From Luteibacter jiangsuensis (GTDB lineage: Bacteria; Pseudomonadota; Gammaproteobacteria; Xanthomonadales; Rhodanobacteraceae): a stretch of 64,000 nucleotides of DNA. Position 1 is the stretch's first letter. Each line of letters begins with the position of its first letter. The notes under the pieces are model-generated. The model searched no databases and was not told the DNA's origin. It saw nothing but the letters and a program-made list of their open reading frames with translations. Positions 1 through 64,000 of this stretch are shown here, piece after piece. The translations under genes were made by a program, and so were the position numbers. The stretch is from the NCBI RefSeq assembly GCF_030812295.1, contig NZ_JAUSSK010000002.1, positions 434,001-498,000 of the forward strand, given 5' to 3'.

Positions 1-24
1 GCCGACGACGACGATTCGCGTCAT
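1..24 (-). CDS. 5' end of a Rossmann-fold protein (partial)
   Basis: The complement of the first 24 bases starts with ATG and reads MTRIVVVG, the beta-strand that opens an FAD- or NAD-binding Rossmann fold. A GGAG ribosome-binding site lies nine bases upstream of the ATG, so the start looks genuine. The rest of the gene is outside the window. An NAD(P)/FAD-dependent oxidoreductase is the likeliest identity, but eight residues cannot decide it. Confidence 0.45.
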
Positions 25-139
25 GCTGGTTTGCTCCGGAGTAGGGATCGCGGAACGTCCGGTGTTCGCTGGTGGATGCGGGATGGCGCGCAAATATACG
101 CCTTGCACGCGCATGTTGCTTTCATGCGCATGCTTTCCC

Positions 140-493
140 TTACCGGGACAGGCCCTTGGCGTCGAGTTCGGCGAGGTAGGCGGGCCATGCCGTGTCGTAG
201 GCCCGGCCGAGGTCGTAGAGCGTGTCCCAGCCGAAGATGCCGCTGGCGTGGCCGTCGTCGAAGCGGATCAGTACGCCGTAGTGGCCGGTGGGTTCGAGCG
301 CGGTGATGCCCACATTGCGTTTGCCCGAGACAAGGACCTTCTGGCCCGGCCCATGGCCTTGCACCTCGGCACTGGGCGAGTTCACCCGGAGGTATTCACA
401 GGGAAGACGGAAGCGTTCGCCGTTGTCGAAAGCCACCTCGAGGATGCGCGAGGCCGAGTGCAGGACGATGTCGAGGGGGCGGGGGTGGGGCAT
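140..493 (-). CDS. DUF971 family protein
   Basis: This 117-residue protein has the DUF971 pattern (the fold found at the N-terminus of gamma-butyrobetaine hydroxylase): an LRVNSPSAEV segment, then a central strand pair around VGITALEPTGHYGVLIRFDDGHASGIFGWDTLYDLG. Free-standing DUF971 proteins are small cytosolic proteins. Some relatives bind metal or take part in Fe-S handling, but no function can be assigned here. It lies downstream of hslVU on the same strand. A repeat and a hypothetical gene separate it from hslU, so co-transcription is uncertain. Confidence 0.8.
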   Translation of the reverse strand: MPHPRPLDIVLHSASRILEVAFDNGERFRLPCEYLRVNSPSAEVQGHGPGQKVLVSGKRNVGITALEPTGHYGVLIRFDDGHASGIFGWDTLYDLGRAYDTAWPAYLAELDAKGLSR

Positions 494-540
494 GGGCCGG
501 TGGCCTTGGAATGGAGCGGGGAGCCGAGCTTAAGGCTTCT

Positions 541-651
541 TGTGGGAGAGCCGGCTCATTGTGGGAGCCGACTTGTCGGCGATGCCTGTCTACGAGGGGG
601 CGCCGGACATGATCGCGAGCACCCTTTCGCCGCGGAAGCGGCTCCCACACC
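541..651. repeat. REP-type palindromic repeat, copy A
   Basis: A GTGGGAGCCGACTTGTCGG arm begins at 561. The opposing arm GCGGCTCCCAC ends at 648. A broken extra arm (TGTGGGAG) precedes it at 541. The two arms are of different subtypes (GACTTGTC against a GGAAGC variant), so this copy is imperfect. It fills most of the 494-710 gap between two minus-strand genes, where nothing else coding is visible. It belongs to the family also found near 20.3, 22.7, 23.4, 41.8, 46.0, 51.7-52.0 and 58.4 kb. Confidence 0.8.
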
Positions 652-710
652 TACGCCGGCGGTGGCTTGCACACCTGCGGGCGATGGGACGATTCACCGC
701 TGCAATACGC

Positions 711-1328
711 TCAGGGCGCCCGGCCGAAGCCGTCGCCCGTGCCCTGCTCCAGCGGCGGCGGGTCGCCGGCCACGGCAAGCAGAGCGGTCGCGTAGGCGTC
801 TTCCATGCTCACCGTGGAAACCTCGTCCCACGAGAAGAACGAAGGCTCACGCAGCCACTCCGCGTCGGGCGTGATCTCCTGCATGTTGAAGCCTTCGTCT
901 TCGACGCTGACCACGCGGCCGATATAGCAGACCTCGGACTCGTCCTCGCTATCGACGTGCACGCCGATGACCGGCGCGTGTGCCGCCGCGGCCTTTACGA
1001 CCTGGGCGATGTCGTCGAGGGGGAAGTCCGCTGGCGGCGTCGGACGGATGCCCTTCATCGCCAGCGCCTTCTCGAGGAAGCCGGCGTGCTTGTCCGGTGC
1101 CTCGAATTCGGAGATGTCGCGGTGCCGCATGATGTACATGCCGTCATAGCTGACGCCATCGCCGACGACCCAGAGCAGGAAGAACTCGCGGCCGACACCG
1201 CCCACATAGCCGCAGAAGCTGCCGTGTTCGAGTTCGTCGCGCCAGAGACGCACCAGCTGCTGGTTGTCCTGCGCTTCGCGCAGGTTCGCTCGCTGGCCGT
1301 TTGTTTTGAGATGAATAACCTTGCCCAT
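711..1328 (-). CDS. Conserved hypothetical protein
   Basis: This predicted cytosolic protein has about 205 residues, is acidic, and has no signal peptide or membrane segment. The ATG giving MGKVIHLKTNG was chosen; an in-frame TTG three codons upstream is possible, and neither has a good ribosome-binding site. Visible features are a glycine/aromatic stretch (FCGYVGGVGREFFLLWVVGDGV) and a C-terminal half rich in Asp and Glu. I do not recognise the family. It is transcribed in the same direction as hslVU, 30 bases after hslU. Confidence 0.65.
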   Translation of the reverse strand: MGKVIHLKTNGQRANLREAQDNQQLVRLWRDELEHGSFCGYVGGVGREFFLLWVVGDGVSYDGMYIMRHRDISEFEAPDKHAGFLEKALAMKGIRPTPPADFPLDDIAQVVKAAAAHAPVIGVHVDSEDESEVCYIGRVVSVEDEGFNMQEITPDAEWLREPSFFSWDEVSTVSMEDAYATALLAVAGDPPPLEQGTGDGFGRAP

Positions 1329-1349
1329 ATACGTCAATAGTTTAGCAGA

Positions 1350-1362
1350 GGGGGAAGCCCCC
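1350..1362 (-). terminator. Possible weak hairpin after hslU
   Basis: On the minus strand GGGGG-CTT-CCCCC sits six bases beyond the hslU stop codon. It is followed by TCTGC, not a clear T run. It may attenuate read-through into the next gene, but it lacks the U tract of a proper intrinsic terminator. Confidence 0.3.
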
Positions 1363-1367
1363 GATGT

Positions 1368-2705
1368 TCAGAGGATGTAACGGCTCAAATCCTCGTCCTG
1401 GACCAGGGAAGCCAGGTTTTTATCGACATAATCGGCGTCGATCACATATTTTTCGCCGGATTTATCGGCAGCTTCGAAGGAGATCCGCTCCAGCAGCCGT
1501 TCCATCACCGTGTGCAGGCGGCGCGCGCCGATGTTTTCCGTCCGCTCGTTGACCTGGAAGGCCACGTCGGCCAAGCGGTCGATGCCCGATTCGGTGAAGT
1601 CGAGGGTCACGCCCTCGGTCTTGAGCAGCGCAACATATTGCTTGGTCAGGGCGTTGTTCGGCTCACGCAGGATTCGCTTGAAGTCGTCGACCGAGAGCGC
1701 ATTCAGTTCCACCCGAATGGGCAGGCGGCCCTGCAATTCCGGGATCAGATCCGAAGGCTTGGCCAGCGAGAACGCGCCAGAGGCAATGAACAGGATGTGG
1801 TCGGTCTTGATCGAGCCGTACTTGGTCGAGACAGTGGAGCCCTCGACCAGTGGCAGCAGGTCGCGCTGCACGCCTTCGCGGCTGACACCAGCGCCGCCCC
1901 ACTCCGAGCGCTGGGCGACCTTGTCGATCTCGTCGATGAAGACGATGCCGTTCTGCTCGGCGCTGTCCACCGCCTGGCTGCGCAGTTCCTCGTCGTTGAG
2001 CAGCTTGCCGGCCTCTTCCTCGACCAGGAGCGGACGTGCCTGGCGGATGCTCATCTTGCGCTTCTGCGACTTTTGCCCGCCGAGGTTCTGGAACATCTTG
2101 CCCAGCTGCTGGCTCATTTCCTCCATGCCCGGAGGCGTCATGATTTCCACGCCGACGTTCATGGAGAAATCCAGCTCGATCTCGCGATCATCGAGGGCAC
2201 CTTCGCGCAGCTGCTTGCGCAGCTTCTGCCGGGTGTCGCTGTCGATCGCGGTGACATTGCTGCCCGTGTCGTCCCAACCGCTGGACTGGCGCCGCGGCAG
2301 CAGGGCATCGAGCAGGCGGTCCTCGGCGGCGTCCTCGGCCTGGCTACGCACCCGGCCCTTGGCACGGTCGCGCACCAGCTTGTACGAGACGTCCGCCAGA
2401 TCGCGGATGATCGACTCCACATCCTTGCCGACATAGCCCACTTCGGTGAACTTCGTCGCTTCGACCTTCACGAAGGGCGCGTTGGCGAGCGTGGCGAGGC
2501 GACGGGCGATCTCGGTCTTGCCGACGCCGGTCGGGCCGATCATGAGGATGTTCTTCGGCGTGACCTCGTCGCGCATGCCTGGCTCGAGCTGCATGCGGCG
2601 CCAGCGGTTGCGCAGCGCGATGGCCACGGCGCGCTTGGCGTCATGCTGGCCGACGATATAGCGGTCCAGTTCGTTGACGATCTCGCGGGGAGTCAATTCG
2701 GACAT
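1368..2705 (-). CDS. hslU: HslU ATPase subunit of the HslVU protease
   Basis: HslU is the AAA+ unfoldase that feeds substrates to HslV. The 445-residue protein (start [10 protein letters not shown]) has the N-terminal YIVGQ box, Walker A GPTGVGKT at 57-64, the inserted I-domain at about 110-240, Walker B GIVFIDE at 253-259, and sensor II near [13 protein letters not shown]. It ends in DLSRYIL, the C-terminal tail that docks into HslV. The ATG at 2705 was preferred over upstream starts because it lies four bases past the hslV stop and matches the usual family N-terminus. It forms an operon with hslV. Confidence 0.97.
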
Positions 2706-2709
2706 CGGG

Positions 2710-3243
2710 TCAGAGCTCTTCGATCGAATAGTTGTGGTTGGTATAGATACAGATATCACCGGCGATCTTGAGCGCTTTTTCCACGATCATGCGCGCATCC
2801 AGCTCGGTATTCTCCATCAGGGCCAAGGCGGCGGACTGGGCGTAGGGGCCGCCCGAGCCGATGGCGATAAGGCCGTGTTCCGGTTCGAGCACGTCGCCGT
2901 TTCCGGAGATCAGCAGCGAGGATTCCTTGTCGGCGACGGCCAACATGGCTTCGAGGCGGCCCAGGCGGCGATCGGTGCGCCACTCCTTGGCCATCTCCAC
3001 CGCCGAACGGGTGAGGTTGCCGCCGTGCTTGACCAGCTTCTCCTCGAACAGTTCGAACAGGGTGAAGGCGTCGGCGGTGGCACCGGCAAATCCGGCCAGG
3101 ACGTCGCCCTTGCCGAGACGGCGCACCTTGCGCGCATTGGCCTTCATGACGGTATTGCCGAGGGTGACCTGTCCGTCACTGCCGATGACGACCTTGCCGT
3201 CGCGGCGGACGCAGACGATGGTCGTGGCATGCATCGGTTCCAT
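2710..3243 (-). CDS. hslV: HslV peptidase subunit (N-terminal Thr protease)
   Basis: HslV is the dodecameric threonine peptidase of HslVU. The 177-residue sequence contains [21 protein letters not shown] near its start; autoprocessing should expose the first Thr of TTIV (residue 7) as nucleophile. The [19 protein letters not shown] stretch is typical of the family. In Escherichia coli only Met precedes the catalytic Thr, whereas the chosen start leaves a six-residue leader (MEPMHA). An internal ATG at residue 4 would shorten this to three. hslU follows directly. Confidence 0.96.
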
Positions 3244-3333
3244 AGTGCGTTCCTTGGGGGAGACGCCTGAGGTGGGGGCCGGCCGCGGGTGTCGCAAGTA
3301 CGGGCTGGCGGGAGTCGCCGGACACCAGGGCTT

Positions 3334-4245
3334 TCAGCCCTTTCGCTTCGCCCGCGGATGGGCTGCGTCGTACACCTTCGCCAGGTGCTGGAAATCCAGG
3401 TGGGTATAGATCTGGGTGGTGGCGATGTCGGCGTGGCCGAGGAGTTCCTGGACCGAGCGAAGGTCGCCCGAGGATTCCAGCATGTGGCTGGCGAAGGTGT
3501 GCCGCAGCATGTGCGGGTGAACCCGCTTGGCTTGTCCGCTGGACAGCTTGGCCAGGCGAAGTTGCACCGCGCGGGCGCCGATGGGCGCCCCGGCCCGTCC
3601 CTTGAACACCGGCTGTTCGGGCCCGTCCCCGCCGAGGGCGGCCAGGGCCCTGAGCGCGGCTATCGCATAGCGCCCCACGGGCAGGATGCGCGTCTTGTTG
3701 CCCTTGCCAAGCACGCGCACCTGGCCGTCGTCGAGGTCGAGGTCGCCCCAATGCAGGCCGCAAAGCTCCGACAGGCGCAGGCCGCTGGAATAGAACAGTT
3801 CCATCATCGCCGTATCGCGTGGCGCCAGTGTTCCGCCGAGGTTGGTTTCGACCAGTTCCTTCGCCTCATCGGCATCGAGCACCTGGGGCAGCTTGCGGCG
3901 CACCTTCGGCCCGCGCACGCCGGCGGCGGGATCGTGGTCGAGCTTGCCTTCCCGGCTGAGGTAGCGGAACAGACTGCGGGAGGCGGAGAGCAGCCGCTGG
4001 ATGCTGTTCGGCTCCAGGCCCCTCGGCTCGCGGCCGTCCTTGCCGCGCATGGGTCGATGCAGGCGCGCGATCATCGAGCGCATGCGGTCCGGGCCCAGGT
4101 GGTCGAAGCTGTCCAGGCCTTCGGCTTCCATGAATTCCAGCAACTTGCCCAGGTCGCGCCGGTAGGCCGCCAGGGTATGCGCCGAGGGTGCCCGCTCGGC
4201 GGCGAAATGGCGCAGGAAGGCCTCGACGGCCTCGCGCGGGTTCAC
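3334..4245 (-). CDS. xerC: Tyrosine recombinase XerC
   Basis: XerC, with XerD, resolves chromosome dimers at dif. The protein has 303 residues: a SAM-like core-binding domain (about 1-90) and a catalytic domain. Catalytic residues visible are Arg157 (SSGLRLSEL), Lys181 (GKGNK), His245 and Arg248 (HMLRH), His271 (LLGHADI) and Tyr280 (TQIYTH). Translation appears to start at a GTG overlapping the stop of DUF484 as GTGA, implying coupling. The order dapF-DUF484-xerC is conserved in gammaproteobacteria, which supports XerC over XerD. A 6-bp hairpin (AGGGCT/AGCCCT) overlaps the stop codon. Confidence 0.95.
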   Translation of the reverse strand: MNPREAVEAFLRHFAAERAPSAHTLAAYRRDLGKLLEFMEAEGLDSFDHLGPDRMRSMIARLHRPMRGKDGREPRGLEPNSIQRLLSASRSLFRYLSREGKLDHDPAAGVRGPKVRRKLPQVLDADEAKELVETNLGGTLAPRDTAMMELFYSSGLRLSELCGLHWGDLDLDDGQVRVLGKGNKTRILPVGRYAIAALRALAALGGDGPEQPVFKGRAGAPIGARAVQLRLAKLSSGQAKRVHPHMLRHTFASHMLESSGDLRSVQELLGHADIATTQIYTHLDFQHLAKVYDAAHPRAKRKG

Positions 4246-4928
4246 GCCGCCTTCCGCGCTCGTTCGATGGCCGAGCCGACGGTGGTCGAGATCATGTCCA
4301 GGAACAGCGTGCCCATGCCGGGGTGGAACCGGTCGGGATCGGCGCTTCCGATGGCGAGCAGCGCATCCTTGCCGATCCGCATCAGCGCGGCGGAACGGAC
4401 GTCCGGCGCGGTATCGCCGAACAGGCGGTGCAGCTTGTCGGGCGCCAGGCGACCGGCGACGGGATCGCCATGTTCCAGGAACGAGGCGAACTCGGGCAGC
4501 CCCGATGCACCGTGCGGCTCGCGCAGCAGCCAGGGCTCATCGGGGAGCCCGGCGAGGTCGCCGAAGAAGACCAGGCGCACCCGCTCGGACTGGAAATCCT
4601 CGGTCAGGCGGCGCACCACGTGCCTTACGGTGTCCTCGATATCGCTCGCTCCGAGCAGGGCCAGCATCAGGCCGTGCACGCGGCGCATCAGTTTTTCGTT
4701 GTCGGCGGCGACCGCCGTCAGTTCCTTGAGGCGTGTCTCCAGTTCCGCATTCTTCTCGCGCAGGCCGCGTAGCTGGTGCACGGCGAGCGAAGCAGCGGGA
4801 CCGTTCGCGCTGGGCAGCACCAGTTCGTTGGCGAGTTCGGGATAGCCGACGAGGAAGTCCGGATGCCGTCGCAGGTAGGACGCCACGGTGGCTGGCTTGA
4901 TATCGCCGTCGATCGCGGTGTCGGTCAT
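4242..4928 (-). CDS. DUF484 family protein (GAF-like)
   Basis: The 228-residue protein has an N-terminal VASYLRRHPDFLVGYPELANEL segment typical of DUF484. A coiled coil follows (LRGLREKNAELETRLKELTAVAADNEKL), then a GAF-like domain ending in LFLDMISTTVGSAIERA. The function in bacteria is unknown. The gene is almost always between dapF and xerC, as here, and overlaps xerC by four bases. It is expected to be cytosolic, since no signal or membrane segment is seen. Confidence 0.9.
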   Translation of the reverse strand: MTDTAIDGDIKPATVASYLRRHPDFLVGYPELANELVLPSANGPAASLAVHQLRGLREKNAELETRLKELTAVAADNEKLMRRVHGLMLALLGASDIEDTVRHVVRRLTEDFQSERVRLVFFGDLAGLPDEPWLLREPHGASGLPEFASFLEHGDPVAGRLAPDKLHRLFGDTAPDVRSAALMRIGKDALLAIGSADPDRFHPGMGTLFLDMISTTVGSAIERARKAA

Positions 4929-4986
4929 GTCGTTTCTTCCTCGAAGTGCTGCATGTGTCGCAGTGTGCCCCGTTCGCGTGCGAACG

Positions 4987-5814
4987 TCACACTTCGCCTT
5001 CGAAGACGAAGGCGGCAGGGCCGGTCATCCACAAGGTGTGGCCCGGGCCATGCCACTCGATGGTCAGTGTGCCGCCGGGCAGCTCCACATCGACGATGGG
5101 CGCGGCCAGGCCCAGGGATTGCGCCACGGCGGCGGCCGCGCAGGCACCCGTACCGCAGGCGCGGGTCCAGCCACTGCCCCGTTCGTGCACGCGCAGGCGG
5201 ATGCGGTCCGGGCCCAGGCGCTGGGCGAAACCCACGTTCGCACCTTGCGGAAAGGCCGGGTGGCTGGTGAGCGACGGCCCGAGCGCGTCCACGCGCGGGT
5301 CGTTCACATCGTCCACGAACACCACCGCGTGCGGGTTACCCATGGAAACCGCGCCGAAGCTCACGTCATCGCCATCGACCACAAGCGTATACGTGGCATG
5401 CGCGGGCCGGTCGAGCGGAATGGCGGATGGGGCGAAATCCGGCTCGCCCATGTCGACCACCACCTTGCCCGCATCGAGCACACGTACCGTGACCGGGCCG
5501 GAAGGACTCTCCAGGCGAACGTCACTGTCGCGCTCGATGGCGCCATCGCGGTACAGCCACGCGGCCACGCAGCGGACGCCGTTGCCGCACTGTCCGGAGG
5601 GCGAGCCATCGGCGTTCCAGATGCCGTAGTAGTAGGCGCAGGAAGGATCGCGCGCCGGCTCGATGCTGATCAGCTGGTCGAAGCCGATGCCCGTGTGCCG
5701 GTCGGCCAATGCGGCCACGCGGGCCGCGTTGGGCGTGCGCGGCGCGTCTTCACGCCAGTCGACGATCACGAAGTCGTTGCCGATTCCATGCATCTTGGTG
5801 AATCGGGAAGGCAT
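4987..5814 (-). CDS. dapF: Diaminopimelate epimerase
   Basis: DapF interconverts LL- and meso-diaminopimelate for lysine and peptidoglycan synthesis. The 275-residue protein has the two pseudo-symmetric halves, each with an active-site Cys: Cys76 in GQCGNGVR and Cys220 in RACGTGACAA. The N-terminus FTKMHGIGNDFVIVD is diagnostic. It lies six bases after lptM and 58 bases before DUF484, all on the minus strand, consistent with a lptM-dapF-DUF484-xerC operon. Confidence 0.97.
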   Translation of the reverse strand: MPSRFTKMHGIGNDFVIVDWREDAPRTPNAARVAALADRHTGIGFDQLISIEPARDPSCAYYYGIWNADGSPSGQCGNGVRCVAAWLYRDGAIERDSDVRLESPSGPVTVRVLDAGKVVVDMGEPDFAPSAIPLDRPAHATYTLVVDGDDVSFGAVSMGNPHAVVFVDDVNDPRVDALGPSLTSHPAFPQGANVGFAQRLGPDRIRLRVHERGSGWTRACGTGACAAAAVAQSLGLAAPIVDVELPGGTLTIEWHGPGHTLWMTGPAAFVFEGEV

Positions 5815-5820
5815 CGCGGG

Positions 5821-6036
5821 TTACTGGTGAATGACCGAATTGAACGGCGCGCGCGTGCTGCTGGCCGGTGGCGGCGCGAGCGACGTCGAGCTGGCGGCCG
5901 GATGCGTTCCCGTCTGCGGCTTGGCGGTGGCCGAAGCGGCGGGCGGCGGCGGCAGGAACAGCGGCCCCTTCTGGCCGCAGCCGGATAGCGCGGCGACGGT
6001 GGAGGCGAGGGCAAGCGGCAAGATGAGTCGGCGCAT
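5821..6036 (-). CDS. lptM: LptM (YifL-type) small lipoprotein
   Basis: This 71-residue lipoprotein has a short signal peptide and a lipobox LSGC (Cys20), followed by the signature GCGQKGPLFLP. Proteins with this signature were renamed LptM after LptM was shown to help oxidative maturation of the LPS translocon protein LptD. The tail is rich in Ala, Pro, Ser and Thr, as expected for a flexible periplasmic tether. The position directly upstream of dapF matches yifL-dapF in Escherichia coli. Confidence 0.88.
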   Translation of the reverse strand: MRRLILPLALASTVAALSGCGQKGPLFLPPPPAASATAKPQTGTHPAASSTSLAPPPASSTRAPFNSVIHQ

Positions 6037-6080
6037 GGGCGATTCCCCGGAAACGGAAGCCAGTATAGCCTCGGGGGCGC

Positions 6081-6551
6081 TCAAAGCAGCTTTTCGAAGC
6101 GGAAGGCGCCCGTGCCGTCGGCGTAGTAGTTCGCGTATTCGCCGATCCGCACGTAGCCCAGCCGTTCGTAGAGACGGATGGCCACGGCGTTGTCCTTGCG
6201 CACCTCCAGGCGAAGAGACCGGCAACCGCGTCCGCGCGCCGCGTTTTCCGATGCATGGATCAACGCGGAGCCCACGCCCTTGCCCTGGGCGTGTGGCGTG
6301 GTCGCGATGGAATACAGCCGTGCGACGGTCGTGCCCTTGCGGAAGAACACCACGGCCGTGCCGAGGAAGCGGCGATGGTTGGCACTGGCGACGAGCACCA
6401 ATGCGCTTTCGCTGTCGAGGTGCTTGCGATACTGGGCACGACTCAGGCGGTCCTGCACGAAGCTCGATTCCTCGAGCGCGACCAGGTCGTCGAGATCGCT
6501 CACTTCGGCGCGACGTACGCGTACCGAGGCGGTGACCGGGGGGGGCTGCAT
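6081..6551 (-). CDS. GNAT family N-acetyltransferase
   Basis: The 156-residue GNAT protein starts with VRVRRAEVSDLDDLVALE. It has the acetyl-CoA-binding motif A at Q89-G-K-G-V-G94 (PHAQGKGVGSALI), and motif B-like NAVAIRLYERLGYVRIG near the end, as in RimI-type enzymes. The ATG at 6551 follows a GGAG at about 12 bases; an ATG at 6659 would add a Pro/Arg-rich leader and is less likely. It is divergent from the ATP-grasp gene at 6789. This arrangement suggests a functional link, but the acceptor is unknown. Confidence 0.85.
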   Translation of the reverse strand: MQPPPVTASVRVRRAEVSDLDDLVALEESSFVQDRLSRAQYRKHLDSESALVLVASANHRRFLGTAVVFFRKGTTVARLYSIATTPHAQGKGVGSALIHASENAARGRGCRSLRLEVRKDNAVAIRLYERLGYVRIGEYANYYADGTGAFRFEKLL

Positions 6552-6788
6552 GCGCTTTGGGGACTCCGGCGCGGGTGGAGGACGGCTCGCGGGCCGAGCG
6601 GGGCGAAGCAAGCGCGGCACTGTAGACCTCGGGTCGGCACGGATCAATGACTTTTTCATGAATCCGTCCGGGCATTCGCCGGCGGCCCCGCTTGTGTGTC
6701 GCACCATCGCAGGCACACACTGCGGCACCGGCGAACGATCGGCCCCGGGCGGGGTCGAGTGAACGGAGTTGCCGTCTGTCGAGGTCTC

Positions 6789-8273
6789 ATGAGCCGGCTC
6801 GTCATCGTCGTGGAGAAAGCCTCGGACTGGGGCTCGTATTACCCGTCCGCCGATGTCGTCACCGCCATGGATTACCTCCGTCAGCCGGTGGGGGGCGACG
6901 ACGAGCGCACCCAGGTCATCAACCTGTGTCGCAACTACAAGTACCTGGGAACCGGATATTACGTTTCGCTGCTGGCCGAGGCACGCGGGCATAAGGTCAT
7001 ACCGTCCGTGCGTACCGTGAACGACCTTCGCCGCCGCTCGCTTTACGGCCTGGACATCGACGACCTCAACCAGAAGCTGGCCAAGTTCCTGCCGGCTGGC
7101 GGGCGCGATACCACCGATTTCGGCGTGCTCGTCTACTTTGGCGAGACGTCCTACGGGGACCTGCAGGATCTTGCGAGGCAGGTGTTCGATATGTTCCCTT
7201 GCCCGCTGATGCGCATCGAGTTCGAGCGTGACCGGGTCTGGCAGGTCTCCGCGATCAAGGCGGTGGGCCTGCACACGCTGGACGACGCCCAGGAAGATTC
7301 CTTCGCGCTGGCGCTGGAAAAGTTCTCGCGCAAGCTATGGCGCAAGCCGCGTGCCCGCCGCCGCTTCCGTTACGACATCGCCATGCTGGTCGATCCGAAC
7401 GAGCAGATGCCGCCTTCGAACAAGAAGGCGCTGAAGCAGTTCGTCGAGGCCGGCAAGCACCTGGGCATGGAAGTCGACCCGATCGGCAAGAACGATTACC
7501 AGCGGCTCGCCGAATACGACGGTCTCTTCATCCGTGAAACCACGGCCAGCGACAACCATACCTACCGCTTCGCCCATCGCGCGGAGAAGGAAGGCATGGT
7601 GGTGATGGACGATCCCACGTCGATCCTTCGTTGCACCAACAAGATCTTCCTGAACGACATGATGGTCTCGCGCAAGTTGGCCACCCCGATCACGGAGATC
7701 CTCTACCGCGACGATCCCAAGCGCCTGCGCGACCTGCACGAACGGCTGGGCCTGCCCATCGTGCTGAAGATTCCCGACGGCTCGTTCTCGCGCGGCGTGG
7801 TGAAGGTGGAAACCCGCGAGGCACTGGAGAAGGCCGCCGGCGAACTGTTCTCGCACAGCGCGTTGCTGATCGCGCAGGAATACCTCTACACGGAGTTCGA
7901 CTGGCGCATCGGCGTGCTCAACCACGAGCCGTTATATGCATGCCAGTACTTCATGTCGCGCGGTCACTGGCAGATCTACAACCACGGTGCCAAGGGCACC
8001 GCGAAATCCGGCGGCTTCCGCACCGTGCCCGTGCGCGATGCGCCCGCCGAGGTCGTGAAGCTCGCGCTCAAGGCCACCCAGACCATCGGTGACGGCCTCT
8101 ACGGGGTGGACCTCAAGCAGGTCGGCGAGCGCCCGGTGGTGATCGAGGTCAACGACAATCCATCGATCGACGCGGGGGTCGAGGATGCGTACCTCGGCGA
8201 GGACCTCTACCTGCGGATCATGCAGGAGTTTCTGCGCCGCCTCGAACTCAAGCGCCTGGGCATCCAGGCCTGA
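6789..8273 (+). CDS. RimK-family ATP-grasp ligase with RLAN N-terminal domain
   Basis: The 494-residue protein has an N-terminal RLAN-type domain (about 1-200; DWGSYYPSADVVTAMDYL, VINLCRNYKYLGTGYYVSLLAEARGHKVIPSV). A RimK-like ATP-grasp domain follows, with KIPDGSFSRGVVKV and the metal-binding EVNDNP at 453-458. ATP-grasp enzymes of this class form amide bonds between a carboxylate and an amino group. The substrates of RLAN members are not established. The GAGGT ribosome-binding site just before ATG 6789 fixes the start. The neighbour is a divergent acetyltransferase; the next gene is a small membrane protein on the other strand. Confidence 0.9.
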   Translation: MSRLVIVVEKASDWGSYYPSADVVTAMDYLRQPVGGDDERTQVINLCRNYKYLGTGYYVSLLAEARGHKVIPSVRTVNDLRRRSLYGLDIDDLNQKLAKFLPAGGRDTTDFGVLVYFGETSYGDLQDLARQVFDMFPCPLMRIEFERDRVWQVSAIKAVGLHTLDDAQEDSFALALEKFSRKLWRKPRARRRFRYDIAMLVDPNEQMPPSNKKALKQFVEAGKHLGMEVDPIGKNDYQRLAEYDGLFIRETTASDNHTYRFAHRAEKEGMVVMDDPTSILRCTNKIFLNDMMVSRKLATPITEILYRDDPKRLRDLHERLGLPIVLKIPDGSFSRGVVKVETREALEKAAGELFSHSALLIAQEYLYTEFDWRIGVLNHEPLYACQYFMSRGHWQIYNHGAKGTAKSGGFRTVPVRDAPAEVVKLALKATQTIGDGLYGVDLKQVGERPVVIEVNDNPSIDAGVEDAYLGEDLYLRIMQEFLRRLELKRLGIQA

Positions 8274-8282
8274 TCCTGGGCA

Positions 8283-8501
8283 TCAGCGACGAAACAGCGC
8301 CATCAGCAGGGCCATCGGCAGGCTTGGCTTCATCGCCACCAGAACGCTTGCCGGAGCCAGCAGCAACCAGAAGGCGGGAGTCCAGCCCAGCGTCTCGCTA
8401 TGCCCCGAAAGGGGTGTCAGCAGTAGCAGAAGGGCACCCGCGGCCAGCCAGCCCAGGGCGATGAGGGCGCGCAGGCGGCGCGGCGAGAGCGTGTCGTGCA
8501 T
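8283..8501 (-). CDS. Small two-helix membrane protein
   Basis: This 72-residue protein has two hydrophobic segments (about 11-31 and 43-68) separated by a short polar loop (SGHSETLG), with Arg-rich ends, so it is predicted to be an inner-membrane hairpin. A perfectly placed ribosome-binding site (GGAG, six bases before ATG) supports real translation. I do not recognise the family. It is convergent with the ATP-grasp gene, whose stop lies nine bases away. Confidence 0.65.
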   Translation of the reverse strand: MHDTLSPRRLRALIALGWLAAGALLLLLTPLSGHSETLGWTPAFWLLLAPASVLVAMKPSLPMALLMALFRR

Positions 8502-8637
8502 GGGCGTACTCCAGGCGTTGGGGTGGCGATGGAGGGAGCCTGGGCCGCCGCCGTCTCACGGACCGCGACCGGGGGACGACACGTTGTTAGAATCCTTCCG
8601 CCGGGCAGGGTGTTCCGGCGCTGTGCCAGGAGAATCC

Positions 8638-9468
8638 ATGAGCGCTGAAGCGCACCGTTACGCCGTGTTCGGTCATCCGATCGCGCATTCGCTGTCCCCG
8701 GAGATCCACGGGTCCTTTGCCGCGCAACTCGGTATCCACCTGAGCTACGAGACCATCGATGCCGCCCCTGGCGACTTCGCCGCCGCCGTACGCCGTTTCT
8801 TCGCCGACGGTGGGCTAGGCGCCAACGTGACCCTTCCGCACAAGGAAGCGGCGTTCGCTCTGGCCAGCGAGCACAGCGAGGCGGCCGCCCGCGTCGGCGC
8901 CGCCAACACCCTCACGCCCCTCGTGGGCGGCAAGCTGCATGCGCACAACACGGACGGCAGCGGCTTCGTCCGTGACATCACCGAGCGTCACTCGCTCGAC
9001 CTGCGTGGCCACGACGCCCTCCTGCTGGGTGCCGGCGGCGCGGCCAAGGCCGTGGCCTGGGCCTTGTTGGACGCCGGCGTACAGACGCTGACCATCGTCA
9101 ATCGCACGCCGGAGCGTGCCGACCAGCTCGCCGATGCGATCGGCGATCCCGCGCGCTGCCATACGCGTTATTGGGATGGGTTGGATGGCGAATGCTTCGA
9201 CCTCGTCGTCAACGCCACCTCGATCGGCGTCACCGGCGGCTCGTTCGACCTGCCGATGTCGATCCTGCAGGACCATTCCACCTGCTACGACCTTTGCTAC
9301 GGCGCCGCGGCGGCCAGCTTCAAGGGCTGGGCCACCGCCGCGGGTGCCCGTTACTTCCGCGACGGCCTCGGCATGCTGGTGGAGCAGGCGGCCGATGCCT
9401 TCGAGCGCTGGCACGGCACGCGTCCCGACACCGATCCGGTCTACAACGCGTTGCGGCAGCGCTTCTGA
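8638..9468 (+). CDS. aroE: Shikimate dehydrogenase
   Basis: AroE reduces 3-dehydroshikimate to shikimate with NADPH in aromatic amino acid synthesis. The 276-residue protein has the shikimate-binding SLSPEIHGSF, catalytic Lys69 (NVTLPHK) and Asp106 (NTDGSGF), the NADPH loop GAGGAA at 131-136 and NRTPERA, where Arg contacts the phosphate. The start at 8638 has an AGGAGAA ribosome-binding site. A TTAGAAT hexamer at 8587-8593 is a plausible -10 element. Confidence 0.97.
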   Translation: MSAEAHRYAVFGHPIAHSLSPEIHGSFAAQLGIHLSYETIDAAPGDFAAAVRRFFADGGLGANVTLPHKEAAFALASEHSEAAARVGAANTLTPLVGGKLHAHNTDGSGFVRDITERHSLDLRGHDALLLGAGGAAKAVAWALLDAGVQTLTIVNRTPERADQLADAIGDPARCHTRYWDGLDGECFDLVVNATSIGVTGGSFDLPMSILQDHSTCYDLCYGAAAASFKGWATAAGARYFRDGLGMLVEQAADAFERWHGTRPDTDPVYNALRQRF

Positions 9469-9495
9469 CAGGGGGCTGCCTGTCTTGCAGGCCCC

Positions 9496-9804
9496 TCAAG
9501 GAGCATCCGCGCTCGTCACGCTGACCGGGCAGTTATACGTGGCGCGGTAGTCGTAGCGCTGTTTCGTACGGGTGCCATCCGACACAGCCACCGGTGCCGC
9601 CAGGATCAATTGGATGGTGTCCACCGTCGGTGCGTTGCATTTCTGCCGCGCCATGGCGACGCACGGCTGTTCGCTCAAGGCATCCTCCGTGCACGAAACC
9701 GAGATGGGCGCGGCCGGTGGCGTCACGGCGACCGGCGCGGTCGTGGAAGCGCAACCTGCGAGCAGCGCCAGCGCGGGCCAAAGGAAACGGCTTCGGTAAC
9801 GCAT
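9496..9804 (-). CDS. Hypothetical lipoprotein
   Basis: The 102-residue protein has a signal peptide ending in a lipobox LLAGC (Cys18). Asp is not at +2, so outer-membrane sorting is expected. The mature part has three further Cys residues that could form disulfides (VSCTEDALSEQPC and AYNCP-like TYNCPV). An AAGGAGGAT ribosome-binding site precedes the ATG. The family is not recognised. It is convergent with aroE, separated by 27 bases. Confidence 0.7.
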   Translation of the reverse strand: MRYRSRFLWPALALLAGCASTTAPVAVTPPAAPISVSCTEDALSEQPCVAMARQKCNAPTVDTIQLILAAPVAVSDGTRTKQRYDYRATYNCPVSVTSADAP

Positions 9805-10089
9805 CGGATCCTCCTTGTGGGTGGAGCCTGCGCCGGCCGGATGACCGGCTTGTGTCAGCGCGCCAGCAGCTGGCGGGCTCCCATGGATATCGATCACGTC
9901 GGGACGGGCTCCGACCCGGGAAATCCGACTGTACCTATCGAAAGATGGACGTCCAAATGTTTCAGTCGTAACGGTTGCCAACCCGGTCACGCTTCGGGCG
10001 ATGGTCAAACATCCGTCATCTCGGAGTAAGCAGGGTTACATGCGCGGAGAACAGTCTCGCGGGTTCTTGCCTCCGATGGATCGTCCCCG
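9805..10089. other. Intergenic region before the first TonB receptor
   Basis: This 285-base divergent gap should carry the promoters of the lipoprotein (leftward) and the TonB receptor (rightward). Two roughly inverted copies of an AAACATCCGTC-like motif flank positions 9947-9962 and 10007-10019, but the match is imperfect. I see no Fur box, no RNA gene and no convincing operator. Confidence 0.3.
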
Positions 10090-12399
10090 ATGACGCGTGT
10101 TCGTGTTTCCTTTCGTCGTACCGCCCTCGCCACCGCGCTCGCCTTGTCACTGCACGCCGGGTTCGCGCACGCCACCGCAGGTGACGACGACAAGGCCGCT
10201 CCGGCCCCCGCCGCCGCGACGGACGCTCGTGACACTCCGAAACAACTGGACGCCATTTCGGTGATCGCGCCGGGTGAAACGCGGCAGATCCAGAGCATCG
10301 GCGTCGAAGAGATCGTGCGCCAGCAAACTCCCGGCAGCAGCGCCCTGAAGGCGTTGGACAAGCTCCCGGGCGTGCAATTCCAATCGGCCGATCCGTGGGG
10401 TGCGTATGAGTGGTCCACGCAGATCACCCTGCACGGTTTCGACCAATCCCGCCTGGGCTTCACCCTCGACGGCATTCCGCTGGGCACGATGGGCTATGGC
10501 GTGACCGATGGCCTCCAGGTCACCCGCGCCATCACGTCGGAAAACCTCGCCACGGTCGAGCTGGCGCAGGGCGCCGGTGCGCTTGGCACCGCCTCCAACA
10601 CCAATCTCGGCGGCACCGTGCAGTTCTTCTCCGCCGATCCGGACGCGAAGCCGGGCGTGCGTTTCAACCAGGTCATGGGCTCCGACTCGACCAGCCGCAC
10701 GTATGTGCGCGCGGACAGCGGCGACCATGGCGGCTTCTCCATGTACGTGTCGTTCGCGCATGCCGACACGGATAAATGGAAAGGCTTCGGTGACCAGAAG
10801 TCGAATCAGGCCAACCTCAAGGCCGTGTACCAGTGGGGGGACGGCAACCGCATCAGCCTGTTCGCGGACGGCAGCAAGCGCAAGGAATACGACTACATGG
10901 ACCTGTCCCTGACCAGCCAGCGCGCGCTGGGCTGGGACTGGGATTACCTGCAACCAGACTGGAACACCGCCGTCGGAATCGCCAACGCGCTCAATGGCAA
11001 GGGCCAATATCCCGCGCTGCTCAACGCGTTGCCGGCCGACTACGGAAAGGGCGACGCGACATATTACGCGGGTGGCGGCATTCGCCGCGATGGCCTGGCG
11101 GGCCTGTCGGGTTCATTCAACCTTGGCGGTGCCACCCTCGACGCCACGGGCTATTACCACGCCGATCGCGGCGAAGGCCAGTGGGCCACGCCTTACCAGG
11201 CTTCGTCGCCCACGGTGCCGCTTTCCATGCGCACCACCGATTACGGCCTGGACCGCTACGGCCTCACGTCCGCCCTGAAGTTCAGCCTGGCCAACCACGA
11301 CATCGAACTGGGCGTGTGGGGCGAGAACGCCAACACGAACCAGGAACGCAACTTCTTCACGCTGGACGGCCAGTACACCGCCCTCTACACCTTCTATAAC
11401 GACCAGCAGCCGTTCCTTCGCGCGTTCCTGCAGCACTACGAAACCAAGACGCGCATGGCCTACGCGGAAGACACCATCCACTTGCTCGACGACCGGCTTA
11501 CCGTGAACTTCGGCGCGAAGTCGTTGCGCGTGACCACGGATGCGACGTCCCTGGTTCCGACGACGTCGTTCGCCCAGGGTGAAATGAAGGCGAGCAAGGG
11601 CTTCCTGCCGCAGGCAGGCGTCGATTACCGCCTGGACGAGAACCAGGACATCTACGGTTCCTATGCGAAGAACCTGTCCGCCTTCGGCATCACGCCGTTC
11701 AGCACCTCGCAGTCGGCTTTCGATGCGGCGAAGAGCCGCCTGAAGCCCGAGGAATCGCAGACCTGGCAGGTCGGCTACCGCGCGCACGGCGAAACCTTCG
11801 AGGCCTCGCTCGGCCTGTTCTACACGCGCTTCGAAAACCGCCTGCTGGTGACCACGCCCTGCCCGGCCGTCGTCACCTGCGCCTCGTCGTTGAACAACGT
11901 GGGCGACGTGAAGAGCCGCGGCGCGGACGTGGCCTTCATCTGGAAGCCGGTTCGCGGATTCACCTGGCTCAACTCGCTGTCCTACAACAAGTCGCAATAC
12001 CAGGACGATTACCAGAACGCCGGCACGGTGCCCACCGCCGACAAGTACGTCGTCGGCGTGCCGAAGACGATGTTCTCCACCTCGCTGAGCTACGAAATGG
12101 CAGGCTGGCGCGCCAACCTGGAAGGCAAGTACACCGGTCGCCGCTACATCACCTATACCAACGATTCGTCGGTGCCCTCCTATTGGGTGGCGGATGCGGG
12201 TATCGCCTACGACTTCGGTGCGGTATCGGCGTTCAAGGGCCTCAGCATCGGATTGAACGTCACCAACCTGTTCGACAAGCACTACTTCGCCTCGACCGGT
12301 ACCAACGGTTACGTCGCATCCGACCCGCAGGGCTACAACCAGACCCTGATGGCGGGCGCGCCGCGCCAGTACTTCGTGAACCTCAACGCCCAGTTCTGA
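10090..12399 (+). CDS. TonB-dependent outer-membrane receptor
   Basis: The 769-residue receptor has a signal peptide (about 1-28), a putative TonB box (LDAISVIAP, about 52-60) and a plug domain (ALKALDKLPGVQFQS, FTLDGIPLG, LGGTVQFFSADP). A 22-strand-type beta-barrel follows, ending in the aromatic C-terminus RQYFVNLNAQF. It imports a ligand across the outer membrane using the TonB system. The ligand is unknown: no Fur box is seen upstream and no transporter is adjacent. The nearest relevant gene is a TonB-like protein without a TonB domain at 13054. Confidence 0.92.
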   Translation: MTRVRVSFRRTALATALALSLHAGFAHATAGDDDKAAPAPAAATDARDTPKQLDAISVIAPGETRQIQSIGVEEIVRQQTPGSSALKALDKLPGVQFQSADPWGAYEWSTQITLHGFDQSRLGFTLDGIPLGTMGYGVTDGLQVTRAITSENLATVELAQGAGALGTASNTNLGGTVQFFSADPDAKPGVRFNQVMGSDSTSRTYVRADSGDHGGFSMYVSFAHADTDKWKGFGDQKSNQANLKAVYQWGDGNRISLFADGSKRKEYDYMDLSLTSQRALGWDWDYLQPDWNTAVGIANALNGKGQYPALLNALPADYGKGDATYYAGGGIRRDGLAGLSGSFNLGGATLDATGYYHADRGEGQWATPYQASSPTVPLSMRTTDYGLDRYGLTSALKFSLANHDIELGVWGENANTNQERNFFTLDGQYTALYTFYNDQQPFLRAFLQHYETKTRMAYAEDTIHLLDDRLTVNFGAKSLRVTTDATSLVPTTSFAQGEMKASKGFLPQAGVDYRLDENQDIYGSYAKNLSAFGITPFSTSQSAFDAAKSRLKPEESQTWQVGYRAHGETFEASLGLFYTRFENRLLVTTPCPAVVTCASSLNNVGDVKSRGADVAFIWKPVRGFTWLNSLSYNKSQYQDDYQNAGTVPTADKYVVGVPKTMFSTSLSYEMAGWRANLEGKYTGRRYITYTNDSSVPSYWVADAGIAYDFGAVSAFKGLSIGLNVTNLFDKHYFASTGTNGYVASDPQGYNQTLMAGAPRQYFVNLNAQF

Positions 12400-12403
12400 G
12401 TGA

Positions 12404-12862
12404 TCAGACGAGGAAGACCACGACGAGGGCCAGCACGATTGTCACGATGTCCTCGATGATCGCGCCGGGGAGATCCTTGTGGAATTTGGCGGCCATCCAC
12501 GCGCGGGCCGCCGAACCGCCGTAGGTACCAAGTACCGCACCGATGATGCCTGCGATCAGGCCACCGACGAGGTTCTCGTCGGTGGCACCGACACAAGCGC
12601 CGCTCAGCGCGCCCGTGATGACCCGGGTGCCGAACTGCAAGGGAATCTTGCGGCTGGGGGTGGTGGGCAGCTTGTCGGCGACCAGTTCACCGAGGGCCGC
12701 GATGCCGAATATCCATGGCGTCCAGGCATAGCCCATGAACGCGAGCGGTGTGCCGGTCAGATGCAGATCGCCGAAGCGGGCAGCGAAGGCAACGGCCGCA
12801 GGGGCGAGCATGGCGCGATAGCCGGCGACGATACCGATGAGCAAGGCGAGAAACAGGATCAT
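12404..12862 (-). CDS. DUF4126 family membrane protein
   Basis: The 152-residue membrane protein starts MILFLALLIGIVAGYRAMLAPAAVA, which is diagnostic of DUF4126. Four or so hydrophobic segments include a glycine-rich one (LVGGLIAGIIGAVLGTYGG). The ATG at 12862 was chosen because GGAAA lies upstream and the earlier GTG/ATG would add a polar leader. Function is unknown. It is convergent with the TonB receptor, the stops being four bases apart. Confidence 0.82.
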   Translation of the reverse strand: MILFLALLIGIVAGYRAMLAPAAVAFAARFGDLHLTGTPLAFMGYAWTPWIFGIAALGELVADKLPTTPSRKIPLQFGTRVITGALSGACVGATDENLVGGLIAGIIGAVLGTYGGSAARAWMAAKFHKDLPGAIIEDIVTIVLALVVVFLV

Positions 12863-13053
12863 GGCGTGCTTTCCTTTCCCGGAGGGTGGCTGCATTCAAA
12901 CCCAACCGGGGACGCCTGGATAGTGCAGTGCCACCGTGGCGGGACGGACATGGCGCCACGCGTTTGCAACAATCGGGCGGGAAGATGACGCGCCCGTTGG
13001 GGTCGTCCGACAGGGGGACGGCCTGGTTGCGGGTCGTTCCCCGGATCTTCCCC

Positions 13054-13587
13054 ATGTCCAAGTTCATCCCGGTCGCGCTTCCCCGCCGCGCGGTCATCGT
13101 CATTGGCGCCGTTATCGTCGCCCTCGCCACGGCTGCCGCATTCGCCACGTTGCGCGCCCGTCATGCCGAATCCGCCTCATCGACCGATAGCGCTTCCATG
13201 GCATCGTCCGGTTCGGGCGACGCCAGCGTGACCGAGGTCGATATCCTCCTCGGGCTTGCCCGTGACGCGACCCGCGAAGGCCGCCTCGTGGCACCGCAGG
13301 GCAACAATGCGTATGAGTATTACCTCAGCGTCATCCAGCTCCAGCCGAGCAACGCCACCGCGCAGGATGCGTTACGCGAGACGTTGCCGTTCGCCTCGCA
13401 GGAGATCGAGCGGCAGATCAATCGTCGCCAACTCGAGGAGGCCCGGCGCGAGATCGCCCTGCTCCGCGATTACGACCCCACCAATTACACGTTGATCATC
13501 CTTGGCGCGAAGCTCGACGCCCAGCAGCAGGTGGTCACCGCGGAAGACGAGGCCCGGGCCGAGGCGATGCGCAGGCGTAACGGTTAA
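13054..13587 (+). CDS. Membrane-anchored helical protein, TonB-like without a TonB domain
   Basis: The 177-residue protein has one N-terminal transmembrane helix (about 13-33), a Ser/Ala linker, and a helical domain (VDILLGLARDATREGRLVAPQGNNAYEYYLSVIQLQPSNATAQDALRE... ending in an Ala/Arg tail). From memory, a similar helical domain (LAPAGNNA-type motif followed by ATAQDALRE) precedes the TonB domain of some xanthomonad energy transducers. Here the protein ends right after that domain and no TonB C-terminal domain is encoded. It may be a truncated or regulatory relative. It is separated from the TonB receptor by DUF4126. Confidence 0.6.
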   Translation: MSKFIPVALPRRAVIVIGAVIVALATAAAFATLRARHAESASSTDSASMASSGSGDASVTEVDILLGLARDATREGRLVAPQGNNAYEYYLSVIQLQPSNATAQDALRETLPFASQEIERQINRRQLEEARREIALLRDYDPTNYTLIILGAKLDAQQQVVTAEDEARAEAMRRRNG

Positions 13588-13651
13588 CCGGTTCATGGTA
13601 CGTGGCGGCGGCCGGGGCGATAATCCCGGCTCCGCAAGGCAAGGAGCCCTC

Positions 13652-13948
13652 ATGAATCGCTTTACCACCCTTTTCTTCCTGGCCGTCCTCGGCGCCGCCG
13701 CCGTGACCGCCTGCCAGACCGCGCCGGCAGCCCAGCCGAAGCCCGTCGCCGGGTTCGTCACCGACATGAAGGCATTCGATGCCTTCATCGCCACCCGGCC
13801 TACGCCGGAGCAGTTCCGTGCGGCCTATCCCGACGTCATCCTGGTGACGCCGGACATGATGACGACGCGGGAAATGCGCCAGAACAACAGCCGTTATTTT
13901 CCCAAGCTCGATGCGGAAGGCCGCATCGTGGGCGGCTCGTTCATGTGA
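13652..13948 (+). CDS. Small lipoprotein
   Basis: The 98-residue protein has a signal peptide and lipobox VTAC (Cys21). A short mature domain containing FDAFIATRPTPEQFRAAYPDVILVTPDMMTTREMRQNNSRYFPKLDAEGRIVGG follows. An AAGGAG ribosome-binding site lies six bases before ATG 13652. I do not recognise a function. The conserved-looking polar motif MMTTREMRQNNSRYF would suit ligand or protein binding. Confidence 0.7.
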   Translation: MNRFTTLFFLAVLGAAAVTACQTAPAAQPKPVAGFVTDMKAFDAFIATRPTPEQFRAAYPDVILVTPDMMTTREMRQNNSRYFPKLDAEGRIVGGSFM

Positions 13949-13973
13949 CCCCGGCGGGCATGGCGCGAGCGGC

Positions 13974-13979
13974 TACAAT
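13974..13979 (+). promoter_or_regulatory. -10 element placed for a leaderless transcript
   Basis: TACAAT ends six bases before the ATG at 13986, so transcription would start at or next to the start codon. There is no Shine-Dalgarno sequence in front of this ATG. The same TACAAT-N6-ATG arrangement precedes xthA. Confidence 0.45.
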
Positions 13980-13985
13980 CCCGCC

Positions 13986-14519
13986 ATGTCCGCTTCCATC
14001 CGGCCCTTCAAGGGCATCCTTCCCCGACTGGGCGCACGCGTCTACGTCGATCCTGCCGCCACCATCATCGGTGACGTCGAACTGGCCGACGATGTCTCGA
14101 TCTGGCCGGGAGCGGTCGCCCGTGGCGACGTGCACCACATCCGCATCGGTGCGCGCAGCAACCTGCAGGATGGCGCCATCATCCACGTGACCCATGACGG
14201 TCCCTACACTCCGGGCGGGTTTCCCACGATCATCGGCGCCGACGTCACCATCGGCCACGGCGCGGTCATCCACGCCTGCACCATCGAGGACGGCTGCCTG
14301 ATCGGCATGCATGCCACCGTGCTGGACGGCGCGGTGGTGAAGAAGAACGGATTCGTGGGTGCCGGCGCGCTGATTCCCCCGGGCAAGGTGGTGGGCGAAC
14401 GTGAGCTGTGGCTGGGAAATCCGGCAAGAAGGGTGCGCGTGCTCAGCGATTCCCAGGTCGAACAGTTGTACTACTCGGCGGCCAACTACGTCCGTCTCAA
14501 GGACGATTACCTCGCTTGA
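13986..14519 (+). CDS. Gamma-class carbonic anhydrase-like hexapeptide protein
   Basis: The 177-residue left-handed beta-helix protein of the YrdA/PaaY group contains repeated hexapeptides (IIGDVELADDVSIWPGAVARGD). It has the metal-ligand histidines of gamma carbonic anhydrases in GAIIHVTHDG (two His) and TIGHGAVIHACTIEDG. The C-terminal helix LYYSAANYVRLKDDYLA closes the trimer. The protein may hydrate CO2 or act as an acyltransferase scaffold; catalytic activity cannot be inferred. The ATG at 13986 matches the family start (RPFKGILPRLG). Confidence 0.92.
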   Translation: MSASIRPFKGILPRLGARVYVDPAATIIGDVELADDVSIWPGAVARGDVHHIRIGARSNLQDGAIIHVTHDGPYTPGGFPTIIGADVTIGHGAVIHACTIEDGCLIGMHATVLDGAVVKKNGFVGAGALIPPGKVVGERELWLGNPARRVRVLSDSQVEQLYYSAANYVRLKDDYLA

Positions 14520-14612
14520 GCCCGTAGGTGGCCCGCCCAGGGCCGCCGCGCCGCGCTGCCGCTTGATTTGGGCCGGCCACGGCACCACGCTGGGTGCCTG
14601 AAAGGAGACCCG

Positions 14613-16658
14613 ATGGACACCAGCACCAACCCTCTTCTCGACCCGAACGGCTTGCCGGCTTTCTCGGCGATCCGGCCGGAGCATGTCGAACCGGCCATCG
14701 ACACCTTGATCGCCGAGCAGCGCGCCGCCATCGAGCGGATCGCGGCGCCCGACGGCATCCGTGATTTCGAGCACGTGATCCTCGCCCAGGAACGCCTGGA
14801 CCAGACGATGGCACGGGCCTGGGCGCCGGTGAGCCACCTGCATTCGGTGGCCGATTCCGAGGCGCTGCGCAAGGTTCATGGCGACGCCGAGGAGAAGCTC
14901 ACGGATCACGGGATCGAGGTGGGCCAGAACCGCGATCTCTATGCCGCCGTGCAAGCGGTGGCCGATCGCCCCGACTTCGCCGCCCTTCCCGTCGCCGGCC
15001 GCGCCGCGGTCGAGCATGCGTTGCGCGATTTCCGCCTGTCCGGCGTGGCGCTCGAAGAGCCGGCGCGCAGCCGTTTCCGTGAAATCGGCGTCGAGCTGTC
15101 CAAGCTTACGACCGAGTTCTCCAACGCGGTGCTGGACGCCAGCGAAGCCTGGCACAAGCACATCACCGACGAGCGCGACCTGGCCGGCATTCCCGCGTCG
15201 GGCCGTGCCGTCCTCCGTGAATATGCGCGCGAGGAAAATCTCGACGGCTTCCTGGTGACGCTCAAGCAGCCGAGCGTGCAGGCCGTGCTCACCTACGCGG
15301 AAAACCGCGACCTGCGCGAAGCGGTCTATTACGCCTACCAGACCCGCGCCTCCGACCAGGGTCCGGACAAAGGCAAGTTCGACAATTCGGCGCGCATCGA
15401 GAAGATCGTCGCGTTGCGCCACGAGGCTGCCCAACTGCTGGGCTTCGCCAATGCGGCCGAGGAGTCGCTGGCCACCAAGATGGCGACCTCGCCCGCCACC
15501 GTCCTGTCGTTCCTGCGCGACCTCACGGCCCGTGCGAAGCCGGTGGCGCGCAAGGAACTGGACGAACTGCGCCGCTTCGCCACCGAGGAGTTGAAGATCG
15601 ACAACCTGGAGCCGTGGGATGTCGCCTTCGCCGCCGAACGCTTGCGCCAGCAGCGCTATGCGATCGACGAGGAACAGATCAAGCCGTATTTCCCCGCCTC
15701 CGCCGCCATCGACGGTCTTTTCATGGTGGTCGAGCGGCTCTACGGCGTCCGCTTCACTCCCCGTGACGATGTGGATACCTGGCACAAGGACGTGAAGTAT
15801 TACGACCTGAAGAATGCCGACGGCACGGTATTCGCCGGCGCCTACCTCGACCTGTACGCGCGCTCGGGCAAGCGCGGCGGAGCATGGATGGACGTGTGCG
15901 CCTCGCGTTTCCGTGACGGCGGGCACCTCCAGTTGCCCATCGCCTTCCTCACCTGCAATTTCCCGCCGCCCACCGACGGCGCGCCGGCCCTGCTCACGCA
16001 CGACGACGTGCTGACCTTGTTCCACGAATTCGGCCACGGCCTGCATCACATGCTGACCGAGGTGGATATCCCATCCGTCGGCGGCATCGATGGCGTGGAA
16101 TGGGATGCCGTGGAACTGCCCAGCCAGTTCATGGAGAACTTCGCCTGGGACCGGGAGGCCTTGCATTCGTTCGCCAGGCACTATGAAACGGGGGAGCCGC
16201 TCCCGGACGACCTCTACCAGCGCATGCTCGATGCCCGGCACTTCCACGCGGGCCTGTTCCTCGTCCGCCAGTTGGAGTTCGCCCTGTTCGACTTCCGCCT
16301 GCACCTGGAGTACGACCCGTCCCTGGGCGCCCGTCCGCTCGACGTGCTGGAAGAGGTCCGCCGCGAGGTCGCCGTGCTCCATCCGCCGGCCTGGCAGCGC
16401 TTCCCGCATGCCTTCACGCATATCTTCGCCGGGGGATATTCGGCCGGTTACTACAGCTACCTCTGGGCGGAGGTGCTTTCCGCGGACGCCTTCGAGGCCT
16501 TCGAGGAGACCGGCGTGCTCGACCGCGCCACGGGCGAGCGTTTCCGCAGGGAAGTGCTGGCGGTGGGCGCCACGCGGCCGGCGCTGGATTCCTTCAAGGC
16601 GTTCCGTGGCCGCGAGCCCCGCCCGGACGCGTTGCTGAAAAGCTACGGCCTGGCCTGA
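14613..16658 (+). CDS. prlC: Oligopeptidase A (M3 metallopeptidase)
   Basis: The 681-residue cytosolic zinc peptidase of the thimet family degrades oligopeptides, including cleaved signal peptides. The zinc motif HEFGH is at 471-475 within LFHEFGHGLHHMLT. The downstream ligand Glu lies in GIDGVEWDAVELPSQFMENF. The N-terminus (NPLLDPNGLPAFSAIRPEHVEPAI) is typical of PrlC. The ribosome-binding site AAAGGAGA sits before ATG 14613. A strong hairpin terminator follows. Confidence 0.95.
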   Translation: MDTSTNPLLDPNGLPAFSAIRPEHVEPAIDTLIAEQRAAIERIAAPDGIRDFEHVILAQERLDQTMARAWAPVSHLHSVADSEALRKVHGDAEEKLTDHGIEVGQNRDLYAAVQAVADRPDFAALPVAGRAAVEHALRDFRLSGVALEEPARSRFREIGVELSKLTTEFSNAVLDASEAWHKHITDERDLAGIPASGRAVLREYAREENLDGFLVTLKQPSVQAVLTYAENRDLREAVYYAYQTRASDQGPDKGKFDNSARIEKIVALRHEAAQLLGFANAAEESLATKMATSPATVLSFLRDLTARAKPVARKELDELRRFATEELKIDNLEPWDVAFAAERLRQQRYAIDEEQIKPYFPASAAIDGLFMVVERLYGVRFTPRDDVDTWHKDVKYYDLKNADGTVFAGAYLDLYARSGKRGGAWMDVCASRFRDGGHLQLPIAFLTCNFPPPTDGAPALLTHDDVLTLFHEFGHGLHHMLTEVDIPSVGGIDGVEWDAVELPSQFMENFAWDREALHSFARHYETGEPLPDDLYQRMLDARHFHAGLFLVRQLEFALFDFRLHLEYDPSLGARPLDVLEEVRREVAVLHPPAWQRFPHAFTHIFAGGYSAGYYSYLWAEVLSADAFEAFEETGVLDRATGERFRREVLAVGATRPALDSFKAFRGREPRPDALLKSYGLA

Positions 16659-16669
16659 GCCGTACGTGC

Positions 16670-16703
16670 CCGCGCGGCGCCCAGGCGCCGCGCGGCTTTC
16701 CTT
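16670..16703 (+). terminator. Intrinsic terminator after prlC
   Basis: A perfect 12-bp stem, CCGCGCGGCGCC with its complement and a two-base loop (CA), is followed by CTTTCCTTT. It starts 11 bases after the prlC stop. The T tract is interrupted, but the stem is very strong. It ends just before the xthA -10 element. Confidence 0.75.
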
Positions 16704-16709
16704 TACAAT
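16704..16709 (+). promoter_or_regulatory. xthA -10 element, leaderless arrangement
   Basis: TACAAT is followed by six bases and then the xthA ATG at 16716, predicting a transcript beginning at the start codon. No Shine-Dalgarno sequence is present. Any -35 element would have to lie within the prlC terminator stem. Confidence 0.45.
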
Positions 16710-16715
16710 GGCGCC

Positions 16716-17483
16716 ATGAAGATCGCGTCATGGAACGTCAACTCCCTCAAGGTCCGTCTGCCCCACCTCCAGCAATGGCTGGCCGAGGTGCAGCCCGACA
16801 TCGTCGCGTTGCAGGAAACCAAGGTCACCGACGACAAGTTTCCCGCCGACGAAGTCGCGGCCATGGGTTATCGCGCCGTGTTTTCCGGGCAGAAGACCTA
16901 TAACGGCGTCGCCATCCTCGCCAAGGACGACATCGGCGATGTCGTGACCGACATCGCCGGCCTCGACGACCCCCAGCGGCGCATCATCGCGGCGACGGTG
17001 GGCGAGGTACGCGTGGTGAACCTCTACGTCGTCAATGGCAAGGCGCTGGGCGACGAAAAGTACACCTATAAGCTTCACTGGCTGGCGCGCGTGCGCGACT
17101 TCCTCGAAGCCGAGATCGCCCGGCATCCGAAACTCGTGGTGCTCGGCGACTTCAATATCTGCCGTGACGACCGTGACGTCTACGACCCGGTCGCCTGGGG
17201 CGAGGACATCTTCTGTTCTCCGCCCGAGCGCGCCGCCTTGCAGGCCCTGCTCGACGTGGGTCTTCATGACAGTTTCCGGCTTTTCACCGAAGATGCAGGC
17301 ATCTTCAGCTGGTGGGACTATCGCCAGGCCGCGTTCCGCCGCAACATGGGACTGCGGATCGACCTCATCTTGATCAGCGATGCGCTCAAATCCGTCGCAA
17401 CCTCGTCGATGATCGACAAGGCGCCGCGCAAGTGGGAGCAACCGTCCGACCACGCGCCCGTCGCGTTGGAGTTGAAACTTTGA
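16716..17483 (+). CDS. xthA: Exonuclease III / AP endonuclease
   Basis: The 255-residue member of the EEP nuclease fold acts in base-excision repair (AP endonuclease, 3' phosphodiesterase). Active-site residues visible: Glu34 (ALQETK), Asp145 and Asn147 (LGDFNIC), Asp244 and His245 (SDHAPV). Asn8 is in SWNVNSLKVRL. The start of the UPF0149 gene overlaps its stop codon. Confidence 0.95.
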   Translation: MKIASWNVNSLKVRLPHLQQWLAEVQPDIVALQETKVTDDKFPADEVAAMGYRAVFSGQKTYNGVAILAKDDIGDVVTDIAGLDDPQRRIIAATVGEVRVVNLYVVNGKALGDEKYTYKLHWLARVRDFLEAEIARHPKLVVLGDFNICRDDRDVYDPVAWGEDIFCSPPERAALQALLDVGLHDSFRLFTEDAGIFSWWDYRQAAFRRNMGLRIDLILISDALKSVATSSMIDKAPRKWEQPSDHAPVALELKL

Positions 17484-18151
17484 ATACACCGAAGTCCGAA
17501 TGGCCAAGCTCCCTCGACGATCGGGAGCTCGAAGAACTCGATACCTACCTGCGCGCGCATGGTAGCGACGGCGATCTCATGCTCGATGGCGTGCATGGCT
17601 TGCTCTCGGCCGTGGCGATCGGTCCACTCGAGGTGAAACCCGAGGAGTGGCTGCACGAGGTCCTGCACGACGCGTTCGAGAACGAAAACGAAGGCAACCG
17701 GGTGCTGGAGTTGCTTGCCAAGCTCAACGACTCGATCAGCGCGGAACTCGACGTGGATGCCTACGAGCCTATCCTCGGCGAGATCGACACCGAGGAAGGG
17801 CCGCTGCTTTCTGCGGCCGGTTGGTGCGAAGGTTTCAGCCGCGGCATCGACATGCGCGCCCAGCTGTGGGAAACGCGGCTCGCGGAGGACCCCACCTTGA
17901 TGCAACTGCTCGGCCCCATCATGGCGCTGGCGGTGGACGAAGGCGTACTCCAGGCCGACGCCGAGTTCGAGAAGCTTACCGACGACGAATACGACGAATG
18001 CCTGGGCCAGCTGCCCGAGGTGCTCAACGCCGTGGGCGACTACTGGCGCGAAAGCCCACCGACGGAGGCCGAGCTCCAGGCCCTCACCCGCCCACGGGTG
18101 GAAGGCGAGGACGGTCCGCCAAGGCAGCGATCGGGCCACTGGGTACACTGA
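17480..18151 (+). CDS. UPF0149 / YecA-YgfB family protein
   Basis: The 223-residue acidic protein contains the family core LMLDGVHGLLSAVAIGPLEVKPEEWLHEV, with a middle region GWCEGFSRGIDMRAQLWETRL. It lacks the Cys-rich SEC-C tail that some YecA members carry. The likely start is a TTG that overlaps the xthA stop (TTGA); a GGAG lies seven bases upstream inside xthA, so translation should be coupled to xthA. Function is unknown. Confidence 0.85.
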   Translation: MNTPKSEWPSSLDDRELEELDTYLRAHGSDGDLMLDGVHGLLSAVAIGPLEVKPEEWLHEVLHDAFENENEGNRVLELLAKLNDSISAELDVDAYEPILGEIDTEEGPLLSAAGWCEGFSRGIDMRAQLWETRLAEDPTLMQLLGPIMALAVDEGVLQADAEFEKLTDDEYDECLGQLPEVLNAVGDYWRESPPTEAELQALTRPRVEGEDGPPRQRSGHWVH

Positions 18152-18242
18152 CACTCCCGCTTCGCGAAACGCATCGTTCACGCCACGCGCCTTGGCGGCG
18201 TGTGCCACAACCGGCATCTTGGCAACAACCAAGGAGCCCGCC

Positions 18243-19073
18243 ATGACCCATCGCCACATCACCCGCCGCGTCCGCGGCATGGATACCGCCGACGGCGCGG
18301 GCGTGAAGCTCAAGCGCGTCATCGGCCAGCCTGCCCTCGACATGCTGGACCCGTTCCTGCTGCTCGACGAATTCCGTTCGGACCAGCCCGGCGACTACAT
18401 CGAAGGTTTCCCCGAGCATCCCCATCGCGGCTTCGAAACGGTGACCTACATGCTCGCCGGCCGCATGCGGCACGGCGACAACCACGGCAACCGTGGCGAT
18501 CTCGGCCCCGGCAGCGTCCAGTGGATGACGGCCGGGCGCGGCATCCTGCATTCTGAAATGCCGCAACAGGAAGAAGGCCTGATGTGGGGCTTCCAGCTGT
18601 GGGTGAACCTGCCCGCCGCCGACAAGATGGTGGCGCCGCGTTACCAGGACATCGCCCCCACCGAGATCCCGGTCGTGCGGCCCGCCGAAGGCGTGACCGT
18701 ACGTGTTGTCGCGGGCGATATCGCCGGTGGGAAAGGTCCGGTCTCCGGCATCAGTACCGATCCGATCTATCTCGACATCGCACTCGATGCGGGGTCCCGC
18801 CTGGAACTCGACGTGCCGGAAGGCCACAGCGCGTTCGCCTACGTCTTCGACGGCACGGCGGCGACCGTGGCCGGCGAGACGTTGGCGCGCAGCGAGTTGG
18901 CCGTGCTTTCGAACGGCGACAAGGTCAGCTTCGCCGCGGAAGGACACGCTCGGGTCCTGTTCGTCGCGGGCCGTCCGCTCGCCGAGCCGGTGGCGCGTTA
19001 CGGCCCGTTCGTCATGAACACGCCGGCGCAGATCCACGAGGCGATCGCCGACTTCCGCGCGGGCAAGTTCTGA
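18243..19073 (+). CDS. Pirin family protein
   Basis: The 276-residue bicupin protein has the N-terminal metal site HPHRGFETVTYM (His59, His61) and GRGILHSEMP (His103, Glu105). The second cupin at about 175-260 has the usual lack of ligands. Bacterial pirins have been described as quercetinase-like dioxygenases or regulators of metabolic enzymes; which applies here is unknown. An AAGGAG ribosome-binding site precedes ATG 18243. Confidence 0.94.
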   Translation: MTHRHITRRVRGMDTADGAGVKLKRVIGQPALDMLDPFLLLDEFRSDQPGDYIEGFPEHPHRGFETVTYMLAGRMRHGDNHGNRGDLGPGSVQWMTAGRGILHSEMPQQEEGLMWGFQLWVNLPAADKMVAPRYQDIAPTEIPVVRPAEGVTVRVVAGDIAGGKGPVSGISTDPIYLDIALDAGSRLELDVPEGHSAFAYVFDGTAATVAGETLARSELAVLSNGDKVSFAAEGHARVLFVAGRPLAEPVARYGPFVMNTPAQIHEAIADFRAGKF

Positions 19074-19140
19074 CGCGAGAACCTCGTCGTCGGGGGGCGG
19101 CGGTTGTAAGGTTCGCCCTTACCGCCGTACTCTGCCGGGC

Positions 19141-19824
19141 ATGTCCAGACAAAAGCATGCCTTCCTCTTCGATCTCGACGGCACCCTCGTCGATAGCGTC
19201 TACCAGCATGTCCTTGCGTGGAAGGAATCGCTCGACATGGAGGGGATCGATCTCTCCGTGTGGCGGATCCACCGCAAGATCGGGATGAGCGGTGGTTTGT
19301 TCACCGACATCCTGCTGCGCGAGACGCAGACCGAGATCACCCCCGACAGGATCGATCGCCTGCGCCGCAACCATGCCGCCGCCTACGGCAGGTTGGCCGA
19401 GGCCGGTGCGGTGAAGCCACTGCCCGGCGCGGTCGAACTGCTGAAATGGCTCACGGACGCGAAGATTCCTTGGGCCATCGCCACCAGCGGGCGCATGGAA
19501 ACGGCGGCGCACAATATCGCGGCCCTCGGCGTCGATCCGGACAAGGTACCGGTGGTGACCCGCGACCAGGTCCGCCATGCGAAGCCCGACCCGGATCTCT
19601 TCGTCACCGCCGCCGAGCGGTTGGGGACCGACATCCGCGATGCCATGGTCATTGGCGATGCGATCTGGGATATGCTCGCCGCCCAGCGGGCCAGGGCACT
19701 GGGAATCGGCCTGCTTTCCGGAGGTTACGGCGAGAATGAACTCGAACGGGCGGGTGCCTACCGTGTGTTCGAGGACCCGGCCGATCTGCTCCGGCATATC
19801 GATGAAGTCGCAGCGCGAAGCTGA
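19141..19824 (+). CDS. HAD-superfamily phosphatase
   Basis: The 227-residue HAD hydrolase of the phosphoglycolate phosphatase/beta-phosphoglucomutase group has nucleophile Asp11 and Asp13 in DLDGTLVDSV. Motif II is Thr/Ser in IATSGRM, motif III is Lys in HAKPDPDLF, and motif IV acidic residues are in GDAIWDM. The helical cap lies between residues 16 and 90. The substrate cannot be determined from sequence. Confidence 0.9.
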   Translation: MSRQKHAFLFDLDGTLVDSVYQHVLAWKESLDMEGIDLSVWRIHRKIGMSGGLFTDILLRETQTEITPDRIDRLRRNHAAAYGRLAEAGAVKPLPGAVELLKWLTDAKIPWAIATSGRMETAAHNIAALGVDPDKVPVVTRDQVRHAKPDPDLFVTAAERLGTDIRDAMVIGDAIWDMLAAQRARALGIGLLSGGYGENELERAGAYRVFEDPADLLRHIDEVAARS

Positions 19825-19917
19825 ACGGATTCAACAAGTTCCCCGAGGCGTTTAGGCGCCGGACGGGAAAGGGTTCGTAGGATCGCACCCATACGCATCG
19901 CGAGGATTTCACTGCAC

Positions 19918-20274
19918 ATGCGCTTTCTGCTCACCGTCGTACCGCTCACGGCCGCGTTCATCATCGCGGCGTGCTCCCATTCCGAACCCCCTGCCCCCGA
20001 GGCGTCGCCCACGGCGGCGGTGACAGCCGCGTCGCCCGCACCGGGCAAGACGGCGCCGGCGAACCCGGCGCTCGGCTCGCCCGAATGGCTGGCCTGGGTC
20101 GACAAGACCTTGGCGGTCAGTGACGACGGACATGGGCCCACGCCGGGTTCCGACGAGTGGAACCGGGCGGTGAATACGAAGCTTGGGCAGGAAGCCCCCC
20201 AGGCATCGCCGGGTTCGGCCGAGTGGCAGCAGGCGGTGGATGCGCTGCTGCGTACCCGCGTCGCGACGCACTAG
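19918..20274 (+). CDS. Lipoprotein with three GSxEW repeats
   Basis: The 118-residue lipoprotein has lipobox IAAC (Cys19) and a Pro/Ala linker. Three repeats of about 35 residues follow, each starting (P)GSxEW: GSPEWLAWVDKTL, GSDEWNRAVNTKL and GSAEWQQAVDALL. Each looks like one amphipathic helix with conserved Ser, Glu and Trp. I do not recognise the family; surface or peptidoglycan interaction would be a guess. A REP element follows immediately. Confidence 0.72.
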   Translation: MRFLLTVVPLTAAFIIAACSHSEPPAPEASPTAAVTAASPAPGKTAPANPALGSPEWLAWVDKTLAVSDDGHGPTPGSDEWNRAVNTKLGQEAPQASPGSAEWQQAVDALLRTRVATH

Positions 20275-20278
20275 AGCA

Positions 20279-20395
20279 TCGCCGACAGGGTCAGCTCCCA
20301 CCGGGAGGCCCGCCATCGAGCGATCTTGCCACCGGACTGTCCGCGCTGCCCGGTGGGGGCCGACCTTGTCGGCGATCCCGCGGCAGCGGGCCAGC
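20279..20395. repeat. REP-type palindromic repeat, copy B
   Basis: Two half-elements lie in inverted orientation: ATCGCCGACAGGGTCAGCTC at 20279, and GGTGGGGGCCGACCTTGTCG near 20353, followed by the internal hairpin CCCGC-GGCA-GCGGG. It fills the gap between two convergent genes, so it may double as a bidirectional terminator. Confidence 0.75.
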
Positions 20396-23300
20396 CTAAA
20401 GCCTGGCCCGCAAACGCTTCGCCCCGGCCGGAACCTTCACCTCACCCGACGGTAGCGAAAGAACGACCCCTCCCGGCACGTCCACCGGCTGCGTGATCTC
20501 AAGCACCGCTTCCCCGCCCTTCGCCTTCAGCGTGTAGCCGAACCGCCCGTAAGGCGTGCGCAGGTCGCGAATCGCCATGCCCTCACCATCCAGCCATCCG
20601 GGCTGCACGCCGGCGGCGATCACCAGCGCACCATCGGACTCGCGGTCGTAGGCGAACATGTCCAGTGCCGAGCGCACGTAGTCCGAGGCGATCCACGCAT
20701 GCGGCATGTCACCTACGAAACGCGGTTCACGCGGATCGCGGCCGACCACTTCGGCCCACTGGTTCCAGGCGGCAGGACGGCGGTCGGCGAAGAAGAAGGT
20801 GACGAGCTCATCGAGCCGGTCACGCCAGCCGAGCCGGATGAAGCTGGCGATCGTGCGCAGTTCGTACGGCGTGTAGTCTTTCCACGCGGTCTTTCCATCG
20901 CGGCGCGCGACGAAGCCGCGCCAGTAGGTCTCGAAGGTGTTCTCGAGCAAGACCTTCGGCAGCCTCGACTGCTCGCCTCCCGGCGACAGTGCGATGGTGG
21001 TCGAGGTCGCGTCGAAATCGCCCAGCTCGGCCGAACCGGGAATGAAGTCGATGCCCTTCGCTTTCACCGCCGCGGCTATGGACGCATGCAAGTCGTCGCG
21101 GAACTGGTCGCGCGACGCGACGAAACGCTTCGCGTCATCCGGCTGGCGAAGTGCCTGCGCGAGTTCAATGGCGTCGTCGTAACCCTTCAACGCCCAGAAA
21201 TCGTCCCAGTACGAATGCATCGGCTTGGTCGAATAGCCCTCATGGCTGATCGATGCGGGCATCAGTCCGTAAAGAGCCCGATCCGGTCCATTCAGCCGTG
21301 ACGGCATGCGTTCGCTCGCGCGCAGCCCGTCCATATAGGCGACGGCCTTGCGTACATGCGGATACAGTGCCTCCACCGTCGCGCGATCGTGCGTATAGCG
21401 CCATAGCTCCGCCACGCTGAAGATCAGTTCACCGTGGCTATCGTTCTCGGGAACGGGATCGGAACCGCGAGCGTCGACGCAACACGGCACCTTGCCGTTG
21501 GAGAACTGATGTGGCGCGTACCAGCGGATGAACTCGGAGGCCACGTCTTCATGGCCCGTACGCAGCAAGCCCTCCAGCATCATCGCGCCGTCGCGGACCC
21601 ACGTGCGCGAATAGGACCGGGTCCCCGGCTGCAAGGCCGGACCGTCGCGAGACATCAGAATCTGCGCGATGCCGCTCTTCATCGTGTCGACGATCGGTCG
21701 TGCCACGCCAGGCACGGTGACCGTGACACGATCCAACTTGTCGCGCCATGAAGCCGCGACCGCATCGGCATGACTGGTGAGCCAACGCTCGGCATCGTCC
21801 GGCACAGCGACAACGTCATCTGGCTTTACCGGAACGACGATGCCGAGATCCATGTGGCCGTGCGCGGGCACGTGCAGGTTATAGAGCAGCGCACCCTGGG
21901 CAAAGCCGCCATCATCATGCAGCGTCTTCATCGAAGGCCGTTCGCCGGCATCCAGGCGTTCGCTCAGGGTCGTCGGCTGGTTGGTGCTGGCGACAAAATC
22001 GGTTGCCGCCCGCAAGGGGATCACCTTGCGCCTGCCATTGACGGTAAGCGCCTTGCCATCCCAGGCGAGATCGTCGATACGGCTGATGCCACCGGGGGCG
22101 TTGAGGAACTGGGTGGGCGGATTCACCTGGAAAGGCCGCGCGGCCAGGGCCAACGTGACATCGCGGGCCTTGCCGCCGCTGTTCTCCACCCGGTAGTCCA
22201 CCACCAGCTGTGACGCACCCGCCGGGCCCTGTGCGAAGGCGGTGGTCGTCAGCGCGAGGTCGCCAGCCTGCCAGTGAACGGAAGGCATGGGAAGGTAGCC
22301 ATCGCGCAGCGACTGGCTCGTCGTCACATCGGCCCAGGTGATGAGCTTGCGGCCATCGATCAGGAATGGCTCGATGGAGAAACCGCCGCGCACGACTTCG
22401 ACGGCGCCGTCTTCGGAGATCAGCGCCGAGTCTCGGCTGCCACCGTCGACGCCGACGATGGTCCAGTACGACTGCTCGCCGGAGAAGCCGCGCGGATAGA
22501 GGCCGCGACGCACTTGCTTCGCGCGCGATTCGAAGATGGCATTGGGCGTGGGTGGCGGGACGGGTACGGCTTCGGGCTTACGCGCGACAAGACGAAGGTT
22601 ATCGAAGCACACCTCACCCTTGTTGGCGCCAGGTGCCAGGGGACCCGTTGTGGGAGCCGCTTCAGCGGCGATGGGTGCTTGCTCCAGGCTGGCCCGCTGC
22701 CGCGGGATCGCCGCTGAAGCGGCTCCCACAGGGATGCCGCCGGCTGGAGACTTGTTGGCGTTGGCGTTGGCGTTGGCGTTGGCCTGGGCCTCGGCGTAGA
22801 TCATGAACTCCACGTCGCGCGTGTGCCGCAGCGTGCGGTCTTTGACCGGACCCCAGGCGAATTCCACCTGGCGGCTCGTGGCCTCGATCGTCTGCCAGGC
22901 ATCGCTCGGGACGAAGGACGGTTTCTGGAACCACCACACGTTGTCGCCGCTGTCATCGATCAGCTTGAGCTGCAAGGTGCTCGGCGGCATGTTTCCGCGC
23001 ACATCGAAGCTCAGCGCGAAACCGTCGGGAAAATCGATCGGCAAGGTCTTACGGATGGACGCCGCGCCGGAAACGCCGTTGAAATCGTAATCGAGGCAGA
23101 TCGCCTGCCCGGTCTTTCCGGGAACGCCGCGAAGCGTGGCGGAGACGTCGTCGGTGTGTGTCGCCTCCCAGCCGCTGGTCGTATCGAAGTTGTCGAGCGC
23201 CTTGGGGGCTGAAGATGCCGGAGCCGCCGGAGCCGCCGGGGGCGTCGCCGCTGTCGCGGAAGCAGCAACGGAGGCGCCCGCGATGAGTAGCGCGAACAAT

Positions 23301-23494
23301 GTCCCACGCAGCCCCTTCGAAGCCGCCGCCACTCTGGTGGGAGCCGCTTCAGCGGCGATCCCGCGGCAGCGGGCCAGTGTGAGGCGAGCACCCATCGGCG
23401 CTGAAGCGGCTCCCACCAGTGAGGTTCCCACAAGTGAAGCTCTCCCAGGTGGGGCCCCCACAAGCGCGGTTCCTTCCGTATGGTTCTGCTTCAT
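20396..23494 (-). CDS. Large secreted carbohydrate-active protein interrupted by two REP copies
   Basis: The protein has 1032 residues. Order: an odd N-terminal extension (about 1-53) encoded by REP sequence; a signal-peptide-like segment (GLRGTLFALLIAGASVAASATA, about 55-80); a carbohydrate-binding beta-sandwich (LDNFDTTSGWEAT to FDNLRLVARKP); and an (alpha/alpha)6-barrel domain resembling GH15/GH78-type enzymes (SYSRTWVRDGAMMLEGLLRTGH, YWDDFWALKGYDDA, GDMPHAWIASDYVRSALD). No catalytic acid can be assigned with confidence. Start ATG 23494 lies just after the permease stop. A downstream GTG (about 23320) would restore a normal signal peptide but has no ribosome-binding site. It is the last gene of the sugar operon. 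Confidence 0.8.
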   Translation of the reverse strand: MKQNHTEGTALVGAPPGRASLVGTSLVGAASAPMGARLTLARCRGIAAEAAPTRVAAASKGLRGTLFALLIAGASVAASATAATPPAAPAAPASSAPKALDNFDTTSGWEATHTDDVSATLRGVPGKTGQAICLDYDFNGVSGAASIRKTLPIDFPDGFALSFDVRGNMPPSTLQLKLIDDSGDNVWWFQKPSFVPSDAWQTIEATSRQVEFAWGPVKDRTLRHTRDVEFMIYAEAQANANANANANKSPAGGIPVGAASAAIPRQRASLEQAPIAAEAAPTTGPLAPGANKGEVCFDNLRLVARKPEAVPVPPPTPNAIFESRAKQVRRGLYPRGFSGEQSYWTIVGVDGGSRDSALISEDGAVEVVRGGFSIEPFLIDGRKLITWADVTTSQSLRDGYLPMPSVHWQAGDLALTTTAFAQGPAGASQLVVDYRVENSGGKARDVTLALAARPFQVNPPTQFLNAPGGISRIDDLAWDGKALTVNGRRKVIPLRAATDFVASTNQPTTLSERLDAGERPSMKTLHDDGGFAQGALLYNLHVPAHGHMDLGIVVPVKPDDVVAVPDDAERWLTSHADAVAASWRDKLDRVTVTVPGVARPIVDTMKSGIAQILMSRDGPALQPGTRSYSRTWVRDGAMMLEGLLRTGHEDVASEFIRWYAPHQFSNGKVPCCVDARGSDPVPENDSHGELIFSVAELWRYTHDRATVEALYPHVRKAVAYMDGLRASERMPSRLNGPDRALYGLMPASISHEGYSTKPMHSYWDDFWALKGYDDAIELAQALRQPDDAKRFVASRDQFRDDLHASIAAAVKAKGIDFIPGSAELGDFDATSTTIALSPGGEQSRLPKVLLENTFETYWRGFVARRDGKTAWKDYTPYELRTIASFIRLGWRDRLDELVTFFFADRRPAAWNQWAEVVGRDPREPRFVGDMPHAWIASDYVRSALDMFAYDRESDGALVIAAGVQPGWLDGEGMAIRDLRTPYGRFGYTLKAKGGEAVLEITQPVDVPGGVVLSLPSGEVKVPAGAKRLRARL
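22650..22729. repeat. REP-type palindromic repeat, copy C, inside a coding region
   Basis: An 80-base element has perfectly complementary 23-base ends, starting GTGGGAGCCGCTTCAGCGG and ending CCGCTGAAGCGGCTCCCAC. It lies within the binding domain of the large secreted protein and is read through in frame as a Pro/Ala-rich insert (PVGAASAAIPRQRASLEQAP). Confidence 0.93.
22754..22783. repeat. Hexanucleotide repeat (GTTGGC)5
   Basis: Five exact copies of GTTGGC occur in the coding region of the large secreted protein. On the minus strand they encode alternating Ala-Asn. They lie 25 bases from REP copy C. Gain or loss of units would change length by two residues without a frameshift. Confidence 0.9.
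23337..23416. repeat. REP-type palindromic repeat, copy D, inside a coding region
   Basis: This is an 80-base element of the same subtype and length as copy C, starting GTGGGAGCCGCTTCAGCGG at 23337. It lies between the start codon and the signal peptide of the large secreted protein and is translated as part of an N-terminal extension. Its right arm runs straight into the four 15-base tandem repeats. Confidence 0.92.
23412..23471. repeat. Four 15-bp tandem repeats next to REP copy D
   Basis: There are four consecutive 15-base units: CCCACCAGTGAGGTT, CCCACAAGTGAAGCT, CTCCCAGGTGGGGCC and CCCACAAGCGCGGTT. Their first bases are the outer end of the REP arm. On the minus strand they encode a five-residue repeat close to (A/T)SLVG, so the duplications keep the frame. 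Confidence 0.8.
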
Positions 23495-23496
23495 GC

Positions 23497-24318
23497 TCAA
23501 CCCTTGACGCTGCCCAGAAGCAGGCCTTCCAAGTAGTAACGCTGCAAGGCGAGGAACAGGACCAGCACGGGCAGGATGGTCACGACCGATCCTGCCATCA
23601 TCAACTCGCTGTCCTGCACATGCTCGCGCGACAACGACGCCAGTGCGATGGGAAGGGTGTAATGCTCCTGCCCGGTCAGCGCGATCAACGGCCACATGAA
23701 ATCGTTCCACGCGGCGAGGAAGGTGAAGATGGCGAGCGTCACCATGATCGGCTTGAGCAGCGGCATCACGATCGTGGCGAAGATGCGGAACTCACCTGCT
23801 CCGTCGATGCGCGCGGCTTCCATCAGGTCGTCCGGAATGCCGCTGGCATACTGGCGGACGAGGAAGATACCGAAGATCGTGGCCAGCGCGGGCACGATCA
23901 CCGCGCCGTAGGTATTCACCAGGCCCATGTACTTCAGCAGCAGGAACAACGGCAGCATCGCCACCTGCGCCGGAATCACCAATGCGCCGAGCAAGACCTG
24001 GAAGAGGCGCTGGCGCCCCTTGAACTCCAGCTTGGCGAAGGCGTAGCCGGCCATCAGGTTGAAAGCCAGCGAGATCACGGTGATGGCCGTGGAGATCAGC
24101 AGGCTGTTGAACAGGTATCGGCCCATGCCGGCGTTGAGGAAGAGCTGCCGGTAGTTGTCCAGCGTGGCGTGCGTGGGCAGCACGGGCGGAGGCAGCGAGC
24201 TGGCCTGTCCCTGCGGCATGAACGACACCGAGACCATATAGAGCAACGGCGCGATGGCGATCGCGGCGCCACCGATCAACAAGCCATTGATGAGGGCTTT
24301 CGCCATGCGCGGGCTCAT
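23497..24318 (-). CDS. ABC sugar transporter permease, MalG type
   Basis: The 273-residue inner-membrane permease has six predicted helices and the cytoplasmic EAA loop EAARIDGAGEFRIFATIVMPLLKP that contacts the ATPase. The C-terminal LLLGSVKG is typical of MalG-type proteins. Start ATG 24318 overlaps the stop of the MalF-type gene as ATGA, so the two are translationally coupled. It imports sugar delivered by the lipoprotein at 25190. The cognate ATPase is not encoded here. Confidence 0.93.
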   Translation of the reverse strand: MSPRMAKALINGLLIGGAAIAIAPLLYMVSVSFMPQGQASSLPPPVLPTHATLDNYRQLFLNAGMGRYLFNSLLISTAITVISLAFNLMAGYAFAKLEFKGRQRLFQVLLGALVIPAQVAMLPLFLLLKYMGLVNTYGAVIVPALATIFGIFLVRQYASGIPDDLMEAARIDGAGEFRIFATIVMPLLKPIMVTLAIFTFLAAWNDFMWPLIALTGQEHYTLPIALASLSREHVQDSELMMAGSVVTILPVLVLFLALQRYYLEGLLLGSVKG

Positions 24319-25193
24319 GCCGCTTCCCCTCGCTTCGACAGGCGAAGCATCGCAGCGGTGACCGCGAACATGATCACGAAGAGGATGAAGGCCACGGCCG
24401 AAGCCGAACCGAGGTTCCACCACTTGAAGCCTTCCTCGTACATCAGGTACAGCACCGAGGTCGTGCTTTGCAGCGGGCCGCCTTCGGTCATCACATAGGG
24501 CTCGGCGAACAACTGGAAGTAGCCCGAGACGGTGAGGATGCTGACCATCACCATCGTGGGCTTCAGCATCGGCAGCGTGATGTGGCGGAACTGCGCGATG
24601 GCCGAGGCGCCGTCGATGCGCGCGGCTTCGTACAAGTCCCCGGGGATCGCCTGCAATCCAGCCATGAAGATGATCATGTTGTAGCCGAAGTTCTTCCACA
24701 CCGCGAAGAGGATGATCGTGGGCATCGCCCAATGCGGGTCGCCGAGCCAATCCACGGTCGGCATGCCGATCGAGTCGAGCACGTAGTTGATGAGTCCATA
24801 CTTCGTGTTGAACAGGTAACGCCAGATCACCGCGACGGCCACCACCGTGGTGACCACCGGTGCGAACAAGGCGGTACGGAAGAACGGCTTGAAACGGGCC
24901 AGGGGCGAGTTCAGAAGCATCGCCGCGCCCAGCGAGGCGATCAGCGACAACGGCACGCCTACCACCACGAAATACACGGTATGGCCCAAGGCCGACCAGA
25001 ACAGCGGACGCTGCAGCAGCGACCAGTAGTTCTGCAGGGCGACGAAACGCAGGTTGCGGATGTCCGCCAGTGCGTAGAGGTCGTAATCGGTGACGGATAG
25101 GAACAATGCCGCGACGACCGGCAGCAGGAAGAACAGCCCGAGGATGATCAGCGCGGGAGTGACGAAGAGCCAGGCGGCGCGGGTGGTGTTCAT
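24315..25193 (-). CDS. ABC sugar transporter permease, MalF type
   Basis: The 292-residue inner-membrane permease has six to seven helices and the EAA loop EAARIDGASAIAQFRHITLPMLKP. It starts MNTTRAAWLFVTPALIILGLFFLLPV, usual for the CUT1 family. It overlaps the solute-binding protein stop by four bases upstream and the MalG-type gene by four bases downstream, a tight three-gene transporter unit. Confidence 0.93.
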   Translation of the reverse strand: MNTTRAAWLFVTPALIILGLFFLLPVVAALFLSVTDYDLYALADIRNLRFVALQNYWSLLQRPLFWSALGHTVYFVVVGVPLSLIASLGAAMLLNSPLARFKPFFRTALFAPVVTTVVAVAVIWRYLFNTKYGLINYVLDSIGMPTVDWLGDPHWAMPTIILFAVWKNFGYNMIIFMAGLQAIPGDLYEAARIDGASAIAQFRHITLPMLKPTMVMVSILTVSGYFQLFAEPYVMTEGGPLQSTTSVLYLMYEEGFKWWNLGSASAVAFILFVIMFAVTAAMLRLSKRGEAA

Positions 25194-26482
25194 GGTGTTG
25201 CCTTGTGGCCGTGGTCCAGCATCCAGCGGCGCTTTTCCAGGAGACGGTCGGCGCGCCGGTCGATTTCCTCGGCGGCCTGGTCGATCGTGAGATCGCCGTG
25301 CGCAGCCTGTGCCGCGACCAACTGCATTTCGGTGACGATACGCTCCCACTCGGCGACGGGCGGCGTGGGCTTCACGCGTTCCAGCTGGTCACGGAACGCC
25401 GTGGCCTTGTCGTCGTCCTTCAGGGCGGGGGCCTGCCACGAGGACCGGCGAGGTGGCATGTCGCCAAGGATTTCGTAGAACCGTGCCTGGATCGCCGGAC
25501 GGGAGAGGAATTCGATGAGCGCCCACGCGTCGTCCTTGTGCTTCGACGCCCGATAGATCACCAGGCTGGAGCCGCCCGCGTTCGACGCGCCCGGCCCGTT
25601 CGGACCAGGCAGCGCCACGGTGCCCCAGTCGCCCTGTTGCTCGGGCGGCAAGCGCTTGCGGAACTCGCCGATGTTCCAGGGACCGGAAAGATAGAACGCA
25701 TAGAAGCCCTGGCCAAACGCGGCCCAGGGATTGCCGATGCCGACGTTGGTCATCATCGGCGCCTGCTGGTCCTTGAACATCGAGACATAGAAGGCCAGCG
25801 CCTTCTTGAATCCCGCGCTGCGGAAATTGCCATAGCGTCCATCGTCGCGTAGCAGCGGATCGTCCTGCTGCAAGGCCAGCGCAAGCAGTTGCTCGAACTC
25901 ATTGGTGGGCAACAGCACGCCATAGGCCTTGCCTTGCGGTCGGGCCAGCCGTGCCATCATCGCTTGCCATTCGGTCCAGTCGCGTGGCGGGTGGTCGTAA
26001 CCCACCTTGGCGAGCAGGTCCTTGCGGTAGAAAAGCAGGCGGGTATCGACGTACCAGGGCACGCCATAGAGCGTGCCGTCGATGACATTGGTCGACCAGA
26101 TCGCGGGAAAGTAATCGTCGCGGGCGATGATCTTCGAACTGGCGACACGCGCATCGAGTGGCTCGAGCGCCCCGAGCGCCACCATCTCCGGAATCCATGT
26201 GTTGCCGAGTTGCGTGATGTCCGGAGTCGAGTCGCCCGCGTACGCGGTAAGCAGCTTCTGGTGCGCAGCCGTGAGCGGCAGCTGCTGTATTTCGACATGC
26301 AGGCCCGGATGTTCGGCCTCGAATTCGGGCAGTAGCTTCGCCACCGCCTCGCCCTCGCGGCCGATCGTCCAGAACTGCAAGGTCCGCGTGCCCTGCTCCT
26401 GTTTCGCGCAGCCGGCGATCCCGGCACCGGCAAGGGCCAGCGCCAGGGTTACGCACAGGACGCGCGCCGCGCGCTTCACCAT
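25190..26482 (-). CDS. Sugar-binding lipoprotein of an ABC transporter
   Basis: The 430-residue CUT1 solute-binding protein has a lipobox AGIAGC (Cys25). The mature fold shows LQFWTIGREGEAVAKLLPEFEAEHPGLHVEIQ and the ligand-side motifs GVPWYVDTRLLFYRKDLL and FYLSGPWNIGEF. Aromatic residues (Trp, Tyr, Phe) in these motifs suit an oligosaccharide ligand. Its start overlaps the stop of the glycoside hydrolase upstream by seven bases. Confidence 0.93.
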   Translation of the reverse strand: MVKRAARVLCVTLALALAGAGIAGCAKQEQGTRTLQFWTIGREGEAVAKLLPEFEAEHPGLHVEIQQLPLTAAHQKLLTAYAGDSTPDITQLGNTWIPEMVALGALEPLDARVASSKIIARDDYFPAIWSTNVIDGTLYGVPWYVDTRLLFYRKDLLAKVGYDHPPRDWTEWQAMMARLARPQGKAYGVLLPTNEFEQLLALALQQDDPLLRDDGRYGNFRSAGFKKALAFYVSMFKDQQAPMMTNVGIGNPWAAFGQGFYAFYLSGPWNIGEFRKRLPPEQQGDWGTVALPGPNGPGASNAGGSSLVIYRASKHKDDAWALIEFLSRPAIQARFYEILGDMPPRRSSWQAPALKDDDKATAFRDQLERVKPTPPVAEWERIVTEMQLVAAQAAHGDLTIDQAAEEIDRRADRLLEKRRWMLDHGHKATP

Positions 26483-27963
26483 AGGTTGGCTTCCGTATCG
26501 GCATCGAGCCAGCCGCCGGTGAAGCCGGCGCGCTCGAGGCCCTTGCGGATGTACGGGTTCTTCTTCATCACGTTCCAGACGAACTCGCTACGGTAGTTTT
26601 CGATCATCAGCACGATCGGTCCCTGGTCGATGCCCAGGTGCACCGTATCCGCCCATCCGAAGCCCGGTATCAGCCTGCCCGTGCGCAAGTCGGTCTGCGT
26701 ATGGAAGCTGAGGTTGAAGGCGTCGACGAAACCGTACTTCGTATAGATGTACTGGCCATATTTCTTCTTCATTTCCTCCAGCGCGGGGATCACGATCTCC
26801 GGCGCGAAGGCGATGGAGCCGCCCGCGGCCGTCGGCACGATCGTGCCGTCGTCGGAAATGTAGTCGAGACCGGCGCCGCGAGCGGTATAGCCGGCGAAGG
26901 TGCGCTCCTTGTCACCCTGCTTCACGATCAAGCCACCCGGACCGTTGCTGGCGGTGAGACCCCATACGTTCTTGCCGTAGCCGGTCCAGCCGCCAGGATT
27001 GGCTACGGCGTAGGCCTGCTGCGAATACGTGGCACGGCGGCTGTTCTCGAAGTAGTCGATGTTGTGTGCGCGGCTCCAGGCGTCGCGGATGCCGCGGAAG
27101 TCCACCCAGGTGTGGCTGTACTGGTGCCCGAACAGCGGTGCGAAGTTGAGGAAGGTTTGGCCGTGGAATGCGCCCCAGGTCTTGTCGTAGGTCTTCGTCC
27201 AGGCGGTCCAGGCGTCATCGCCCACCGGATGGGTGGGTGAGCCGAGCGCCATGATGTAGACGAGCATGCCCTCGTTGTAACCGGCCCAGTCGTGCGGGAT
27301 CTGCTTGCCGCCCGGCGTCCAGCCCATGCTGATCAGCGGCTTGTGGTTCTGCGCCCAGGTCCACTCCACGCGTCGGTAGATGTCGTCGGCGAGGCCGCGG
27401 ATTTCCTTTTCCTTCGCATCGTCGCGGTCGTAGTAGCTCTGCGCGAACAGCACGCCACCAAGCAACAACGTCGTGTCGACGGTGGACACCTCCACCCAGC
27501 GATCGTGGCGCTTGCCGGTTTCCATGTTGAGGAAGTGATAGAAGAAACCGTGATAGCCGGTGGCATCGTCTTCGGAATCGTTCTGCGGCGCGTCGTGGAA
27601 GAAGCGCAAGGTGGCCAGCGTGCGGTCGACCGCCTGTTCGCGCGTGATGTAGCCGCGCTCCACGCCGACGCCGTATGCGGTAAGGCCGAAGCCCACCGAG
27701 GCGATCGAGGCGAAGGAGTTGGTCGGGTAGTGGTCGGGAATGAGGCCGTTCGACGGGTTGGCGCTGTCCCAGAACCACTGGAAGGTTCGCTTCTCCAGAT
27801 CCGCGACCATCGGTGGTACGGGATGGACGTCCTTGATCGCCACCGCGTGGGCGTGAGTCGGCTTGGGCGTCTCCTTTTCCGCCATGGCCAGCGGCGAGGC
27901 GAAGGCGAGGAGGACACCGAGGGCGAGGAAGAACGAGAGACGCTTTGTCGTTTTGGCTTGCAT
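26476..27963 (-). CDS. Glucoamylase-family / GH144-type glycoside hydrolase
   Basis: The 495-residue secreted protein has a signal peptide of about 28 residues (LALGVLLAFASPLAMA) and an (alpha/alpha)6 barrel of the Pfam glucoamylase family, COG5368. Motifs: FQWFWDSANPSNGLIPDHY, FYHFLNMETGKRH, WAGYNEGMLVYIMALGSP, FGHQYSHTWVDFRGIRD and SIAFAPEIVIPALEEM. Characterised GH144 members are endo-beta-1,2-glucanases, so a beta-1,2-glucan substrate is a reasonable inference. It is first in the operon with the ABC transporter, and a LacI-type operator lies 19 bases upstream. Confidence 0.88.
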   Translation of the reverse strand: MQAKTTKRLSFFLALGVLLAFASPLAMAEKETPKPTHAHAVAIKDVHPVPPMVADLEKRTFQWFWDSANPSNGLIPDHYPTNSFASIASVGFGLTAYGVGVERGYITREQAVDRTLATLRFFHDAPQNDSEDDATGYHGFFYHFLNMETGKRHDRWVEVSTVDTTLLLGGVLFAQSYYDRDDAKEKEIRGLADDIYRRVEWTWAQNHKPLISMGWTPGGKQIPHDWAGYNEGMLVYIMALGSPTHPVGDDAWTAWTKTYDKTWGAFHGQTFLNFAPLFGHQYSHTWVDFRGIRDAWSRAHNIDYFENSRRATYSQQAYAVANPGGWTGYGKNVWGLTASNGPGGLIVKQGDKERTFAGYTARGAGLDYISDDGTIVPTAAGGSIAFAPEIVIPALEEMKKKYGQYIYTKYGFVDAFNLSFHTQTDLRTGRLIPGFGWADTVHLGIDQGPIVLMIENYRSEFVWNVMKKNPYIRKGLERAGFTGGWLDADTEANLW

Positions 27964-27981
27964 GACGCGGATCCTAGCTGT

Positions 27982-27993
27982 GTAAACGTTTAC
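27982..27993. promoter_or_regulatory. LacI-family operator before the glucanase-transporter operon
   Basis: GTAAACGTTTAC is a perfect 12-base palindrome with the central CG typical of LacI/GalR operators. It sits between the halogenase-like gene and the glucanase start. A near-identical site lies upstream of the locus LacI-type gene. Confidence 0.8.
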
Positions 27994-28077
27994 GCCAGAG
28001 GGCCGGAGAAAGGCCCCGAAGGGCCTTGGTCGAACGAGAACCATACGTACCGGCTGGTCCCCTGGCAATCGCGCATG

Positions 28078-29598
28078 TCATGACACCACCTGTGGTGCGC
28101 GGCATTCGCGGTCGATGAACTGCTGGTGGGTGGGCATCAGGTCGACGTTCTTCGAGACGACGTCGCGAATGCTGGCGAGAAACCTCGGAATATCCTCATC
28201 GGGCATCTGATCGACCAGCGGATCGTAGCCCCTCGGCATGATGCCCTGGCCGATCATCACCTGGATCCAGCTGACCACGGCGAACATCTCCTCCGCGGTA
28301 CGGAAGAAGCGGCCGCTGTGGCGAAACAGGTCGATGTTTTCCTGCAACGAAGCCGGAATCGACATGTTCCTGCAATCGTTCCAGAAAGGTGAGTCGTCGC
28401 GTGCGGTGGCCTTGTAATGCAGGATCAGGAAGTCGCGGATGCGCTCCGCCTCGAAGCGAGTCTGCGAGTTGTAGCGGTCGACCAGCACAGGGTCCATCAC
28501 GCCATCGGACGGGAAGAGCTGAAGCAACTTCGAAATACCTGCCTGGATCATATGAATGCTGGTCGATTCCAGCGGCTCCATGAAACCGCTGGCGAGACCG
28601 AGCGAGACCACGTTCCGGTTCCATGCTTTCTTTCGGATGCCGGTGACGAAGCGTAGCGGACGAGGGTCCGCCAGGGCTTCGCCATCGAGGTTCGCCAGGA
28701 GCTTCGCGGCGGCCTCGTCATCGCCGATATGGCGGCTGGAATACACGTAGCCGTTGCCGGTGCGATGCTGCAGTGGGATGCGCCATTGCCAGCCCGCCTC
28801 GCGCGCGGTGGAACGCGTATACGGCGTCGGCGCTTCCACGCGCGCGCATGGTACGGCCAGCGCGCGATCGCATGGAAGCCAGTGGCTCCAGTCCTCGTAA
28901 CCGGATGCCAATGCGCCTTCGATGAGCAACCCGCGAAATCCGGAGCAGTCGATGAAGAGGTCGCCCTCGATACGCTCGCCGTTGGCGAGCAGCACCGCGG
29001 CGACATGGCCTGATTCCGGATGCAATTCGACGTCCTGGATCTTGCCTTCGCTGCGCCTGACCCCACGCGCTTCCGCATATTCGCGCAGGTAGCGGGCATA
29101 GAGCGACGCGTCGAAGTGATACGCATAGGCGATGCCGCCGAGAGGATTGTTTGCGGGTACGTCGACCGGCGCGGGCATGAACTTGCCGCGGATGGCCGCA
29201 ACGGTGTTGACGGAGTAGTCGCCCAGATCGGCGGCACAGCCTGCCTGCCGGCCCTTGAGCCAGAACTGATGGAATGGCGTCAGGCCGATGTCGTGGCCCA
29301 TCACGCCGAAACCGTGGATATAGGAGTCGCCCAGTTTGCCCCAGTCGCGGAACTGGATGCCGAGCTTGAACGTGCCCTGCGTGCGGGCGACGAAGTCGGC
29401 TTCGTTCAATCCCAGCAGGTTGTTGAAGAGCTTGATGTGCGGAACGGTGGCTTCACCGACACCGACGATTCCGATCTCGTCGGACTCGACGAGCCGAACG
29501 GTCACCTTCCGGCCGAGCACGCGTATCAGTGCGGATGCCGCCATCCAGCCGGCGGTGCCTCCACCGACGACGACGATATGGGTGATGCCGTTGTTCAT
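28078..29598 (-). CDS. Tryptophan-halogenase-family flavoprotein
   Basis: The 506-residue protein has the FAD motif GGGTAGW at 12-18, and Lys78 in [11 protein letters not shown] at the position of the catalytic Lys of PrnA. It also has WQWRIP at 270-275, the WxWxIP signature of flavin-dependent halogenases, and EPLEST at 341-346. All core residues are therefore present. Xanthomonad relatives sit next to TonB receptors in sugar loci, and their real substrate is unknown. It follows the TonB receptor gene by 105 bases on the same strand. No flavin reductase is adjacent. Confidence 0.88.
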
Positions 29599-29703
29599 CG
29601 CTGGACCGCTGCGGCAGTGGCTAAGAAATGCGCCCGCGGGGAGACGCGCGGGCGCCAAGTACGGCGCACCCGGCCATGCGTGCCGGATGCGCCGCTGGAA
29701 CGC

Positions 29704-32700
29704 TTAGAACTTGAAGCCAGCCGTGAAGCGGGCGGTACGCGGCACGAACTGGATGTTGCCGTTCTTGTTGAACACGACTGGAGTGCCCGTCGGAGCGCCG
29801 ATGGTTCCGAAATTCGTGTTGTAGTCGACCAGGTTCTTCCAGTTGAAGACGTTCAGGATGTCGAAGCGGATGTAGAACTTCGTCTGGTCGTTTTCGTTGA
29901 GCACGAAGTCTTTCGTGGCCTGGAAGTCGATGTCGCGATAACCCCAGATCTTGCCGCCAACGAGGAACTTCGAACCCGGCGGCGTAAAGGCGGCAGGACG
30001 ATTGGCCTCGCCTGTCGGGAAGAGATATCCCCCGCCGTAGCCATACGTGCCATTCCAGGGCAGCGGCGTCGCCAGGGTCAGCTTCGCCGAGAAGGTGAAG
30101 CCCCACGGACCATCCAGCGAGCCGGTCGCCACGAAGCGATGTTTCGACGCCGCGTTCGAGGTGACGAACGGGTAATCCTGGATCGTGGCCTCGTCGAACG
30201 AATAGTGTTCCTTGATGTCGCGGTTCTGCTTGGCGCGCGTATAGGTGTACGCGAAGTTGGCGCTCCAGCCCGACTCGCGGGTATACGGCTTGTCGGCCGA
30301 CAGCAGTACCTGGGTCGTGCGGGTGCGGATGCCGTTGTTACCGATGATCATCGAGCCGAAGCCGGGCACGCCGTTGTTCCAGGGCTGGCTGCCGTTCTGG
30401 AAGAACGAGCCGTCCGGGTAGCGGTTGCCCAGCGTGAAGGCGAAGCCGTCATACGAGAGCACGCGCGTGATCGTCGCATCCGTGTTCCAGTCGCCGAGCT
30501 TGTTCGACATGCCGATGCTGAACTGATCCGAATACGGAGCCTTCAGGTCGTTGTTCATCATGTCGACCTCCTGGCCCTTGTTCGAGCCGGCGACCAGCGC
30601 CTGCAGGTTCTCGAGGCCATTGAGGTAGGAGGGATCCCAGTTCACGCAGTTCGTGTTCGGACCGACGTTGCAGCTGCGGCCAGGGATGTTGAAGAAGATC
30701 TCCTGGTACGGCAGGGCCGACTTGGTCTGTTCCAGCTGCAGGTAATCGTAGAGATTGCGGTCGTACGAGCGGCCCGCGCCGCCGTGGATCACGTGCTCTT
30801 CGTCGGCGAACAGGTCGTAGGAGAAGCCCAGCCGCGGCGCCCATTGATTCTGCGCGTGGCGGTTGTGTCCGTTGCTGATGTAGTCCTGGTAGTTAATACC
30901 GCCCTTGGCCAGCGTCTGCGCATAAGTCTGGCCCGGGAACTGGCCCTGGGCGTTCGGATCGAGCGAGTTGAAGCCGTCGATCACGTTCTGCGGCGTGACG
31001 TAGTCGAGGTAGGACGGGGTTTTTTCCTTGTCCCAGCGTACGCCGAGGTTCAGGATGAGGTGGTCGTTGATCGACCAGTCGTCCTGGATGTACGCACCGT
31101 ACTGCTTGCTGTTGGTCTCGGCGATCGAATTCAAACCCGCCACCGGATTGGAGAACTGCGCCCGGTACGGCAGCTCGTTCGTGCCGTTTTCATCGACGTT
31201 GTAGAAGAACTGCGGGTTGGTGTTCTGCGCATCCTGCGCGTGCAGCGTGACTTCCTTGTACTTGTAACCCACCTTGACGACGTGGTCGCCGTGCCAGGTG
31301 AGGTCGTTGAAGGTGAAGTCGTCCGAGATCATCGGACCTTCCTGGCCCTTGATCTGGGTGGCCAGTGCCGAGGCCGAGCCGATGCCGATGATGGCCGCGT
31401 CGTTGTTCGGGCGCCAGGTGTAGTTATAGCCGTTGCCGTAGTTCAGCGGCAGCGGATCGTTCGATGAGTTCTCGTACGAGGCCTTGAACTCGTTGAAGAA
31501 CCAGTCGCCACTGTGCTGCCAGCGGAAGGTGCCGCGGGTGTCGTGGTTCTCGGTGGTGATGGATTGCTCGCGCGACTGGCCCGCACCGATGTTGTCGGCC
31601 TGGGTCTCGCGGCGGACCTGGGTGCTGATCTCGATGCGGTCGCGATCGGTCAGTTCCCAGTCGATCTTGCCGAAGTACAGCTTTTCGTCGAACGGCAGGT
31701 TGGCCGGACCCAGCGCGGCCTGGGCGGCCGCCGGAAGCAGGCCGACGGCGGACGCGGGTACATTGGAGCCCGGCGTGACGGTGATCGGCGTATCGAACTT
31801 CTTCTGCTCGAAGGTCACGAAGAAGTGCATCTTGTCCTTGATGATCGGACCGCCGAGCGCGAAGCCGTATTCCTTCTCGAACGAGCGCGCCTTGTCGCCG
31901 TTTTCTTCGGCGGGGGTGCGGCTGCGGTACTTGTCCGAGGTATAGGTATCGAACACCTCGCCATGGAATTCGTTCGTGCCCGACTTCGTCTCCGCCGTGA
32001 TCGCTGCCGACGAGACCTGGTCGTACTCGGCCTTGTAGTTGCTGGTGATGACCTTGTACTCACCGATGGCCAGCTGAGGGAACGGGTTGCCCTGGCTGTT
32101 GACCTGGCCGGCGACGCCACCTTCCTTCACGTAGCTCTTCTGGCCCACGCCGTCGATGAAGACGTTGACCGAGCTGTTGTTCTGCGCACCGCCGCGCAGC
32201 GAGGTATGGCCCTGCGCGTCGACGCTGAACACCATGCCCGGCACGGTGTCGGCGAATTCGAGGAAGTTGCGCGACACCTGCGGGATGGTCTGGATCTGGC
32301 GCAGCGAGATCGTCTTCGCGACTTCGGGTGTCCTCACCTCGGTCAGCGTCGTGGCGCTCACCGTCACGCCTTCCAGCGATGCGGCATTCGCCGCGTTGGC
32401 GGTGACATCGCCGGCGGCGGGAGCCGCGGCGGCGAGGTTCAGCGTCGCGGTCGACGCGACGGTCACCGTCACCGTCTGTTCGGTGCCCGGACCCGCGTCG
32501 ACCTTGTACGTCGCCGGCGGCAGGCCATTGATGATGTACATGCCATCCGCGCCGGCCTTGGCGTGGCGCGTCAGGCCCGTCTGCGGATTGAACGCGGTGA
32601 CGTTCGCGCCAGGCGAAGCCTTGCCGCGAAGGGTCGCGTTGGCCGACTGCGCGAACGCCGGGGGCGACACCACGGCGGCGGCGACGGTCGCGGTGATCAC

Positions 32701-32742
32701 GCCGGCGAGGATCTTCTTCTTCAACTGCATCGAGGCTTTCAT
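29704..32742 (-). CDS. TonB-dependent receptor with N-terminal carboxypeptidase-regulatory-like domain
   Basis: The 1012-residue Oar-type receptor has a signal peptide (about 1-31) and a CarboxypepD_reg-like domain (ATLRGKASPGANVTAFNPQTGLTRHAKAGADGMYIINGLPPATYKV). A Thr/Ala linker, a plug domain (NFLEFADTVPGMVFSVD, VNVFIDGVGQ) and a large barrel ending RTARFTAGFKF follow. It is presumed to import an oligosaccharide across the outer membrane for the ABC system downstream. ATG 32742 is preceded by GGGAGAGGGGAA. It lies directly downstream of the LacI-type regulator gene, same strand. Confidence 0.92.
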   Translation of the reverse strand: MKASMQLKKKILAGVITATVAAAVVSPPAFAQSANATLRGKASPGANVTAFNPQTGLTRHAKAGADGMYIINGLPPATYKVDAGPGTEQTVTVTVASTATLNLAAAAPAAGDVTANAANAASLEGVTVSATTLTEVRTPEVAKTISLRQIQTIPQVSRNFLEFADTVPGMVFSVDAQGHTSLRGGAQNNSSVNVFIDGVGQKSYVKEGGVAGQVNSQGNPFPQLAIGEYKVITSNYKAEYDQVSSAAITAETKSGTNEFHGEVFDTYTSDKYRSRTPAEENGDKARSFEKEYGFALGGPIIKDKMHFFVTFEQKKFDTPITVTPGSNVPASAVGLLPAAAQAALGPANLPFDEKLYFGKIDWELTDRDRIEISTQVRRETQADNIGAGQSREQSITTENHDTRGTFRWQHSGDWFFNEFKASYENSSNDPLPLNYGNGYNYTWRPNNDAAIIGIGSASALATQIKGQEGPMISDDFTFNDLTWHGDHVVKVGYKYKEVTLHAQDAQNTNPQFFYNVDENGTNELPYRAQFSNPVAGLNSIAETNSKQYGAYIQDDWSINDHLILNLGVRWDKEKTPSYLDYVTPQNVIDGFNSLDPNAQGQFPGQTYAQTLAKGGINYQDYISNGHNRHAQNQWAPRLGFSYDLFADEEHVIHGGAGRSYDRNLYDYLQLEQTKSALPYQEIFFNIPGRSCNVGPNTNCVNWDPSYLNGLENLQALVAGSNKGQEVDMMNNDLKAPYSDQFSIGMSNKLGDWNTDATITRVLSYDGFAFTLGNRYPDGSFFQNGSQPWNNGVPGFGSMIIGNNGIRTRTTQVLLSADKPYTRESGWSANFAYTYTRAKQNRDIKEHYSFDEATIQDYPFVTSNAASKHRFVATGSLDGPWGFTFSAKLTLATPLPWNGTYGYGGGYLFPTGEANRPAAFTPPGSKFLVGGKIWGYRDIDFQATKDFVLNENDQTKFYIRFDILNVFNWKNLVDYNTNFGTIGAPTGTPVVFNKNGNIQFVPRTARFTAGFKF

Positions 32743-32929
32743 TGTTCCCCTCTCCCAAATGTTTTCTATGTGTGTGATCCACGGAGTCGACATGGCTGTC
32801 GTATCGCGGTGGTTGAACCACTCTCGGAGCGTTATGCCCCCGTGTCTCGCGTCGAGCGAAGTCCTGAGATTGACGCCGTCCTGGGGAGTCCCATCCACGG
32901 CCCGGCAAGCCGTGCGTTCCGACGGGGCG
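32743..32929 (-). promoter_or_regulatory. Upstream region of the locus TonB receptor
   Basis: This 187-base gap must contain the receptor promoter unless it is read through from the regulator gene. It lacks a copy of GTAAACGTTTAC. It does contain GTGGTTGAACCAC at 32809-32821, a perfect 13-base palindrome with a central G. That could be another operator or chance. Confidence 0.35.
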
Positions 32930-33952
32930 TCAGGCCCGTCGTCGTACCGTGTCGCCGCCGCCACATGAGGCGCGCACGACCAGTTCAGTGCCGACGACGA
33001 CGCGCGGTTCGGGCGCGGCGTCCTCGGGTGCCTCGATCATCTTGACGAGGCGTTCCAGCGCCGCTTCGCCCAACTCGGCGATGCGTATGCGGACGGTGGT
33101 AAGCGGTGGCGTCACGTAGCGCGCCATGGGAATGTCGTCGTAGCCGACCACGGCGATGTCGTCCGGCGTGCGCACCTTCGCCTCGGAAAGCGCGGAAAGG
33201 CAGCCGATCGCCATCATGTCGTTGGCGGCGAAGATCGCGTCGGGGCGCGGCACCATCGCCAAGGCCTGCTTGCCCGCGTGATAGCCGGACTCCTCGGTGA
33301 AGTCGCCCGGCAGGATCACGGCGCGCTCGCCGAGACCGGCCTTCGCCAATGCCTCGCGATAGCCGCGCGCGCGTTCCTGCACATCGTGGTTCACCTGCGG
33401 ACCCGCGATGAAGACGATGCGCTTGCGGCCGAGGTTCAGCAGGTGCTCGGTCATCGCGCGGGCGCCGCCGAAATCGTCGACATCGAGCGAGGCATGGCGA
33501 TCGGAGCGCACGTGGCTGTTGATCAGCACGGTCGGCAGCACGATCGGCAGGTTCTCGTCGAGGAAGGCCTCGTCGGCGTGGGGTGACATCACCAGCAGGC
33601 CGTCGACCCGGCCCTGCATCGCGCGCAGGGCGATCGCCGCTTCCGTGGCATCGCCATGCGAGCTGGAAACCAGCATGTACAAGCCACGCGCACGGGCAGC
33701 GAGGTCGATGCCGCGGATCAGTTCGGAGAAGAAGGCGCCATGCAGGTCGGGCAGCAGGGCGCCGATCGTCTGCGTGCGGCGGGTGATGAGGCTGCGCGCC
33801 GCGTTATGCGGGACGTAGCGGAGGCGGGCCGCGACCTCGCGGATACGCTTCTGGGTTTCCGCCGTCACGCCGCCGTGGCCGTTGAGGGCGCGCGAGACGG
33901 AAGCCACCGATACGTTGGCCATTCTCGCGACGTCTTTGATCGTCACACTCAC
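32930..33952 (-). CDS. LacI-family transcriptional regulator of the sugar locus
   Basis: The 340-residue regulator has an N-terminal helix-turn-helix (TIKDVARMANVSVASVSRALNGHGGV) with hinge helix PHNAARSL. A periplasmic-binding-like effector domain follows (VDGLLVMSP, VGYDDIPMARYVTPPLTTVR). The start is a GTG at 33952 with AAGGG ten bases upstream; a second GTG two codons later is possible. An operator-like GTAAACGTTTTC lies 48 bases upstream, suggesting autoregulation. A perfect version lies before the glucanase operon. Confidence 0.92.
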   Translation of the reverse strand: MSVTIKDVARMANVSVASVSRALNGHGGVTAETQKRIREVAARLRYVPHNAARSLITRRTQTIGALLPDLHGAFFSELIRGIDLAARARGLYMLVSSSHGDATEAAIALRAMQGRVDGLLVMSPHADEAFLDENLPIVLPTVLINSHVRSDRHASLDVDDFGGARAMTEHLLNLGRKRIVFIAGPQVNHDVQERARGYREALAKAGLGERAVILPGDFTEESGYHAGKQALAMVPRPDAIFAANDMMAIGCLSALSEAKVRTPDDIAVVGYDDIPMARYVTPPLTTVRIRIAELGEAALERLVKMIEAPEDAAPEPRVVVGTELVVRASCGGGDTVRRRA

Positions 33953-34000
33953 CTGGTTATCGCCCTTGACCAGCCCTCCCGGGGCCTGACGGCGCGGAAC

Positions 34001-34012
34001 GTAAACGTTTTC
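34001..34012. promoter_or_regulatory. LacI-family operator before the regulator gene
   Basis: GTAAACGTTTTC differs at one base from the perfect palindrome at 27982-27993. It sits between the regulator start codon and a possible -35 region (TTTACA, minus strand, near 34022-34027), consistent with autorepression. Confidence 0.65.
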
Positions 34013-34248
34013 ACACAAGCTTGTAAAGCGTGCGAAATCAACCGTTTGCTGCATCGCGGTAGGATGTGCGCGAAGATGGGATACCACTTACCGACACGCG
34101 TTAAAAATACGCGTCAGGTCAGCGATTTGAGTGGTACGCAAGAAATTGTGGCGATGCAACAGCGAACGCACACAAAGTGTTCACGGAAGTAAATAGCTGT
34201 CGCGTCAGCAACCACGTAACGCGCGTTACATGGCATTGCCGAATTCGC
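34013..34248. other. Palindrome-rich, AT-richer intergenic segment
   Basis: No gene is visible. The segment holds ACAAGCTTGT (34015-34024), a nested pair (TACCACT/AGTGGTA at 34082 and 34131 around two ACGCGT copies), and the perfect 14-base palindrome GTAACGCGCGTTAC (34216-34229). Some may end the upstream PepSY operon; others may be operators. None has a T run, so classical termination is not evident. Confidence 0.4.
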
Positions 34249-35850
34249 TCAGGCTTCCCGCAGCTCGCGCGCGGGCTGTTCGCTGCCCGCGCGCCGGGAC
34301 GACCATACGCTGCACGGGTCTCCTTCGACGGCACGACGGCGCGTGGCGAAGCCAAGCCAGGCGAAACCCGCACCCATCGCGATCGCGACCAGGTCGACAC
34401 CCAGCACCGCGAAGCGGCCTTCACCTAGCGTGCGGAGCAGGCGGTCGCCATGGATCGTCGCGTCGAGCACGCCGACGGCCACGCTGACGAAGGCGGTGGC
34501 CCAGAGCAACTCCACCGCCGCCCTGGCGGGAAGACGCCAGAAGGTCCAGAGGATCGCGGCGGAGAAGGCCGTGAAGCACACGGGCTGGACGATGGCCGTT
34601 GGCGAGACACCCCAAAGCGGGCCCAACAGGTTCGCGAGGAAGGTCGTCGAGATCGCGAAGCACGCACCGATGCAGACGCCGACGGTGGCGGTGGCCATCG
34701 CGCGTACTTTCAACGGCTGGTCGGCCTGGCGCCGCTTGCGTCGCGATTCGATGTACAGGAGGTTGCCGGAATAGAACAGGAAGGCGCCGGCGAGGCCGAG
34801 GACGAAATACAGCCAGCGCAGCGAAAGGCCACCGAAGCTGCCGAAGTGCAGGCCGAAGATCGCCGAGTACGTGGCGTGGTTCGTATCGCGAGCGCCGGTC
34901 AGCTGCATGCCGAGCACATGTCCGTCGGTGGCATCGAGCGAGACCATGCCGTATTCGCCGAGCGTCTTCGTGGATGTGCCGCGCACTTCCGCCGCCGCGC
35001 CCTGCCGCCCGTAGTGCACGTAGCGCATGTAATCCGGTTCGAAGCTCGCGGCACCGGCGGCGAGCGCTGCCTGCCTCGCGCGCGCGCCCAGTTCGGCGGG
35101 CGACAGCATCGCCGCCGTGCCGCCCTTGTCCTGCGTGGCCGGCAAGGCGCTCGTCATGCGCTCGAAGGCGGGCATCAGCTTGCCGTCGAAGATGGCCGTG
35201 TTGAACGCGACCAGCATCACGAGGGTGAGGCACAGCAAGGCGCCCGTGATCGCGAAGATGATATGGAAGGGAAGGCTGAGGATGCCGATGACGTTATGCG
35301 CGTCTTGCCACAGTCGCTTGAGGTTGTGCCCGGGACGCAGCGCGAACAGCTCGCGCACGAGGTTCGGCAGGTGGATCAGCAGTCCGGTCAGCAAGGCCAG
35401 TCCGTAGATCACGCTGACGATGCCCATGAGATAGATGCCGACGACGGGAATGCCGAGGTCGTAATGCAGTTCGTAGACGAAGTCGGCGAGGCCGTGTTCG
35501 TGGTCTTCCGAATCGCGCGGCGCGGTCTCGCCCAGCGACTGGGTTTGCCACTCGCCGTTCTTTTCCATCCAGTACGCGGCCACTTCATGCGAGGGATGGT
35601 CGGCGGGATACGTCACGCCGATCTGCTCGCGAGCCGCCGGGTGCTTCGCCACGATATCGGCCAGCATGGCGTGCGCGCGGTCCATGGTGTCCGCGCGGTC
35701 CATCTCGGTCCTCGGCACGGCCCACGCGTCGATCTCTTCGTGGAACATGGTCAGCGCGCCGGCATAGAACGCGATGAACAGGGCGAAGCCGGCAAGCAGG
35801 CCGGTCCAGGTATGGACCGTGGTGAAGGTACGCAGCGTGGAGGCTTTCAT
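34249..35850 (-). CDS. PepSY-associated TM protein (iron-linked)
   Basis: The 533-residue inner-membrane protein has an N-terminal helix (VHTWTGLLAGFALFIAFYAGALTMFHEEI) and a periplasmic PepSY-like region (AREQIGVTYPADHPSHEVAAYW). Further helices carry conserved His (WQDAHNVIGILSLPFHIIFAITG, FGLHFGSFGGLSLRWLYFVLG), and the C-terminal part has four more. His-rich helices of this family are thought to bind haem and reduce ferric siderophores at the inner membrane. It is last in an operon with two small membrane proteins behind a Fur box. Confidence 0.88.
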   Translation of the reverse strand: MKASTLRTFTTVHTWTGLLAGFALFIAFYAGALTMFHEEIDAWAVPRTEMDRADTMDRAHAMLADIVAKHPAAREQIGVTYPADHPSHEVAAYWMEKNGEWQTQSLGETAPRDSEDHEHGLADFVYELHYDLGIPVVGIYLMGIVSVIYGLALLTGLLIHLPNLVRELFALRPGHNLKRLWQDAHNVIGILSLPFHIIFAITGALLCLTLVMLVAFNTAIFDGKLMPAFERMTSALPATQDKGGTAAMLSPAELGARARQAALAAGAASFEPDYMRYVHYGRQGAAAEVRGTSTKTLGEYGMVSLDATDGHVLGMQLTGARDTNHATYSAIFGLHFGSFGGLSLRWLYFVLGLAGAFLFYSGNLLYIESRRKRRQADQPLKVRAMATATVGVCIGACFAISTTFLANLLGPLWGVSPTAIVQPVCFTAFSAAILWTFWRLPARAAVELLWATAFVSVAVGVLDATIHGDRLLRTLGEGRFAVLGVDLVAIAMGAGFAWLGFATRRRAVEGDPCSVWSSRRAGSEQPARELREA

Positions 35851-35853
35851 CGG

Positions 35854-36117
35854 TTACAGCCCCGGCATCGTGTGCTTGGCGAGGAACAGCGTGGCGAACG
35901 CGGCGAGGTTGGCCACGGCCAGCCACGCCCAGGCGCGGACGCCGCTGCGGAAGAGGAAGGTCGCGGCCATGATCCCGATCCACAGCGGGAAGAAGATCAC
36001 CATCATCGGGATGACCACCGACTCGCTCGAATGCGGCCAGATCCAGATCGCCACCGCGACCAGGGCCATGGACAGCGGCAAGCCGAGCACGATGCCAGCG
36101 AAGGTCTTGGCGAGCAT
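35854..36117 (-). CDS. DUF3649-like small membrane protein
   Basis: The 87-residue protein has three hydrophobic segments (IVLGLPLSMALVAVAIWIWP, VIPMMVIFFPLWIGIMAATFLF and WAWLAVANLAAFATLFLA), with FRSGVRAWAW resembling DUF3649 iron-uptake-associated proteins. Its ATG overlaps the preceding stop by one base (TGATG), and its stop is three bases before the PepSY gene, so all three genes are coupled. Confidence 0.72.
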   Translation of the reverse strand: MLAKTFAGIVLGLPLSMALVAVAIWIWPHSSESVVIPMMVIFFPLWIGIMAATFLFRSGVRAWAWLAVANLAAFATLFLAKHTMPGL

Positions 36118-36386
36118 CAGCGTGGCTTCCGTTCAGTGGCCGGGCGAAACAGCCATGTGATGTAGGGCAGGGCGACGGCGCCCAGCATCAGTGCCGTCAG
36201 CGCCGAAAAAATGCCCGGTAGAGAGGTTTCCCCGGCAATCCACGCGGCCAGCGCCGCGATGGCGAACACGCTGGCGCCGAGACGGGCAGGGCGCCCGAGC
36301 GGCCGCGGCAACAACCGCTGGTTCCGCGAGGCCAGGTAGGCGAGGGCCATGGCGACGAAAGCTGCCACGCAGCCGAGGAAATTCAT
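36117..36386 (-). CDS. DUF3325-like small membrane protein
   Basis: The 89-residue protein has three hydrophobic segments and a start (FLGCVAAFVAMALAYLASRNQRLL) matching DUF3325, a family seen beside PepSY and DUF3649 genes in siderophore operons. It is the first gene of the operon; the Fur box ends 28 bases upstream of its ATG. Confidence 0.75.
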   Translation of the reverse strand: MNFLGCVAAFVAMALAYLASRNQRLLPRPLGRPARLGASVFAIAALAAWIAGETSLPGIFSALTALMLGAVALPYITWLFRPATERKPR

Positions 36387-36413
36387 GGACGGAGACCGGC
36401 GACAAGGACTGAT

Positions 36414-36428
36414 TGATAATTATTATCA
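36414..36428. promoter_or_regulatory. Perfect 7-1-7 Fur box
   Basis: TGATAAT-T-ATTATCA is a perfect inverted repeat equal to the 7-1-7 Fur consensus. Its position close to the first gene of the PepSY operon would block RNA polymerase under iron-replete conditions. Confidence 0.9.
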
Positions 36429-36440
36429 TTTACCCTTGGC

Positions 36441-36635
36441 CGGTCAAACGTGCGCCAGTGACCACGCGCTGCTCAAGTTTTGACCAACCCGTCCGTTAAC
36501 TGAATAGGGGGGATTGGTAAAACTAGCGTTAACCCCCTCTGTTAAATTAGAATTAACACCCCGACGATCATCGCGATGCGGCATCTCGCTGTGCGATGAG
36601 ACAAGAAAAGCGGCTAACCGATTGATATAGCAGCC
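36441..36635. other. Low-GC intergenic segment with repeated GTTAA motifs
   Basis: Between the divergent iron operon and the band-7-like gene is a segment much richer in A and T than its neighbours. It carries four copies of GTTAA/TTAAC within about 65 bases (around 36494-36558), two as GTTAAC, interleaved with GGGGGG and CCCCCT runs that can pair with each other. No gene or terminator with a T run is seen. It may be a regulator-binding region. Confidence 0.4.
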
Positions 36636-37070
36636 ATGTTGACCACCGCCCTCATTGCCACGACCCTCATTGCCTTCGCTTTCGCGGCGGCGTCGGTTCG
36701 TCGCATTCCCGAAGGCCAGGTCTACAGCGTGCGCCGCTTCGGCCGCTCGCCCGCGCTGCTTACCGCCGGCACCCACGTCGTGCTTCCCGTGTTCGACCGC
36801 GTGTTCCACAAGATCGACCTCGGCGGCCAGGTCCTTCGCTTCGAGGGCGGTACCGTTTATTGGCAGGTGCTCGAACCGGAAGTCGCCGACGAAGTGATCG
36901 ACGAGGCGCCGGAATTGATCCGCAGCAATGTCGTCGCCGCCCTGCGCGACAGCGGCACGGGCCGCCCGGCCGACCGCCGCGCCGTCGGCACCCAGCTCAA
37001 GCACGCCGTGAACGGCTCGCTCCGGGCTCGCGGCATGCTGGTGACCCGCGTCGAACTCGACGCCGCCTGA
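36636..37070 (+). CDS. Short band-7/SPFH-like membrane protein
   Basis: The 144-residue protein has an N-terminal transmembrane helix (about 3-20), followed by IPEGQVYSVRRFGRSPALLTAGTHVVLPVFDRVFHKIDLGGQVL. This closely follows the opening of stomatin/prohibitin (SPFH) domains. The remaining part (VYWQVLEPEVADEVIDEAPELIRSNVVAALRD) keeps the helix that pairs SPFH subunits, but the usual 250-300 residue length and C-terminal coiled coil are missing. It is either a minimal family member or a shortened one. The next gene is rsmG. Confidence 0.7.
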   Translation: MLTTALIATTLIAFAFAAASVRRIPEGQVYSVRRFGRSPALLTAGTHVVLPVFDRVFHKIDLGGQVLRFEGGTVYWQVLEPEVADEVIDEAPELIRSNVVAALRDSGTGRPADRRAVGTQLKHAVNGSLRARGMLVTRVELDAA

Positions 37071-37138
37071 CCCCCGCGCTGGCGCCATCGCGCCGGCGCT
37101 TCCATACTCTTGCGCCCCTCGCCTCACCCTGGTGCCGC

Positions 37139-37768
37139 ATGACCGCGCGCGAAGCCTTGCAAGCCCAACTCGAACGCGGCATCGCCGCCCTGGGTGCGAC
37201 CCTGCCCGATGGCGCGGTCGACCGCCTGCTCGATTATCGGGAACTGCTGGAGCGCTGGAACTCGGCCTATAACCTCACCGCGGTGCGCAACGCCGACGAG
37301 ATGATCGCCCGCCACCTGCTCGATTCACTGGCGATCCTTCCTTATGTCCACGGCCGCACCTTGGCCGACCTCGGCACCGGACCGGGTCTGCCCGGCATTC
37401 CGTTGGCCATCGCGGAACCGGCGCGCGAGGTGCTCATGGTCGACTCCAACGGAAAGAAGGTCCGCTTCCTGCGCGAGGCGATCCGTTCGCTGAAGCTGGT
37501 CAACGCAAGGGCCCTGCAGAGCCGCGTCGAGGACGTCGAAGGCACGTTCGAGTGCATCACGGCCCGCGCCTTCGCCTCGCTGGCCGACATGCTCGGCTGG
37601 GGTGGCCACCTGTTGGCGCCGGAGGGCGTCTGGCTGGCGATGAAGGGCAAGCATCCAGAGGAAGAACTGGACGGGGTACCGGAGGGATTCCACGTGGAGG
37701 CGATCCACGCGCTGCATGTGCCGGGCGTCGAGGGGGAGCGGCACCTCGTGGTGATCCGCCGGACGTAA
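37139..37768 (+). CDS. rsmG: 16S rRNA (guanine527-N7)-methyltransferase RsmG
   Basis: The 209-residue SAM-dependent methyltransferase (GidB) modifies G527 of 16S rRNA. It has the family opening LLDYRELLERWNSAYNLTAVRNADEMIARHLLDSL, SAM loop DLGTGPGLPGIPLA at about 78-91, and DSNGKKVRFLREA. Loss of RsmG gives low-level streptomycin resistance in other bacteria. It lies just upstream of parAB, the classical order near the origin. The 3' end contains a parS-like palindrome. Confidence 0.95.
   Translation: MTAREALQAQLERGIAALGATLPDGAVDRLLDYRELLERWNSAYNLTAVRNADEMIARHLLDSLAILPYVHGRTLADLGTGPGLPGIPLAIAEPAREVLMVDSNGKKVRFLREAIRSLKLVNARALQSRVEDVEGTFECITARAFASLADMLGWGGHLLAPEGVWLAMKGKHPEEELDGVPEGFHVEAIHALHVPGVEGERHLVVIRRT
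37686..37701. promoter_or_regulatory. Degenerate parS-like site inside rsmG
   Basis: GATTCCACGTGGAGGC matches 11 of 16 positions of the parS sequence TGTTCCACGTGGAACA known from Pseudomonas, including the whole central CCACGTGG. It lies 170 bases before parA. The outer arms do not match, so true ParB binding is uncertain. Confidence 0.3.
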
Positions 37769-37826
37769 TCGGAGCGTTCATCGCCGCCGGAGCGCCTCCC
37801 AACCCCAAGGCCCGCCCCACCGAAGA

Positions 37827-37867
37827 TGCTACGCTAGCGCCCTTTCCGCGCACGGTAGCTACCGGTA
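37827..37867 (+). promoter_or_regulatory. Putative parA promoter and overlapping palindromes
   Basis: TGCTACGCT at 37827-37835 fits an extended -10 element (TGn-TAnnnT), and the same nonamer precedes the prolyl oligopeptidase gene. Downstream GGTAGCTACC (37854-37863) overlaps TACCGGTA (37860-37867), just before the parA ATG. These palindromes could bind an autoregulator. Confidence 0.4.
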
Positions 37868-37871
37868 CTCC

Positions 37872-38720
37872 ATGGCCCGCATCCTCGCAGTCGCCAACCA
37901 GAAGGGCGGCGTCGGCAAGACCACCACCTCCGTCAACCTCGCCGCGGCCCTGGCCGCCGCGAAGCGCAAGGTGCTGCTTGTCGACCTCGATCCGCAGGGC
38001 AACGCCACGATGGCCTCGGGCGTGGACAAGCACGAGGCCAAGCCGAACGGCTGCGAAGTGCTGCTGGACGAAGCCGCCATCGGCGACGTGCTGGTACGCA
38101 CCGAAGCGGGCTTCGACTTGCTGCCGGGCAATGGCGACCTCACCGCCGCCGAACTCAAGCTGATGGACGGCCTGGCCCGCGAGCATCGCCTGAAAGAACA
38201 GCTGGCGAAGATATCGGACAAGTACCACACCATCCTGATCGACTGTCCTCCCTCGCTGCACCTGCTCACCCTGAATGCGCTGACCGCGGCAGACGGCGTG
38301 CTGATTCCGGTGCAGTGCGAGTACTTCGCCCTGGAGGGGCTGTCGAGCCTGCTCGACACGATCTCCGCCGTGCGCCAGCGCCTCAATCCGAAGCTGGAAG
38401 TCGAAGGCCTCCTGCGCACCATGTACGACGTGCGCAACAACCTCGGCAACGAGGTGTCGGCGCAACTCACCCAGCACTTCGGCGACAAGGTGCTTCGCTC
38501 GATCATCCCGCGCAACGTGCGCCTGGCCGAGGCGCCCAGCCACGGCCAGCCGATCCACCTCTACGACCGCGGGTCGCGTGGCGCCATCGCCTATATCGGC
38601 CTCGCCGGCGAGATCATCCGCCGCGAGCGTGCGATGAGCACGCATGATGCCGGCGAACTGACGAACGATCTCGACGAAGCCGCGCCCGATGCCAGCGGCG
38701 CGACCCCGACGACCCCTTAA
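37872..38720 (+). CDS. parA: Chromosome-partitioning ATPase ParA (Soj)
   Basis: The 282-residue deviant-Walker ATPase has KGGVGKTT at 11-18 (with the signature Lys), DLDPQGNAT, and the switch region IDCPPSLHLLTLNAL. It has no N-terminal DNA-binding domain, as expected of chromosomal ParA. It drives segregation of origin regions with ParB. The C-terminal tail (DLDEAAPDASGATPTTP) is a variable extension. parB follows nine bases later. Confidence 0.96.
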   Translation: MARILAVANQKGGVGKTTTSVNLAAALAAAKRKVLLVDLDPQGNATMASGVDKHEAKPNGCEVLLDEAAIGDVLVRTEAGFDLLPGNGDLTAAELKLMDGLAREHRLKEQLAKISDKYHTILIDCPPSLHLLTLNALTAADGVLIPVQCEYFALEGLSSLLDTISAVRQRLNPKLEVEGLLRTMYDVRNNLGNEVSAQLTQHFGDKVLRSIIPRNVRLAEAPSHGQPIHLYDRGSRGAIAYIGLAGEIIRRERAMSTHDAGELTNDLDEAAPDASGATPTTP

Positions 38721-38729
38721 GGAGCACCC

Positions 38730-39602
38730 ATGGCAGCAGCGAAGAAACGTGGACTCGGCCGTGGCCTCGACGCCCTGCTCGGCGGCGGCGCGGGTCCCGA
38801 CGCCGCCCCCTCGATCGTCGAGCAGGAAGGCGAACTGCGCTCGTTGCCGATCCACCAGATCCAGGCAGGCAAGTACCAGCCGCGACGCCACTGGAACGAC
38901 GAGGCGCTCGACGAGCTGGCCGCCTCGATCAAGGCCCAGGGCCTCATCCAGCCCGTGGTGGTCCGCGCGATCGGCAAGAACAGCTACGAGCTGATCGCCG
39001 GCGAACGCCGTTGGCGCGCGGCCCAGCGTGCCTCGATGAGCGAGATTCCCGCCCTGGTGAAGGACGTGCCCGAGCAGTCCGTGCTGGCCATGGCGCTGAT
39101 CGAGAACATCCAGCGCCAGGAGCTCACTCCGCTCGAGGAAGCCCAGGCCTTGCAGCGCCTGATCGACGAATTCGACCTCACCCACCAGCAGGCCGCCGAT
39201 GCCGTCGGTCGCTCGCGCGCGGCGGTCTCCAACCTGCTCCGGCTGATCGAACTGCCCGCCTCCATCAAGCAGCTGCTCGACGAAAGCAAGCTGGAGATGG
39301 GCCATGCCCGTGCCCTGCTCACCTTGCCGGCCACCATCGCCGAACCGCTGGCGCTGGAAGCGGCGCGCAACGGCTGGACGGTGCGCGAACTCGAAGAGGC
39401 CGCACGCAAGGCCCAGCTGGCGCCGAAGGGCAAGGCCAAGTCGGCGGCCATCGATCCGAACATCGCCAATCTCGAACGTGAACTGGCCGAACGCTTCGCC
39501 ACCCGCGTCGAACTCGCCCATGGCCGCGGCGGCAAGGGCAAGCTGGTCATTCATTACCACAGCCTCGACGAACTGGATGGCATCCTCACCAAGGTCCGCT
39601 GA
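38730..39602 (+). CDS. parB: Chromosome-partitioning protein ParB (Spo0J)
   Basis: The 290-residue protein starts with the ParA-interacting motif KKRGLGRGLDALLGGG. The CTPase domain has GERRWRA at 91-97 and the ENIQRQ box. The helix-turn-helix QQAADAVGRSRAAVSNLLRLIELP binds parS. A C-terminal dimerisation domain follows (LERELAERFATRVELAHGRGGKGKLVIHYHSLDELDGIL). The AAGGAG ribosome-binding site overlaps the end of parA. Confidence 0.96.
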   Translation: MAAAKKRGLGRGLDALLGGGAGPDAAPSIVEQEGELRSLPIHQIQAGKYQPRRHWNDEALDELAASIKAQGLIQPVVVRAIGKNSYELIAGERRWRAAQRASMSEIPALVKDVPEQSVLAMALIENIQRQELTPLEEAQALQRLIDEFDLTHQQAADAVGRSRAAVSNLLRLIELPASIKQLLDESKLEMGHARALLTLPATIAEPLALEAARNGWTVRELEEAARKAQLAPKGKAKSAAIDPNIANLERELAERFATRVELAHGRGGKGKLVIHYHSLDELDGILTKVR

Positions 39603-39625
39603 GCGCGGCCTGTAAGGAAATGCGC

Positions 39626-40159
39626 ATGGCGCCGGTCCATGAGGGTGTGAATCCGAAGCAGCGCCAGTACGAAGCCATGGTGCGCGCCCTGTCGGCGGAC
39701 CTCTACCGGTACGCCTTCTGGCTGTCGCGCTCCGAGACGGTCGCCCAGGACCTCGTCCAGGAGACCTTCCTGCGCGCGTGGAAGAACCTCGACAGCCTTC
39801 GCGACGCCGAACTGGCGAAGCCCTGGCTGATCACCATCCTGCGCCGCGAGCACGCCCGCCTCTACGAACGCAAGCGCCTGGACACCGTGGAACTGGACGA
39901 CAACGTGCCCGAAGACGCCGCCTTCGCCAGCCCCGAACGAAGCGGTGACGCCGCGCAGGTGCGCGAGGCCATGTTGAAGCTGCCGGACAAATACCGCGAT
40001 CCGCTCGCCATGCAGGTGCTCGGCGGGATGAGCTGCGAGGAGATCGCCCAGAGCACGGGCCAGCAGCCCGGCGCGGTGATGACCCAGCTGTTCCGGGCCC
40101 GCCAGCGCCTGAAGGATCTGCTCGGCGGACGCGCCGTGGCCGAGGGGAGCCGGAAATGA
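39626..40159 (+). CDS. ECF-type RNA polymerase sigma factor
   Basis: The 177-residue sigma-70 factor has region 2 (YRYAFWLSRSETVAQDLVQETFLRAWKNLDSL, with LITILRREHARLYERKR) and region 4 (LPDKYRDPLAMQVLGGMSCEEIAQSTGQQPGAVMTQLFRARQRLKDLL). The ATG at 39626 was preferred because AAGGA lies seven bases before it; the ATG at 39620 is only one base away from that site. It overlaps the following gene by four bases, the usual pairing of sigma and anti-sigma factor. Confidence 0.9.
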   Translation: MAPVHEGVNPKQRQYEAMVRALSADLYRYAFWLSRSETVAQDLVQETFLRAWKNLDSLRDAELAKPWLITILRREHARLYERKRLDTVELDDNVPEDAAFASPERSGDAAQVREAMLKLPDKYRDPLAMQVLGGMSCEEIAQSTGQQPGAVMTQLFRARQRLKDLLGGRAVAEGSRK

Positions 40160-40890
40160 ACTGCCTCGAATTCCGCCGCCGGATCGGCGCCGAGCCACGC
40201 TCGCGCGATCCCGAGATCCTCGCCCACCGGGACAGCTGCAAGGACGGCTGCTCAGCGTTCTGGCAGCGTGCCCAGCGCTTCGAGGACGATCTGGAGGCCG
40301 CCCTTGCCGTGCCGGTGCCCGAAGGCCTCGCCGATCGCATCCTGCTGGCCCAGGCCACCGGTGAACGGCACCGCCAGGTGGGACGGCGGCGCGCCTGGAT
40401 GGCGATGGCCGCGTCGGTCCTGATCGCCTTCGCCGGCGTCGGGATGCTCTGGCGCCATGCCGACCTCAACTCCCTGCCTGCCCTCGCCGTGGCGCACATG
40501 CCGGAGGAAATGGATGCCATGAGCCTTACCCAGCCAATGACCGATGCCCAGGTCGAGGCCGGTTTCGTGGGGCGCGCCACGCGGCTGAAGGGGCCCGCTC
40601 CGGCCGGCGTCACCTACGTGCACGACTGCACGGTCGGTCCGTATCCGGCGGTGCATGTGGTCACCCGGATGGACGACGAGCCGGTGGTCGCCCTGTACAT
40701 GCCTGGCAAGATGGTCGACAAGACCACCGAGTTCCACCGCGATGGCTGGGACGGTCGCCAGGTGGCGCTCAGTGGCGGCACCCTGGTGGTGATGGCGCAG
40801 GGCGCGAGCCGGAAGACGCGGGATACGGTGGAGCGCGGCTGGCGAGCCGCCATCGAGGGCCCGGTCGGCCAGGCCGTGGGCCGGATCTGA
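40156..40890 (+). CDS. Probable anti-sigma factor (DUF3379-type)
   Basis: The 244-residue protein has a cytosolic N-terminal part with Cys and His in an anti-sigma-like pattern (MNCLEFRRRIG, LAHRDSCKDGCSAFWQRAQRFEDDL). One transmembrane helix (AWMAMAASVLIAFAGVGMLW, about 80-99) and a periplasmic domain (GVTYVHDCTVGPYPAVHVVTRMDDEPVVALYMP) follow. This layout and the ATGA overlap with the sigma factor gene indicate a membrane anti-sigma factor. A Zn-binding or redox role for the Cys residues is possible. Confidence 0.8.
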   Translation: MNCLEFRRRIGAEPRSRDPEILAHRDSCKDGCSAFWQRAQRFEDDLEAALAVPVPEGLADRILLAQATGERHRQVGRRRAWMAMAASVLIAFAGVGMLWRHADLNSLPALAVAHMPEEMDAMSLTQPMTDAQVEAGFVGRATRLKGPAPAGVTYVHDCTVGPYPAVHVVTRMDDEPVVALYMPGKMVDKTTEFHRDGWDGRQVALSGGTLVVMAQGASRKTRDTVERGWRAAIEGPVGQAVGRI

Positions 40891-40970
40891 ACGATTGCCA
40901 CGCCGGCGGCCCCATCCGGCGTGGGTTGGGCGATAATGCCGCCCCGAATCCTCCTGCCTCCGGAACCGCG

Positions 40971-41687
40971 ATGACCGACCTCGCCGTGGTCGTGCCCGTC
41001 TTCAACGAGCGCGACAACATCCCGCCCCTTCTCGCCGAGATCGCTTCGGCCCTGCGCGGACGGATCGACTTCGAGATCATCTACGTCGACGACGACAGCA
41101 CCGACGACAGCGTGGCCGTGCTCACCGCCGCCCGCGCGCAGTACCCGGAACTGCGGATCGTCCGCCACCTCACCCGCAGCGGACAGAGCACCGCCGTGTG
41201 GAATGGCGTGCGCGCCGCCCGCGCGCCGTGGATAGCCACGCTCGACGGCGACGGCCAGAACGATCCGGCCGATATCCCCAAGTTGCTGGCCGCTCGCGAG
41301 GGCGCCAAGCCGGAACTGAAACTGTTCGCCGGCTGGCGCGTCACCCGGCGCGACAGCTTCAACAAGCGCATCTCGTCGAAGGTCGCCAACGCGGTGCGTT
41401 CGCGCATGCTCCAGGACGACACGCCCGACACCGGCTGCGGCCTGAAGCTGTTCGAGCGCGAGACCTTCCTGCGCCTGCCCTACTTCGACCACATGCACCG
41501 CTACCTTCCGGCCCTGGTCAAGCGCGCCGGCTTCGCCAGCCAGAGCGTGCCGGTGGGCCATCGTCCGCGCACCGCGGGCACGTCCAAGTACGGCATGCTC
41601 GACCGTCTCTGGGTCGGCCTTGCCGACCTGCGCGGCGTGGCGTGGCTGATGCGCCGCGCCAAGGTCACCCGCACCGAAGAGGTCTGA
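40971..41687 (+). CDS. Family 2 glycosyltransferase, polyprenyl-phosphate type
   Basis: The 238-residue GT-A enzyme has VVVPVFNERDNIPPLLAEI, YVDDDSTDDS, and the metal-binding DGD at 92-94 in TLDGDGQNDP. The segment DTGCGLKLFERETFLRLPYFDHMHRYLPALVKRAGF is typical of dolichol/undecaprenyl-phosphate mannose or glucose transferases. There are no C-terminal transmembrane helices, so it acts as a soluble or membrane-associated enzyme. Acceptor and sugar are not determined. A tandem-repeat/REP tract follows immediately. Confidence 0.9.
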   Translation: MTDLAVVVPVFNERDNIPPLLAEIASALRGRIDFEIIYVDDDSTDDSVAVLTAARAQYPELRIVRHLTRSGQSTAVWNGVRAARAPWIATLDGDGQNDPADIPKLLAAREGAKPELKLFAGWRVTRRDSFNKRISSKVANAVRSRMLQDDTPDTGCGLKLFERETFLRLPYFDHMHRYLPALVKRAGFASQSVPVGHRPRTAGTSKYGMLDRLWVGLADLRGVAWLMRRAKVTRTEEV

Positions 41688-41690
41688 CCG

Positions 41691-41792
41691 CGAATGGGCG
41701 GGAGCTGGAACCGTGTAAGAGTCCGAACCTCGTAGAAGCCGAAACCTGGTAGAAGCCGGAACCTGGTGGGAGCCGGAACCTGGTGGGAGCCG
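41691..41792. repeat. 17-bp tandem repeats running into REP copy E
   Basis: Four clear 17-base units occupy 41725-41792: GAACCTCGTAGAAGCCG, AAACCTGGTAGAAGCCG, then GAACCTGGTGGGAGCCG twice. They are preceded by decaying units at 41708 and about 41691. The last unit is also the first arm of the REP element. Units become less perfect with distance from the REP. Confidence 0.88.
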
Positions 41793-41865
41793 ACCTTGTC
41801 GGCGATCCCGCGGCAGCGGGCCAGGGTTGAGGCAAGCACCCATCGCCGACAAGGTCGGCTCCCAC
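41783..41865. repeat. REP-type palindromic repeat, copy E
   Basis: Complementary ends GTGGGAGCCGACCTTGTCGG and CCGACAAGGTCGGCTCCCAC enclose the internal hairpin CCCGC-GGCA-GCGGG. It lies between the convergent glycosyltransferase and patatin genes and may act as a terminator for both. Confidence 0.92.
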
Positions 41866-41892
41866 CAGGTTCCGGCCTGCCACCGGGCCCGG

Positions 41893-42834
41893 CTAGCGGA
41901 AAGTTGTTCGCGGTGTCCAGTGGTCCAGCGCGCGAGCAGTCCGTTCGCGCCCCAGCTCGATCAACTCCCGCGCGCGATAGAACTCGTACACGGTGGATAC
42001 GTTGCGTGGGATCTCGATCAGCAGGTCGGGCGGATAGGCGGCGAGGCGCAGCCGCGAAAGATTGGCCTGCATGAGGTCCATGGACTGCGTCATCAGGTCG
42101 AACGCGCCTGGATCCCTGACCTTGGTTTCGCCTTGCGGCAGCACGCGCCCGATCAAGCGGCCCAGACGTGCGGTATAGCCCGTGTCGGCCACGGCGGCCA
42201 CGTCGCGTTCGGGTGGCTGCTGCATCTCGGCCGCGCCATCCACGCTCACGGCAATGACGTAATCGGCGTGCTCGCGCATCAAGGGCAGCACGGGCAGCGG
42301 GTTGAGCAGGGCCCCGTCGACCAGGCGCCGGCCCTCGTGCGTATATGGGCGGAACAGCGTGGGAATCGCGATCGAGGCACGGATCGCATCGAACAACGGT
42401 CCACGGGTGAGCCATACCTCGCGTTCCCGGTCGATGTCGGTGGCCACCGCCGTGTACGTGATCGGCAACTCCTCGATGTTCACCTCGCCGATCAACTCGC
42501 GCAGGGCGGCCATGATCCGGTCGCCCTTGATGAATCCACCGCCGGAGAAGCTCCAGTCCACCAGGCGCAGGACGTCGAAGCGAGCCAGCGTGGAGACCCA
42601 GTCGCGGTAGATGTCGAGCTTGCCCATGGCGTAGATGCCGCCGATGAGGGCGCCCATCGAGGTGCCGGCGACGGCGACGATGTCGAAGCCGCGTTCCTCG
42701 AGTTCTTCGATGGCGCCGATGTGGGCAAGACCCTTGGCCGCGCCCGCACCCAATGCCAGGGCGACACGGGGTTTGGGCGGCTCGCCGGCGGTGGCTGGCA
42801 GGGCGCCGGGATCGGCGATGTCGAGGTCGCTCAT
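41893..42834 (-). CDS. Patatin-like phospholipase
   Basis: The 313-residue protein has the oxyanion loop LGAGAAKGLAHIGAIEEL, nucleophile Ser59 in GTSMG and Asp173 in VDGALLNPLP, the Ser-Asp dyad of patatins (RssA-like). No signal peptide is seen, so it acts in the cytosol or on the inner membrane. It hydrolyses acyl esters of lipids; the exact substrate is unknown. The gene begins nine bases after the WYL regulator stop, so the two are probably co-transcribed. Confidence 0.92.
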   Translation of the reverse strand: MSDLDIADPGALPATAGEPPKPRVALALGAGAAKGLAHIGAIEELEERGFDIVAVAGTSMGALIGGIYAMGKLDIYRDWVSTLARFDVLRLVDWSFSGGGFIKGDRIMAALRELIGEVNIEELPITYTAVATDIDREREVWLTRGPLFDAIRASIAIPTLFRPYTHEGRRLVDGALLNPLPVLPLMREHADYVIAVSVDGAAEMQQPPERDVAAVADTGYTARLGRLIGRVLPQGETKVRDPGAFDLMTQSMDLMQANLSRLRLAAYPPDLLIEIPRNVSTVYEFYRARELIELGRERTARALDHWTPRTTFR

Positions 42835-42843
42835 GAAACCTGC

Positions 42844-43833
42844 TTAGTGACGATTGCCATTGCCCTGGTACCCGGAAAGGGCCAGTTGCAGCAGGATCTT
42901 CATTTCCTCGCGCAAGGGCAACGGCGAGACGATCTCGGCATCCGGACCGTACTTGAGCACATCCATCAGCAGCTCGCGCGAGTTCGAGTACGGCACCTTC
43001 AATTCGTAGCGGCCATCGGGCAACCACTCGCCCTTCTGTTGGGAATGCCAGTGCTCATCGGCCACCCAGCGCGCGGCGTGCGAGGAGAAACGAATGGTGG
43101 CCCAGGCTTTCGGCTTGCCGGCGAAAATGCCGTAGCTGGAGGCGAGCAGGTCGTTGAGTTCCGCCTCTTCCACGTCTTTCGCCTTCGCATCCAGCGCCTG
43201 CGGCTCGGCGATGCGGTCCACCGCGAAGCTGCGCAGTGCCTCCCGGTCGTGGTCCCAGACATCGAGGTACCAGTTGTCTCGGTAATGGGTCAGCCGTTGC
43301 GGCGACACGGTGCGTTTCGTATCGGAATTCGTGGTGCGGGCACGGTAGCGGAAACTCAGCTGGCGGCGTTCGAGCACGGCGCCGGCGACCATGCGGAATA
43401 CCTGTTGGTCCATCTTGCGTGCGCCCCAGGAGATCACCCGGATGCGATCCACGGGCAGGGCCTTGCCGCTGCCATGATCGGAGAGCAGCCGCTCGATGCG
43501 TGCCTTGAAGGGCGCCAGCGCCCCGGCCAGCACGCCCGGGTCGGAGCGGCCGATCAGTTCGTTCAGGGCCATCAGGGCGGCCAACTCGTCGCTGGTCAGC
43601 CACAGGCCGGGCAGTTCGAAGCTGTCGCCCTCGCCCGCTTCGTAGCGGAACGAGGCCTGCTCGCCGGCGACGCTCTGCACGGGCGCGCCCAGCGCGTCGC
43701 GCAGGAAGGCCACATCGCGATAGAGCGTGGCGCGCGAGCATTCCAGCTCGTCCATCAGCCGCGACAGGGGCACCGGATAGTGGGCCGACTTAAGCAGCCG
43801 GTGCAGGGTGAGAATGCGCTCGTAGCGGTCCAT
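42844..43833 (-). CDS. WYL-domain transcriptional regulator
   Basis: The 329-residue regulator has an N-terminal DeoR-like winged helix (MDRYERILTLHRLLKSAHYPVPLSRLMDELECSRATLYRDVAFLRDAL). A linker and a WYL domain (RQLSFRYRA, RLTHYRDNWYLDVWDHDREALRSFAVDRIAEP) follow, then the C-terminal WCX extension (VPYSNSRELLMDVLKYGPDAEIVSPLPLREEM). WYL proteins often sense nucleic-acid or nucleotide ligands and some control defence genes, but no defence genes are adjacent here. Confidence 0.92.
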   Translation of the reverse strand: MDRYERILTLHRLLKSAHYPVPLSRLMDELECSRATLYRDVAFLRDALGAPVQSVAGEQASFRYEAGEGDSFELPGLWLTSDELAALMALNELIGRSDPGVLAGALAPFKARIERLLSDHGSGKALPVDRIRVISWGARKMDQQVFRMVAGAVLERRQLSFRYRARTTNSDTKRTVSPQRLTHYRDNWYLDVWDHDREALRSFAVDRIAEPQALDAKAKDVEEAELNDLLASSYGIFAGKPKAWATIRFSSHAARWVADEHWHSQQKGEWLPDGRYELKVPYSNSRELLMDVLKYGPDAEIVSPLPLREEMKILLQLALSGYQGNGNRH

Positions 43834-44005
43834 GGGTGTCGCCGGCAGATGGAGCTTTCGGGAAGTGTGTCCGCGCGGGCGTGATGCCCGTATCTACGCA
43901 GGCCAAGCATGGCGGCGGGCGGTGCGCTCCGCAAGGGATGACTGCGGCGCGCGCCGTAGGATTTCCGTACCTGTGGGAGTCCCGGGTTTGCGCCCGGCAC
44001 CGATA

Positions 44006-44024
44006 GGCGCAAAAATGCGCCTTT
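44006..44024. promoter_or_regulatory. Hairpin GGCGCA-AAAA-TGCGCC-TTT between divergent genes
   Basis: A six-base stem with an A4 loop is followed by TTT, 29 bases before the ATG at 44053. It is small for a terminator and lies between divergent genes, so it could be an attenuator in the leader of the membrane protein or simply a palindromic binding site. Confidence 0.3.
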
Positions 44025-44052
44025 GCGATTCGCCGAAGGCCTCCCCCCGACC

Positions 44053-44979
44053 ATGGCGGAACCGAACGAGGCATCCCCCATCGCGCTGGCCCACGGGCGG
44101 TCCGATGGCGACGGTGCGCTCTCCAGCCTGTTCTCCCTACCGATCGTGGTCGTGCAGACGGCCAGCGCCACGGGCTATGGCCTGTGGATGGTTCTCGGCA
44201 CCGCCCTGGCCCTGGGTCTCTACCCGGACGGTCGCGGCGACGTGCTCGCCCCGTTGTCGATCGGGCTGGTGCTGGTGGGCGTCGGCCTCGTGGCGACCTG
44301 CCTGCGCTTGCCCTTCGCGCCGGAATGGCACGGTTGGAATCCCGTGAAGCGGATGATGCCGACCCCGGAAGGCATGATCGCCATGGCGACCTTCCTGCCG
44401 ATGCTGGCCTTGGGCGGCCTGGCGCGCGGTGGCAACGATTTCTGGGCGACCCGGCTGGCCGGCGCGGTGCTCATGCTCTGCAGCCTGGCTACCTTGGTCT
44501 ATACGGCACGCGGCGATTCGCGTGGCCTGCGCGGCACGGTGGCCTCGATGGCCAATACCCTTCCCCTCGGCCGGACGATCTCCGCCCTCTTCGCCGGCGG
44601 CCTGTGGTTTTGGCTCTGCGTCGCATTGCAGGTTGAGACGGCTATCGACCCGCTCAATCCGTGGCGACTGGCCCTGCTCGGGGTGGCGCTCGCCCTGGGC
44701 CTGGTGGAGGGTATGCGCTGGCGCGCGTTGCGCCAGCTGGCCGAGGAATGCGGCAAGACCGCGAGCATCACGGGCGGGCGTAGCGCGGTTTCGCTGCTTG
44801 GCTGTCGCTTCGGTGTCGCGGCACTCGCGATCGGATTGCCTTGCTTGCTGTTGATCGCCCATCCGACCGGTGCGACGCAGGCGTGGGCCGCCGGTCTGGC
44901 CGCGTTATGCTGCGTTGTCGGTCAATGTCTCGAACAGCGGCTCTATGGCCGCGCATACGCCCGGCTGGTCACAGGCTAG
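44053..44979 (+). CDS. Polytopic membrane protein, possibly DmsC-like
   Basis: The 308-residue protein has about eight hydrophobic segments and a short polar N-terminus (MAEPNEASPIALAHGRSDG). The layout and the segment LRLPFAPEWHGWNPVKRMMPTPEGMIAMATFLPML are loosely reminiscent of DmsC-type anchor subunits. No catalytic or Fe-S partner gene lies nearby, so the family is uncertain. The ATG at 44053 was preferred over an upstream TTG at 44023. Confidence 0.6.
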   Translation: MAEPNEASPIALAHGRSDGDGALSSLFSLPIVVVQTASATGYGLWMVLGTALALGLYPDGRGDVLAPLSIGLVLVGVGLVATCLRLPFAPEWHGWNPVKRMMPTPEGMIAMATFLPMLALGGLARGGNDFWATRLAGAVLMLCSLATLVYTARGDSRGLRGTVASMANTLPLGRTISALFAGGLWFWLCVALQVETAIDPLNPWRLALLGVALALGLVEGMRWRALRQLAEECGKTASITGGRSAVSLLGCRFGVAALAIGLPCLLLIAHPTGATQAWAAGLAALCCVVGQCLEQRLYGRAYARLVTG

Positions 44980-45060
44980 GCAAGATCATGGCGCGGGGGC
45001 GCGCCGTTGGCCGTCCAGACGGCCGAAGAACTCCCTTTCCAATCCACATCCGGGTAGACG

Positions 45061-45918
45061 ATGAAAAAACTGCTTATCGCCACGCTCGTCCTCGCCGCGC
45101 TGCCGTTCACGGCATCGGCACAGGACGCCAACGCCAATCCGAACCAGGACCCGTCCCAGAATGGCGGCTGGACGGGTTCGGGCGAATTCGGTTTCGCCTC
45201 GTCCCGTGGCAACTCTCGCTCCGAGAACGCCAATGCGAAGCTCGGCCTCAGCCAGGAAAACGAGGTCTGGAAGAACAACTTCTTCCTCAACGGATTGCGC
45301 TCGAAGGGCGAGGTCACCGTCACCGACGGTGACGGCAACACCATCGACAAGTTCAGCACCACCGCGAACCGCTACGACACGGGCGCCTCGGTCGGCTACA
45401 AGTTCGATCCGCGCAGCTACGTGGTGACCGCCGCCCGCTACGAGCACGACGATTTCGGCGCCAACCTGTGGCAAGGCATCATCTCGGTCGGTTACGGTTA
45501 CATCGCGCTGAAGAACGAACGCGCCGAGCTCTCGTTCGAAATCGGTCCCGGTTTCAAGCGCTACCAGCCGGCGAAGTCGACCCGCGCGGTGTTGAACGCC
45601 GACGGCACGCCGGCTGTCGATGCCGAGGGCAACGCCCTCTCCGAGAGCTACACGCCGAGCGCCGAGAGCGAAGTCGTCGGTCGCGGCCTGATCAACGGCA
45701 AGTACCGCCTCACCGACAATACGGCGCTGGAAGATACGCTGCTGGTGGAAGCGGGCTCGAAGAACCAGTACTACCAGAACGATATCGGCGTCTCGGTCAG
45801 CATGACGAAGAAGATGGCGCTCAAGGTCGGCTACCAGATCCGCTACAACAGCGACACGCAGCCGGGCACGGTCAGCACCGACAAGCTGATGACGACCAAC
45901 CTCGTCTACAACTTCTGA
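45061..45918 (+). CDS. DUF481 outer-membrane beta-barrel (YdiY-like)
   Basis: The 285-residue protein has a signal peptide cleaved after ASA (residue 20). A repeating strand pattern with aromatic ends (GSGEFGFASSRGNSRSENANAKLGLSQENEVWKNNF) is characteristic of DUF481, and the C-terminus LMTTNLVYNF ends in Phe as outer-membrane proteins do. Function is unknown; family members are found in response to salt or acid in other bacteria. An AAAAA-rich start MKKLL marks a Sec signal. Confidence 0.9.
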   Translation: MKKLLIATLVLAALPFTASAQDANANPNQDPSQNGGWTGSGEFGFASSRGNSRSENANAKLGLSQENEVWKNNFFLNGLRSKGEVTVTDGDGNTIDKFSTTANRYDTGASVGYKFDPRSYVVTAARYEHDDFGANLWQGIISVGYGYIALKNERAELSFEIGPGFKRYQPAKSTRAVLNADGTPAVDAEGNALSESYTPSAESEVVGRGLINGKYRLTDNTALEDTLLVEAGSKNQYYQNDIGVSVSMTKKMALKVGYQIRYNSDTQPGTVSTDKLMTTNLVYNF

Positions 45919-45938
45919 CGGTTCGGCTTCGGGAAAGC

Positions 45939-46049
45939 ATCGCCGACACGTCGGCTCCCACCAGAGCATCGGTACCGTCGAACAGGGCCGGCTCCCGCCG
46001 GAGGCAGGCTCCGGTGGGAGCCTCGTGTGGGAGCCGACTTGTCGGCGAT
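45939..46049. repeat. REP-type palindromic repeat, copy F
   Basis: An inverted half-element (ATCGCCGACACGTCGGCTCC) lies at the left and GTGGGAGCCGACTTGTCGG at the right, with a degenerate middle (GGCTCCCGCCGGAGGCAGGC). It sits between the convergent DUF481 and hemC genes and leaves no room for another terminator. Confidence 0.85.
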
Positions 46050-46067
46050 GCTCTTACCCGGAACCCC

Positions 46068-46988
46068 TCACCGCTGCGGCTTCAGGAAATCCTCGGCGCC
46101 CAGCTCCAGCAGCATCGCGGCCACTTCCTGCCCCAGCGCCACCGGCGTGTCGCCCGCGCTGTCCGCCTGCGCGTGCAACAGCTCGCCCGTGGCGGCGTTG
46201 CCGACCATGCCGTGCAGGGTGAGACCATGCTCGGCGACGACGCACCACGCGCCGATGGCCACCGCGCAACTGCCGCCGAGCGTTTCGTTCATCGCCCGCT
46301 CCGCGTTCACGGCGATGCGGGTTTCCTCGTCTTCCAGCGCCGACAGCAGTTCACTGACGCGCCAGTCGTTCGCTCGGGACTCCACGGCGATCGCGCCCTG
46401 GCCCGGTGCCGGCAGCCAGCCAGGGCTGGCCAGCCGTGTACGGATGCGCTGGCCGAGGCCCAGCCGCTCCACGCCCGCGCACGCGAGGATGATCGCGTCG
46501 TAGTGACCGTCGTCGAGCTTGGCCAGCCGCGTGTTCACGTTGCCCCGCAGGTCGAGCAATTGCAGGTCGGGACGCAGCGCGCGCAACTGGGCTTGGCGAC
46601 GCAACGACGATGTGCCGACGCGGGCACCGTTGGGCAATTCGGCGAGGTTCGCGTAATCGTTGGCGATGAAGGCGTCGGCGGCATCGGCCCGCGGCAGGAC
46701 GGCGGAAAGGGCGAAGCCCGGCTCCAGTTCGGCGGGAACGTCTTTCAGGGAGTGCACGGCGATATCCGCGCGATCCTCCAGCATCGCCACCTCCAGTTCC
46801 TTCAGGAACAGGCCCTTGCCGCCGATCGTGGCAAGCGAGCGGTCGAGGATCTCGTCGCCGCGCGTGGAGAGCGGTACCAGCTCGACGACCAGCCCGGGAT
46901 GCGCCTGGCGCAGCAGGCTGGCCACGTGCTCGGCTTGCCAGAGGGCCAGCGCACTCTTGCGGGTGGCGATGCGGAGTGGTGCGGTCAT
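46068..46988 (-). CDS. hemC: Hydroxymethylbilane synthase (porphobilinogen deaminase)
   Basis: HemC polymerises four porphobilinogens for haem and sirohaem. The 306-residue protein shows [18 protein letters not shown], catalytic Asp83 ([12 protein letters not shown]), the Arg cluster [25 protein letters not shown], and Cys241 in [11 protein letters not shown], which carries the dipyrromethane cofactor. The gene order algR-hemC is also found in Pseudomonas. The ATG at 46988 matches the family start. Confidence 0.97.
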
Positions 46989-47071
46989 GGCGGTCCGTAC
47001 GGGGCTATCGTGAAAGGTGACGATTGTCCCGCAAACCACCCTCGAGCGCAGCGCGGTGGAACGTCCTGGCG

Positions 47072-47785
47072 TCAGGCGCCAGGTGTGCGGAGCAGCTGGC
47101 GGATCGCCGGCAGGTTGCGCCGGCTCACCTCGGGGGTGACCTCGGTGCCGGCCAGGCGGGCCAGTACGCGTCCGTCGGCGAGCGTCTTCAGTCCCAGCAG
47201 CCGCTCGCGCGGGACGAGGCAATTGCGATGCAGGCGGACCAGGCGCTCGCCGTGCGCGGCCTCCAGCTGGCGCAGCGATTCGTCGATCAGCCACATGCCG
47301 CCACGGTGATGCACGGCCACGTACTTCTCGTCCGCGAGCAGGTAGAGCACCTCGTCGAGCGCCACGCGCACCTCGTCCGCGCCATGCCTGGCACGCAACC
47401 AGGTACCCCGTTCGGCGTGGGCAGGCTGGCGTCTCGCCATGGCGCGCTCCATCGCCTCGTCCAGCCGCTCGGCGCGGACCGGCTTCAACAGGTAGTCCGT
47501 CGCACCGAGGTCGAAGGCGCTGAGCGCGTGTTGCTCGTAGGCGGTACAGAAGATCACCTGGGGCGGTGCCGATAACCCGGCGAGCCGCTTCGCCGCGAGC
47601 GTTCCCGTCAGCCCGGGCATTTCGATGTCGAGCAGGACGAGGTCGGGCTTCAACTGGGCGCAAGCCTCCAGCAGGGCGTCGCCATCGGCGACCTCCCCCA
47701 CCACGGTGACGTCCTGCCGCCGGGCGAGCAAGGTACGCAGGCGCATCCGCGCCAGCGGTTCGTCATCGGCGATCAGTACGCGCAT
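47072..47785 (-). CDS. algR: LytTR response regulator AlgR
   Basis: The 237-residue response regulator has an acidic pocket (IADDEP), phospho-acceptor Asp53 ([10 protein letters not shown]) and Lys102 region ([11 protein letters not shown]). A C-terminal LytTR DNA-binding domain follows ([46 protein letters not shown]). In Pseudomonas AlgR controls alginate, type IV pili and virulence. Its start overlaps the end of algZ by 23 bases, and hemC lies just downstream. Confidence 0.92.
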
Positions 47786-48830
47786 GCGCGGACTCCGGCA
47801 GGAACAGGGTCACGACGAAACGGTTGTCATCGGTCTCGGCGCGTACCGTGGCGCGTTCGCCGAAGTGGAAGCGCACGCGTTCACGGACGCTGCGCAAGCC
47901 ATGCCCGTTACCCGGGGTGGCCGGCGCGTTGGATAGCGGATTGTCGACCACGATCTCCACGCCGCCCGGCACGCGGCGGCCACCGAGGCGGATCGTGCCA
48001 CCCGCGCGGCTGGGCTGAACCCCATGGCGGATCGCGTTTTCCACCAGCGGCTGCAACAGCAGGCGCGGCAGCGGGAGGTCGTCCGGCACGTCGATGGCAC
48101 GCTCCACACGCAACCGGTCGCCCAGGCGCAACGCCTCGATCTCCAGGTAGCGATCCACCAGCGCCCATTCCTCGCCCAGCGTTCCCACGGACGACGGGTC
48201 GCTGCCCAAGGCGGCGCGGAACAGTTCGGCGAGGTTTTCGACGGTGCGCTCGGCGGCGTCGGGGTCCACCCGGATCAGCGCGGCCACGGCGTTCATGCTG
48301 TTGAACAGGAAATGCGGCCGGATGCGCGCCTGCAAGGCGGCCACCTGCGCCTGCGCCTCCGCCGCCACGCGTGCCTGCCATTGCGCCACGACGTAGAAAT
48401 AGCGCAGCAGCCCCGCGCCGAGGAGGCCGGTGGCAAGCACGCTGTCGCGCACGAAGCGGAATCGCGAAACCGGGCTGAGGCCCGCGCCGAGGTTATGGTC
48501 GATCCAGCCAAGCAGGGTGGCGCTGAGTCCCACCGTGACCACCAGGAGCAGCCAGACGGCGGCGTAAGGCCACAGCCAGGGCAACCGCTGCATCCAGGGG
48601 CGCAGCTTGCACAGCGCCACCGTCAGCAACATGGACAACCAGCTGGTGAACAGCACGGCGATGCAATAGTCGCGCAGGTCACCGTCGTTACCCGGCGCGA
48701 GCCACATCAGGGTGACGGTGAGCGCACCGACCACCAGCAGTGCGAACAGTACCGGCAGGCTGCAGAAATCGGGCAGCGGCGCCGACGGCGGGCGCGGATG
48801 GGCGGGACTGTCGAGCGGGGCGGCTGGCAT
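47763..48830 (-). CDS. algZ: AlgZ/FimS-type sensor histidine kinase
   Basis: The 355-residue LytS-like kinase has an N-terminal LPDFC motif, four predicted membrane helices and the His-kinase box with His173 (RIRPHFLFNSMNAVAALI). A HATPase domain follows (LPRLLLQPLVENAIRHG, GNGHGLRSVRERV). This unusual histidine-kinase class pairs with LytTR regulators. ATG 48830 is the assumed start; a GTG at 48878 that overlaps the esterase stop as GTGA is an alternative. No strong ribosome-binding site distinguishes them. Confidence 0.9.
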   Translation of the reverse strand: MPAAPLDSPAHPRPPSAPLPDFCSLPVLFALLVVGALTVTLMWLAPGNDGDLRDYCIAVLFTSWLSMLLTVALCKLRPWMQRLPWLWPYAAVWLLLVVTVGLSATLLGWIDHNLGAGLSPVSRFRFVRDSVLATGLLGAGLLRYFYVVAQWQARVAAEAQAQVAALQARIRPHFLFNSMNAVAALIRVDPDAAERTVENLAELFRAALGSDPSSVGTLGEEWALVDRYLEIEALRLGDRLRVERAIDVPDDLPLPRLLLQPLVENAIRHGVQPSRAGGTIRLGGRRVPGGVEIVVDNPLSNAPATPGNGHGLRSVRERVRFHFGERATVRAETDDNRFVVTLFLPESAHARTDRR

Positions 48831-48874
48831 GCGGCGAGTATGCCGGATGCTCCCCGGCGCCAGCGCGCAGTCGA

Positions 48875-49543
48875 TCACGCGTCGGCGAAACGCTCGGTGA
48901 GCCAGGCGCGAACGTCCGCGATTTCCGCCAGGCTGACCTGATGGCCCATGGGATAGCTATGCCAGTCGATGCGGTGCCCGAGCGTTTCCAGGGCCTGGCG
49001 CGATTGTTCACCCAGGGCCATGGGCACGATCGGGTCGGCGCTGCCATGCCCCCAGAAGATCGGCGTGGCGTGATTCGCACCGCTGCGTTCGGCCTCGATC
49101 GTCTCGTGCAGTGGCAGGTAGGCCGACAGCACCAGGATGCCGGCCAGCGACTCGCGATGACGGAGACCGGCCGAAAGCGCCATCGCGCCTCCCTGGGAGA
49201 AGCCGGCCAGGACGACGCGAGACGCGGGCACGCCACGTTCCTCCTCGCGTGCGATCAGGGCTTCCACGTCGGCGATCGAGGCGCGGATGCCTTCGACGTC
49301 CTGTTTGTCGGCGATCGCGAGACCCTTGATGTCGTACCACGCGCGCATCGGCATGCCGTTGTTCACCGTCACCGGCCGCACCGGCGCGTGCGGGAACACG
49401 AAGCGTATTCCCGGCCATGCCGGGTCGACCAGCTCGGGCACGATCGGCGCGAAGTCGTTGCCGTCCGCGCCCAGGCCGTGCAGCCAGATCACCGACCAGA
49501 TCGGCGAAGGGCGGGTTTCGCGTTCGACGGTGGGCAGGGACAT
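48875..49543 (-). CDS. Carboxylesterase / lysophospholipase-like hydrolase
   Basis: The 222-residue alpha/beta hydrolase of the phospholipase/carboxylesterase family (acyl-protein thioesterase fold) starts its core with IWLHGLGADGNDF. The triad is Ser116 (AGFSQGGAM), Asp170 (GHGSADPIVP) and His201 (YPMGHQV). No signal peptide is seen, so it is cytosolic. It lies four bases after the prolyl oligopeptidase gene and just upstream of algZ, all on the minus strand. Confidence 0.93.
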   Translation of the reverse strand: MSLPTVERETRPSPIWSVIWLHGLGADGNDFAPIVPELVDPAWPGIRFVFPHAPVRPVTVNNGMPMRAWYDIKGLAIADKQDVEGIRASIADVEALIAREEERGVPASRVVLAGFSQGGAMALSAGLRHRESLAGILVLSAYLPLHETIEAERSGANHATPIFWGHGSADPIVPMALGEQSRQALETLGHRIDWHSYPMGHQVSLAEIADVRAWLTERFADA

Positions 49544-49547
49544 GCGC

Positions 49548-51650
49548 TTATTCCCCCAATCCGAGTTCGGTCGCGAAGAAGGTCATCGACAGCGCCTGGT
49601 TGCCCACGCGCTGGCTGAAGGGGGCGCCGATGCCGTGACCGGCATTCATGCGCGTGAGCAGCAGCACCGGCTGGCCGGACGTGCTGGCGTCCTGCAGGGC
49701 GGCGGCGAACTTGCGCGACTGCCAGGGCGCCACGCGCGGATCGTTCGCGCCCGTGGTCAACAGCACGGCCGGGTACTTCGTGCCCTTCTTCACGTTGTGA
49801 AGGGGCGAATACGCCAGCATGGCCTTCGCGATCGCCGGATCCGCGACCGAGCCGTACTCGCTGACGTTGTACGGTCCGTTCGCAAAAGCGGTTTCATGCC
49901 GCGGCACGTCGTAGATGCCCACGGCACCCACGACCGCGCGGTATTGCTCCGGATGCTGGGTGAGTGCCGCGCCCATCAACAGCCCACCGTTGCTGCCGCC
50001 GAGGATGCCCAGGTGCCCCGTGTCGGTCCACTTCGTATCGATCAGCGCCTGTGAAGCCGCGTAGAAGTCGTCGAACACGTTCTGCTTGCGCAGCTTCTGG
50101 CCCTGCTCGTGCCAGGCCTCGCCGAACTCGTTGCCGCCGCGGATGTTGGCGTAAGCCAGGACGCCGCCACGCTCCAGCCACGCCAGGTTCGGGCCGACGA
50201 ACCCCGGGGTGACCGGAATCCCGAAGCCGCCATAGCTGTAGAGGATGGTGGGACGCTTGCCATTCGGAGTGATGCCGTCCATCGCGATCACGGTGACCGG
50301 AATCTTGCTGCCGTCCTTCGAGGTGCCTTCCACGCGGGAGACGCGAACCTTCGAATAGTCGGCGGCCGGTTTCACCTCGAAGATGGTCTTCAGCGAACCA
50401 CTGGCACCGTCGTACTCTGCCCAATGCGTGGGCGTGGTCCAGCCCGCATACGAGATCAACGCCTTGTCCTGGCCTTTTTCCGACGCCACGCCGCCGATGG
50501 CGACGCCTGTCGCCGGAAGCGGCACGCGGCGCACGAAGCCCGCTTTCGCGTCGTACTGGTCGGCCCACCAGTCGGGACCGGCACTGCGCACGACGAGGAA
50601 GCCATCACCCAGCGGGGTGACATGCTGGATGGCGCCCTCGCCTTCGGCGAGCACGTCGACGGTCTTGCCATCGGCTCCTATCGCGACGATCTTGCCGCGC
50701 GGTGCGCCGGCAAAGGTCACGACGTAGAGGCGGTCGCCGATCCAACTGGCGGAGCGTACGTCGGCGTCGTGCCCCAGAACGCGCTTGAACTGGCCTTCGC
50801 CTTCGCGCAGGTAGACCTCGGCGGGACCACCGTCGCCTTCGTTGGCGAGCAGCGCGGTGGACTTGCCGCCTTCGCCTTCCATGAGGATGTACTCGGCCAC
50901 GTGCGAGTAGCCCTTGCCGAAAACGATACGGTCCTTCGCCACGGGCTCGCCGATGACGTGATGGGCGAGGTAGGCGTCGAACTCGCGCAATGGCTTGCTC
51001 GCGGTCGGCGCGTCGAAACGCGCGTAGATCACGCCTTTTTCGTCCGCATCCCAGGCCAGCGCCTGCGGCGTGGTGCCGCCACCGGCGAACGGCAGTTCGT
51101 CACCGAGCGGCTTGCCTGTCTTCGTATCGAGGATATGGATGGTGGTGAGTTCGCTCCCGCCTTCGGCCGTTCCGTAGGCGAGGTAGCGGCCGCTCGGCGA
51201 CGGCCAGTAGGCCGTGATGGCCGTGTTTCCGTCACCCTTGTTGAGATCCACCAGCGTGCGTGTCTCGCCATCGGGCCAGGCCTTCGCCACGAGTACGGGC
51301 TGGGGTTGCGGCGGGGTGTTCTCGAAGTAGAACAAGGTGCCGCCCGCCAGCGTCGGCGACGAGCGCGTCGTGGACGTGATCGACAACTCGCGTATGCGCG
51401 CGCTCAGCGTCTTGCCCAGCGGCATGGCGCCGATCGCGGCCTCGGTATAGGCGTTCTGCGCCTCGATCCACTTCGTCACGTCCGGCGCACCGGGATTCTC
51501 CAGCCAGCGGTACGGATCGTTCACTGGCTGGCCTGCGAGGGTTTCCGACACCATGCGCTTCGGTGTGGACGGCGGTTGCGGCGTGGCGGCGTGCGCGGCG
51601 AAGGCGACGAAAAGGCTGGCGGCAAGCAGGCGTGGAACGATGGCGCGCAT
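49548..51650 (-). CDS. Prolyl oligopeptidase (S9A)
   Basis: The 700-residue secreted peptidase has a signal peptide (LLAASLFVAFAAHA) and an N-terminal DPYRWLEN motif. A seven-bladed propeller follows, then the hydrolase domain with Ser553 (GILGGSNGGLL), Asp in TTGANDPRVAP and His in RMNAGHGIG. It cleaves after proline in short peptides, here presumably in the periplasm. GGAG precedes the ATG at 51650. The REP array begins 52 bases upstream. Confidence 0.94.
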   Translation of the reverse strand: MRAIVPRLLAASLFVAFAAHAATPQPPSTPKRMVSETLAGQPVNDPYRWLENPGAPDVTKWIEAQNAYTEAAIGAMPLGKTLSARIRELSITSTTRSSPTLAGGTLFYFENTPPQPQPVLVAKAWPDGETRTLVDLNKGDGNTAITAYWPSPSGRYLAYGTAEGGSELTTIHILDTKTGKPLGDELPFAGGGTTPQALAWDADEKGVIYARFDAPTASKPLREFDAYLAHHVIGEPVAKDRIVFGKGYSHVAEYILMEGEGGKSTALLANEGDGGPAEVYLREGEGQFKRVLGHDADVRSASWIGDRLYVVTFAGAPRGKIVAIGADGKTVDVLAEGEGAIQHVTPLGDGFLVVRSAGPDWWADQYDAKAGFVRRVPLPATGVAIGGVASEKGQDKALISYAGWTTPTHWAEYDGASGSLKTIFEVKPAADYSKVRVSRVEGTSKDGSKIPVTVIAMDGITPNGKRPTILYSYGGFGIPVTPGFVGPNLAWLERGGVLAYANIRGGNEFGEAWHEQGQKLRKQNVFDDFYAASQALIDTKWTDTGHLGILGGSNGGLLMGAALTQHPEQYRAVVGAVGIYDVPRHETAFANGPYNVSEYGSVADPAIAKAMLAYSPLHNVKKGTKYPAVLLTTGANDPRVAPWQSRKFAAALQDASTSGQPVLLLTRMNAGHGIGAPFSQRVGNQALSMTFFATELGLGE

Positions 51651-51676
51651 GGGTGAACTCCGGGGGAGGAACGCCG

Positions 51677-51685
51677 AGCGTAGCA
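51677..51685 (-). promoter_or_regulatory. Extended -10 element of the prolyl oligopeptidase gene
   Basis: On the minus strand TGCTACGCT fits TGn-TAnnnT. It lies about 27 bases before the start codon, between the gene and the REP array. The identical nonamer precedes parA. Confidence 0.45.
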
Positions 51686-51701
51686 AAGCGCGCCACCTCT
51701 G

Positions 51702-52019
51702 GTGGGAGCCGACCTTCGTGGGAGCCGACCTTGTCGGCGATCCCGCGTCAGCGGGCCAGGTCATGGCAAGCACCCATCGCCGCTGAAGCGGCTCCCACAA
51801 GAGCACGGTGGTTCGACGCGTTGCTTGGTGGGAGCCGACCTTGTCGGCGATCCCGCGGCAGCGGGCCAGGTCATGGCGAGCACCCATCGTCGCTGAAGCG
51901 GCTCCCACAAGAGCACGGTGGTTCGACGCGTTGCTTGGTGGGAGCCGACCTTGTCGGCGATCCCGCGGCAGCGGGCCAGGTCATGGCGAGCACCCATCTC
52001 CGACAGGGTCGGCTCCCAC
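51702..52019. repeat. REP array: 110-bp units in tandem, copy G
   Basis: Three tandem units with a 110-base period (phase points 51721, 51831, 51941) each begin GGAGCCGACCTTGTCGGCG and contain the hairpin CCCGC-GGCA-GCGGG and the arm CGCTGAAGCGGCTCCCAC. Units 1 and 2 differ at only three positions. Unit 3 switches its right arm to the GACAGGGTC subtype. An extra partial arm precedes unit 1. The array fills nearly all of the 419-base gap between divergent peptidase genes; no gene is seen in it. Confidence 0.95.
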
Positions 52020-52069
52020 CGGAAGAGGGGCCGCGTTATGCTCGACCGATTTGCCGATCCGGAACCCGC

Positions 52070-54529
52070 ATGATGCGTGTACTCGCCGCCGCCCTGCTTA
52101 CCGTCCTTGCCGCCGCACCGGCCATCGCCGCTACACAGGGCGCCGCCGCCGCGCAGGCCGCCACTGCGCCCGCGGCTACGATGCCGTTGGACATGGAAAC
52201 GATCATGGCCGATCCGGACTGGATCGGGCCGCCGGTGGAGGATGCCTACTGGGGCGTGGACGGCAGCCAGGTCTATTACTCGCTCAAGCGCGACGGCAGC
52301 CCGGTGCGCGATCTCTGGCGCGTGCCGGCGAACGGCGGCAAGCCGGAACAGCTGGACCCGGTGGCAGCCGCGAGCGCCGACGGTGGCACCCCCGTATTCG
52401 ATCGCGGACGCCGGCACGCCGCGTTCGTCCGTCACGGCGACATCTTCCTGCGTGATCTCGCCACAGGCGCCACCGTGCAAGTGACCCGCACGGCGGTCAA
52501 GGAACGCGATCCACGCTTCTCCGCCGACGGTCGCCTGCTGACCTTCCGCGCCGATAACGACTGGTTTGCCTATGCCTTGGCCGGCGGCCCGGTGGTGAAG
52601 GCGGCGGACCTGCAAGAGAAGGACGATCCGAAGGCGAAGAAGCCGGACGACCTGGCCGACGACCAGCAGTCGCTGTTCAAGACGCTGCGTGGCCTGCGTG
52701 CCGATGAAGAGGCGATGAAGGCCGATGCCGACGCGCTGGCCGCTGCCGATCCAGGCCGGGCACCGAAGCCCTTCTGGCTCGGCAAGAACGTGAGCATCGC
52801 CGACACCTCGTTGTCGCCGGACGGCCGCTGGATGCTGGTGGTGACCCAGGCCAAGGATGCGGACGCGGGAAAGATCGCCGACCTCACCCATTACGTGACC
52901 GATTCGGGCTATGCGGAAACCGAGGCGACGCGTGCCTATGTCGGTCGCAACGATCCCGCGCCACAAACCCTGCGACTGCTCGACCTGAAGACGCACGCCA
53001 CGTTCGAGCTCGACACGGCCACGCTGCCCGGTATCGGCGACGACCCCCTGGCGGACATCCGCGCAAGGACCATCGCCGCGCTGCGCAAGGATGGCAAGGG
53101 CGACCGTGCCGATGCGCTCGCCGCACCGAAGAAGCGGCCTGTCATCGTCAACGGCGAATACAGCCCCGGCGTGGTCTGGAGCGAAGATGGCGGCGAAGTG
53201 GCCGTGCAATTGCGCGCCATCGACAACAAGGACCGCTGGATAGCGACGGTGGATTTCGATCGCCATGCGCTCGTCGCCCAACACCGTCTCACGGACAAGG
53301 CCTGGATCAATTGGGACGGCAACGATTTCGGCTGGCTGCGCGATGGCCGCACCCTATGGTACCTGAGTGAGGAATCGGGCTACGCGCAGCTCTACACCAA
53401 GCCCCTCGGCGGAAAGGCCAAGGCGCTGACATCGGGCCGTTTCGAAGTGGATCACCCCGTGCTCAGCCCCGACGGCACGCGCTTCTACGTGCGCGCGAAC
53501 AAGGTGGCGCCGTATAGCTACGACATCTACGGCGTGCCGGCGACGGGTGGCGATCTCGTCCGGATCACCCGGTTCCAGGGCCTGGACGATTTCAGCGTGT
53601 CACCGGATGGCAGCCGTCTCGCTGTGCTGCACTCGGCGCCTTACGTGCCATCCCAGCTGGCCGTGGTCGGTGTGGACGGCGCGGCGGTACGCGAGCTCAC
53701 CGATACGCGGAAGCCGGCGTACGCAGCGCGTGACTGGATCGCGCCGAAGATCGTCGAGGTACCCTCGCGGCACGGCGCGGGAACGATATGGGCGAAGTTC
53801 TATGGCCCCGCCGACGCGACCGCGGCGGCATCCCGCCCGGCGGTGATCTTCGTCCATGGCGCGGGTTACCTGCAAAACGTACATCTGTCTTATCCAGCCT
53901 ATTTCCGCGAGCAGATGTTCCACAACCTGCTGGTGCAGCGCGGTTACGTGGTGCTCGACATGGACTATCGCGCCTCCAAGGGCTACGGCCGCGACTGGCG
54001 CACCGCGATCTATCGGCGGATGGGCCATCCCGAACTGGACGACCTGCTCGACGGCAAGGCTTGGCTGGTGGAACGGCAAGGCGTGGACCCGAAGCGGGTA
54101 GGTATCTACGGTGGCAGCTATGGTGGCTTCATGACCCTCATGGCCCTGCTGCGAGCGCCGGGAGAATTCGCCGCGGGCGCCGCGCTCCGGCCGGTGACCG
54201 ACTGGACCAGCTATAACCACGAGTACACCTCGAACATCCTCAACGACCCGCAGCTGGACCCCGAGGCGTACACGGCCAGCTCGCCCATCCGGTATGCCGA
54301 GGCCCTGGCCGATCCGCTATTGATCGAGCATGGCCTGATCGACGACAACGTGTTGGCCAGCGACTCGATCCGCCTGTACCAGCGCTTCATCGAACTGCAC
54401 AAGAAGAACTTCTGGATGTCGCTCTATCCCATGGAGCGGCATGGCTTCGTGCACGCCGATTCGTGGTACGACGAGTACCGCCGCATCGACGAGCTGTTCC
54501 GTGGTTCATTGGAAAACCCGTCGCGCTGA
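52070..54529 (+). CDS. Dipeptidyl-peptidase IV-like S9 peptidase
   Basis: The 819-residue secreted serine peptidase (S9B/C) has a signal peptide (VLAAALLTVLAAAPAIA), a long beta-propeller and a hydrolase domain. The domain has Ser683 in YGGSYGGFMTLMAL, Asp in HGLIDDNVLA and His in MERHGFVHADSW. It removes N-terminal dipeptides or degrades oligopeptides in the periplasm. Two consecutive ATGs (52070 and 52073) are possible starts. A TATGCT -10-like hexamer at 52037 lies between the REP array and the gene. Confidence 0.92.
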   Translation: MMRVLAAALLTVLAAAPAIAATQGAAAAQAATAPAATMPLDMETIMADPDWIGPPVEDAYWGVDGSQVYYSLKRDGSPVRDLWRVPANGGKPEQLDPVAAASADGGTPVFDRGRRHAAFVRHGDIFLRDLATGATVQVTRTAVKERDPRFSADGRLLTFRADNDWFAYALAGGPVVKAADLQEKDDPKAKKPDDLADDQQSLFKTLRGLRADEEAMKADADALAAADPGRAPKPFWLGKNVSIADTSLSPDGRWMLVVTQAKDADAGKIADLTHYVTDSGYAETEATRAYVGRNDPAPQTLRLLDLKTHATFELDTATLPGIGDDPLADIRARTIAALRKDGKGDRADALAAPKKRPVIVNGEYSPGVVWSEDGGEVAVQLRAIDNKDRWIATVDFDRHALVAQHRLTDKAWINWDGNDFGWLRDGRTLWYLSEESGYAQLYTKPLGGKAKALTSGRFEVDHPVLSPDGTRFYVRANKVAPYSYDIYGVPATGGDLVRITRFQGLDDFSVSPDGSRLAVLHSAPYVPSQLAVVGVDGAAVRELTDTRKPAYAARDWIAPKIVEVPSRHGAGTIWAKFYGPADATAAASRPAVIFVHGAGYLQNVHLSYPAYFREQMFHNLLVQRGYVVLDMDYRASKGYGRDWRTAIYRRMGHPELDDLLDGKAWLVERQGVDPKRVGIYGGSYGGFMTLMALLRAPGEFAAGAALRPVTDWTSYNHEYTSNILNDPQLDPEAYTASSPIRYAEALADPLLIEHGLIDDNVLASDSIRLYQRFIELHKKNFWMSLYPMERHGFVHADSWYDEYRRIDELFRGSLENPSR

Positions 54530-54574
54530 GCCTCGACACGCGCTAACGTATTCCTTTCCAGACGGCATACACCC

Positions 54575-57235
54575 ATGGCCGACGCCAGAGATATCCGCGC
54601 CGACGCGCTCCTCAACGAGATGAAGGACAGCGACGGTCAGCGCCTGAAGGTTTTCCTGGGCGCCGCGCCGGGCGTGGGCAAGACCTTCGCGATGCTGTCC
54701 GCGGCGCGCGACCTGCGCCGGCAAGGGATCGACGTGGTGGCCGGGCTGGTCGAGACGCATGGCCGCGCCGACACGGCGGCCCTGCTCGAAGGCATCGAGG
54801 TGCTGCCCCCGCGGATCGTGCGTTACGCCGGACGCGAGTTCAGCGAGTTCGACCTGGAGGCGGCGCTCGCACGCAAGCCGGCGGTGCTCCTGGTCGACGA
54901 ACTGGCCCATACCAACCTGCCGGGAGGACGCCACGAGCGGCGCTGGCAGGACATCGCCGAGTTGCTCGATGCCGGCATCGAGGTCTACACGGCGCTCAAC
55001 GTGCAGCACCTGGAAAGCCTCAACGACCAGGTCCGCCGGATCACCGGCGTGGCCGTGCGCGAGACGGTGCCAGATGCGTTCCTCGATCGCGCGCGCGACA
55101 TCGTGCTGGTGGACCTGCCACCGCGCGAACTCATCGGCCGCTTGCAACAGGGCAAGGTCTACGTGCCGGAGACCGCGGCCGTGGCGCTCGACGCCTTCTT
55201 CTCGCCGACCAACCTCGCGGCCTTGCGCGAGTTGGCGGTGGAGACCGTGGCCGCCCATGTGGAAAGCGACCTGCGCGGACACATGCTCGCCCGCGGCGGC
55301 GCCATGCCGGTGCGGCGCCGCGTGATGGTGGCGATCGACGGGGCGGCGCAGAGCGAATACCTGGTGCGCATCACGCGGCGCATCGCCGAAAGGCGCGGCG
55401 CGCCCTGGAGCGTGCTCTTCGTCGATCGCGGTGGCGTGGACGGCGAACGCCGCGAGCGCGTGGATGCGGCGATGCGGGTGGCGCGCCGCCTGGGCGGCGA
55501 AGCGGTGATCCTGCGCGGTCACGCCGTCGCCGACGAACTGCTGGCCTGGGCCGACCGGGAGGGCGTGGGCCAGATCATCGTGGGCCGCACGCGCGAACGG
55601 CCGATCGCCCGGCGGCTTGGCTATTCGCTGACCCAGCAGCTGCTTCGCCGGGGCGCGCACCTGGAGCTCACGATCGTCGCCACGCCGGTGGAACGCGCCA
55701 AGGCGCGCCGCCGCCTGCGTTTCGCCGATGGGAACGGTTCGCGTCGCGAGTACGCCTTCGCCACGGCGGCCACCACGGTGGCGATGGCGCTGTCGTTCGT
55801 GGCGGACCGCTTCCTGTCGGTCGCCAATCTGTCGTTGATCTTCCTTACCGCCGTGCTTTTCGTCGCGGTGCGCACGCGCATGGCGGTGGCGGTTTTCACG
55901 GCCCTGCTTTGCTTCCTTGGCTACAACTTCTTCTTCGCCCCGCCCCGCTACACGCTGGTGATCGCCAACGCGGACGACGTGCTCGCCGTGGTGTTGTTCC
56001 TGGTCGCCGCGCTGGTCTGCAGCCGGCTCGCGACGCGGCTGGCGGGACAAGTCACTTCCCTGCGCGCGGCACAGGTGCGCGCCCGGGCGCTGGTGGCCCT
56101 GGGTCAACAGCTGGCGACCTCGGCCGATGCCGATGGCGTGCGCGCGGTCGCCGCGCGCGTCCTCGCGCGCACGCTCGACATCGACGTGGCGGTGCTGGCG
56201 CGGGACGCATCGGGAGACCTTGCGATCGCCGCGTCGGTACCCGATACCTTCGCGCTTTCGACACAGGATCTCGCCGCCGCCGATTGGAGCGAAACCCACG
56301 CCGAGCCGGCCGGACGCTACACCGATACGCTCAACGGTGCCGCATGCTGGGTGCTGCCGCTGGGTACCGACGGCCGCCGTGCGGGAGTCGTCGCGCTACG
56401 CTTCCCCTCCGGACAGCGCGAACCGGACGCCGACCGGCGCGGCCTGGCCCTGGCCATGGTCCAGGACGTCGGGCAGGCACTGGATCGTGCGCGGCTCGCC
56501 ACGGAACTGGAGAGCGCACGCGTGCAGGGAGAGACCGAGCGTCTGCGCAACGCGCTGCTTTCGTCGGTCTCGCACGACCTGCGCTCGCCACTCGCCTCGA
56601 TGATCGGTGCCGCCGGCACGCTGCTGAGCTACGACACGCAGTTGCCGGACAACGAACGCCTCGAGTTGCTGCAAGCCATCCTGGGTGAAGGCCAGCGCCT
56701 CGATCGCTACATCCAGAACCTGCTCGACATGACGCGCCTCGGTCACGGCACGCTGAAGCTCAATCGCGATTGGGTGGATGCCGGCGAGATCGTGGTCGCC
56801 GCCGTGGGTCGCATGCGCAAGCTGTTCCCGGATGTCCGCGTGGACGTTCACCTGCCGAAGGATACGGTCCTGCTGCACGTGCATCCCGCCCTTATCGAGC
56901 AGGCCTTGTTCAACATCCTCGAGAACGCGGCGCGTTTTTCACCGGCGGAAGAGCCGGTCCGCGTGATCGTCCGGACCGAGGCCGGGCGTCTCCTGGTCGA
57001 CGTGATCGACCGTGGCCCGGGCATTCCCGAGGACGAGCGGGCGCGGATCTTCGACATGTTCTATTCGGTGTCGCGTGGCGATCGCGGCGGACAGGGCACG
57101 GGGTTGGGCCTCGCGATCTGCCGCGGCATGATTGGCGCGCATGGTGGCGGTGTCGAGGCCTTGCCCAGTCCGGGCGGTGGCACGACCATTCGCATCTCGC
57201 TGCCCTTGCCACCACCGCCGGACGACCGCCCATGA
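54575..57235 (+). CDS. kdpD: Sensor histidine kinase KdpD
   Basis: The 886-residue KdpD senses K+ limitation or osmotic stress. It has the N-terminal KdpD domain with Walker-A-like GAAPGVGKT at 29-37 and VDELAHTN at 108-114, a USP domain (VMVAIDGAAQSEYLVR), and four membrane helices at about 395-500. A GAF domain, His667 in SVSHDLRSPLASM, and an HATPase domain (NILENAARFSPAEEPV, GQGTGLGLAICRGM) follow. kdpE overlaps its stop by four bases. No kdpFABC genes are within the window on either side. Confidence 0.95.
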   Translation: MADARDIRADALLNEMKDSDGQRLKVFLGAAPGVGKTFAMLSAARDLRRQGIDVVAGLVETHGRADTAALLEGIEVLPPRIVRYAGREFSEFDLEAALARKPAVLLVDELAHTNLPGGRHERRWQDIAELLDAGIEVYTALNVQHLESLNDQVRRITGVAVRETVPDAFLDRARDIVLVDLPPRELIGRLQQGKVYVPETAAVALDAFFSPTNLAALRELAVETVAAHVESDLRGHMLARGGAMPVRRRVMVAIDGAAQSEYLVRITRRIAERRGAPWSVLFVDRGGVDGERRERVDAAMRVARRLGGEAVILRGHAVADELLAWADREGVGQIIVGRTRERPIARRLGYSLTQQLLRRGAHLELTIVATPVERAKARRRLRFADGNGSRREYAFATAATTVAMALSFVADRFLSVANLSLIFLTAVLFVAVRTRMAVAVFTALLCFLGYNFFFAPPRYTLVIANADDVLAVVLFLVAALVCSRLATRLAGQVTSLRAAQVRARALVALGQQLATSADADGVRAVAARVLARTLDIDVAVLARDASGDLAIAASVPDTFALSTQDLAAADWSETHAEPAGRYTDTLNGAACWVLPLGTDGRRAGVVALRFPSGQREPDADRRGLALAMVQDVGQALDRARLATELESARVQGETERLRNALLSSVSHDLRSPLASMIGAAGTLLSYDTQLPDNERLELLQAILGEGQRLDRYIQNLLDMTRLGHGTLKLNRDWVDAGEIVVAAVGRMRKLFPDVRVDVHLPKDTVLLHVHPALIEQALFNILENAARFSPAEEPVRVIVRTEAGRLLVDVIDRGPGIPEDERARIFDMFYSVSRGDRGGQGTGLGLAICRGMIGAHGGGVEALPSPGGGTTIRISLPLPPPPDDRP

Positions 57236-57930
57236 ATCCGACCGCTCCCCGCGTGCTGGTGATCGACGACGAGGCACAGATCCGCCGTTTCCTCGACATC
57301 GGCCTCCGCGCCGAGGGCTACCAGGTGTTCCTGGCCGCCACCGGCGAGGAAGGCCTGGGCCTGGCCGTCACGCAATCGCCCGACCTGGTCATCCTCGACA
57401 TCGGCCTGCCCGACCGCGAGGGCCACGATGTGTTGCGCGAGTTGCGCCAGTGGAGCCAGGTGCCGGTGTTGATGCTCTCGGTGCGCGATGCGGAAGCGGA
57501 GAAAGTGAAGGCGCTGGACAATGGCGCGAACGACTACGTGACCAAGCCGTTCGGCATCCAGGAATTGATGGCGCGCCTGCGGGTGCTCCTTCGGCAAGGC
57601 GCGAAGGCGGGACAGTCGGAGGCGCCGGTGCGTTACGACGACGGCACGTTGTCGATCGACCTCGCGCGCCGGGAAGCGATCCTCGAGGGGCAGGCGGTGG
57701 CCCTCACGCGCAAGGAGTTCGCGGTGCTGTCCTTGCTCGTGCGCCATCCTGGCCGCGTGGTCAGCCAGCAACAGATCCTGCGCGAGGTGTGGGGCCCCAC
57801 GCATACGCACGACACCCACTACCTGCGCATCGTGATGGGTAAGCTGCGGCAGAAGCTGGGCGACGATCCATCCGCACCGCGCTGGCTGAAAACGGAACCG
57901 GGCGTCGGCTATCGCTTTCCCGCAAGCTGA
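57232..57930 (+). CDS. kdpE: Response regulator KdpE
   Basis: The 232-residue OmpR-type regulator has a receiver pocket (VIDDEAQIRRFL), phospho-acceptor Asp56 (LVILDIGLPDREGHDVL) and a winged-helix DNA-binding domain (LTRKEFAVLSLLVRHPGRVVSQQQILREVWGPTHTHDTHYLRIVMGKLRQKL) ending in GVGYRF. The ATG overlaps the kdpD stop (ATGA). It would normally activate kdpFABC, which must be elsewhere on the chromosome if present. Confidence 0.95.
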   Translation: MNPTAPRVLVIDDEAQIRRFLDIGLRAEGYQVFLAATGEEGLGLAVTQSPDLVILDIGLPDREGHDVLRELRQWSQVPVLMLSVRDAEAEKVKALDNGANDYVTKPFGIQELMARLRVLLRQGAKAGQSEAPVRYDDGTLSIDLARREAILEGQAVALTRKEFAVLSLLVRHPGRVVSQQQILREVWGPTHTHDTHYLRIVMGKLRQKLGDDPSAPRWLKTEPGVGYRFPAS

Positions 57931-58081
57931 CCGTTCGTCCTCACGCCAGCTTCATATCCGTCGCCAGGCGCGTGATCCCCATCACAGCACGGGCATTCCG
58001 GGCCATTTCTCAGACTAGTCCGATGTTCTTCGCCGACGCGGGCGCGCAGCCTCACGCGTTCCTTCCCGCATGGAGCATCGC

Positions 58082-58435
58082 GTGCACCGTTTGCCACCTA
58101 TCGCCGTATCGATCGTCGCCACCGCCGTCGCCATCGGCATCATCTACACATCCCAAGCCACCGACGTGGATTGCACCGACGAACACTACGTTGCTGGAGA
58201 GCGGTCGCTGCCGACGCACGACGAAGCGCTGGCACAGTGCCGCGAGGAAGAGCGGGCGATGACCGATGACAAGAACGGCCACTACGAGAAGGAGCGCTCC
58301 TGCTACGACGTGACGCCGCCGGGCAAGCACGGTCCGTGGCGGCACGGACGTATCGCCGTGGACGTGATCGAGCGGCAAAGCGGCGACGCGTACACGTTCG
58401 AGGCGTTGTGGATGTGCAAGCCATCGTCCGACTAA
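58082..58435 (+). CDS. Small membrane-anchored hypothetical protein
   Basis: The 117-residue protein has an N-terminal transmembrane segment (PPIAVSIVATAVAIGIIYTS) and a charged external domain. Four Cys residues (DVDCTDEHY, LAQCREEE, RSCYDV, WMCKPSSD) could form two disulfides. The start is taken as GTG 58082, which has GGAG six bases upstream; an in-frame ATG at 58070 lies before that site. Function is not recognised. Confidence 0.65.
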   Translation: MHRLPPIAVSIVATAVAIGIIYTSQATDVDCTDEHYVAGERSLPTHDEALAQCREEERAMTDDKNGHYEKERSCYDVTPPGKHGPWRHGRIAVDVIERQSGDAYTFEALWMCKPSSD

Positions 58436-58446
58436 GGATGGCTCTG

Positions 58447-58486
58447 GTGGGAGCCGACCCTGTCGGCGATCTCGCGGCGGTGGGCC
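58447..58486. repeat. REP-type palindromic repeat, half copy H
   Basis: A single left half reads GTGGGAGCCGACCCTGTCGG, followed by a degraded internal hairpin (CTCGCGGCGGTGGGCC). The right arm is absent and the sequence runs into the palindromic element at 58501. Confidence 0.75.
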
Positions 58487-58500
58487 GGTTTCCTGCACGG

Positions 58501-58697
58501 CTCGGCTTCGCCCTCGCGTTGGGGTGGGGCAGAGCCGTCGGCCGCCACCCTCGTCGCTCCGGTTGCACCGTCGCTCGGGAGGGGATGCCGCTGCGCGGCC
58601 ATGTTCGATGGCTGCGCCCCGTCGCGCCCGTCGCGCCGAGGGTGGCGCCCGGCAGCTCCCCCGCCACGCACACAACGAACGCGAGGGCGAAGCCGAG
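58501..58697. repeat. 197-bp nested palindromic element
   Basis: Perfect 20-base inverted ends CTCGGCTTCGCCCTCGCGTT (58501-58520) and complement (58678-58697) enclose a second inverted pair, GCCACCCTCG at 58544 and CGAGGGTGGC at 58637. Apparent reading frames here lack coding character. With the half REP it fills the 308-base gap between the small membrane protein and the AraC gene. It resembles a miniature non-autonomous element, but no target duplication is evident. Confidence 0.75.
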
Positions 58698-58743
58698 CCA
58701 GGCCCCCCAACGCGCCAAAAAACTAGAAAAAGATCAGCGACCG

Positions 58744-59601
58744 TCAGGCACCCATGGCCTGACGCGCCAGGTAGCGTCCGGGTGAATCGCCGAAGGCCTT
58801 GCGAAACATCGCCACGAACGCGCTCGGCGTGGCGTAGCCGAGCGCGTCGGCCACGATCGATACCGGTTCGCCGTGGGCCAGGCGTTCGAGGGCACGGGTA
58901 AGCCGCGCCTGCTGTCGCCACTGCGCCACGCTGCACTGGGTTTCCTGGCGGAACAGGCGTGTGAGCGTGCGCACGGACATACCTGCCCAGCTGGCCCATT
59001 CCTCGATGCCGCGCGTGTCGTCCGGGCGTTCGAACATCGCCATCGCGATGCGCCGCAGGCGCCGGTCGACCGGCATGGGCAGGTGCAGTTGCTCGACCGG
59101 CGCGCGGCGCATCTCGTCGAGCATGACGGCGAAGAGCCGATCTCTCTCCGGCTCGCTTTCCGCATTCCTGGGCCAACTGGCGGCACGCTTGATGATCGCG
59201 CGGAACAGGTCGTTCACCCCCACGACGCAGGGCCGGTCCGGAAGCCCCACCGTGGCGCACGGCGCGATGAACACGCCCCAGGCGTGGCTCGGACCGGCGA
59301 TGCTGACCGTATGCATCTCGCCCGGCGGCATCCAGCCAGCGCGGTGCGGTGGCAGCAGCCATGAGCCATGCTCGGTCCGCGTGATGACGAAGCCCTGTTC
59401 CACATAGAAGAACTGGCCTCGCACGTGGCTATGCCAGTCGGTTTCTTCAAGCGGAATTTCGCCGCGCGCCTCGTAGGCGATGAGCGGCGGACCATCGGCG
59501 CTTTCCAGTAGGGCGTGCAGGTTTTCATCCAGCATTTGGCCATTTCTCGACATAAATTGGCCAGATAACGATATCAGGCCGATAGCTTCCATGGCTAACA
59601 T
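58744..59601 (-). CDS. AraC-family transcriptional regulator
   Basis: The 285-residue regulator has an N-terminal cupin domain (WHSHVRGQFFYVEQGFVITRTEHGSWLLPPHRAGWMPPGEMHTV). The C-terminal double helix-turn-helix is SRNGIEEWASWAGMSVRTLTRLFRQETQC-like, then WRQQARLTRALERLAHGEPVSIVADALGYATPSAFVAMFRKAFGDSPGRYL. The start is ATG 59601 with GGGAG six bases upstream. Relatives with this domain order often repress or activate a neighbouring efflux gene. Here it is divergent from a small hypothetical gene and the marR-efflux operon. Confidence 0.92.
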   Translation of the reverse strand: MLAMEAIGLISLSGQFMSRNGQMLDENLHALLESADGPPLIAYEARGEIPLEETDWHSHVRGQFFYVEQGFVITRTEHGSWLLPPHRAGWMPPGEMHTVSIAGPSHAWGVFIAPCATVGLPDRPCVVGVNDLFRAIIKRAASWPRNAESEPERDRLFAVMLDEMRRAPVEQLHLPMPVDRRLRRIAMAMFERPDDTRGIEEWASWAGMSVRTLTRLFRQETQCSVAQWRQQARLTRALERLAHGEPVSIVADALGYATPSAFVAMFRKAFGDSPGRYLARQAMGA

Positions 59602-59678
59602 TTGCACTCCCAACTAAGTGTTCCGGCGTGGCGGTTTCCTGCCACGCGCAGGGACCATCGACGCCGGAGATCGTCCCC

Positions 59679-59921
59679 ATGATCCGTCTCGTCACCCGCG
59701 ACTACAGTGAACTGGGCGAAGGCCAGGAGGCAGGCGAAGCCCTGGCGACCTTCGTGGCCTGTGCCCACGCCATGCTCGATCCAAGCACCCCTGAAGAACA
59801 GGTCCGGCGGCTGGAGCCGCGCCTTCTGGCCCAACTGCCGACCCTGCGCGCCCTCGGGATATTCGACCTTTTCGACGTACGCGACCCCGCCCTGGCCGCC
59901 TTGCTGGCGGATGAGGCCTAG
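59679..59921 (+). CDS. Small hypothetical protein
   Basis: The 80-residue acidic, helix-rich protein starts MIRLVTRDYSELGEGQEAG and has no signal or membrane segment. A GGAG lies about nine bases before the chosen ATG; an upstream in-frame start at 59628 would add 17 residues without a clear ribosome-binding site. It is located between AraC and marR, so a link with drug response is possible but unproven. Confidence 0.5.
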   Translation: MIRLVTRDYSELGEGQEAGEALATFVACAHAMLDPSTPEEQVRRLEPRLLAQLPTLRALGIFDLFDVRDPALAALLADEA

Positions 59922-59956
59922 CTGCCCTTGAATGGGAATATCTGCCGCACGCATAT

Positions 59957-59989
59957 TTGCCTTGACAACTATATTTTAGGCAATAGAAT
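59957..59989 (+). promoter_or_regulatory. marR promoter with overlapping inverted repeat
   Basis: TTGACA (59962-59967) and TAGAAT (59984-59989) with a 16-base spacer form a near-consensus sigma-70 promoter. TTGCCT (59957-59962) and AGGCAA (59978-59983) form an inverted repeat across it, a likely MarR autorepression site. The ATG lies eight bases after the -10 element, so the transcript should be leaderless or nearly so. Confidence 0.75.
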
Positions 59990-59997
59990 GTGCGGCC

Positions 59998-60456
59998 ATG
60001 AACAACAGCGTCTGCCCCACCCCCGACGGCAGGGATAGCCTCGGCTCCCTGATCGGCATGGTCCGGAGCGAGATCGTGCGAGCGATCGAGTCCGCCCTCG
60101 CCGCGCAAGGGGCGGACCTGAAGTTCACCCAGTTCCATGTGCTCAAGCGCCTGGCGGTGTTCGGGCCGATGTCCGCGACCGAACTGGCTCGCGCGGTGGA
60201 CGTGGACGGTGGCGCGATGACACGTCAGCTCGACCAGCTGGAAGCCAAGGGCTACCTGCGCCGCCAACCGCACCAGCAAGACCGGCGCGCGTTGAGGATC
60301 GAGCTGACCGAGGCGGGCGAGGCGCTCTGGCGGCACTTGTACGAAAGCAACGTGGCGACGCTAGAACGCGCCCAGCGCGACCTCTCCGCGGAAGAACGCG
60401 AGCGCCTGCACGATTACCTGGGACGCGTGCTCAACGCGCTCCGCGAAAAAGACTGA
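59998..60456 (+). CDS. MarR-family transcriptional repressor
   Basis: The 152-residue winged-helix regulator has FTQFHVLKRLAVFGPMSATELARAVDVDGGAMTRQLDQLEAKGYLRRQPHQQDRRALRIELTEAGEAL, the MarR DNA-binding core with the DRRA wing. It is first in an operon with an outer-membrane factor, emrA and emrB, the EmrR/MprA arrangement. It probably represses the operon until a toxic compound binds. Confidence 0.93.
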   Translation: MNNSVCPTPDGRDSLGSLIGMVRSEIVRAIESALAAQGADLKFTQFHVLKRLAVFGPMSATELARAVDVDGGAMTRQLDQLEAKGYLRRQPHQQDRRALRIELTEAGEALWRHLYESNVATLERAQRDLSAEERERLHDYLGRVLNALREKD

Positions 60457-60477
60457 TTCACTGTCGAGGCAAAACTC

Positions 60478-61938
60478 ATGCGTCTGCACACTCTCGTGGC
60501 GGCCGTCGGGGCCGCGTTGATCCTTTCCGGCTGCGTGACCAGCCGTGGCCTGGATCCGCAGGGCCAGCTGACCGATCCGGCCACCCTTCACGCCGACCGA
60601 AGCCTGGCCAAGGCGCAGGTCTCCCCGGCGAACTGGCCGGCGGCGGACTGGTGGACCGGTCTGGGCGACAGCCAGCTCGGCGCGCTCATCGAGGAAGCCC
60701 TGAAAGACAATCCCGACCTCGCCTCGGCAGATGCGCGTGTGCGTCAGGCCCAGGCGCAGAGTGGCGCGGCCGACGCCTCGCGCGATCCCACCTTCAGCGT
60801 CGGCGGCGGTGTCGCCGGCGCGCATCTTCCCGGCACGTTGTTCCCCGCGCCGCTGGGTAACCATTTCAGCTGGACGAAGTACGGCTACGGCAACTTCAAC
60901 TGGGACCTCGACCTGTGGGGCGGCAAGCGCGCCGCGTGGGAGGCCGCGCTCGGCTCGCAGCGTGCGGCGGAGATCGACGCCCGCGCCGCGCGCATCGAGA
61001 TCTCGACCAATGTCGCGCGTGCCTACGTGCAGCTCGGTTATGCCTTCACCCAGATGGACGTGGCGCAGGCCGAGCTCGACCGCAGCCACGCGTCGCGCGA
61101 CCTCACCCGTCAGCGCGTCGCCGCCGGCGTCGACAACCAGATCCAGATCAAGCAGTCCGACACCGAGGTCGCCACGGCCGAGCGTGAAATGGCCGTGGCC
61201 CAACGTGCCATCGATTCGGCCCGCAGCACGCTGAGCGTGTTGCTAGGCAAGGGGCCGGACCGTGGGCTCGACATCGGCCGACCGGCGGTGCTGACGCCGT
61301 CGGCCGTCGCGGTGCCGGCCAACCTGCCGGCGGACCTGCTCGGCCATCGCGCCGACCTCGTCGCCGCGCGCTGGCGAGTGGAAGCGGCCTCGAAGGACAT
61401 CGCCGCGGCGAAGACGGAATTCCTGCCCAACGTCAGCCTCGGCATCCTCGCCGCGCAGGTGGCGGGTGGTTCGGAAAACCTGTTCGCGTCGCGTGCCCGC
61501 TTCTGGCAGGTGTTGCCGGCTTTCAGCCTGCCGATCTTCGATGGAGGCCGCCTTCGCGCGAACCTTGCCGGGAAGGATGCGGAATACGACCTTGCCGTGG
61601 CTCAGTACAACAAGACGTTGGTGGGCGCGCTGAATGAAGTCGCCGACGATCTCTCCGCGCTGGATTCCTTCGGTACGCAGATCGCCGCGCAGCAGCGCGC
61701 GGAGGATGCCGCCCAGCAGGCGTACGACCTTTCACAGCAGCGCTACAAGGCCGGTGTCGGCAGCTACCTGGAATCGCTCATCGTGCGCCAGCAACTGCTT
61801 CAGGCCCAGCAGCGCATGGCCGCGCTCCGCGCACAGCAGGTCGACACCTCCGTCCAACTGATCCAGGCGCTGGGTGGCGGATTCCGTCCCGAGGCGGACG
61901 ACCAGCCTGTCGCCGCCGCCACGCCGGCCCATCACTAA
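60478..61938 (+). CDS. Outer-membrane efflux lipoprotein (NodT/OprM type)
   Basis: The 486-residue TolC-superfamily channel has a lipobox LSGC (Cys19) and the NodT start WPAADWWTGLGDSQLGALIEEALKDNPDLASADARVRQA. Two pseudo-repeats of coiled-coil and barrel segments follow (NFNWDLDLWGGKRAAWEAA and FSLPIFDGGRLRANLAGKDAEYDLAVAQYNKTLVGALNEV). It forms the outer-membrane exit duct for the EmrAB pump encoded downstream; the stop of marR lies 21 bases before it. Confidence 0.94.
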   Translation: MRLHTLVAAVGAALILSGCVTSRGLDPQGQLTDPATLHADRSLAKAQVSPANWPAADWWTGLGDSQLGALIEEALKDNPDLASADARVRQAQAQSGAADASRDPTFSVGGGVAGAHLPGTLFPAPLGNHFSWTKYGYGNFNWDLDLWGGKRAAWEAALGSQRAAEIDARAARIEISTNVARAYVQLGYAFTQMDVAQAELDRSHASRDLTRQRVAAGVDNQIQIKQSDTEVATAEREMAVAQRAIDSARSTLSVLLGKGPDRGLDIGRPAVLTPSAVAVPANLPADLLGHRADLVAARWRVEAASKDIAAAKTEFLPNVSLGILAAQVAGGSENLFASRARFWQVLPAFSLPIFDGGRLRANLAGKDAEYDLAVAQYNKTLVGALNEVADDLSALDSFGTQIAAQQRAEDAAQQAYDLSQQRYKAGVGSYLESLIVRQQLLQAQQRMAALRAQQVDTSVQLIQALGGGFRPEADDQPVAAATPAHH

Positions 61939-61962
61939 GAACACGTCCCGAGGCACCCAACG

Positions 61963-63174
61963 ATGTCACAAGAAACCACCGCCCCTGCCGGCGCCGTCGT
62001 GGCGCCGGCACCGAAGAGCCGTCGCGGCTTCTTCCTCAAGCTCCTTGTCCTGGTGCTCGTCCTGGCCGCCATCGGTTGGACCGTCTGGTATTTCGTGGAC
62101 GGGCGCTGGTACGAGGACACCGACGACGCCTACGTCAATGGCAACGTCGTGCAGATCACGCCGCAGATCGCCGGCACCGTCACCTCGATCGGTGCGGACG
62201 ACGGCGACCTGGTGCACCAGGGCGACGTGCTGGTGAAGCTCGATCCGAGCGACGCCGAAGTGGCCCTGGAAAGCGCGCGCGCCAACCTCGCCAATACCGT
62301 GCGCCGCGTGCGCGGCCTGTACAACAACGTGGCTTCGGCGCAGGCCGATGTGGCCGTGCGCCAGACCGCCGTGGCGCGTGCCCGTGCCGACTACAACCGC
62401 CGCCGCGATCTCGCCAAGTCTGGCGCGATCTCAGCCGAGGAACTGTCGCACGCCCTGGATACGCTGACCTCCGCCGAGGACAGCCTGTCTTCGGCCAAGC
62501 AGGCGTACAGCAGCAGCAAGGTCCTGGTCGACGACACCGTCGTCGCCTCGCATCCGGACGTGCGCGCCGCCGCCGCCAAGCTGCGCTCGGCGTACCTCGA
62601 CGACGTGCGTTCCACGCTGATCGCTCCCGTCGACGGCTATGTCGCCAAGCGCACCGTGCAGGTGGGCCAGCGCGTGCAGCCGGGTGCGGCGCTGATGGCC
62701 GTGGTGCCGTTGCACCAGGTATGGATCGACGCGAACTTCAAGGAAACCCAGTTGACCCACATGCGCATCGGCCAGCCGGTCGATGTGACCGCCGACGTCT
62801 ACGGCAGCGACATCGTCTACAAGGCCAGGGTTCGCAGCCTCGGCGTCGGCAGTGGCAGCGCTTTCTCGATCCTGCCGGCGCAGAACGCCACGGGCAACTG
62901 GATCAAGATCGTGCAGCGCGTGCCGGTCCGCGTCGTGTTCACCGATCCCAAGCAGCTGGAAGAAAAGCCGCTGCGTCTCGGCCTGTCTACCAAGGTCACG
63001 GTGTCGCTGCACGACCAGAGTGGTCCGCTGCTGGCGAAGCAGGCGCCCACCGCGCCGGAGTTCTCCACGCCGATCTACGACAAGCAGCTCGCCGATGCCG
63101 ACAAGGACATCGCTCGCGTGATCCACGAGAACGCCTCCGCCGGCGAAGGCGAGCAACAGCAGGCCCCGAAGTAA
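61963..63174 (+). CDS. emrA: Membrane-fusion protein EmrA
   Basis: The 403-residue HlyD-family adaptor has one N-terminal transmembrane helix (LKLLVLVLVLAAIGWTVWYFV). The EmrA signature YEDTDDAYVNGNVVQITPQIAGTVTSI follows, then a long coiled-coil hairpin (about 90-190). The lipoyl and beta-barrel halves are GYVAKRTVQVGQRVQPGAALMAVVPLHQVWIDANFKETQLTHMRIGQPVDV. It links EmrB in the inner membrane to the outer-membrane channel. It lies 24 bases after the channel gene and 10 before emrB. Confidence 0.94.
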   Translation: MSQETTAPAGAVVAPAPKSRRGFFLKLLVLVLVLAAIGWTVWYFVDGRWYEDTDDAYVNGNVVQITPQIAGTVTSIGADDGDLVHQGDVLVKLDPSDAEVALESARANLANTVRRVRGLYNNVASAQADVAVRQTAVARARADYNRRRDLAKSGAISAEELSHALDTLTSAEDSLSSAKQAYSSSKVLVDDTVVASHPDVRAAAAKLRSAYLDDVRSTLIAPVDGYVAKRTVQVGQRVQPGAALMAVVPLHQVWIDANFKETQLTHMRIGQPVDVTADVYGSDIVYKARVRSLGVGSGSAFSILPAQNATGNWIKIVQRVPVRVVFTDPKQLEEKPLRLGLSTKVTVSLHDQSGPLLAKQAPTAPEFSTPIYDKQLADADKDIARVIHENASAGEGEQQQAPK

Positions 63175-63184
63175 GGGAGCGGCC

Positions 63185-64000
63185 ATGAGCACCGAATTTC
63201 GACCGCCGAACCTGGCGCTGTCCACGGTCGGGCTGTCGCTCGCGACCTTCATGCAGGTGCTCGACACCACGATCGCGAACGTCTCGCTGCCGACCATCGC
63301 CGGCAACCTGGGCGTCAGCTCCAACCAGAGCACCTGGGTCATCACCTCGTTCGCGGTGAGCAACGCGATCGCCTTGCCGCTGACCGGCTTCCTCACCCGG
63401 CGTTTCGGTGAAACGAAGCTGTTCGTCTGGGCGACGCTGTTGTTCTCGCTTGCTTCATTCCTGTGCGGCATCGCGCAGAGCATGAGCATGCTCATCCTGT
63501 TCCGCGCCATCCAGGGCGCGGTGGCCGGCCCGATGTATCCGATCACGCAGAGCTTGTTGATCTCGATCTATCCACCGGCCAAACGCGGCATGGCGCTGGC
63601 ATTGCTGGCGATGGTCACCGTCGTCGCGCCCATCGCGGGTCCGATCCTCGGCGGCTGGATCACCGACAACTACACCTGGCCGTGGATCTTCTTCATCAAC
63701 GTACCGATCGGCATCTTCGCCAGCTTCGTCGTGGCCAACCAGATGAAGGGGCGCCCGGAAGTCACCGAGAAACCCAAGGTCGACTATGTGGGCCTCATCA
63801 CGTTGATCATCGGCGTGGGAGCGCTGCAGGTCGTGCTCGACAAGGGCAACGACGAAGACTGGTTCTCCTCCACCTTCATCGTCATCACGGCGATCGTCGC
63901 GGCGATCGGCCTGATCGTGTTCCTTATCTGGGAACTCACCGACAAGGACCCGATCGTCAACCTGAAGCTGTTCCGCCACCGTAACTTCGCGATGGGCACG
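63185..64000 (+). CDS. emrB: Multidrug MFS transporter EmrB (truncated by window end)
   Basis: The first 272 codons are of a DHA2-family (14-helix) major-facilitator pump; the frame is open to the last base. Visible motifs: ATFMQVLDTTIANVSLPTIAGNLGVSSNQSTWVITSFAVSNAIALPLTGFL, GFLTRRFGETKL (motif A position) and LALLAMVTVVAPIAGPILGGWI (motif C). The start ATG 63185 has AAGGGAG upstream. It exports hydrophobic toxic compounds by proton antiport with EmrA. Confidence 0.93.
   Translation, partial: MSTEFRPPNLALSTVGLSLATFMQVLDTTIANVSLPTIAGNLGVSSNQSTWVITSFAVSNAIALPLTGFLTRRFGETKLFVWATLLFSLASFLCGIAQSMSMLILFRAIQGAVAGPMYPITQSLLISIYPPAKRGMALALLAMVTVVAPIAGPILGGWITDNYTWPWIFFINVPIGIFASFVVANQMKGRPEVTEKPKVDYVGLITLIIGVGALQVVLDKGNDEDWFSSTFIVITAIVAAIGLIVFLIWELTDKDPIVNLKLFRHRNFAMGT

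Follow-up and report, generated by a model that had tools for sequence, protein, structure and literature searches.

The window analysed here is a stretch of 64,000 nucleotides from Luteibacter jiangsuensis, and the feature under study lies at the coupled junction of two of its minus-strand genes, one for an ABC permease and one for a glycosidase-like secreted protein. The original prediction, made from this DNA alone, placed the ATG of the second gene two bases past the permease stop and an in-frame REP with four 15-bp repeats between that start and the signal peptide; both proved right, the frame being open throughout. The GTG it had put near 23320 is at 23332 (codon 55), and it had overlooked a second in-frame REPIN further on in the same gene.

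From the ATG the gene runs through nine codons, the 15-bp units (the second divergent, the last overlapping a REP head), REPIN 1 and a stretch ending in SKGLRGT to a hydrophobic core, which begins at codon 66 (23299) and is followed, after codon 82, by a predicted AxA-type cleavage site, judged by eye. Six further start codons lie in frame along this path, namely GTG 23461, 23431 and 23416, ATG 23395, GTG 23332 and TTG 23299. Our home-made codon-usage caller starts the gene only at 23044, past the signal peptide, because the repeat region is codon-atypical.

Table 1 Features of the locus and of the associated repeat system. Positions are those of the window unless a contig (C2) or locus (L196) is named.
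Feature	Position	Strand	Remarks
Glycosidase-like secreted-protein gene, 1032 aa	20396..23494	-	ORF frame; predicted signal peptide, CBM11-like β-sandwich and six-hairpin glycosidase-like region
Upstream ABC permease gene	23497..24318	-	PF00528; stop TGA 23499-23497, 2 bases before the ATG
Shine-Dalgarno-like AAGGG within the permease 3' end	23501..23505	-	GTNAARGG at the junction in 23/23 orthologues
Start codon ATG of the glycosidase-like gene	23492..23494	-	from orthologue comparison
Four in-frame 15-bp units resembling a REP head	23408..23467	-	ALVGA/PPGRA/SLVGT/SLVGA
REPIN 1, inverted REP pair in frame	23334..23419	-	read VGAASAPMGARLTLARCRGIAAEAAPT; arms 23394-23419 / 23334-23359
In-frame ATG inside REPIN 1	23393..23395	-	possible restart
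In-frame GTG right behind REPIN 1	23330..23332	-	worst-scoring of the six inner starts by Shine-Dalgarno energy
Signal-peptide hydrophobic core and AxA-type site (predicted)	23249..23299	-	LFALLIAGASVAASATA, codons 66-82
Five perfect 6-bp tandem repeats	22754..22783	-	GTTGGC on the plus strand; encode an ANAN stretch; adjoin REPIN 2
REPIN 2, in frame	22649..22730	-	VGAASAAIPRQRASLEQAPIAAEAAPT, codons 256-282; inverted copy of REPIN 1 (pair I1)
RAYT-like gene, 152 aa	C2:1044335-1044793 (L196:6335-6790)		PF01797; REPIN 52 nt downstream

Family searches place the secreted protein near the six-hairpin glycosidase types, with PF17389 and PF06202 both below their cut-offs, and an NCBIfam search returned no useful name; no relative was found in the viral contigs searched. 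Its N-terminal domain, modelled over 260 residues from 23 sequences (mean pLDDT 78), is a confident β-sandwich whose top four Foldseek matches are all CBM11 structures (1v0a, 6r3m, 6r31 and 2lro), 1v0a being the best (E 5.3e-10, target TM 0.74, 16% identity). On this model the domain would have the CBM11 fold; the CBM11 Pfam profile gave no match in the protein at E up to 0.1. REPIN 2 occupies a loop with pLDDT below 50 between the last two strands of this domain. It was not found in any of the 22 other orthologues, and three of these (from genomes G020, G005 and G012) hold shorter, different inserts at its position. On the same strand lie genes for two ABC permeases, a solute-binding protein, a Glycoamylase-family protein (PF10091), a tryptophan-halogenase-family protein (PF04820) and an outer-membrane TonB-type receptor (PF00593, PF25183), and because of these transporter, Glycoamylase, halogenase and TonB-type neighbours we regard window positions 20396-32964 as probably a glucan-use locus.

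The resident REP family and where its copies settle

REPIN 1 is an imperfect palindrome built as an inverted pair (inverted-repeat score 23.5, p at the 1/101 floor set by shuffles), with a head, GTGGGAGCCG, that has 574 copies in the genome (291 + 283) against 89 (54 + 35) for a reversed control. For the 201-bp stretch 23300-23500, at least 86 matches were counted in this genome (a figure that includes the stretch itself and the palindrome's second-strand matches), with 40 of 263 first-look candidates scored, and the contig holding the window (C2, 1.06 Mb) contains 45 full REPINs. The foot of the family is GTGG, a variant of GTAG, and PF01797, the family of the RAYT-like gene in Table 1, is over its cut-off in 22 of the 23 genomes of the genus. 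With an inverted imperfect palindrome, a high copy number, a GTAG-variant foot and a RAYT in the genome, REPIN 1 is a member of the genome's resident REP family.

Of the 98 REP clusters in C2, 45 were assigned to gaps between two genes of the same strand; REPIN 1 counts among them, since the caller starts the window gene at 23044. These 45 lie a median of 35 nt behind the upstream stop and 123 nt ahead of the next called start, and 36 are closer to the stop (p = 6.6e-5). A preference of REPs for gene 3' ends has been reported in a published survey (PMC3733652, in part).

The lengths of the 45 REPINs are spread evenly modulo 3 (16/15/14) and 204 of their 270 frame readings are open (about 76%), so that a random insertion would be both open and in frame in about 25% of cases, on the assumption that net insert length is random modulo 3. 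A rule by which every ORF open through a REPIN is coding was rejected because about 76% of readings are open anyway; coding cases were accepted only with orthologue or junction evidence.

Several other arrangements of the repeats were seen in the genome. Between divergent genes at window positions 51702-52002 lie 2.6 tandem copies of a 110-bp REPIN unit (96% matches), and the gene to their right, which opens with a signal peptide, begins about 50 nt past them; at 41726-41793, four 17-bp tandem units resembling REP-head variants adjoin a REPIN. In other tandem REP heads of C2 the spacing is 13-30 nt, with 18 the commonest value (5 of 13 pairs); the coding units of the window gene measure 15. 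An aminotransferase (PF00155; L095:1148-2140) has an in-frame REPIN inside its enzyme domain, with matches flanking the REPIN on either side in about ten other genomes, and G015 and G006 may hold an insert there too. A protein without a Pfam hit (L083:1333-1700) has one immediately after what looks like a signal peptide; in the 22 other genomes the matches to this protein start only at residue 100-126, except in G011 (from residue 51) and for a weak separate match in G013. The frame reading VGAASA...IAAEAAPT is common to these two proteins and to both REPINs of the window gene, and another reading, WEPTL, is used in the RlpA and serine hydrolase of the same genome.

Palindromes in the orthologous leaders

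The gene was found in all 23 genomes of the genus, the best match in each of the 22 others being 69-84% identical, and every orthologue has, a few bases at most from the permease stop, an ATG or GTG in frame with the signal peptide. In 16 of the 23 the n-region has no significant palindrome and this same start runs directly into the signal peptide, the core beginning at codons 3-13. In the other seven the core begins at codons 32-67, and the n-region has a palindrome whose significance reaches the floor of 1/101 set by shuffles. All seven inserts are in frame and open into the core; their repeat arms begin 16-77 nt past the permease stop. The insert of the window genome (G000) is of the GTGGGAGCCG family, those of G006, G018, G001, G003 and G022 are GTAG/GTGG-footed with GCGC stems (G003 with a one-base variant), and that of G002 is a CGTC palindrome with 90 matches in its own genome. 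Judged by this comparison, insertion is recurrent in the genus and involves at least three palindrome families, and the predicted rewriting of the gene's 5' end by a mobile palindrome is supported by the absence of the extension from 16 congeneric orthologues.

In a tree of the protein without its leader (23 genomes and five outgroups, a sixth, L018, being left out), the carriers fall in four places, namely G000, G006, G002 and a five-member clade, four of whose members carry an insert and one of which has an empty site; G015, a near-sister of G006, also has an empty site. The fewest presence changes on the tree number five. Parsimony together with family membership suggests about four separate origins at least and possibly seven, and the four carriers within the clade of five may go back to one insertion. 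A comparison of L114 with L115 places a REP-like GGGCGCGCTCCTGC in the empty leader of G015 where the REPIN ends in G006; one may speculate that this is a deletion remnant now encoding part of the hydrophobic core, or it may be chance.

The abundance of REP families differs widely among close species, from 2 to 1368 GTRGGAGCGCGC heads per genome of the genus, and nearly all have one PF01797 match. The five GTRG inserts of the window gene all lie in the 12 genomes with at least 50 such heads and none in the other 11 (p = 0.037, with the threshold chosen after the counts were seen). N-termini were also compared at L001-L022 of 80 loci, 11 of these 22 being outside Luteibacter; the repeat check there covered L011 alone, from Rhodanobacter panaciterrae, which has another repeat at the same site, with 53 matches in its genome.

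RlpA and other junction genes

We surveyed tight junctions in C2 (1.06 Mb, 190 REP heads, home-made gene caller), taking starts from -12 to +15 nt relative to the upstream stop. There are 245 such starts, 224 of them ATG or GTG, and five have a REP head within 90 codons. Four of these five genes have a signal peptide, judged by eye: the window gene, an RlpA-family lipoprotein (TIGR00413 over its cut-off), a serine-hydrolase-type lipoprotein (PF00144; a single REP, no pair) and a NodT-type efflux lipoprotein (TIGR01845 over its cut-off), for which orthologue comparison puts the true start at an ATG eight codons before the listed GTG. The fifth, at a TTG, probably starts downstream. The resulting enrichment of signal peptides (4/4 against 93/224, p = 0.029; 4/5, p = 0.085, with the TTG case) is suggestive only, in a test of four cases under a crude hydrophobic-stretch criterion that counts membrane proteins too. 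Two candidates were set aside on the judgement that the REP lies in the leader and the true start downstream, namely the TTG at C2:1001837 and the gene after C2:941652 (folE-like by reading).

Samples of 400 kb from other places gave no further ATG- or GTG-start case in the REP-rich genomes G018 (0 of 128 tight junctions) and G004 (1 of 67, at a TTG that is probably no true start), and no junction case in the same genome as the window (G000:C1:400001-800000, 0 of 88). The effect thus looks rare genome-wide and concentrated in particular junctions. The serine hydrolase has its REP in G000 only, of 23 genomes, and for the NodT-type gene we saw REP arms in G000, one in G021 and a half-like motif in G007.

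RlpA is the second gene in which such inserts recur. It was compared in 22 species, G011 having no RlpA match, and its n-region contains a palindrome in 15 of them (uncorrected p 0.01-0.04, from 100 shuffles each in 22 tests); G012 and G020 have REP motifs without a significant palindrome, and five species have neither. By foot, the inserts divide into six with GTGGGAGC, six with GTAGGAGC (three of each kind, GCGCGC and GTAGGAGCCCAC) and three with CGTCG. In 21 of 22 species the RlpA start and the upstream stop share an ATGA, and 14 of the 15 inserts are in frame. By our reading, though not by computation, the RlpA inserts fall into about ten lineages; at least nine of ten in frame has p = 3e-5 at an expectation of 25% and 4e-4 at one third. 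In G018, G002 and G014 there is no other in-frame ATG, GTG or TTG before the RlpA core, later ones lying inside it. In G013 (L279) reading from the ancestral ATGA start ends at a stop 21 codons on, and a REP-like stretch contains the next in-frame ATG; the ancestral start being out of frame, a new one must be used, and the repeat appears to have supplied it. This gene shows the effect of an out-of-frame insertion. A link between RlpA inserts and REP abundance was dropped, since a strict count gave 3/12 against 0/10 (p = 0.22) and the value of p = 0.015 had lumped two GTAG subfamilies.

How the repeats are probably read, and related systems

We consider it likely that REPIN 1 was inserted behind the permease stop and is read in frame as a long signal-peptide n-region, and that such insertion is recurrent in the genus, in this gene and in RlpA. 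The element would have been inserted by the resident RAYT, landing just behind the permease stop, the usual kind of place for REPs, and with the next start two bases past that stop it would have come to lie between start codon and signal peptide. Where start and stop nearly coincide, an element of this kind falls in the first codons of the next gene, and its survival would need a tolerant N-terminus. Signal-peptide n-regions are tolerant of change. The insert being in frame and free of stops, translation from ATG 23494 would read through it and yield a secretory protein with an n-region of about 65 residues, mostly repeat-encoded, that is presumably exported normally. Loosely constrained n-regions may be one of the few coding places at coupled junctions where REPs survive, and the REP frames used supply arginines (for example in CRSALARD and SRASALLQ), which would suit an n-region.

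The window copy alone is ambiguous, because four inner codons outscore ATG 23494 (-4.3 kcal/mol) in Shine-Dalgarno energy, namely GTG 23431 (-7.3), TTG 23299 (-6.7), GTG 23461 (-5.7) and ATG 23395 (-5.6 kcal/mol). These values would suit a restart at an inner codon; on that reading, with GTG 23332, TTG 23299, ATG 23395 or GTG 23431 as the start, REPIN 1 would effectively be a 5' untranslated region and the n-region would be short or medium. The RlpA of G013, where the ancestral frame is lost, must restart, and for many REPs found at the 5' ends of ORFs it has been argued that translation may start downstream of them, which would make them extragenic (PMC3733652, in part). We nevertheless think a restart unlikely in the window gene. 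All 23 orthologues have the junction start in frame, and frame retention in seven of seven inserts would be unexpected in an untranslated stretch (about 0.25 per insertion; p = 0.004 if there were four events, 6e-5 if seven). Moreover, in the G002 and G022 orthologues none of the codons between the junction start and the core is ATG, GTG or TTG (a GTG at codon 38 of G022 is inside the core), so that the leader should be read there unless a rarer start is used. It is the orthologue series, not the window copy alone, that favours translation of the leader. The restart originally predicted at GTG 23332 is weakened by that codon's Shine-Dalgarno energy (-2.0 kcal/mol, the worst of the six inner codons), and restarting only there was not adopted; the idea of a restart as such gains from the inner codons that outscore the ATG. 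The accompanying prediction that a translated leader would bury the signal peptide was not supported, as six other species have in-frame palindrome leaders open into the core, two of them (G002 and G022) lacking a common inner start ahead of it.

Compatible with an in-frame leader, though in our view rather unlikely, is that REPIN 1 serves mainly as an RNA element whose hairpin protects the permease mRNA or damps the downstream gene, coding being a by-product. REP-mediated stabilisation of mRNA at operon junctions is established in E. coli, the REPs of C2 sit close behind upstream stops, and the RNA strand of REPIN 1 is predicted to pair into a stem some 20 bp long; the 196 nt folded have an energy of -99.5 kcal/mol (z -2.83), which 2 of 200 shuffles matched. 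However, ribosomes from ATG 23494 would melt this hairpin, and the REPIN is not needed for the operon, because the site is empty in 16 of the 23 orthologues. That the gene is degenerating, an insert having disabled its export or expression and the frame having stayed open by chance, might be read from its codon-atypical N-terminus and from the second REPIN and hexamer repeat in the same gene; but the remainder is open, its best matches in 22 other genomes are 69-84% identical, REPIN 2 spares the conserved strands, falling in a low-confidence loop, and inserts recur in other orthologues with open frames, all of which makes degeneration very improbable.

A wider claim than that of an in-frame leader in these two genes, which we put forward tentatively as quite possible if short of probable, is that n-regions at coupled junctions are a general landing pad for REPs in this lineage. 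Unrelated families would insert behind the stop, be translated as arginine-containing n-regions and be kept, replaced or lost, remodelling the starts of exported proteins and perhaps the rate at which these are made and exported.

The prevailing view has REPs mostly outside genes, and copies at the N-termini of ORFs have come under suspicion as start-site errors (PMC3733652, in part). Together, the junction starts, the retention of frame across species and the absence of inner starts from some species speak for the repeats being translated here, at one place that matters functionally. If so, the genus would offer a natural series of signal peptides with repeat-encoded n-regions of 30-65 residues beside close relatives without them, in which the tolerance of the Sec pathway for long n-regions is directly testable. 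The preference of REPs for gene 3' ends would be tied to a predictable effect on the next gene, and in REP-rich genomes the same cause may have led to wrong start annotation for some secreted proteins.

No report of recurrent REP insertion in signal-peptide n-regions was found in the part of the open-access literature covered, and the following comparisons draw on parts of the papers cited. Very long Sec signal sequences exist in autotransporters (PMC2805444), but there they belong to autotransporters and two-partner secretion proteins, whereas those of Luteibacter would be REP-derived and sit on a glycosidase-like protein and on lipoproteins; no autotransporter or two-partner secretion family is among the family matches of the window protein. 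In YPO1552 an enterobacterial repeat, RU-2, forms part of one protein's predicted signal (Delihas 2007, PMC2759123). In Luteibacter, by contrast, most of the hydrophobic core is native sequence, and what the repeat lengthens, in several species, is the n-region. Rickettsia palindromic elements are in-frame palindromes in protein genes, read as extra peptide (PMC10969869), and the window gene behaves similarly, with in-frame, stop-free inserts that are absent from orthologues (16 of 23 sites empty for REPIN 1, 22 of 22 for REPIN 2). The Rickettsia elements, however, are reported from many unrelated genes, whereas in Luteibacter one gene site has been hit repeatedly by different palindrome families.

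Closest are the REPs themselves. REPs inside ORFs and the CGTC and GTAG families are known (Di Nocera and colleagues, 2013, PMC3733652, in part), and the intragenic GTAG and CGTC palindromes described there include N-terminal cases; many of those were judged possibly non-coding, whereas in Luteibacter the target is the signal-peptide n-region and the evidence argues for translation. The system as a whole resembles REP/REPINs with their RAYT (TnpAREP), the biochemistry of which has been studied (PMC8266576, in part), in its high-copy GTRG-footed palindromes, inverted pairs and RAYT-like gene in the genome. It differs in location: REPINs are mostly intergenic in the literature (PMC8266576, in part), whereas the Luteibacter copies sit in frame behind a coupled start codon and ahead of a signal peptide, a position reached repeatedly and by several families.
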